Shown here one piece after another: positions 1-24,463 of a stretch of DNA of 24,463 nt. A program made the translations under genes and the position numbers. The notes under the pieces were generated by a model. The model worked only from the letters and a program-made list of their open reading frames with translations. It did not search any database and was not told the DNA's origin. Each line of letters begins with the position of its first letter. The first letter of the stretch is position 1. The DNA is from a virus, in the IMG/VR virus record IMGVR_UViG_3300025810_000080, positions 1 to 24,463 of that record, one strand, 5' to 3'.

Positions 1-5
1 ATGGC

Positions 6-34
6 TTGACAAGCACCCCCTTTTCATGCATAAC
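6..34 (+). promoter_or_regulatory. Candidate sigma70-type promoter P1
   Basis: A perfect TTGACA (6-11) is followed after 17 bp by CATAAC (29-34), which matches four of six bases of TATAAT. An ACCCCC/GGGGGT inverted repeat (15-20 and 38-43) overlaps the element. The first nucleotides could also be the tail of an upstream gene cut by the window edge. Confidence 0.4.
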
Positions 35-53
35 TGTGGGGGTAAGGGGGGCT

Positions 54-191
54 TAGTTAAACTATTAAGTAATAAAACTTAGATATAGTATAACTATAGT
101 AGTTTAAACTTAAGAAAGTAGCTTGACACAATAGTTAAACTATACTATTATTACTTAATAAGTAGTTTAAACTTAGATATAGTTAAACTAT
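54..191. repeat. Reiterated short palindromes in AT-rich leader
   Basis: The 12-mer TAGTTAAACTAT occurs exactly three times, at 54-65, 132-143 and 180-191, and its core TAGTTAAACTA is a perfect 11-bp palindrome. A related element, TAGTTTAAACTTA, containing the palindrome GTTTAAAC, occurs at 100-112 and 163-175. ACTTAGATATAGT occurs at 77-89 and 171-183. Degenerate relatives continue to about 275. The stretch is non-coding and sits among promoter-like sequences. Operators, a replication-initiator binding array or a transcription-factor landing zone are all possible, and the sequence does not decide between them. Confidence 0.7.
123..151 (+). promoter_or_regulatory. Strong sigma70-type promoter P2 in leader
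   Basis: A perfect TTGACA at 123-128, an exact 17-bp spacer and TATTAT at 146-151 (five of six consensus bases) form a near-ideal host sigma70-type promoter. One TAGTTAAACTAT palindrome (132-143) lies inside the spacer, where a bound regulator would block RNA polymerase. The inferred start is near 158, which leaves about 140 nt of untranslated leader before the first gene and fits transcription of the lysis and small-gene block. Confidence 0.65.
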
Positions 192-289
192 CTTATATCT
201 TAACTACATATAAAGTAATATATGATAGTTAGAACTATATAGTTATACTATAACACTTATAACTATTAATACTTGTAGTAATAAAGTAC

Positions 290-317
290 TTGACACCCAT
301 GCAAAAAAGAGTAAAAC
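290..317 (+). promoter_or_regulatory. Candidate promoter P3 overlapping first gene start
   Basis: TTGACA at 290-295 is followed after 16 bp by TAAAAC (312-317). The same arrangement, TTGACA-N16-TAAAACTATA, is seen before the capsid gene at 12982-13013. It overlaps the start of the first CDS, so it may be fortuitous, or it may drive genes from the holins onward. Confidence 0.3.
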
Positions 318-553
318 TATATGCATCAGAAGATGTATTAACTGAGTTCTATCTAGCTTTAGCTGATAATGACTCCCGTAGATTACGTCAAGTACACATT
401 CCTAAGTCTGACGTATTCTATGTCCGTACTGCTATTCATAACGATACAGGTGTGTGGTACACACTTGACCACGTAGAACGAGCGATGTACTTAGAGGGTC
501 ACTTAAGTCGGAATGAAGTGTTAGACCCTGAGCGAGAGCGAGAGTACGGATGA
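299..553 (+). CDS. Conserved small phage protein, function unknown
   Basis: An 84-aa soluble, mixed-charge protein with no membrane segment and no enzymatic motif that I can name. The C-terminal half is rich in aromatic and charged residues (NDTGVWYTLDHVERAMYLEG) and ends in an Arg/Glu-rich tail (EREREYG). I chose the ATG at 299. An in-frame TTG at 290 would add three residues, but those bases form a TTGACA box and neither start has a convincing Shine-Dalgarno. The stop overlaps the ATG of the next holin-like gene by 4 nt (ATGA), so it is translationally coupled to the lysis genes. I recall similar sequences near lysis or terminase genes of marine phages, but this is unconfirmed and no function is proposed. 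Confidence 0.7.
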   Translation: MQKRVKLYASEDVLTEFYLALADNDSRRLRQVHIPKSDVFYVRTAIHNDTGVWYTLDHVERAMYLEGHLSRNEVLDPEREREYG

Positions 554-795
554 GTAAGACTGTGTTAGACGATTGGAAGGTACTACCTCGGCTTATGATG
601 TTAGCCGTTACTGTGCTTACGTATCAAGCAGTACATTGGTTTATGTCACTGCCAGATCCAAGCGTTGCTCAGTCAGGACTTGTATCGGTATGCATGGGAG
701 CCTTAACTGGTTGTTTCGGTATCTGGATGGGCAAAGAGTCTAAGACTACCGTAACACCAACACGTGTAGTACACGAAGAGAGTTATAACAAATGA
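550..795 (+). CDS. Putative two-TM holin
   Basis: An 81-aa membrane protein with two predicted transmembrane helices at residues about 12-32 and 43-61. They are separated by a short SLPDPSVAQS loop and followed by a polar tail. The size, topology and adjacency to a second membrane protein and to a peptidase endolysin indicate a class II-type holin, forming lesions in the inner membrane to release the endolysin. It overlaps the preceding gene by 4 nt, and the following one starts inside its last codon (ATGA), so all are co-translated. The Gly-rich second helix (CMGALTGCFGIWMG) suits oligomerising pore formers. An accessory or antiholin role relative to the next gene cannot be excluded. Confidence 0.65.
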   Translation: MSKTVLDDWKVLPRLMMLAVTVLTYQAVHWFMSLPDPSVAQSGLVSVCMGALTGCFGIWMGKESKTTVTPTRVVHEESYNK

Positions 796-1148
796 TAGGT
801 CAGATTATAGGTGCTGTAGGCGGCTTAGCTTCTTCTTACCTTGATGGTAAGGTAGCCGTACAGAAAGCCAACGCAGAGATCCGTGTTAAGCAAGCCACAG
901 GTGAGCTTGACTGGGACATTGCTGCAATGAATGGCACTCAGAATAGCTGGAAGGATGAGTGGATTACTTTACTATTTAGTATCCCTCTTATCCTTGCATT
1001 CTGTGGTGACTGGGGTAACGAGATCGTACAGGCTGGCTTTACTGCCTTAGAGACTATGCCTACGTGGTATCAGTACTCATTAGGTGGTATCGTAAGTGCT
1101 AGCATTGGTATGCGTTCCGTATCTAAGTTCTTTACAGGGAAGAAGTAA
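792..1148 (+). CDS. Holin-like membrane protein, 3-TM type
   Basis: A 118-aa protein with a Gly-rich hydrophobic N-terminus (residues 1-18), a charged amphipathic stretch (19-45), then two hydrophobic segments at about 57-72 and 92-110 and a Lys-rich end. The WKDEW entry to the second segment and the P-x-W-Y turn before the last helix resemble the 3-TM holins of phages and gene transfer agents (GTA_holin_3TM type). That assignment is from memory of the family pattern, not from a search. It lies between a two-TM holin candidate and the endolysin with 1-4 nt overlaps, so a role in inner-membrane permeabilisation at lysis is the natural reading. Two adjacent holin-like genes could be a holin/antiholin pair. 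Confidence 0.65.
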   Translation: MIGQIIGAVGGLASSYLDGKVAVQKANAEIRVKQATGELDWDIAAMNGTQNSWKDEWITLLFSIPLILAFCGDWGNEIVQAGFTALETMPTWYQYSLGGIVSASIGMRSVSKFFTGKK

Positions 1149-1600
1149 TGGCGTTTAAACTATCTAACCGTAGCCTAGCTAAGATGGAAGGCGTAGATGA
1201 AAGCCTTGTGTCTGTAGTTAAACGTGCTATTGAACTAACTAAGGTAGACTTCGGAGTTATCTATGGTCTACGTACAGTAGAAGAGCAAGAGAAGCTTGTA
1301 GCTGCAGGTAAGTCCCAGACTATGAAGTCTAAGCACCTAGAGGGACGTGCAGTAGACCTTATGGCTTACGTGGATGGTAAGGGCGTATGGGAGTTGAACG
1401 TATACGATGACCTCTGTGATGCAATGAAAGAGGCAGCTAAGGAGCTTGGTGTAGCTATCAAGTGGGGTGCAGCTTGGTCAGAGGGTGACATCCGTAGTTA
1501 CCCTGGTACAGCTGAAGACGCTATGATGGCTTATGTAGATTTACGCCGTAGTCAAGGGCGCAGACCCTTTATTGATGGCCCTCATTTTGAGTTGATGTGA
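1148..1600 (+). CDS. Endolysin, M15-family peptidase
   Basis: A 150-aa single-domain peptidase of the VanY/M15 type (zinc-dependent L-alanyl-D-glutamate or D,D-carboxypeptidase-like endolysin) that cleaves peptide stems of peptidoglycan. The zinc ligands are visible: SKHLEGRAVDL provides His63 and Asp70, and GPHFEL provides His146 close to the C-terminus. GLRTVEEQ (40-47) is the usual region before the first ligand. The protein ends at residue 150, just after the last ligand, so there is no separate cell-wall-binding domain. A 20-odd-residue insert (SYPGTAEDAMM...) lies between WGAAW and the final His motif. There is no signal peptide, consistent with release through the two upstream holin-like proteins. 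It starts at the ATG overlapping the preceding TAA. Confidence 0.9.
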   Translation: MAFKLSNRSLAKMEGVDESLVSVVKRAIELTKVDFGVIYGLRTVEEQEKLVAAGKSQTMKSKHLEGRAVDLMAYVDGKGVWELNVYDDLCDAMKEAAKELGVAIKWGAAWSEGDIRSYPGTAEDAMMAYVDLRRSQGRRPFIDGPHFELM

Positions 1601-1601
1601 T

Positions 1602-1886
1602 ATGGCTACAACTAAAGATGTAGAACGTTTACCTAGTGGTAAGTTGAAGTACCGGGGTGAGACGTACCCAGGTTACAACAAACCTAAGAAGACTCCTGGT
1701 GGATCTAAGAAGAGTGCTGTCTTAGCTAAGAAGGGTGACCAAGTAAAGGTTGTACGCTTTGGTGATCCGAACATGTCTATCAAGAAGGATAACCCAGAGC
1801 GGCGTAAGAACTTCAGAGCTAGACACAGTTGTGATACAGCTACAGATAAGTTCACTGCACGTTACTGGTCATGTAAGGCTTGGTAA
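1602..1886 (+). CDS. Conserved phage protein with RRKNFRARH and YWSCKAW motifs
   Basis: A 94-aa basic protein. Its N-terminal half is Lys/Gly/Pro rich (RLPSGKLKYRGETYPGYNKP). The C-terminal half carries a compact motif set: VVRFGDPNMSIKKDNPERR, then KNFRARHSCD and a terminal YWSCKAW. The His-x-Cys and Cys pair could bind a metal. I recall this C-terminal module from many marine and T4-like phage genomes as a conserved protein without known function, sometimes near head genes. It starts one base after the endolysin stop and is followed within 2 nt by a GTG-started small gene. The high positive charge suggests DNA or RNA contact, which is inference only. Confidence 0.75.
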   Translation: MATTKDVERLPSGKLKYRGETYPGYNKPKKTPGGSKKSAVLAKKGDQVKVVRFGDPNMSIKKDNPERRKNFRARHSCDTATDKFTARYWSCKAW

Positions 1887-1887
1887 T

Positions 1888-2076
1888 GTGTGGGTAGCTA
1901 TTATACTGGCTTGTACTAATCAGATGGCTACGTCTTGCCAGGTATTCGCTAACAAAAAAGAGATGTTCTACGGTGAGACTGCGTGTAACGCTGATGCAAC
2001 CAAGATGGCTGAATACTTAGTAAGCCAAGGTGTATTTGCAGTACCTCTGTGTTTTGAAATAGGAGAGTCAGCGTAA
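1888..2076 (+). CDS. Small Cys-containing protein with hydrophobic N-terminus
   Basis: A 62-aa protein that I start at GTG 1888, directly after the preceding TAA; the open frame extends further upstream, but that part overlaps the previous gene. An internal ATG at 1924 is the alternative. The first residues (WVAIILAC) are hydrophobic without a basic n-region, followed by Cys at about 9, 17, 33 and 55. The rest is acidic and soluble. The four spaced cysteines suggest two disulfides or a secreted fold, and a lipoprotein role is possible, though no clean lipobox is present. It overlaps the next gene by 1 nt. I recall short proteins of this pattern in marine phages and bacteria, of unknown function. 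Confidence 0.6.
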   Translation: MWVAIILACTNQMATSCQVFANKKEMFYGETACNADATKMAEYLVSQGVFAVPLCFEIGESA

Positions 2077-2258
2077 TGGCTAAGACTAAATCAACAGTTA
2101 ATGCAGCAGGTAACTACACTAAGCCTACGATGCGTAAGAACCTTGTAGCTAAAGTGAAGGCTGGCGGTAAGGGCGGTAAGCCTGGGCAGTGGTCAGCACG
2201 TAAAGCTCAGATGGTAGCTAAGCAATACAAAGCTAAGGGTGGAGGCTACAAGTCGTAA
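2076..2258 (+). CDS. Very basic Lys/Gly-rich small protein
   Basis: A 60-aa, strongly basic protein in which Lys and Arg dominate and acidic residues are almost absent. It contains NAAGNYTKPTMRK at the N-terminus and a Gly/Lys-rich core, KAGGKGGKPGQWSARKAQM. The composition resembles small nucleic-acid-binding proteins that are packaged with, or condense, phage DNA. That function is inferred from charge only. I recall highly similar short proteins in marine phage genomes next to the following gene. The start codon overlaps the previous stop by 1 nt (TAATG), and its own stop overlaps the next ATG the same way, so the run is translationally coupled. Confidence 0.7.
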   Translation: MAKTKSTVNAAGNYTKPTMRKNLVAKVKAGGKGGKPGQWSARKAQMVAKQYKAKGGGYKS

Positions 2259-2506
2259 TGAAAGCACCTCAGAAATCACTTAAGAAGTGGGGAGATGAGA
2301 AGTGGGGTACTAAGTCAGGTAAGCCCTCTACTCAAGGTAAGAAAGCTACAGGTGAGCGTTACCTCCCTAAGAAAGCTAGAGATGCTTTATCTCCTGCAGA
2401 GTACGCAGCTACAAGTGCAGCTAAACGTAAGGGTACTAAGCAAGGCAAGCAGTTTGTAGCCCAGCCTAAGAATATTGCTAAGAAGACAGCTAAGTATAGG
2501 AAGTAG
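2258..2506 (+). CDS. Basic protein resembling DUF5872
   Basis: An 82-aa basic protein. The order of motifs (KAPQKSLKKWGDEKWGTKSG at the N-terminus, ATGERYLPKKARDALSPAEY in the middle and QFVAQPKNIAKKTAKYRK at the end) matches my memory of the DUF5872 family found in marine phages and large algal viruses. Confirmation needs a profile search. There is no membrane segment and no catalytic motif. With its neighbour it forms a coupled pair of highly basic proteins, so nucleic-acid binding or virion DNA association is a reasonable but unproven idea. It begins at the ATG overlapping the preceding TAA. Confidence 0.75.
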   Translation: MKAPQKSLKKWGDEKWGTKSGKPSTQGKKATGERYLPKKARDALSPAEYAATSAAKRKGTKQGKQFVAQPKNIAKKTAKYRK

Positions 2507-2510
2507 TACT

Positions 2511-2822
2511 ATGATGATGAGTTTGATGTTAGGGGAGCCACCTGAGGTAGACCCTAAGAACCGTGACCGTGCAGAGAAGTACTGGATGTATGGTGCTACT
2601 GCAGAAGAGCTAGGTAAAGCTTGGAATAAGGACGCAGACATTGCAGCCCTTAAGACTTGTGGTAACTGTGAGTACTTCGACAACCGTGCTCGTACTTTGA
2701 AAGCGTTGAACATTGAGTCAGGCTTGGGTGCTTGTACTAAGTTTGAGTTTGTGTGTAGCCAAGAGAAAGCCTGCCAAGGGTGGGACTGTAAAGACATTGA
2801 TATGATAACGGAAGAGGATTAA
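2511..2822 (+). CDS. Cys-rich putative metal or Fe-S binding protein
   Basis: A 103-aa protein. I start at the first of three consecutive ATGs (2511), 4 nt after the previous stop; the open frame extends upstream but overlaps the previous gene. The N-terminal 45 residues are acidic and helical (RDRAEKYWMYGATAEELGKA). The C-terminal half contains CGNCEYF, then GLGACTKFEFVC, then ACQGWDC, giving seven cysteines (CxxC, C, C, C and a final CxxxxC) with conserved aromatics. This spacing recalls small high-potential iron-sulfur-like or zinc-ribbon proteins, and similar sequences occur in marine phages. Metal identity and role are unknown. Confidence 0.7.
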   Translation: MMMSLMLGEPPEVDPKNRDRAEKYWMYGATAEELGKAWNKDADIAALKTCGNCEYFDNRARTLKALNIESGLGACTKFEFVCSQEKACQGWDCKDIDMITEED

Positions 2823-2826
2823 GACT

Positions 2827-2994
2827 ATGATGAACAAAGGCATGAAAGCTCTTAAGAAAGAAGCACCTGAAGTAGCTAAGAAGATGGGCTATATGAAGGG
2901 TGGTATGACTAAGAAGATGGGTTACAACAAAGGCGGCTCAGTACCTTGTGGTGCTTCTATGGCTGCTGAACGTCCAATGAAGAATATGAAGTAA
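2827..2994 (+). CDS. Met/Lys/Gly-rich 55-aa protein
   Basis: A short ORF of 55 aa, read directly from the sequence: ATG at 2827 and TAA at 2992-2994, overlapping the ATG of the next gene. The product is rich in Met, Lys and Gly, with an imperfect internal repeat, KKMGYMKGGM then KKMGYNKGGS, followed by a single Cys. Such short Lys/Met/Gly-rich proteins recur in marine phage genomes without a known role. It fills an otherwise unexplained 171-nt gap in a run where all genes are coupled, which supports it being real. Confidence 0.65.
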   Translation: MMNKGMKALKKEAPEVAKKMGYMKGGMTKKMGYNKGGSVPCGASMAAERPMKNMK

Positions 2995-3356
2995 TGAAGT
3001 ATTATCATAAATATAAAGAAGCACTGGAAGCTAAGGGCTACCGTGTAGATGAGCATGGCTACGTGTGGGACTCAATGGGTAACCAGTCTGCTGGTGAAGA
3101 CAACTACGGTAACGTACAGAGTAAGGACGTTAACGTTAATACTATCTGCCAGGAAGCAGACCTTGCAAGCCCAGCGCCTGTTAAAAAGACTCCTGCTAAG
3201 AAGGTAACTAAAAAGGTAGAGGCTAAAGATGAGGATCTGGAAGTGGTACGAGCACGTGATGAAAATGGACATTTCATTGCTGACAACCCCGATACTCCTG
3301 ATGTGAATGAAGCTTGGGTAGTAAAGACAGTTAAGAAGGCTGCTAAAAAGAAATGA
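2994..3356 (+). CDS. Conserved phage protein with Lys-rich linker
   Basis: A 120-aa protein with three parts. The N-terminal 40 residues (MKYYHKYKEALEAKGYRVDE, continuing with a VWDSMGNQSAGE stretch) look like a small folded motif. Residues about 60-80 form an Ala/Pro/Lys linker reminiscent of histone H1-like tails (SPAPVKKTPAKKVTKK). The C-terminus carries RARDENGHFIADNPDTPDVN followed by EAWVVK and a Lys-rich end. I recall the last motif from other marine phages, function unknown. The basic linker suggests contact with DNA or RNA. It is coupled to both neighbours (1-nt and 4-nt overlaps). Confidence 0.7.
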   Translation: MKYYHKYKEALEAKGYRVDEHGYVWDSMGNQSAGEDNYGNVQSKDVNVNTICQEADLASPAPVKKTPAKKVTKKVEAKDEDLEVVRARDENGHFIADNPDTPDVNEAWVVKTVKKAAKKK

Positions 3357-3712
3357 GCTTACTCAATCAGGGCAAACCAGCACGTATGCGTTCTGTGTAT
3401 GGTCACAACAGTGGCACTGCTACAGAGGTTGTATATACATGCCCTGCTAACTGTGTAGCTGAGGTTACGTTTATCCATGTAGTCAACGGTGGTGGTAGTA
3501 CAAACTCTGTAGATGTAGAATGGTATGTAGCAGCTGATAACTACACGTCTCACTTTCTTTCAGGTAAGAGTTTAAATGCAGGTGATTACGTTACTTTCTC
3601 CGACATTGACCTAGTACTACAGCCGGGTGACAAGATACAAAACGTACCTACTTCCGCTGGTCATATTGACACTATCCTTACTGTAACTGAGACGTTTGTA
3701 CCTGTTGGCTAA
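3353..3712 (+). CDS. Beta-rich putative virion structural protein
   Basis: A 119-aa protein with alternating hydrophobic residues and Gly/Asn/Asp turns typical of a beta-sandwich. Motifs include VVYTCPANCVAEVTFIHVVN, VEWYV, and LVLQPGDKI near the C-terminus. I recall this pattern (YTCPA..., VTFIHV, LVLQPGDKI) from small virion-associated or decoration-type proteins of cyanophages and other marine phages. That is memory of a family pattern, so head decoration or fibre attachment are possibilities rather than conclusions. It overlaps the previous gene by 4 nt and is the last gene before the first sizeable intergenic gap. Confidence 0.65.
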   Translation: MSLLNQGKPARMRSVYGHNSGTATEVVYTCPANCVAEVTFIHVVNGGGSTNSVDVEWYVAADNYTSHFLSGKSLNAGDYVTFSDIDLVLQPGDKIQNVPTSAGHIDTILTVTETFVPVG

Positions 3713-3807
3713 CACATAGCGGGTATTCCAATATAGCAGTTCTAAACCTTACTGTTTTGTAGTATAACTGTACATGCCAAGAACGGCATAACACAGGAGA
3801 CTACATA
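3713..3807 (+). promoter_or_regulatory. Regulatory gap before DUF1127 gene
   Basis: This 95-nt gap carries a -10-like TATAAC (3763-3768) with only a weak -35 match 17 bp upstream. A hairpin follows, ATGCC-AAGAAC-GGCAT (3774-3789), with no U-tract. AGGAG at 3795-3799 sits 8 nt before the ATG at 3808. TGTACATGC (3769-3777) is identical to a 9-mer in the capsid leader at 13043-13051. ATAACTGT is shared with the P1 element at 30-37. A promoter with a structured 5' end is the best reading. Confidence 0.45.
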
Positions 3808-4047
3808 ATGTACTTAACATACGACTACCCAAGCCAGTTTAAAACTACCGTAATTGCTACAACCAAACGCACTCTTAAAGCTGTAGCTAAGTTTTTATCT
3901 GATATAGGTGCATCTATTGCAAGAGCACAGCAGATGAGAGCAGACTATTACTTACTGAATAACATGAGTGACAAGCAGCTTAAAGATATTGGTATTACCC
4001 GTGGTGAGATCAAGCAACGGTTCTACGGAACAGACAGTGAAACATAA
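3808..4047 (+). CDS. DUF1127 domain protein
   Basis: A 79-aa protein. Residues about 37-70 match the DUF1127 (YjiS-like) consensus: an Arg-containing helix, then YYLLNNMSDKQLKDIGITRG followed by EI. The key residues L50, M53, L58, D60, I61, G62, I63 and R65 are present. DUF1127 proteins are short and abundant in alpha- and gammaproteobacteria. Some have been linked to RNA turnover, phosphate and carbon metabolism and stress. The N-terminal 36 residues are an amphipathic, Thr/Lys-rich extension with no clear signal peptide. The gene has its own spaced AGGAG site and an upstream gap with a promoter-like element, so it may be expressed independently. A phage copy suggests modulation of a host RNA or metabolic regulator, which is inference. 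Confidence 0.85.
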   Translation: MYLTYDYPSQFKTTVIATTKRTLKAVAKFLSDIGASIARAQQMRADYYLLNNMSDKQLKDIGITRGEIKQRFYGTDSET

Positions 4048-4059
4048 GAAAGTAGTGTA

Positions 4060-4434
4060 ATGGCACGACAACTTACAGAGAATCAAGTTAAGTTCTTAGA
4101 GGTACTCTTCGATGAGGCTGGCGGTGACGTAGTGAAAGCTAAGAAGCTTGCTGGCTACAGCGATAACACGCCTACGAGGCTTATCATTGATTCTCTTAAG
4201 GATGAGATCTTCGAGGGTACTAAGACGTACATGGCACGTATTGGACCTAAGGCAGCTGTAGCGTTTGGTCAGGCTCTTATTGACCCTACAGAGCTAGGTG
4301 TAAAAGAGAAGATGGCTGCAGCCAAAGAAGTACTTGATCGTGCAGGTATTGTAAAGACGGAGCGTGTGGAGGTACAAGCCTCAGGTGGTTTGTTTATCCT
4401 CCCACCTAAAGAGCAAGATGATACGAGTAACTAA
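4060..4434 (+). CDS. Terminase small subunit
   Basis: A 124-aa protein located just upstream of the large terminase. The N-terminus (LTENQVKFLEVLFDEAGGDV followed by VKAKKLAGYSDNTPTR) is the DNA-binding helix-turn-helix arrangement typical of phage small terminases (phage-type TerS). The central helices (YMARIGPKAAVAFGQALIDP) are the likely oligomerisation region. The C-terminus ends in VQASGGLFILPPKEQDD, a motif I recall from many TerS proteins. It would recognise the packaging site and load the large subunit. It starts 12 nt after the DUF1127 gene stop, and its 3' end overlaps the next ORF by 17 nt. Confidence 0.8.
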   Translation: MARQLTENQVKFLEVLFDEAGGDVVKAKKLAGYSDNTPTRLIIDSLKDEIFEGTKTYMARIGPKAAVAFGQALIDPTELGVKEKMAAAKEVLDRAGIVKTERVEVQASGGLFILPPKEQDDTSN

Positions 4435-4870
4435 GACTAAAGAACGTGAGAGCATAGGCTACTGGATGTTGCCTAAGCCTGACTTTAAAGTAAAGAGATG
4501 GGAGAGAATCCCACGATTATCGCCTCAAGTACCATTTGGTTACGAGATAGACCCGGATGATGAGGACTGGCTTAAACCTATTACTAAAGAATTAGAGCTT
4601 TTAGTACTTGCAAAGAAGCATCTAAAGCAGTATAGTTACAGGGAAGTCAGTGCTTGGCTATCAACACAGTCAGGCAGGTATATCTCACACATGGGGTTGA
4701 AAAAGCGTATAGATGTCGAAAGAAAACGTAAGTCACTTGCTGCAATTAAACGCAAGCTTGCCCAGCGGCTCGAAAAAGCGCTCAGGCAGTACGAGATCCT
4801 CGAAAAAGAAAGACTCGGTTACTACACCTACGAAGAAGACGAACAAGACAGCAGTACCCGCCCAAGTTAA
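4418..4870 (+). CDS. HTH and coiled-coil protein preceding large terminase
   Basis: A 150-aa protein that I start at ATG 4418, inside the end of the small terminase gene; the longer open frame would overlap it by 71 nt. Residues 60-98 form a helix-turn-helix-like region (YSYREVSAWLSTQSGRYISH). Residues 102-134 form a basic coiled coil (KRKSLAAIKRKLAQRLEKAL), and the tail is acidic (EEDEQD). Its location between small and large terminase suggests a packaging co-factor or second small-terminase-like DNA binder. I recall orthologues in this position in marine phages, sometimes called small terminase. The last 52 codons are overprinted by the large terminase start in another frame. Confidence 0.65.
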   Translation: MIRVTKTKERESIGYWMLPKPDFKVKRWERIPRLSPQVPFGYEIDPDDEDWLKPITKELELLVLAKKHLKQYSYREVSAWLSTQSGRYISHMGLKKRIDVERKRKSLAAIKRKLAQRLEKALRQYEILEKERLGYYTYEEDEQDSSTRPS

Positions 4871-6293
4871 ACCTGCAGAGTTTGACCCTATTGCTGCTCA
4901 AGAGGTGGTCTTTCAGCCTAACCCTGGGCCTCAGACACAATATCTAGCCTCTGCAGAGCGTGAGGTACTATATGGAGGCGCAGCTGGCGGAGGTAAATCG
5001 TATGCCACACTAGCAGATCCGCTACGTGACTTGAATAACCCAGACTTTAGTGGCCTACTTGTACGTCACACTACAGAAGAACTTAGGGAACTCATACAGA
5101 AGAGCCAAGATCTGTACCCTAAAGCAATACCCGGTATAAAGTGGTCTGAACGCAAATCTCAGTGGACCACACCCCGAGGAGGGCGTCTTTGGATGTCCTA
5201 CCTCGACAAAGACACAGACGTTATGCGCTACCAAGGGCAGGCGTTTAACTACGTAGCCTTCGATGAGCTTACGCAATGGCAGTCACCCTATGGGTGGAAC
5301 TACATGCGGTCTCGATTACGTAGTAGTTCCAAGGAGTTAGGCCTCTATATGAGGGCTACAACCAACCCTGGTGGTCCAGGCCACTCTTGGGTCAAGAAAA
5401 TGTTTATTGATCCTGCCCCGTCTAACACGCCTTTCTGGGCTACAGACATTGAGACAGGTGAAACGCTTACCTACCCTAAGGGTCACAGTAGAGAAGGTGA
5501 TCCACTGTTTAAACGTAGGTTTATACCTGCAAGCCTATTCGATAACCCTCACCTAGCTGAGAGTGGCGACTATGAAGCGATGCTTCTGTCTCTACCTGAG
5601 CATCAAAGGAAGCAACTACTTGAGGGTAACTGGGATGTCAACGAAGGTGCAGCCTTCCCTGAGTTCAACAGGAACATACACGTAGTTGAACCCTTTGATA
5701 TACCAGACTCTTGGACTAAGTTCAGGGCGTGTGACTACGGGTATGGCTCCTTTACGGGGGTTGTGTGGTTAGCAGTAACACCTTCAGAGCAACTCATAGT
5801 TTATAGAGAGTTGTACTGCTCTAAGGTTACAGCTACAGACTTAGCTGATATGATCTTAGAAGCTGAAGCTAGGGATGGTACTATACGCTACGGGGTGCTT
5901 GACTCCTCACTATGGCATAACCGTGGTGATACTGGTCCTTCACTAGCTGAGCAGATGAACATGAAGGGATGTCGCTGGCGTCCTTCAGATAGATCAAAAG
6001 GCTCACGTATATCTGGTAAGAACGAACTACACCGCAGACTACAGGTAGATGAATACACAGAGGAACCTAGGTTAGTATTCTTTTCTACGTGTACCAACAC
6101 AATAGCACAACTACCGTCTATCCCACTGGACAAAAGAAACCCAGAAGATGTAGATACTAATGCAGAAGACCACTTGTATGATGCGTTACGTTATGGTATA
6201 ATGACAAGACCACGTAGTTCTCTATGGGATTACAATCCAGCTAAAGATCAACGTTCTGGATTTCAAGCTTCAGACTCAACATTCGGGTATTAA
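4713..6293 (+). CDS. terL: Terminase large subunit
   Basis: A 526-aa packaging motor (ATPase plus nuclease) that translocates and cuts concatemeric DNA at the portal. Walker A is LYGGAAGGGKS (K95), Walker B is YVAFDE (D184/E185), and TTNPGGPGH at about residue 216 is the coupling motif. The nuclease domain shows the RNase H-fold acidic triad at D341 (ACDYGYGS), D397 (GVLDSS) and D486/D490 (DHLYDAL). The first 50 residues are low-complexity, Lys/Ser/Thr-rich and lie entirely inside the upstream ORF. No other ATG occurs before residue 160, so ATG 4713 is chosen; a later non-ATG start would shorten the overlap. It is followed 3 nt later by the portal gene. Confidence 0.92.
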   Translation: MSKENVSHLLQLNASLPSGSKKRSGSTRSSKKKDSVTTPTKKTNKTAVPAQVKPAEFDPIAAQEVVFQPNPGPQTQYLASAEREVLYGGAAGGGKSYATLADPLRDLNNPDFSGLLVRHTTEELRELIQKSQDLYPKAIPGIKWSERKSQWTTPRGGRLWMSYLDKDTDVMRYQGQAFNYVAFDELTQWQSPYGWNYMRSRLRSSSKELGLYMRATTNPGGPGHSWVKKMFIDPAPSNTPFWATDIETGETLTYPKGHSREGDPLFKRRFIPASLFDNPHLAESGDYEAMLLSLPEHQRKQLLEGNWDVNEGAAFPEFNRNIHVVEPFDIPDSWTKFRACDYGYGSFTGVVWLAVTPSEQLIVYRELYCSKVTATDLADMILEAEARDGTIRYGVLDSSLWHNRGDTGPSLAEQMNMKGCRWRPSDRSKGSRISGKNELHRRLQVDEYTEEPRLVFFSTCTNTIAQLPSIPLDKRNPEDVDTNAEDHLYDALRYGIMTRPRSSLWDYNPAKDQRSGFQASDSTFGY

Positions 6294-6296
6294 AAT

Positions 6297-8420
6297 ATGG
6301 CAGACATTGAAGACGTAAACTTCGACACAGATGAAGTAGTAGCAGCTGAAAACGGCAGCGATAAACTCTTTGAGTCTGTTAATAGCGTAGTTAGCTTCGT
6401 TAAGGATCGCTTCGGACGTGCAGAGGATGCTCGACTTGTAGATGAAGAGCGTTGGTTACGTGCTTATCGTAACTACCGTGGGCTTTACAGTTCAGACGTA
6501 CAGTTCACTGACACAGAGAAGTCACGTGTATTTGTTAAGGTAACTAAGACTAAAACACTTGCAGCCTACGGACAGATCGTAGACGTACTCTTCGGTAACA
6601 ACAAGTTCCCTCTTGCAGTAGACCCTACTGTACTACCAGACGGTGTAGCTGAAGCTGTACATATTAACGTAGATCCTAATGCCGATAAGGCGGGTGAAGG
6701 TGGAAGGGCTGTCACAGAGAACGTAGCAGCCCCTACAGCGCTGTTAGGCGATGACGGTAAGCTACTACCCGGAGAAACGATCATTGATCTACAGGAGCGC
6801 TTAGCGGGTCTCAAGACTAAGTTGTCTCCTGTTAGCGATAAGATCATCGAAGGTGACGGTACTACTCCTACTACAGTGTCATTCCATCCTGCGATGGTAG
6901 CAGCTAAGAAGATGGAGAAGAAGATCCACGATCAGCTTAATGAGAGTGGTGCATCCAAGCATCTGCGCTCAATGGCTTTCGAGATGGCGTTGCTTGGTAC
7001 AGGCGTAATGAAGGGTCCATTCGCTGTAGATAAAGAGTACCCTAGCTGGGGTGAAGACGGTGAGTACTCCCCTCTCGTTAAGACTGTCCCTGAGTGTAAC
7101 CACGTATCTGTATGGAACTTCTACCCTGACCCTGAGTCTACCTCAATGGATGACGCAGAGTACGTAGTTGAGCGTCACAAGATGTCACGCAATCAGCTGC
7201 GCTCTTTGAAGGGACGCCCTTACTTCCGTGATGATTCTATTGAGAACGCTATCGCTCAAAGCCCAGACTACGTGCGTAAGCACTGGGAAATGAAGATGGA
7301 AGACGATGACATCTCTGCTCAGTCTGAGCGCTGGGAAGTTATGGAGTTCTGGGGTTTCGTTGATGTAGACATCCTAGAAGACAATGGCGTTAAGATCCCT
7401 AAAGAGTTACGTGATCTAAACGAAGTAAGCTGTAACATCTGGGTATGTAACGGTGAAGTACTACGTATGGTACTTAACCCCTTCAAACCAGCACGTATTC
7501 CTTACTACTCCACTCCTTACGAGCACAATCCATATAGCTTCTTTGGTGTAGGTATCGCTGAGAATATGGATGATACGCAGACCTTGATGAATGGTTTTAT
7601 GCGTATGGCTATTGACAATGCTGCACTTTCTGGTAACCTTATTATGGAAGTCGATGAGACTAACTTGGTTCCAGGTCAAGACATGAGTGTGTACCCTGGC
7701 AAGATCTTTAGGCGCCAAGGCGGTGCTCCGGGTCAGGCTATCTTTGGTACTAAGTTCCCTAACGTAGCACAAGAGAACATGCAACTCTTTGACAAGGCTC
7801 GTGTCTTGGCTGATGAGAGTACAGGCTTCCCTAGCTTCGCACACGGTCAGACGGGTGTCTCAGGCGTAGGGCGTACAGCTTCAGGTATCTCTATGCTTAT
7901 GTCTGCAGCTAACGGTAGTATCCGTAGTGTAGTTAAGAACGTAGATGACTATCTGCTTGGCCCCCTAGGTAAAGCTTTCTTCTCGTTCAACATGCAGTTT
8001 GACTACGATGAAACTATCAAGGGTGACTTGGAAGTTAAAGCATCAGGTACTGAAAGCTTGATGTCTAACGAGGTACGCTCACAACGTCTGATGCAGTTCT
8101 TGCAGGTAGCGTCTAATCCTAACCTTGCACCATTCGCTAAGATGGATTACGTCATTCGTGAGATCGCTAAGTCTATGGACCTTGACCCAGACAAAGTGAC
8201 TAATTCTATGCAGGACGCTGCTATTCAGGCTGAGCTATTTAAGAAGTTCCAAGAGCAGAACCCACAGCCACCTCAACCGCAAGGCCCAGCGCCAGGACCA
8301 GAAGGTCAAGCACCAGCGGGAGCAAACGTACAAGACACTACAGGATCAGGTGGAGCGCAGATGGGTACAGGCACAGCGCCTCAACCCGGTGAGCAAGGAT
8401 TTAGTGGGAACGTAGCCTAA
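6297..8420 (+). CDS. Portal protein
   Basis: A 707-aa protein in the canonical place just after the large terminase. The N-terminus (residues about 40-100) has ERWLRAYRNYRGLYSSDVQF and KTKTLAAYGQIVDVLFGNNK, typical of podovirus and siphovirus-like portals. It continues with a WNFYPDPE motif and a central SFFGVGIAENM...QTLMNGFMRM segment like the clip/wing region of portal proteins. The C-terminal 65 residues are Pro/Gly/Gln-rich and disordered (NPQPPQPQGPAPGPEGQ). It forms the dodecameric DNA entry ring of the procapsid. About 2 of roughly 33 arginine codons are AGA/AGG by hand count, which is the local baseline. Its stop overlaps the next start by 1 nt. Confidence 0.88.
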   Translation: MADIEDVNFDTDEVVAAENGSDKLFESVNSVVSFVKDRFGRAEDARLVDEERWLRAYRNYRGLYSSDVQFTDTEKSRVFVKVTKTKTLAAYGQIVDVLFGNNKFPLAVDPTVLPDGVAEAVHINVDPNADKAGEGGRAVTENVAAPTALLGDDGKLLPGETIIDLQERLAGLKTKLSPVSDKIIEGDGTTPTTVSFHPAMVAAKKMEKKIHDQLNESGASKHLRSMAFEMALLGTGVMKGPFAVDKEYPSWGEDGEYSPLVKTVPECNHVSVWNFYPDPESTSMDDAEYVVERHKMSRNQLRSLKGRPYFRDDSIENAIAQSPDYVRKHWEMKMEDDDISAQSERWEVMEFWGFVDVDILEDNGVKIPKELRDLNEVSCNIWVCNGEVLRMVLNPFKPARIPYYSTPYEHNPYSFFGVGIAENMDDTQTLMNGFMRMAIDNAALSGNLIMEVDETNLVPGQDMSVYPGKIFRRQGGAPGQAIFGTKFPNVAQENMQLFDKARVLADESTGFPSFAHGQTGVSGVGRTASGISMLMSAANGSIRSVVKNVDDYLLGPLGKAFFSFNMQFDYDETIKGDLEVKASGTESLMSNEVRSQRLMQFLQVASNPNLAPFAKMDYVIREIAKSMDLDPDKVTNSMQDAAIQAELFKKFQEQNPQPPQPQGPAPGPEGQAPAGANVQDTTGSGGAQMGTGTAPQPGEQGFSGNVA

Positions 8421-10369
8421 TGAGTGGTATCACTAGACTGTTAGCTAAAGAGCTTAGCTCTGCGCTGGGCATTACGGATAACCCTAAGTTCAATCCTATG
8501 TTCAAGCAGACTGATGAGGTACTGACTGACGTAGCTGATCCTAGTGACCCTACTGTAGCTAGATTCTATAGCCCTCTTGAGAGTGCTCTTGATGAAGCGC
8601 CTATCGGTAAAGAGGGTACACGTGGAGAGAATGTAGAGGCGTTTGTACGTAAACGTGCTCCTAAGGTCAGTAAAGCTGAGATGGAGTTTCGTGGCTTGGG
8701 CTTAGAGCCTGGTGAGTTATATACAGCGGAGAGCGCTAAGGAGAGCCTAAAGGGTTTAAATATTAAAGCAGTTAAGAGAGGCCGAGAATATAGACTTGAA
8801 CAGAGACAATCTAACTTAAAAGATAGACAGTTAGACTATGTAGAGTTGAGTATTGAAGCAGAGGAGAATCTTAACTATCCTCCTAACTATCATTATGGCT
8901 CTTCTAATTTAGCTCATACTAGATACAGTGTAAGGGAACCAAAGGAACTTAAAGAAAGTGGGAACTCTCTCTTTAGTAGTGATGCGATAGATACAGCTAA
9001 GAAACAAAATGATAAGTCAAGAGAGATACTGGTTTATATGCCTATCAATGACTTCTTAAAGGCTGCTAAAAGTATAGCTGGAGAGCCTCTTGAAGCCTCT
9101 CAATCAAAATTAAAAAACACTATGGGTCTACTAGAAAGCAACACTCCCTTTAGTTCTATACCTTCCCTGACCTTTAAGAACAATGGAGATGGAACAGGTA
9201 AAGTTGTTGGACACGAAGGTAGACATAGAGCTATGGCTATAAACGCATTAGGCTTAAATGAAAGAGGTACATCACAAATACCCGTTATACTAAGAAGTGA
9301 AGCGGGTGCGGGTCCGTCTATTCGCTGGGGCCAACAGAGTAACCCTGATAGCTTTGACTATGTAGATAAGCTTCCTACTAAATTAATATCAGAAGAAGGT
9401 AAGGATACTATATCTATTCCTGCTCGTGCTAGACCTGAAATTGTTAGAAGTGAAAATAAGCCATACATTCTAATTGAAGAACTGCAGTCTGATGTTATAC
9501 AAAACACAGCAGAGAACGCCCAAGAGGCTGCGGCACGACATTCTCAAGTGCTTAAAGAAGATCTTAATATGGAATATAACGCTATTAGGTTTCAAATAAA
9601 CGATAAAGGTAGCGGCTTTCCAGATAAGGTGGTAGATGATATTAAATATTACATAGAGGATGTAGTTATACCTACAATCCTCAATACTAAGCTATCTGAT
9701 TCTGATAAGATAAAGGTTTATAAGGAAGCATTAAAGCGTATAGATGCAGATCAAGATATAATTGAAGGCGTAGGAAAAGCAGGAGATGTATTCCCCACTG
9801 TAAATAGTATACTACAAAGGGAGTTCGATGAGTTTGATGATTTAATGGAAGAAATAGCGGATGACATTAATGACACTGTATCAATTTATGTTCAAACAGT
9901 AATGTCTGTGGTTAGTAAAAAAGATCTCCCAGTACAAAGAATAACAGACACTATACGTATGAGCTTACAGGCTATAATTTCAGACGCAAAAGCAAGAGGT
10001 ATTGATGAGATTGTACTACCTCCCGTAGATAAGCTAGCGTATCAAAGATTTAGATTAGATGAGATACCTTCTAAGATAGCTAAGGGATCAGCCTTTTATA
10101 ATACTTATGTAGCTTCTTACAATAAGGTACTTAAGCAATTAAAGTCTGAATTAGGCAATCAAATTAAGATAGGTAAAAAGCCTTTGAAGTACCGTACAGG
10201 CGCTGGAAAAATTAGCGCACGTACAGCTAAGGGTAAGGTCTTAAAGAAACCACCTAAATATGAAACCGTACAGGGTACGCTCCTAGACATTTCTAACTTG
10301 ACTATTGACCCTAAAAACACTAAGCTACGCTTCAACGAGGGTGGGTTAGTACAGAGGCGAACTAAATGA
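8420..10369 (+). CDS. Multidomain protein with HEGRHR and EELQSD motifs (polyvalent-protein-like)
   Basis: A 649-aa protein between portal and scaffold genes. The N-terminal 110 residues contain FYSPLESALDEAP and APKVSKAEMEFRGLGL, a module I recall at the start of large multidomain phage proteins. Further motifs are SNLAHTRY (H166, R168), VVGHEGRHRAMA (H265 to R270), IRWGQQ, YILIEELQSDV (E353 to D358) and KARGIDEIVLPP. HEGRHRA resembles the GxGRHR core of ParB-like domains, and the EE[IL]QSD block resembles a domain in polyvalent proteins of phages and conjugative elements. The middle (about 8740-10130) is AT-rich: 19 of 25 arginine codons there are AGA/AGG, against about 2 of 33 in the portal gene. 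The last 130 residues are basic. No function is assigned; a virion-packaged effector is plausible. Confidence 0.75.
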   Translation: MSGITRLLAKELSSALGITDNPKFNPMFKQTDEVLTDVADPSDPTVARFYSPLESALDEAPIGKEGTRGENVEAFVRKRAPKVSKAEMEFRGLGLEPGELYTAESAKESLKGLNIKAVKRGREYRLEQRQSNLKDRQLDYVELSIEAEENLNYPPNYHYGSSNLAHTRYSVREPKELKESGNSLFSSDAIDTAKKQNDKSREILVYMPINDFLKAAKSIAGEPLEASQSKLKNTMGLLESNTPFSSIPSLTFKNNGDGTGKVVGHEGRHRAMAINALGLNERGTSQIPVILRSEAGAGPSIRWGQQSNPDSFDYVDKLPTKLISEEGKDTISIPARARPEIVRSENKPYILIEELQSDVIQNTAENAQEAAARHSQVLKEDLNMEYNAIRFQINDKGSGFPDKVVDDIKYYIEDVVIPTILNTKLSDSDKIKVYKEALKRIDADQDIIEGVGKAGDVFPTVNSILQREFDEFDDLMEEIADDINDTVSIYVQTVMSVVSKKDLPVQRITDTIRMSLQAIISDAKARGIDEIVLPPVDKLAYQRFRLDEIPSKIAKGSAFYNTYVASYNKVLKQLKSELGNQIKIGKKPLKYRTGAGKISARTAKGKVLKKPPKYETVQGTLLDISNLTIDPKNTKLRFNEGGLVQRRTK

Positions 10370-10566
10370 ACGGCGCACTAAAGAAGTTAGTCAACGATAA
10401 GCAACTATGGGACGCTTACGTAGAGTACCTAGACAATAAGATAAGCTCTGCACACAAACGACTAGAGCAAGAGAATCAACCTGATAACATGTACAGGGTT
10501 CAAGGCGAGATCGCCTCACTACGTAGATTGAAATATATGAGGGACGAAATCAATGGAAGCCAATGA
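10366..10566 (+). CDS. Small helical conserved protein, function unknown
   Basis: A 66-aa, largely alpha-helical protein. NGALKKLVNDKQLWDAYVEY is followed by a long charged helix (KISSAHKRLEQEN) and a second helix (GEIASLRRLKYMRDEING), suggesting a helical hairpin. It overlaps the upstream gene by 4 nt and the downstream one by 14 nt. I recall similar small proteins between portal and scaffold genes in marine podoviruses. A head-assembly accessory role is possible, but nothing in the sequence proves it. Confidence 0.7.
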   Translation: MNGALKKLVNDKQLWDAYVEYLDNKISSAHKRLEQENQPDNMYRVQGEIASLRRLKYMRDEINGSQ

Positions 10567-11956
10567 AGCTAAACAAATGGAGATGCTACTTCAAGAGGGT
10601 GGTATCGCAGATGACGGTACTACTGTAGACCCTGTAAGTGGGAATGAAGTACCTCCAGGTTCAATGGCAGAAGAGGTACGTGATGACGTTCCTGCTCAGT
10701 TGAGTGAGGGCGAGTACGTTGTACCTGCTGATGTTACACGCTACTACGGTGTTAAGTTCTTTGAGGATCTACGTACTGAAGCCAAGCGTGGCATGGGTCA
10801 GATGGAAGCTGATGGACGTATTGGTGGTGAACCAGTAAGTCAAAATATGGATAACCAAGCTGAGGGTGCTTTAACTCCAGAAGAACTTGCAATGCTACAA
10901 GAGATGGGCATGGCTGTAGGCGGTATGGTTACACCTCCTCCTCAGGCTGTAGGTAACACTGGAGAGTACAACAAAGGCGGTCAAGTATTGTATGCGCAGG
11001 ACGGTGTAGATGTAAGTGCTGCCAGCGCTTCTACGTCAGGCGTCAATCCTTACCAAGCTCAGTTCACACAAGGTATGGGTACAGCCTTTGCTCCAGGTTA
11101 CCTAAGCCAACAGATCATTGAGGCTTCACAAGCCCCACAGTCAAGTATAGTTATGCTTTACTCTCCTGACGGTATTGCTGTGTCTGTGACGCTTCCTGCA
11201 GAGCAAGCTAAGTATGACCAGCTTGTAGCTGAGGGCTACACCACTGAGCCTGTAGCTACAACTACAGAGACTGCAGTACGTACAGGTAATGATGACGATC
11301 CACCACCCCCTGAAACTACGAAGGCGATGACGCCCGACTATACACGTATGACTACAGAAGAGTTAGCTAAAGCGTACTCACAGAACCAAACTGCAATGGC
11401 TATTATGGCAGGTATGGCTGCTATTAATCCTATCTTTGGTGCGTTTGGTGTTTGGGCTACTAACAATACTAAGAAGAAAATCATTGAAGCAGGGTATAAG
11501 CCGCCTGAAGGTGGTAGCATTTTCGACTTGTCTATTAATGACGTAATAGGTAAAGTAAAAGATGTACTTGGTCTATCTGATGAAGAGACCGCAACGGTTG
11601 TAGCTCAAGTAAGTGGTGGAGAACCAACTACTACTACTACGGATGGGCCTACGTTTACAAAGCAGGATAGTAGTACAGCTGCACCCAATGAAGCATCAAG
11701 GGTGCTTGGTACATCAGAAGATGATAGTACTACAGATAGTCTAGCTAATACTGTAGCCGCAGCCAATGCAGCAGCAGCAGGGACAGGCCAAGTCAGTGGG
11801 CAAGTAATCAATGCTGGAACTGCTAATCAGCAAGTAACAGGTGCAACACAAGCAGATATAGATTACCTAACATCTGCAGCAGCGGGTGCTGAAGGAGGGC
11901 TTATGAGCAAGGCAGCTTTAAATAAAAAAGCTAAGAAAAAGAGAAATAAGAAGTAA
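10553..11956 (+). CDS. Conserved phage protein, putative virion-associated
   Basis: A 467-aa protein. The N-terminal block carries DDVPAQLSEGEYVVPADVTR, YYGVKFFEDLR, and GMGQMEADGRIGGEPV, a module I recall from many marine phage proteins placed near head and tail genes. Residues about 270-330 contain two hydrophobic, Ala/Gly-rich stretches (MAIMAGMAAINPIFGAFGVW) that could be membrane-interacting. The remaining C-terminal part is low-complexity, Thr/Ser/Asp/Ala-rich, and ends in a Lys-rich tail. The membrane-like segment and disordered tails suit an injected or internal virion protein, which is inference. The ATG at 10553 overlaps the previous gene by 14 nt. Confidence 0.7.
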   Translation: MEANEAKQMEMLLQEGGIADDGTTVDPVSGNEVPPGSMAEEVRDDVPAQLSEGEYVVPADVTRYYGVKFFEDLRTEAKRGMGQMEADGRIGGEPVSQNMDNQAEGALTPEELAMLQEMGMAVGGMVTPPPQAVGNTGEYNKGGQVLYAQDGVDVSAASASTSGVNPYQAQFTQGMGTAFAPGYLSQQIIEASQAPQSSIVMLYSPDGIAVSVTLPAEQAKYDQLVAEGYTTEPVATTTETAVRTGNDDDPPPPETTKAMTPDYTRMTTEELAKAYSQNQTAMAIMAGMAAINPIFGAFGVWATNNTKKKIIEAGYKPPEGGSIFDLSINDVIGKVKDVLGLSDEETATVVAQVSGGEPTTTTTDGPTFTKQDSSTAAPNEASRVLGTSEDDSTTDSLANTVAAANAAAAGTGQVSGQVINAGTANQQVTGATQADIDYLTSAAAGAEGGLMSKAALNKKAKKKRNKK

Positions 11957-11988
11957 CTACTAGACTACCAACATAACTATAAGGCTAC

Positions 11989-12002
11989 CCAGCTACGGCT
12001 GG
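11989..12002 (+). promoter_or_regulatory. Hairpin with UACG tetraloop before scaffold gene
   Basis: CCAGC-TACG-GCTGG forms a perfect 5-bp stem closed by C-G around a UACG tetraloop of the unusually stable UNCG class. It lies in the 70-nt gap 25 nt upstream of the scaffold gene start. There is no U-tract, so simple termination is unlikely. RNA processing or stabilisation of the scaffold/capsid transcript is more plausible. Confidence 0.5.
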
Positions 12003-12026
12003 CCCCAACATAAGAGAGACCAAACT

Positions 12027-12980
12027 ATGTCAACAGAATCAGCGGTTATCGAAACTAATTCCGTATCACACAAGCGTAACTTATCCCGTGTAGAACGGGA
12101 TGAGGCAGAACTAAAAGAACTGCTTAAGCAAGCAGGGGTTACTCAAGATGAAACAGCAGAAGAACAACAAGAAGAAACCCCACAAGCGGAACCCGATAGC
12201 TCACAGCCTAGCGAACCCCAAGTTCAGGCAGAGAGTAGTACCCAACAAGAAGAAAAGCCAGAAGCCAAAGCACAAGAAGCTACTACTGAGCTAAGCTCTG
12301 AAGAGAAAACGTTTAAGCAACGCTACTCAGACATTCGCCGCCACATGCAAGACAAAGAGCAAGAGTGGAAGATTAAGTTTGAGAAGCTAGAGCAACAACT
12401 AAATGCTGCAGCTAAGAACGAGTTGGTACTACCTAAGTCAGACCAAGAGATTGAAGCATGGGCTAAGAAGTACCCTGACGTAGCTGGTATCGTTGAAGCT
12501 ATCGCAGATAAGAAGTCACGTGAGCGTTCAACAGAACTAGATAGTAGACTAAAAGAGATTGAAGGTATGCGTATCCAAGCTCAGCGAGAACGTGCTGAAG
12601 CTGAACTACTAAGCCTACACCCAGACTTTGAAAGTATCCGCAGTGATGACGCCTTCCACGACTGGGCAGAGGAACAACCTAAGTGGGTACAGGATGCTCT
12701 CTACGAGAACTCAGAGGACGCTAAGTCAGTAGCACGTGTTATTGATTTATATAAGAGTGACAACGGTATAAAGCCTACCAAAGGCTCTAGCTCTGATAAG
12801 TCTGCTGCCTCTTCAGTAAGGACTAAACGAAACACTACGCCTAGCGAAGATAGCTCTGCAAGCTACTTGAGTGAATCCAAGGTAGCTAAGATGTCTATCA
12901 AGGAGTACGAAAAGCGCTCAGAAGAGATCTTTGAAGCTCAACGTCAAGGCAAGTTTATTTACGATATGTCAAAGAAATAG
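12027..12980 (+). CDS. Capsid scaffolding protein
   Basis: A 317-aa, highly charged, Glu/Gln/Lys-rich protein directly upstream of the major capsid gene, the usual scaffold position. Residues about 35-95 are an acidic Gln/Glu/Ser-rich disordered segment. Residues 95-200 form predicted coiled coil (KQRYSDIRRHMQDKEQEWKI, then KLEQQLNAAAK). A more ordered segment follows (LLSLHPDFESIRSDDAFHDW, then WVQDALYENSEDAKSVARVI). The C-terminal end is basic and helical (AKMSIKEYEKRSEEIFEAQR), like coat-binding tails of scaffolds. It directs procapsid assembly and leaves the head before DNA fills it. It starts at an ATG preceded by an AAGAGAGA site. Confidence 0.85.
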   Translation: MSTESAVIETNSVSHKRNLSRVERDEAELKELLKQAGVTQDETAEEQQEETPQAEPDSSQPSEPQVQAESSTQQEEKPEAKAQEATTELSSEEKTFKQRYSDIRRHMQDKEQEWKIKFEKLEQQLNAAAKNELVLPKSDQEIEAWAKKYPDVAGIVEAIADKKSRERSTELDSRLKEIEGMRIQAQRERAEAELLSLHPDFESIRSDDAFHDWAEEQPKWVQDALYENSEDAKSVARVIDLYKSDNGIKPTKGSSSDKSAASSVRTKRNTTPSEDSSASYLSESKVAKMSIKEYEKRSEEIFEAQRQGKFIYDMSKK

Positions 12981-12981
12981 A

Positions 12982-13009
12982 TTGACATTACTTTAATTGT
13001 AGGTAAAAC
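12982..13009 (+). promoter_or_regulatory. Candidate promoter P4 for capsid gene
   Basis: TTGACA at 12982-12987, a 16-bp spacer and TAAAAC at 13004-13009 lie two bases after the scaffold stop. The combination TTGACA-N16-TAAAACTATA is repeated at 290-321. The inferred start falls at about 13016, at the base of the hairpin described next, so the capsid transcript would carry a 5' stem-loop and a leader of about 200 nt. Confidence 0.5.
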
Positions 13010-13014
13010 TATAG

Positions 13015-13055
13015 GCATGTACATTGTCAGGCACTAACTGCTTGTACATGCTTTT
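13015..13055 (+). terminator. 9-bp hairpin with T-run in capsid leader
   Basis: GCATGTACA (13015-13023) and TGTACATGC (13043-13051) form a perfect 9-bp stem, extendable by G-U and A-U pairs, around a 19-nt loop. TTTT follows at 13052-13055. This looks like a weak intrinsic terminator for the scaffold transcript, or a 5' stabilising hairpin on a capsid mRNA started at P4. The rest of the gap (13056-13204) shows no tRNA or other gene that I can recognise. Confidence 0.5.
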
Positions 13056-13204
13056 AACTAAGCACTAGCCACACGAAGAACTACCTCTAAGTATAGGCCC
13101 AGCGCTTGAAGGACGGCCATCCTGATAGCACTGCTGACTACCCTAAGACAACGAGCCTCTTTTAATGTGGATATGTAGTGTCTAACTTTCACGCCATATC
13201 TATA

Positions 13205-13210
13205 AAGGAG
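13205..13210 (+). promoter_or_regulatory. Strong Shine-Dalgarno of capsid gene
   Basis: AAGGAG lies 7 nt before the ATG at 13218. It fixes the start of the major capsid protein and is among the best-matching ribosome sites in the window, fitting high expression. Confidence 0.8.
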
Positions 13211-13217
13211 AATTATT

Positions 13218-14273
13218 ATGGCTATTGGAACCGCTGGTGGTGGTTTTGACGGGAACTTCTCCCCGATTATCTACTCCAAACAAGCACAGATTGCACTTCG
13301 CCGTGCAGCTGTAACTAACGCAATCACTAACAACTCTTACTTTGGTGAGATTGCAAACCAAGGCGACACAGTTCGCATTCAAAAAGAGCCAGACGTAACA
13401 GTCAACGCTCTGCAGCGTCACACAGGTATCTCAGTAGAGAAGCTTGATGACTCTGACTTCTCGCTCACCATTGACAAAGCTAACTACTTTGCTTTCAAAA
13501 TGGATGACATTGAAGAGCAGTTTGCAAACGTAGACTTCACATCTTTGGCTGCTGATCGTGCTGCCTATAAGATGGCTGACGCTATGGATACAGACGTACT
13601 GTCTTACCTCTCAGGTCACACTACTGCAGGCGCTTACATCACTACTACTTCTGGTGATGCACAGCACCCAACAGCAGGTAACTTGACTGGTGAATTGCTC
13701 ACAGCAAACCACTTGGACGCAACTGACTTCGGTAACTTGACTATTGCTGCTACAGCGACTGCAGGTGACTCCGTACCATTGGCTCCACGTTTGCCAGGTG
13801 CAACTGCCCTGTCAGCTACTACTGTTTCTCCATTGACTGTACTTGCACGTATGGCTCGTAAGATGGATACACAGAACGTAGACGCACGTGGACGTTGGGT
13901 TGTTCTTGACCCAGTGTTTGTAGAGATGCTCAAAGACGAAGATTCACGCATGTTGAATGGCGACTTTGGCGGCTCAGGCTTGCAAAACGGTCTGGTATTG
14001 AACAACATTCACGGCTTCCGTGTTTATGTGTCCAATGCTTTGCCTGCTAAAGGCACTGGTGCTGGTACTTCAGGTACAACTGCACAAGACGCTAACTACG
14101 GTGTTATCGTAGCTGGTCAGGACGATGCTGTTGCTTCTGCTGAGCAGATCAACAAAGTTGAGAACTACCGTGACCCAGACAGCTTTGCTGACATTGTACG
14201 TGGTATGCATCTCTATGGGCGCAAAATTCTCCGCCCCGAGGCACTTATCACAGCACGTTACAACGCTGCTTAA
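13218..14273 (+). CDS. Major capsid protein
   Basis: A 351-aa protein following the scaffold gene. The start MAIGTAGGGFDGNFSPIIYS, then AQIALRRAAVTNAITNN, a GDTVRIQKEPDVTVNALQRH segment and DIEEQFANVDFTSLAADRAA resemble podovirus coat proteins of the HK97 fold (P22/T7-like class); this is pattern memory. The 20-30% Ala/Gly/Thr composition, a WVVLDPVFVEMLKDEDSR motif and the C-terminal GRKILRPEALITARYNAA support coat function. It has a strong AAGGAG site, its own 237-nt structured leader and a hairpin directly after its stop, consistent with separate high-level expression. No decoration gene is adjacent. Confidence 0.88.
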   Translation: MAIGTAGGGFDGNFSPIIYSKQAQIALRRAAVTNAITNNSYFGEIANQGDTVRIQKEPDVTVNALQRHTGISVEKLDDSDFSLTIDKANYFAFKMDDIEEQFANVDFTSLAADRAAYKMADAMDTDVLSYLSGHTTAGAYITTTSGDAQHPTAGNLTGELLTANHLDATDFGNLTIAATATAGDSVPLAPRLPGATALSATTVSPLTVLARMARKMDTQNVDARGRWVVLDPVFVEMLKDEDSRMLNGDFGGSGLQNGLVLNNIHGFRVYVSNALPAKGTGAGTSGTTAQDANYGVIVAGQDDAVASAEQINKVENYRDPDSFADIVRGMHLYGRKILRPEALITARYNAA

Positions 14274-14289
14274 TTACACTTAGTCTGTC

Positions 14290-14315
14290 GGGCTGGTCTC
14301 TTAGGAGGCTGGCCC
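14290..14315 (+). terminator. Long hairpin after capsid gene
   Basis: An 11-bp stem with G-U wobbles pairs GGGCTGGTCTC (14290-14300) with GAGGCTGGCCC (14305-14315) around a TTAG loop, starting 17 nt after the capsid stop. The downstream tract is TTCAGCTTACTT, so the U-run is weak and termination would be partial. Attenuation between capsid and tail genes, or 3' protection of capsid mRNA, are the best readings. Confidence 0.65.
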
Positions 14316-14344
14316 TTCAGCTTACTTAAGGGTAGGATAACTCT

Positions 14345-15070
14345 ATGGCTACTTACGTATCGCTAGTTAATGAATTACTAAGACGCATGAACGAAGTCAC
14401 ACTTGATACAGCAGGTGATGGCTTTGATACCGTGCGTAACGTTCAAGCTCTAGCTAAGGATGCAATCAATAGTAGCATTAGACTTATTCTACAGACGGGT
14501 CAAGAGTGGCCCTTCCTCAAGACTACCTACACACAAACTCTTGCTGCTGGTACACGTCAGTACAGCTTCCCTGCAGATTACTCAAGTGTAGACTGGGATA
14601 CTTTCTACATTAAAAAGCTTGAGTCAGAGCAGAACGGTCCTCGCCGCTTGAAGGCTATCTCCTACGAAGACTACATTCAGAACTATAGATCGTCTGACGA
14701 TAGCGGTGATACAGTAAACGGTGAGTCTGCTCCCTCTGTAGTATATCAGACTTATGGTGAGTCTTTTGGTGTTACGCCTGTGCCTAACGCTGCGTATGAG
14801 ATTGAGTATGTATACTGGTCTTTCCCTTCGGACCTTACACTATACAATGACGTATCAGTTATACCAGATCGTTTTAAACACGTACTTATTGATGGTGCAA
14901 TGATGTTTATGATGCGCTTCCGTAGCAACGAGCAGAGTGCTGCAATGCACCAGAATAACTTTGAGGATGGCATTAAGTCTATGCGCCGTGTCTTAATGGA
15001 TGATGCTATTGAGATCCGCTCTACAGTAGTTACACGAGGTAGTACATCTTCTTTTAGTGGCGGTTACTAA
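14345..15070 (+). CDS. Head-tail adaptor (T7 gp11/P22 gp4-like)
   Basis: A 241-aa protein following the capsid gene. The N-terminal helical region (YVSLVNELLRRMNEVTLDTA, then LAKDAINSSIRLILQTGQEW), a beta-rich centre (LAAGTRQYSFPADYSSVDWD) and a PSVVYQTYGESFGVTPVPNA segment are typical of podovirus adaptor (tail tubular A) proteins. Those proteins form a ring under the portal and connect it to the nozzle. The late helical DGAMMFMMRFRSNEQSAAMH portion also fits. Assignment is from motif pattern and position. Its stop overlaps the next start by 1 nt. Confidence 0.8.
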   Translation: MATYVSLVNELLRRMNEVTLDTAGDGFDTVRNVQALAKDAINSSIRLILQTGQEWPFLKTTYTQTLAAGTRQYSFPADYSSVDWDTFYIKKLESEQNGPRRLKAISYEDYIQNYRSSDDSGDTVNGESAPSVVYQTYGESFGVTPVPNAAYEIEYVYWSFPSDLTLYNDVSVIPDRFKHVLIDGAMMFMMRFRSNEQSAAMHQNNFEDGIKSMRRVLMDDAIEIRSTVVTRGSTSSFSGGY

Positions 15071-16608
15071 TGGCTGATAATCTAGCCTCATTTAAAGTCT
15101 TCTGCCAAGGCGGTCTTAACACTAACCGTGATGTGTTATCACAGGGTGAGACTTCCCCAGGCTCTGCCGTGGCTTTGATTAACTATGAACCTGCTGTTAC
15201 AGGTGGCTATAGACGTATTAGTGGCTTTAGTAATGATTACGGTACAGTACCCGGTACAGGCAGTGTCTTAGGTTTGTGTGTAGCTAATGGTGTGAATGAC
15301 GGTATCCTTGCTGCACGTAAGCCTTCTAGTGGTTCTAACTATTTGCATTACTGGGATGTCGGTACGGAAAACTGGGTAGCAGTTACTACATCAGGTTCCC
15401 CTACTATGACAGGTGTAACAAAGGTGCGCTTTAGTAGGTACAACTGGGGTACAGACAAGATTGTACTCACAGACGCAATAAATCCTGCTGCTACTTACGA
15501 TGGTACTACTTACACGCAGATCACAGACAGCAATGCGCCCAGCGCACCTAAGGTGTCTCACGTATTTAAGAACCATTTATTCCTTGCTGGAGATACTACA
15601 GAACCTACTAACCTTTTCTTTTCTGCGCCTTACGATGAGACTAGCTTTGACCCTGCTGACGGTGCAGGTGTTATCAATGTAGGCTTTCCTATTGTAGCTA
15701 TTAGGTCTTTCCGTGATGTTATGTACATCTTTGGTACGAACATTATCCGTAAGCTTGCAGGTAATAATATCTCAGACTTTGTACTTCAAGAAGTTACAGA
15801 TGATCTGGGTTGTATGGCTACGGACAGTGTTATTGAGATAGCTGGTGACTTATTGTTTTTGTCTCAGGATGGGTATCGTCCTATCTCTGGCACAAACAAG
15901 ATTGGCGATGTTAACTTAGAGTCCATCTCTCAAAACGTACAGTCTATTTTTACTGAGGTGGTTCTTCAAGAAGACTTAGATGTATTATCTTCTGTAGTCA
16001 TTCGTGCTAAGTCTCAATTTCGTGTGTTCTTTGCTGTAGGTGAGTCTACAGGTCTAATTGCGGGTATGCGTTCAACACCTCAAGGAACTGCTTTTGAGTT
16101 TGGGCAGGTGCTAGGTGTCGAAGCTTCTTGTGCTGATAGCGGCTACATAGGTCAGTACGAGTTTGTCCTACATGGTGATAGCAACGGTAAGGTGCATCGT
16201 CAAGAAAAAGGTACTGACTTTGATGGTGCAGAAATCTTTAGTCTATATCAGACGCCATTTATTCATATGCAAGACCCAGAGCAGCGTAAGGTCATCCATA
16301 CAGTCGCTACATACTTACGCTCTGAGGGTGACAATGAAGTTGCTATGTCGGTCTTGTATGACTACGAAGCTTTTGAAACATTAAGTCCTAACAACTTTAC
16401 GATTAGTACAGAAGGCGCAGCAGCTTACTACAATGAAGCCCTTTACGACAGCACCGCAATCTTTGACGGCAATCCAGCACCAGTAGTAAGAACTAACGTA
16501 TCGGGGTCAGGTAAGTCTGTATCTTTTAAGTACGTAACAAATGACACAAATGCGTCACACAGCATTCAAGGCTTAGTTGTGACCTTCGGAGTAGGAGATA
16601 GACTCTAA
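15070..16608 (+). CDS. Tail nozzle protein (T7 gp12/P22 gp10-like)
   Basis: A 512-aa beta-rich protein. The start FKVFCQGGLNTNRDVLSQGE and NYEPAVTGGYRRISGFSNDY resemble the N-terminus of podovirus tail tubular B/stabilisation proteins. These build the propeller-like nozzle closing the tail. Repeated short beta stretches (YLHYWDVGTENWVAVTTSG, HVFKNHLFLAGDTTEPTNLF, DVMYIFGTNIIRKL) look like propeller blades. It follows the adaptor and precedes the fibre with 1-nt overlaps, matching the canonical podovirus order. Confidence 0.8.
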   Translation: MADNLASFKVFCQGGLNTNRDVLSQGETSPGSAVALINYEPAVTGGYRRISGFSNDYGTVPGTGSVLGLCVANGVNDGILAARKPSSGSNYLHYWDVGTENWVAVTTSGSPTMTGVTKVRFSRYNWGTDKIVLTDAINPAATYDGTTYTQITDSNAPSAPKVSHVFKNHLFLAGDTTEPTNLFFSAPYDETSFDPADGAGVINVGFPIVAIRSFRDVMYIFGTNIIRKLAGNNISDFVLQEVTDDLGCMATDSVIEIAGDLLFLSQDGYRPISGTNKIGDVNLESISQNVQSIFTEVVLQEDLDVLSSVVIRAKSQFRVFFAVGESTGLIAGMRSTPQGTAFEFGQVLGVEASCADSGYIGQYEFVLHGDSNGKVHRQEKGTDFDGAEIFSLYQTPFIHMQDPEQRKVIHTVATYLRSEGDNEVAMSVLYDYEAFETLSPNNFTISTEGAAAYYNEALYDSTAIFDGNPAPVVRTNVSGSGKSVSFKYVTNDTNASHSIQGLVVTFGVGDRL

Positions 16609-19600
16609 TGGCAGGATACACCCGACAGTCAGTAGCTGATATTATTGCTAGTGCAATTATTAAAGCAGGGCCAGTTAATGCGGAGTATAACGCACTACGT
16701 GATGCTTTTGCTTTTAGTGGTGGTCACAAGCATGATGGAAGCTCAACAGAAGGTGCTTACGTACCTCTTATTGCTGATGTTGACGCAAAGAATAAAGTTG
16801 TAGTAGACACAACTAACAACCGCATTAGCTTCTATAGTGAAGTAGGTGGTGCTGCTGTTGAGCAAGTACGTATTAAAGACGGTGCAGTTGTACCTGTTAC
16901 TGATGATGACATTGACCTTGGTGCTGTAGGCGCTGAGTTTAAGAATCTTTACGTTGACGGTGTAGGCTATATTGATACACTTACAGTACACGAGAATGCA
17001 ACTGTTGCTGGTACTCTTGGTGTTACTGGTGTTCTTACTGCTACTGGTGGTGTTGTAGGTAATGTAACAGGTAACGTTACAGGTAATGTAACTGGTGATG
17101 TTACAGGTGACTTGACTGGTGATGTAACTTCTACAGGTACTTCTACCTTCGCTACTGTTGACGTTAATGGTGGGACAATAGACGGTACAACTATTGGTGC
17201 AACTACACCTGCCGCAGCCACATTTAGTTCTGCTACAGCTACTACTGTAGACATTAATGGTGGTACTATTGATGCTACAGTTATTGGCGGCACTACTCCT
17301 GCCGCTGCTGACTTCACTACAATGGACGCTACAGGTAACGCATCTGTAGGCGGTACGTTTAATGTAACAGGTACGTCTACCTTCACAGGTGCTATGTCTG
17401 CAGGTAGCCTTACCACTACAGGCAACTCTACTCACGCTACAGTAGACATTAACGGCGGTGCTATTGATGGCACTACTATCGGTGCTTCTAGTGCTGCTGC
17501 AGGTACATTCACTACAGTAACAACTACAGGACAGGCTACCCTAGCAACAGCTGACATTAATGGTGGTACTATTGATGGTTCAGTTATTGGTGGTACAACT
17601 CCACAAGCTGTAACAGGTACAACCATTACAGCTAACACAGGCTTTACTGGTGCGCTTACAGGCAATGTCACAGGCAACGTAACAGGTAATCTGACAGGCA
17701 ATGTAACGGGCGATGTAACTGGTGATCTCACTGGTAACGTAACTGCCGCTACTGGTACAACTACACTGAATGACCTTATAGTTAATGGTACGGTAGACTT
17801 CACTAGCACAGCACTGCTTAACGTAAGTGATCCTACCGCTCCACAACACGCTGCTACGAAGAGCTATGTAGACACTGCAGATGCACTCAAGCTGGACAAA
17901 GCTGGCGGTACGATGTCTGGTGACATCACTATGGGTGGTAATACTGTAACAGGTTTGGGTACGCCCAGCGCCACATCTGATGCTGCAACTAAGGGTTATG
18001 TAGATACCTCTGTAGCTGCTGTGATTGATGCTGCTCCTGCCGCTTTGGATACATTAAACGAACTGGCTGCTGCGCTGGGCGATGACGCTAGTTTCTCTAC
18101 TACTGTAACAAACAGTATTGCTACTAAGCTACCTCTTGCTGGTGGCACAATGACTGGCGACATCACTATGGGCGCTAATGCAGTTACATCGACTGCAGCA
18201 CCTACTACAGATGATGAACTTACTCGTAAGGGTTATGTAGACACACAAGATGCACTGAAGTTAGACCTGACTGGTGGTACTATGTCGGGTGCTATTGCTA
18301 TGGGTACATCTAAAGTTACTGGCTTGGGTGATCCAACAGCTAACCAAGATGCAGCTACTAAATTGTACACTGACACACAGGATGCTACTAAGCTGAACCT
18401 GTCTGGTGGCACTATGACTGGTGCTATCGACATGGGTGCTAACAAGATTACTACGACTTATACGCCTACTGATGCAGCTGATCTAACTACTAAGACATAC
18501 GTGGATGGCATTCTAAGTTCAGCTACAGATGCTGCTGATAGTGCCGCTGCTGCTGCTACTTCTGCTTCAGAGGCAGCTACATCAGCTAGCAATGCTGCAA
18601 CAAGTGAAGCTAATGCTGAAGCTGTATACGATAACTTTGATGATCGCTACTTGGGTGACAAAGCAAGTGCGCCAACAGTAGATAACGATGGAGATGCACT
18701 AGCAGTAGGTGCTTTGTATTTCAACACTACTGGTGGAGCTATGTATGTCTGGAACGGTAGTTCTTGGCAGGGTGTATCACCTGATCTAGTAGGAGACACA
18801 ACGCCACAGCTAGGCGGTGACCTAGATAGTAACGGTAACGATATATTATTCGGTGACAACGACAAAGCCATCTTCGGCGCTGGATCTGACCTACAGATTT
18901 ACCACGATGGGTCTGATAGTTATATACAAGATGCTGGCACAGGCGATTTATATATTAGAGGTTCAAATTTACAGTTACAAGATTCGGTTGGCTATGCTTA
19001 CGCTGTTTTTACAGATTTAGGAACTGGTGGTAGTGTTTCGCTTCGTCATTCTGGCTCTGAAAAACTCGCCACCAGTGCCTCAGGCGTAGACATCACGGGT
19101 ACTTTGACCAGCGATGGGCTGACTGTGGATGGAAGTGGCTCTATATCAACAGGTTCAAGTGGCGGTAGTGCAGCAAGCAACGCTGATGACTTTGTTGTTG
19201 AAGCGGGTGGAGATGGAGGTATCTCTATTCTTACGCCTTCCACTAATACTGGCACATTGTTTTTTGGGGACAACACTGCCTCTAACGCAGGGCAAATTAA
19301 GTATAGTCATTCAGGCGGCAGCTTTTCTTTTGTTACAGAACAAAACACACGAATGGTCATCGATAGCAGCGGCAACGTAGGCATTGGGACGAGTTCGCCT
19401 AGTGGCATACTCCAACTGCAAGCCAGCAATCCTGATATGTATATTACCTCTGCCGACACAGGACAGTCTGACATCTATTTCGGTGGTGTTACAAGCCCAA
19501 CAAAAGGCCGTATCCAGTATTCAGACAACTCTGATTTAATGGCATTTTGGACAAACAGCACAGAACGTATGCGTATAACATCAGCAGGTAATGTTGGTAT

Positions 19601-21023
19601 TGGTAATTCTACATCTGGTTTTAATGCTGGTGCAAATAATCTTGTAGTTGGAACTGGTAGTGGTTCAGAGGGTATTACCATATACGCAGATAACTCATCT
19701 AACAGTGCTATATTTTTTGCTGACCCTGATAGCGTAACAACTGGTCAAATAAACTACCAACACGCATCAAATGCTTTTACATTTCATACAAATGGTGGCT
19801 CAGAACGTATGCGCATCGATGCCAGCGGTAACTTGCTTTTGGGGGGTACTTCAACAACAGTTTGGAACGGGGCATCTGGTACAAAATTTATTATGTCAGG
19901 GTCTTCAAATACTATTGAAAGCCTTCAAAGTTCTACAACTAGCGCTGATCAAGGAGGCATCGTTGAAGCATACGCAACCTCGGTAACTTCTGGGTCTGCC
20001 GCCCTTGGGTCTATTGCGTTCCTTCGAGAAAACACATCAACAACTGCGCTAAACAGCTACACGGCGTTTTATACAAATAACGCTGGTACTGTTTTAGAAC
20101 GTATGCGCATCGACAGCAGCGGTAATGTAGGCATTGGGACTTCGCCTAGTACGGAATTACACGTTGCGTCATCAAGCGGGTATGCAGAATTGCGCTTGCA
20201 GGGTGCATCTGGCAGCAGTGGGTCACTAGAGTTTTACGACAGTACAACAAAACGTGGCGACATCTATGTTGACCCATCTAGCAACATTGTATTCCGCAAT
20301 ATCTCCGAAACCATGCGCATCGACAGCAGCGGTAACTTGCTGGTGGGGACTACTGATAATAATGTTAGTGACAACTCTGGTGCTTCTAGTGGTGGTATCA
20401 ATATTGGGACCGCAGGAGTTAAAGGTGTTATTTCTGCTGCGGCAGGTCAAACAGTAGCTTACCTAAACCGACTAGGTTCAGACGGCGACATTGCAGTGTT
20501 CCGCAAAGACGGCACCACGGTGGGGAGTATTGGGGTTGCTAACGGCATTTATCTTAAAATAGATACAAGTTACAGTGGCTTATTTTTTGACAGCACTAAA
20601 ATTCTACCAACAGCAAACGGGTCTCTTTCTGATGGTGGGCAGGATTTAGGACGTGGTGCAACTCGCTTCAAAGACCTCTACCTCTCTGGCGTTGGCTATG
20701 TTGGCACTATTGAAGAGGCTAACACTACACTGTCAGGTACTACGCCTAGCATTGATGCAGACACAGCAGGTAGCTTTACCTTAACTACAAGCGGTAACAC
20801 TACCTTCACTTTCGCTAGTGTAACCTCTGGACGTTCTGTTGGCTTCGTGCTAAAATTAACGGCTGGTGGTGGTCACACTATCACATGGCCTAGCTCAGTA
20901 GATTGGGCTGGCGGTACAGCCCCTGATGCCCCCGCTTCAGGTGAAACAGATGTACTGGTATTCTACACAGTAGATGGTGGTACGAACTGGTATGGTGCTT
21001 TATCTATTGACGCTGCAGCATAA
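16608..21023 (+). CDS. Long modular tail fibre
   Basis: A 1471-aa fibre. Residues 1-150 (MAGYTRQSVADIIASAIIKA, GGHKHDGSSTEGAYV) form the conserved virion-attachment end. Two NVTG/DVTG tandem tracts (residues about 152-175 and 353-380) flank three to four NGGTIDGTTIG/ATTPAAATF repeats, a triple-helix or beta-solenoid type shaft. Residues about 415-635 hold five phage-fibre repeats of ATKxYVDTxDALKL/GGTMSGDI type. An Ala/Ser-rich coiled coil follows (about 640-670). Next come a YLGDKASAPTVDNDGDALAV domain, a QIYHDGSDSYI domain and five copies of an ERMRIDSSGNVGIGT-like repeat. The last 150 residues (TITWPSSVDWAGG...TVDGGTNWYG) form the tip domain. There is no S74 autochaperone motif. It is the likely main receptor-binding protein. 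Confidence 0.88.
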   Translation: MAGYTRQSVADIIASAIIKAGPVNAEYNALRDAFAFSGGHKHDGSSTEGAYVPLIADVDAKNKVVVDTTNNRISFYSEVGGAAVEQVRIKDGAVVPVTDDDIDLGAVGAEFKNLYVDGVGYIDTLTVHENATVAGTLGVTGVLTATGGVVGNVTGNVTGNVTGDVTGDLTGDVTSTGTSTFATVDVNGGTIDGTTIGATTPAAATFSSATATTVDINGGTIDATVIGGTTPAAADFTTMDATGNASVGGTFNVTGTSTFTGAMSAGSLTTTGNSTHATVDINGGAIDGTTIGASSAAAGTFTTVTTTGQATLATADINGGTIDGSVIGGTTPQAVTGTTITANTGFTGALTGNVTGNVTGNLTGNVTGDVTGDLTGNVTAATGTTTLNDLIVNGTVDFTSTALLNVSDPTAPQHAATKSYVDTADALKLDKAGGTMSGDITMGGNTVTGLGTPSATSDAATKGYVDTSVAAVIDAAPAALDTLNELAAALGDDASFSTTVTNSIATKLPLAGGTMTGDITMGANAVTSTAAPTTDDELTRKGYVDTQDALKLDLTGGTMSGAIAMGTSKVTGLGDPTANQDAATKLYTDTQDATKLNLSGGTMTGAIDMGANKITTTYTPTDAADLTTKTYVDGILSSATDAADSAAAAATSASEAATSASNAATSEANAEAVYDNFDDRYLGDKASAPTVDNDGDALAVGALYFNTTGGAMYVWNGSSWQGVSPDLVGDTTPQLGGDLDSNGNDILFGDNDKAIFGAGSDLQIYHDGSDSYIQDAGTGDLYIRGSNLQLQDSVGYAYAVFTDLGTGGSVSLRHSGSEKLATSASGVDITGTLTSDGLTVDGSGSISTGSSGGSAASNADDFVVEAGGDGGISILTPSTNTGTLFFGDNTASNAGQIKYSHSGGSFSFVTEQNTRMVIDSSGNVGIGTSSPSGILQLQASNPDMYITSADTGQSDIYFGGVTSPTKGRIQYSDNSDLMAFWTNSTERMRITSAGNVGIGNSTSGFNAGANNLVVGTGSGSEGITIYADNSSNSAIFFADPDSVTTGQINYQHASNAFTFHTNGGSERMRIDASGNLLLGGTSTTVWNGASGTKFIMSGSSNTIESLQSSTTSADQGGIVEAYATSVTSGSAALGSIAFLRENTSTTALNSYTAFYTNNAGTVLERMRIDSSGNVGIGTSPSTELHVASSSGYAELRLQGASGSSGSLEFYDSTTKRGDIYVDPSSNIVFRNISETMRIDSSGNLLVGTTDNNVSDNSGASSGGINIGTAGVKGVISAAAGQTVAYLNRLGSDGDIAVFRKDGTTVGSIGVANGIYLKIDTSYSGLFFDSTKILPTANGSLSDGGQDLGRGATRFKDLYLSGVGYVGTIEEANTTLSGTTPSIDADTAGSFTLTTSGNTTFTFASVTSGRSVGFVLKLTAGGGHTITWPSSVDWAGGTAPDAPASGETDVLVFYTVDGGTNWYGALSIDAAA
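17061..17750 (+). repeat. Tandem VTG and NGGTIDG coding repeats in fibre
   Basis: Two blocks of AAYGTNACNGGY-like 12-nt units (17061-17126 and 17664-17750) encode N/D-V/L-T-G tetrapeptides. Between them, units of about 110-130 nt encode NGGTIDG(T/S)TIGATTPAAATF and FTGALTG-like variants. Codons vary between copies, so protein repeats are preserved while DNA identity decays. Antisense open frames here are by-products of this composition. Confidence 0.75.
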
Positions 21024-21052
21024 CTCTATTACCCTTATAAGGAAAACTAACT

Positions 21053-21352
21053 ATGACAACTTTTACTTGGACTATCAATAACTGTGAAAATGAAGTTGCT
21101 ACAGGTGGCATCACAGTAGCACATTGGCGTGTAGTAGCAGAGGATGGCGACTATACAGCATCTTCGTATGGCACTGTAGGGTTTAGCCCTAATGCTTCTG
21201 ACTCAGGGTTCATTGCTTATGACAGTGTAACTGAGGCTACAGTATTAGGCTGGGTCTATGGTGTGATTGATAAAGCAGAAACTGAAGCAGCATTGCAAGC
21301 TAAGATTGACGCTGATAAAACACCTACTACAGCTTCAGGTACACCTTGGTAA
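21053..21352 (+). CDS. Small fibre-associated protein (DUF7936-like)
   Basis: A 99-aa protein. FTWTINNCENEVATGGITVA begins a short beta-rich domain. It contains AHWRVVAEDGDYTASSYGTV, SVTEATVLGWVYGVIDKAET and a C-terminal TTASGTPW. I recall this W-T-I...AHWR...V(L)GWV...GTPW pattern as DUF7936, common beside tail fibres in marine phages. A chaperone or tail-tip role is likely but unproven. An AAGGA site (21039-21043) precedes the ATG, and a short 29-nt gap separates it from the fibre stop. Confidence 0.7.
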   Translation: MTTFTWTINNCENEVATGGITVAHWRVVAEDGDYTASSYGTVGFSPNASDSGFIAYDSVTEATVLGWVYGVIDKAETEAALQAKIDADKTPTTASGTPW

Positions 21353-21386
21353 AACAACTATAACATAACAACAAAGGAGAATCACA

Positions 21387-21611
21387 ATGGTAGAGAAACA
21401 AACAAAAACCATTACGATTAACGACAAAGAATACACTGAAGATCAACTAACAGATCAACAGAAAGCTATTATTAACCACATCGCTGACTTGGATCGCAAG
21501 ATGGGTTCCGCACAGTTTAACTTAGACCAGCTAACTGTAGGGCGTGATGCTTTTGTAGCAATGCTTAACCAGTCACTTGAACAAGCTGATACACCTGACG
21601 TAAAAGAGTAA
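21387..21611 (+). CDS. DUF6447-like small protein
   Basis: A 74-aa protein. TITINDKEYTEDQLTDQQKA is a short beta hairpin and helix. It is followed by ADLDRKMGSAQFNLDQLTVG and RDAFVAMLNQSLEQA, a long helical region. The order ITI-x-G/D-K-EY...LDRK...QFNLDQL...RDAF matches the DUF6447 pattern I recall from cyanophage and other marine phage genomes. Function is unknown; a small coiled chaperone of the fibre module is plausible from position. A strong AAAGGAGA site (21373-21380) lies 6 nt before the ATG. Confidence 0.75.
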   Translation: MVEKQTKTITINDKEYTEDQLTDQQKAIINHIADLDRKMGSAQFNLDQLTVGRDAFVAMLNQSLEQADTPDVKE

Positions 21612-21625
21612 GAGGGTAAACCTAG

Positions 21626-23632
21626 ATGTCTACAAGAGTAAGACAAGCTTTTCAAAGTGCAGCAGGTGCTGCTGGTGGTGGTGGCCTTGATGTTGATGAG
21701 GTGTTCAGCACTTATTTGTATGAGGGCAATAGCTCTACACAAACGATCACCAACGGCATTGATCTTGATGGCGAAGGTGGTTTGGCTTGGCTGAAAGCCC
21801 GCAGTGGTACGGTTTCTCATAAACTTCTTGATACTGAGGTTGGCTTAACAAAAGCACGGTCAACTGACGCAACAGCTGCAGATATTACTTACAACCCAAG
21901 TTTCCCATGGATTTCTAGCTTTAATACGGATGGCTTTACGCTAGGTTATAACTCTCAAACAAACTTCAGCGGCACAACCTACACCTCTTGGACATTCCGC
22001 AAAGCCCCTAAGTTCTTTGATGTGCAAACTTGGAGCGGGGACTCAGCATCGGATAGGGCAATCTCTCATAACCTTGGCTGTGTTCCGGGTATGATTATAG
22101 TTAAAAGAACAAATGCCTCTGAAGACTGGGGTGTTTGGCATAGATCAGTACACTCAAATACATCTAAGGTTTTGTACTTAAACCAAAATTTTAATCTACA
22201 AACATCTACTCATATCTTTGGCGCAACGAATCCAACGGACTCTAACTTCTATGTAGGAAACCATCCTGTATCTAATAACAGTGGCGACACCTACGTAGCC
22301 TACCTCTTCGCCCACAACGATGGTGACGGTGATTTCGGCCCTGATGGTGATGCTGATATTATCAAGTGTGGGAGTTGGACAGCCAGTTCAACTGCCGCTG
22401 TTCCAGTAGATTTAGGGTTTGAACCACAGTGGGTTCTCATAAAAAGAGCACCTGGAACACAAGATTGGCTGTTATGGGATACCATGCGAGGGATGCCTGT
22501 TGACACAGGGCAACCATATCTTATTCCCAACTCGTCTGGCGCAGAAAGTACAGACACATATTACTTATCTCCTACACCTACAGGGTTCACTGTCAGACAA
22601 AATGCTCTAGGTAGTAATGGTGACACCTACATCTACATCGCCATTCGCCGTGGCCCTATGGCTGTGCCTGAGAGTGCGAGTGAGGTGTTTGATGTTCAAG
22701 AAGTAACGGGTAATGGGACAGCTAGGACATTTACTACAGGTACAACAGTAGACTTTGTAATGTCAAAGGCAAGTAATGTTACCTATGGTTGGCGTGGAAC
22801 CGATAGGGTTCGTGGAAGCGGATTTCCATTTTTAATGGATAGCAATAGTAGTGAGAGCAATAACTACACAATAGGCCATTGGTTAGATGCAACTGATGGA
22901 TTTGAAATAATATCAGGGTCTAATCCTTATAATGCATCAGGCTATGATTATACCCATTGGGCTTGGACTAGAGCGCCTAACTTTTTTGATATTGTTGCTT
23001 GGGAAGGCACAGGGGCTTACACGACGACAATCAATCATAATTTAGGTGTTACGCCTGAGATGATTTGGGTAAAGAATAGAAGTTTAAGCGAGGATTGGGC
23101 GGTCTACCACAAAGCTATTGGAACATATTATGGCCCGTCAGGAACGACAGGTGGGGTACTACAATTAGATGATAATTCTGGTGTAAGTGATACAGGTATA
23201 AACTCTACTAGCTATTGGAGAGATCAAGCACCAGATGCAGATGCATTTTATTTAGGAAACCAAAATAGAGTAAATGGATCAGGTTATAATTATGCTGCTT
23301 ACTTATTTGCTTCACTAGATGGTGTTTCAAAAGTTGGGAGTTATACAGGAACAGGCTCAGATCAGACTATAGATTGTGGGTTTAGCAATGGTGCTTCTTT
23401 TGTCTTAGTTAAAAGATATGATGTTGGTTCTCAATCTTGGCACGTTTGGGATAGCGCAAGGGGGATAACCGCTGGTAACGATAGCACACATTTCCTTGAT
23501 TTAAGTCAGCAAGAAAACACATCTAGCAACTACATTGATCCTCACAGTTCAGGTTTTACGTTAAAGTCAAGTTTTACAGCCACCAACGCTAGTGGTGGCA
23601 GTTACATTTTTTATGCAATCGCAGCAATATAA
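21626..23632 (+). CDS. Repeat-containing fibre/tailspike-type protein (DUF7483-like)
   Basis: A 668-aa beta-rich protein. Four related segments begin with FFDVQTWSGD, IIKCGSWTA, FFDIVAWEG and VSKVGSYTG, and each continues to an I(S/N)HNLG-like turn (HNLGCVP, DLGFEPQ, HNLGVTP, CGFSNGA), an I/V-V/L-K-R motif and a W-x-V/L-W/Y-H/D end. This corresponds to the DUF7483 repeat pattern that I recall. Diverged half-copies lie at the N-terminus (AWLKARSGTVSHKLLDTEVG) and at about residue 376. It ends in SGGSYIFYAIAAI. The first half is normal phage composition, and from about 22660 onward it is AT-richer. It is likely a second adhesin or accessory spike exposed on the virion. Confidence 0.75.
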   Translation: MSTRVRQAFQSAAGAAGGGGLDVDEVFSTYLYEGNSSTQTITNGIDLDGEGGLAWLKARSGTVSHKLLDTEVGLTKARSTDATAADITYNPSFPWISSFNTDGFTLGYNSQTNFSGTTYTSWTFRKAPKFFDVQTWSGDSASDRAISHNLGCVPGMIIVKRTNASEDWGVWHRSVHSNTSKVLYLNQNFNLQTSTHIFGATNPTDSNFYVGNHPVSNNSGDTYVAYLFAHNDGDGDFGPDGDADIIKCGSWTASSTAAVPVDLGFEPQWVLIKRAPGTQDWLLWDTMRGMPVDTGQPYLIPNSSGAESTDTYYLSPTPTGFTVRQNALGSNGDTYIYIAIRRGPMAVPESASEVFDVQEVTGNGTARTFTTGTTVDFVMSKASNVTYGWRGTDRVRGSGFPFLMDSNSSESNNYTIGHWLDATDGFEIISGSNPYNASGYDYTHWAWTRAPNFFDIVAWEGTGAYTTTINHNLGVTPEMIWVKNRSLSEDWAVYHKAIGTYYGPSGTTGGVLQLDDNSGVSDTGINSTSYWRDQAPDADAFYLGNQNRVNGSGYNYAAYLFASLDGVSKVGSYTGTGSDQTIDCGFSNGASFVLVKRYDVGSQSWHVWDSARGITAGNDSTHFLDLSQQENTSSNYIDPHSSGFTLKSSFTATNASGGSYIFYAIAAI

Positions 23633-23659
23633 TCAAGGTCATACAAGGAGTATCAACTA

Positions 23660-24163
23660 ATGACTGAATATCGTGATCGCACAACTGGTGAGTTAAAATC
23701 TCAAGGCCAGTTACGCAAAGAAAACCCTAACATGTCCATGCCTAAAGTGTGGGGTGCTAATGTGTTTGACGCACTGAATGTAGACCCTGTTCTACGTGCG
23801 CCTAAGCCTACGGATGGCATTGGTGCATATCAATCAGTACGCCGCAATGGTGTAGTGCAGGATGCTCTTAACAACTGGGTTGAGGCATGGGAAGTTGCTG
23901 ATATGTTCAGCGACACAACTGAGGATGGTGTAACAACCACCAAGGCTGAACATGAGGCAGCATACCAAGCACAGCTAGACAGCAATGCAGCAGAGAGTAA
24001 TCGCACACAGCGTGACCGCTTGATTGGTGAAACTGACTGGTGGGCATCTTCTGACTTGACTATGACTGCTGCACAAACAGCGTATCGCCAAGCACTGCGT
24101 GACATCACAAGCCACGCTAACTGGCCCCACTTGGATGAGGCTGACTGGCCTACTAAACCATAG
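23660..24163 (+). CDS. Tail assembly chaperone (Phage_tail_APC-like)
   Basis: A 167-aa protein. The N-terminus (YRDRTTGELKSQGQLRKENP, then NMSMPKVW) resembles the YRE-type start of tail fibre assembly proteins. The C-terminal RDRLIGETDWWASSDLTMTA, then QTAYRQALRDIT and WPTKP, is the recognisable end of Phage_tail_APC-type assembly proteins. Such proteins fold or attach tail fibres and may stay on the distal end. An AAGGAG site lies 11 nt upstream of the ATG. Its position at the end of the fibre module supports the role. Confidence 0.82.
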   Translation: MTEYRDRTTGELKSQGQLRKENPNMSMPKVWGANVFDALNVDPVLRAPKPTDGIGAYQSVRRNGVVQDALNNWVEAWEVADMFSDTTEDGVTTTKAEHEAAYQAQLDSNAAESNRTQRDRLIGETDWWASSDLTMTAAQTAYRQALRDITSHANWPHLDEADWPTKP

Positions 24164-24167
24164 TATA

Positions 24168-24341
24168 ATGCTCTGTGTCCTTGCCTTTGTTTCGTTCAAT
24201 CATGCTTGGACACAGGGCGGCAACCAGTTGTTCCAATATTGTTACTACGACTGTGGCCTTAAAAAGAATGGCTTGTGGTACGACAGAGTGTACAGGGTAA
24301 GTTATAACTATGTATGCCCTATAGAGGTTAAGTTCAAATGA
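24168..24341 (+). CDS. Small Cys protein with hydrophobic N-terminus
   Basis: A 57-aa protein that I start at ATG 24168, five nt after the previous stop; the open frame continues upstream but only inside the chaperone gene. A short hydrophobic N-terminus (MLCVLAFVSFNHAWT) resembles a weak signal sequence without a positive charge. It is followed by LFQYCYYDCGLKKNG, VSYNYVCPIEVKF and few other conserved features. CYYDC plus a distal Cys suggests a secreted disulfide protein. It overlaps the next ORF by 4 nt. Function is unknown; a lysis or periplasmic role is possible. Confidence 0.55.
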   Translation: MLCVLAFVSFNHAWTQGGNQLFQYCYYDCGLKKNGLWYDRVYRVSYNYVCPIEVKFK

Positions 24342-24463
24342 TTGATCCTTTTACAGCTATGGCGGCTGCTACTACAGCGTACAATGGTATCAAGAAAGCT
24401 GTAGCTGTAGGCCGTGAAATCAGTGGTATGGCAGGTGCAGTATCCCAATGGTCTAAAGCTGTA
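24338..24463 (+). CDS. Partial conserved phage protein
   Basis: Only the first 42 residues lie in the window. ATG at 24338 overlaps the previous TGA by 4 nt, and the frame is open to the window end. The start MIDPFTAMAAATTAYNGIKK, then AVAVGREISGMAGAVSQW, is Ala-rich and helical, possibly membrane-associated. I recall similar N-termini in a marine phage family of unknown function placed near tail genes. No function can be assigned from the fragment. Confidence 0.6.
   Translation, partial: MIDPFTAMAAATTAYNGIKKAVAVGREISGMAGAVSQWSKAV

What the first reader, a model, noticed from the sequence alone, without database searches (positions are those of the whole stretch)
8420..10369. Polyvalent-like effector gene with foreign codon usage in the head operon
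The 649-aa product combines HEGRHRA (H265-R270, like the GRHR core of ParB-type domains) and an EELQSD block (353-358). The latter resembles multidomain phage and plasmid polyvalent proteins that travel with DNA into a recipient. It is not an ordinary head protein, yet it sits between portal and scaffold. Its middle uses AGA/AGG for 19 of 25 arginines, against about 2 of 33 in the portal gene, while both ends look native. This suggests a module swapped into a resident gene, possibly an injected anti-defence or host-takeover factor.
Basis: partly seen in the sequence, partly recalled or inferred. Interest (0 to 1): 0.72.

Follow-up and report, generated by a model that had tools for sequence, protein, structure and literature searches.

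The report
Swappable effector cassette beside phage portal
An abundant kind of marine phage carries, right next to its DNA-portal gene, an exchangeable gene slot whose occupant here looks like a two-part protein made to be carried into the bacterium, joining a ParB-like part to an unnamed phage domain that resembles acetyltransferases in predicted shape.

Summary
In detail: a 649-aa gene after the portal, HEGRHRA at 265-271, EELQSD at 353-358, AGA/AGG 19 of 26 arginines in codons 106-600 against 2 of 30 in the portal, and the lowest-GC 1.5 kb of the window. The phage is HMO-2011-like. The gene fills an accessory slot: absent from three isolates checked and from 66 of 117 portal rows, and filled by three different occupants on one portal protein. 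Residues ~174-345 are a mobile ParB/sulfiredoxin-like module (3 of 56 complete slot genes), elsewhere solo, fused to a wall hydrolase or ART-PolyVal, or inside very large proteins. The rest is a divergent member of a large unnamed 'EIQSD' phage domain family (hhalign 97%, E 2e-11), whose predicted structure resembles GNAT acetyltransferases (all 50 listed matches, four of them by recall of what the entry is), though the acetyl-CoA loop signature is not seen at its place. The AT-rich body is present in 28 of 28 testable relatives, so composition does not date a recent swap; DNA mosaicism does show swapping. Most likely an injected two-domain effector; injection and activity are inferred.

The parts
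8420..10369 (+). Slot gene, 649 aa: EIQSD-type core with a nested ParB/Srx-like module
   Evidence: slot comparison
8420..8479 (+). Codons 1-20 (MSGITRLLAKELSSALGITD), kept even where the whole body is replaced (L039); candidate packaging signal or recombination anchor
8564..8734 (+). FYSP...KVSKAEMEFRGL region (residues 49-105), matches the N-terminal part of the EIQSD family
   Evidence: hhalign prob 97.3, E 2.4e-11; prob 95.1, E 3.1e-8; controls at most 0.5
8735..10219 (+). AT-rich body, codons 106-600, GC 0.368, AGA/AGG 19 of 26 arginines
   Evidence: low GC shared by 28 of 28 relatives
8888..8935 (+). YHYGSSNLAHTRYSVR (residues 157-172), counterpart of HFDEPNxLAHxRxxDR in the family
8939..9454 (+). 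Inserted ParB/sulfiredoxin-like module (residues ~174-345), in the hairpin before EELQSD
   Evidence: Absent from 53 of 56 complete slot genes; fold; profiles
9212..9232 (+). HEGRHRA motif (residues 265-271); H, G, R, H, R invariant in 39 module sequences
9476..9493 (+). EELQSD motif (residues 353-358), present in 56 of 56 complete slot genes
9515..9910 (+). Helical bundle (residues 366-497), between the EELQSD strand and the next core helix
   Evidence: Predicted structure
9941..10198 (+). Second half of the core (residues 508-593), counterpart of HELALKRMLRYAAENGYDxIAW in the family
   Evidence: Global hhalign; model
10340..10369 (+). Conserved tail GGLVQRRTK and stop; its DNA carries an AGAGG ribosome-site-like stretch before the next ATG
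   Evidence: DNA homology to L039 resumes at 10340
6297..8420 (+). Portal gene (SU10-type)
   Evidence: Pfam SU10_portal E 2.6e-26
10366..10566 (+). 66-aa gene whose counterparts follow the portal directly in phages without a slot gene
10553..11956 (+). Second variable gene (467 aa here, up to 1869 aa in relatives), a second cargo slot; some relatives carry wall hydrolase or lysozyme domains

Best explanation
The gene is the occupant of an accessory cargo slot next to the portal of HMO-2011-type podoviruses. It encodes a polyvalent-type protein that is probably packaged in the head and delivered with the DNA. SHOWN by comparison: the slot can be empty or hold different genes on the same portal protein; the body is exchanged between conserved ends; a ParB/Srx-like module has been inserted into a hairpin of an EIQSD-family core; the module recurs in phage proteins that also carry wall hydrolase or ART domains, and together with the EIQSD domain in single large proteins. 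PREDICTED by structure: the module has the ParB/Srx fold with the H-R pair and without sulfiredoxin's cysteine (the roles of these residues are recalled); the core is GNAT-like in shape, with conserved polar residues at strand ends (Y140, E142, H158, H166, R168, R172, E353, E354, Q356, S357, D358, Q361 in this protein). INFERRED: the protein enters the cell; the core transfers a group to a host target, or binds one, and the ParB-like part binds or hydrolyses a nucleotide or nicks DNA, so that the pair blunts an early host response or redirects host machinery; exchange reflects host-by-host selection.
For: L001 (core plus ParB module), L231 (core without it) and L039 (unrelated 327-aa gene) have identical portal proteins in the columns of the tree. 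Window against L039: 98.4% DNA identity over 3958-8479, none to 10340, then 92.8% to 13391. Core to EIQSD family: prob 97.3, E 2.4e-11 over the N-terminal part; prob 89.6, E 1.9e-6 over the LAH..EELQSD part alone; 16 shuffled, 2 reversed and 1 unrelated profile against the whole core gave at most 0.5. ParB/Srx: Foldseek rows 1-9 in PDB are PadC and sulfiredoxins; profile hits SbnI E 0.01 and a PHROG named 'ParB-like partition nuclease' E 1.6e-5 in 2 of 39 members. GNAT-like: all 50 listed rows for the family model (46 by title, 4 by recall; 11 are SSAT entries) and about ten of 50 rows for this protein's own model. Viral structures: 5 matches at E up to 1e-3, and slightly weaker ones named 'Large polyvalent protein associated domain' and 'ParB-like nuclease domain'. 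Context: module plus ART-PolyVal E 3.4e-9 (L142) and plus Hydrolase_2 E 2.2e-9 (L122); the L039 cargo recurs at 61% in a protein with Hydrolase_2, L070.
Against: No virion proteomics was seen for this group (none was sought beyond the search and passages of one paper). In SU10 the identified ejection proteins are gp20-24 while the portal is gp6 (PMC9509320, passages), so they are not the genes beside the portal. The GNAT P-loop signature is not visible at its place: no slot gene of 56 has the GRxxGY that follows the motif in 103 of 126 family motifs, and [QR]xxGx[GA] occurs within 200 residues after the motif in only 3 of 56. Fold matches are weak one by one (no Foldseek E below 1e-3 in PDB; best Z 8.6, where 7-8 can be chance by the tool's own note). 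In the Pfam scan of the module, ParB_N (0.0093) and PFIN (0.025) score no better than unrelated families. No Pfam, PHROG or PADLOC family matches the protein itself usefully. Isolates lack the gene, so these phages can do without it.
Confidence: 0.55

Rival explanations
1. The protein is a late host-manipulation or superinfection-exclusion protein that acts in the cell in which it is made and is never injected; the slot lies in the late operon only for expression.
For: The gene overlaps its neighbours' starts and stops in the structural operon; SU10's identified ejection proteins are encoded elsewhere; no direct packaging evidence.
Against: Its module recurs in proteins with a peptidoglycan hydrolase or ART-PolyVal, and cargo is shared with the next gene, relatives of which carry wall hydrolase or lysozyme, the pattern that Iyer et al. 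read as injected (PMC5512222: abstract, sections 11, 15, 29 and found passages).
Confidence: 0.2
2. The core is a catalytically dead GNAT-like scaffold, used to bind or to carry exchangeable modules; the activity lies only in the insert.
For: The acetyl-CoA loop signature is missing and a helical bundle sits there; inserts occur at two positions of the core (ParB module after residue 172; another module after about residue 113 in L043 and relatives).
Against: 56 of 56 complete slot genes keep EELQSD and LAHxRYSxR, and polar residues at the strand ends are conserved in both the slot family and the distant family; 53 of 56 have no ParB module, so the core must do something by itself.
Confidence: 0.25
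3. It is a head or portal accessory protein with a structural or assembly role.
For: Position between portal and head genes.
Against: It is absent from isolates CRP-2, HMO-2011 and CRP-9 and from 66 of 117 portal rows, and an unrelated sequence can take its place (L039).
Confidence: 0.08
4. The AT-rich middle marks a recent foreign insertion into a native gene of this phage.
For: GC and arginine codons change sharply near codon 106.
Against: The same GC step is in 28 of 28 relatives with a portal and a usable body; the one branch-specific insert (174-345) is less AT-rich than the core.
Confidence: 0.05

Closest known systems
Polyvalent proteins (Iyer et al. 2017, PMC5512222)
   Same: Phage-encoded, beside virion genes of a portal-terminase phage; combines two predicted domains of different kinds; its module recurs with ART-PolyVal and wall hydrolase domains.
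   Different: Short (649 aa), in a slot beside the portal that is emptied or refilled; no Pfam model matched either of its domains usefully; packaging not shown.
DdrB-like ParB domains (phage P1 DdrB type, PMC5512222 section 15)
   Same: ParB/Srx-like module in phage proteins, solo or in large proteins, near virion genes.
   Different: The Pfam hits of the 39 module sequences did not include a ddrB-ParB model (that Pfam holds one is recalled); motif HxGRHR; here nested inside another domain.
SbnI / SerK free serine kinases and sulfiredoxin (ParB/Srx superfamily)
   Same: Closest solved sequence relative (SbnI, E 0.01) and closest solved folds (Srx Z 5.5, SerK Z 5.3); shared G-x-HR core.
   Different: Srx's catalytic cysteine position is arginine in GRHR (motif alignment recalled); low similarity.
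GNAT acetyltransferases (for example SpNatD, AtaT, SSAT)
   Same: Predicted topology of the EIQSD family model matches GNATs in all 50 listed rows (46 by title, 4 by recall).
   Different: No [QR]xxGx[GA] loop at the usual place in the slot family; a helical stretch inserted there; no sequence match to solved GNATs at E up to 1.
PHROG 7348 ('endolysin')
   Same: 34 of 35 EIQSD-family segments match it.
   Different: The name may come from fused lysozyme domains (inference, not followed up); P0001 itself does not match it at E up to 0.1.

Membership tests
Polyvalent proteins | Several domains of different kinds in one polypeptide | tested here: met
   ParB/Srx-like module inside an EIQSD-family, GNAT-like core; functions predicted only
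Polyvalent proteins | Domains recur in other multidomain phage proteins with known polyvalent domains | tested here: met
   Module with ART-PolyVal in L142 and with Hydrolase_2 in L122; module and EIQSD domain in one protein in L137 and others
Polyvalent proteins | Encoded by a phage with portal-terminase packaging, near virion genes | tested here: met
   TerL and portal directly upstream
Polyvalent proteins | Carried into the host with the DNA | not testable with these tools
   Needs virion proteomics or an ejection assay
Polyvalent proteins | Match of this protein to a named polyvalent-type Pfam domain (LPD, ddrB-ParB, ART-PolyVal) | tested here: not met
   Only DUF5805 at E 0.35
ParB/Srx superfamily | ParB/Srx fold | tested here: met
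   Foldseek top nine rows PadC and Srx, prob 0.75-0.95 but E 0.18-0.38; Srx Z 5.5, SerK Z 5.3; profile hits to SbnI and a ParB PHROG. Each weak, all agree; a solved structure is lacking
ParB/Srx superfamily | Conserved arginine of the nucleotide pocket (G-x-x-R / HR) | tested here: met
   H, G, R, H, R of HxGRHR invariant in 39 of 39
DdrB-like ParB | Match to the ddrB-ParB model | tested here: inconclusive
   No such hit among 39 members at E up to 1; HMMER filters can hide weak matches
GNAT acetyltransferases | GNAT fold | tested here: inconclusive
   All 50 listed VIA rows for the family model are GNATs, best Z 8.6; for this protein Naa60 and others Z up to 6.9, below helix-bundle rows; Foldseek E above 0.1
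GNAT acetyltransferases | Acetyl-CoA loop [QR]xxGx[GA] after strand 4 | tested here: not met
   This protein has none after EELQSD; 3 of 56 slot genes have one within 200 residues (189 residues on) and 27 of 126 family motifs within 40. Therefore not filed as an acetyltransferase
EIQSD-type phage domain family (unnamed) | FYSx N-terminal part, LAHxR strand, E[EV][IL]QSDxxQ motif | tested here: met
   hhalign on two separate parts, with controls
EIQSD-type phage domain family (unnamed) | W-H and GRxxGY after the motif | tested here: not met
   0 of 56 slot genes; 103 of 126 motifs in 124 family ORFs. The slot genes are a divergent branch

The most novel reading that the evidence does not exclude
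HMO-2011-type phages hold a portal-adjacent 'cargo bay': a locus whose occupant is exchanged between conserved ends and even shuttles with the neighbouring gene, loading alternative injected effectors. The occupant here belongs to a very widespread but unnamed phage domain family (EIQSD) that is a diverged GNAT-fold enzyme class, with a ParB/Srx nucleotide-binding domain nested in one of its hairpins.
Probability: 0.4. Interest if true: 0.78.

Novelty: new variant of a known kind. Interest (0 to 1): 0.6.

Why it matters
HMO-2011-type phages are described as a dominant, broadly distributed marine group (PMC9038755: start of the abstract in the listing, and passages). A slot whose content differs between phages with the same portal protein is a natural experiment: the alleles can be compared on one background to ask what early-infection effectors do. 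Naming the EIQSD family and giving it a likely fold would annotate a domain found in viral contigs and in contigs from many bacterial phyla, for which the 35 members scanned had no credible Pfam or NCBIfam match, and gives residues to mutate.

Tried and rejected
Direct family scans of the protein (Pfam, PHROGs, PADLOC) gave nothing useful. Tblastn in 50,697 phage records found one weak hit, a solo module in jumbo phage NCTB; a core relative (L109) found none at E up to 0.01, and a module relative (L140) found NCTB again. An EIQSD-family segment (L137) found one record, Dolichospermum phage Dfl-JY45, at 24%, and only 4 viral loci. A single family member against the core profile gave probability 4%; the family alignment was needed. 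Bestrophin matches to residues 366-498 (Z 9, the top rows) were rejected as helix-bundle similarity. The idea that the tail GGLVQRRTK is a packaging tag was weakened: its DNA holds a ribosome-site-like AGAGG for the next gene, so shared tails may be translation signals or recombination anchors. Recent foreign origin from composition was rejected. The promoter-like sites found were fewer than in shuffles and the terminator-like ones within one standard deviation. A search for 'EIQSD' in the paper library found two unrelated papers (listing only); 'polyvalent protein' with 'GNAT' and 'phage' found five (listing; passages seen in two of them, PMC5512222 and PMC7824862), and I saw no description of this family there.

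Limits of the counts. In the portal tree 8 of 180 portal rows had no readable slot and were left out; L006 is labelled without insert although its contig ends inside the insert, so the four changes counted for the insert may be one too many; L122 counts as 'no slot gene' although its next gene carries the module. The tree is FastTree only. Many loci are near-copies of each other, and some portals are only partly present. The controls were run against the whole core profile, not against its second part alone.
Full report
OBSERVATION. The gene 8420-10369 encodes 649 aa. The middle is AT-rich: codons 106-600 have GC 0.368 against 0.481 in the portal, and no stretch of that length outside it is as low. 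AGA/AGG make up 19 of 26 arginines there against 2 of 30 in the portal and 58 of 262 in 24 other window genes. The effect is real, though other genes of the window also lean to AGA/AGG (15 of 23 in 21626-23632).

WHAT PHAGE. The window is a virus record of 24,463 bases with an SU10-type portal and adaptor. Its portal is 78% identical to that of Roseobacter phage CRP-2 and 65% to that of Puniceispirillum phage HMO-2011, so I place it with the HMO-2011-type podoviruses.

THE SLOT. In CRP-2, HMO-2011 and CRP-9 the portal is followed directly by a small gene (65, 58 and 62 aa), then a 647-, 762- or 1395-aa gene, a scaffold-like gene and the coat gene; there is no slot gene. Tblastn found the core in no record of the phage collection. 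Among 117 portal rows from held loci, 66 have no slot gene, 41 are labelled core without the ParB module, 4 core with it, 5 a solo ParB-type module, and 1 (L039) holds an unrelated gene (8 unreadable rows dropped; identical or contained portals with the same label counted once; L006 mislabelled, see limits). On the portal tree these labels need 9 changes, slot presence 2. L001, L231 and L039 have identical portals in the tree's columns and three different occupants. Window against L039: 98.4% DNA identity up to codon 20 of the slot gene, nothing until codon 641, then 92.8% onward. L241 and L201 are 98.4% identical over 5.3 kb and then carry different inserts. Exchange at this locus is therefore shown at DNA level, subject to the usual caution about metagenomic assemblies.

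COMPOSITION RE-READ. In 28 of 28 relatives, and in the window itself, the body (residues 346-600) is lower in GC than the portal of the same contig (0.29-0.41 against 0.43-0.53; of 34 rows, 5 were too short or lacked the portal and were left out). The AT-rich body is thus an old property of the cassette. The discrete insert (residues ~174-345) is less extreme than its surroundings. The AGA/AGG excess is not shared (0 of 5 in L041, 0 of 8 in L011).

THE INSERTED MODULE. It is present in 3 of 56 distinct complete slot genes, this one included, and lies between LAHTRYSVR and YILIEELQSD. A scan found 61 loci with relatives. In phages with a 67%-identical portal it fills the slot alone (L129, L130, L133, L134) or with a second module behind it (L131); in L132 the same solo gene follows a portal frame split by a stop. 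In L122 it sits in the next gene with a Hydrolase_2 domain (E 2.2e-9), in L142 with ART-PolyVal (E 3.4e-9), and elsewhere inside proteins of about 1200-2800 aa, many cut by the locus ends. In 39 aligned members F-L and H-x-G-R-H-R are invariant. Evidence for the ParB/Srx fold is weak item by item but consistent: Foldseek ranks PadC and sulfiredoxins first, Srx Z 5.5 and SerK Z 5.3, profile to SbnI E 0.01, and PHROG 26754 'ParB-like partition nuclease' 1.6e-5 for 2 of 39 members. In Pfam single members reach ParB_N 0.0093 and PFIN 0.025, no better than several unrelated families in the same table.

THE CORE. In the 80 loci that I examined, the motif occurs 81 times in ORFs of 349-3429 aa, 76 of them with an xHxRxxxR block within 45 residues before it. 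The slot-gene profile matches this family at probability 97.3, E 2.4e-11, over the FYSP part, and separately over the LAH...EELQSD part at 89.6, E 1.9e-6; 16 column-shuffled, 2 reversed and 1 unrelated profile gave at most 0.5. A global alignment also pairs TDSIRMSLQAIIADAKGKGVDEIVLPP with the family's ELALKRMLRYAAENGYDxIAW. Y-x-E, H, LAH-x-R, R, EE-x-QSD and the following Q are invariant in 17 slot sequences and invariant or at least 90% conserved in 35 family sequences. The slot genes lack the family's W-H and GRxxGY (0 of 56; 103 of 126 motifs in the family). The 35 members scanned had no credible Pfam or NCBIfam match; PHROG 7348, called 'endolysin', matches 34 of 35. In a collection of bacterial and archaeal genomes 106 of 220 pattern-matched stretches were confirmed, the 80 listed coming from many phyla.

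FOLD OF THE CORE. The model of this protein (mean pLDDT 80.8, pTM 0.63) gave helix-bundle matches first and then about ten rows of GNAT-type acetyltransferases spanning residues 42-646, up to Z 6.9. The model of a compact family member (L258, pLDDT 83.4) gave GNATs in all 50 listed rows: 46 by their titles, 4 (BH1408 twice, VCH_CASS6, an SSU-processome chain) by recall; 11 are SSAT entries; best SpNatD Z 8.6, rmsd 3.1, 109 residues. Foldseek alone was not significant, and the tool warns that Z 7-8 is common among unmatched models. I read this as GNAT-like topology with two insertions: the ParB module in a hairpin, and a helical stretch where the acetyl-CoA loop would be. Since the loop signature is absent here (3 of 56 slot genes have one within 200 residues of the motif), I do not file it as an acetyltransferase. 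Viral structure matches include proteins named for polyvalent and ParB-like domains.

A SECOND CARGO SLOT. The L039 cargo recurs at 61-63% identity in genes downstream of the small gene in phages without a slot gene (L070, L095) and more distantly in others, CRP-9 included. That downstream gene ranges from about 400 to 1869 aa; of eight long ones scanned, L070 has Hydrolase_2, L104 a phage lysozyme with a sub-threshold ART-PolyVal match, L132 a sub-threshold LPD23, L102 a Phage_L5_gp82 match and four nothing. Cargo thus moves between two neighbouring genes, one of which can carry wall-cutting domains, and this is my main reason to think that both are delivered.

MECHANISM. Most likely the protein is packaged and delivered with the DNA; the EIQSD core acts on, or binds, a host target, and the ParB/Srx part contributes nucleotide-dependent activity. 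Iyer et al. predict such roles for polyvalent proteins and for ParB-like domains in them, and describe two RimI-like GNAT families there (PMC5512222: abstract, sections 11, 15 and 29, and found passages); a jumbo-phage review mentions a phage GNAT that acts on host RNA polymerase (PMC7824862, passages). Delivery, targets and catalysis are not shown here.

VERDICT. Observation confirmed; interpretation partly supported. The find is a new variant of a known kind, polyvalent effectors, with two points that I did not see described in the papers searched: an exchangeable portal-side slot, and a GNAT-like reading of the EIQSD domain.

Noticed in passing
10553-11956 and its relatives: The gene after the 66-aa gene is a second variable cargo gene (about 400-1869 aa in relatives) with a conserved first ~100 residues; some relatives carry wall hydrolase or lysozyme domains.
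   Followed up: partly
L039:4463-5443; L070:6579-9866; L095; L376: The cargo that replaces the slot gene in L039 recurs in the downstream gene of slot-less phages, so cargo moves between two neighbouring genes.
   Followed up: yes
L043, L185-L187, L198, L199, L201; L131:3824-4876: Another module of about 90-130 aa (RxEGYADPxAKKKKT...) is inserted after residue ~113 of the slot gene, and occurs behind the solo ParB-type module in L131; no Pfam match in L043 and L131. From memory it could be ART-like.
   Followed up: partly
PHROG 7348: A family called 'endolysin' matches 34 of 35 EIQSD-domain segments; the name may be taken from fused lysozyme domains.
   Followed up: no
L132:1713-3881: The portal frame is split in two by a stop in this contig (sequence error or real).
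   Followed up: no
10340-10369: The conserved C-terminal codons of otherwise unrelated slot genes contain an AGAGG or AAAGG-like stretch before the start of the next small gene.
   Followed up: yes
21626-23632: Fibre-like gene with 15 of 23 arginines as AGA/AGG and GC 0.431, so the codon signal of the finding is not unique in the window.
   Followed up: no
LT598654.1 (L119:5001-5300): Jumbo phage NCTB has a small ORF that is a solo HEGRHR module (about 35% identical); the listed gene there starts later than the similarity.
   Followed up: partly
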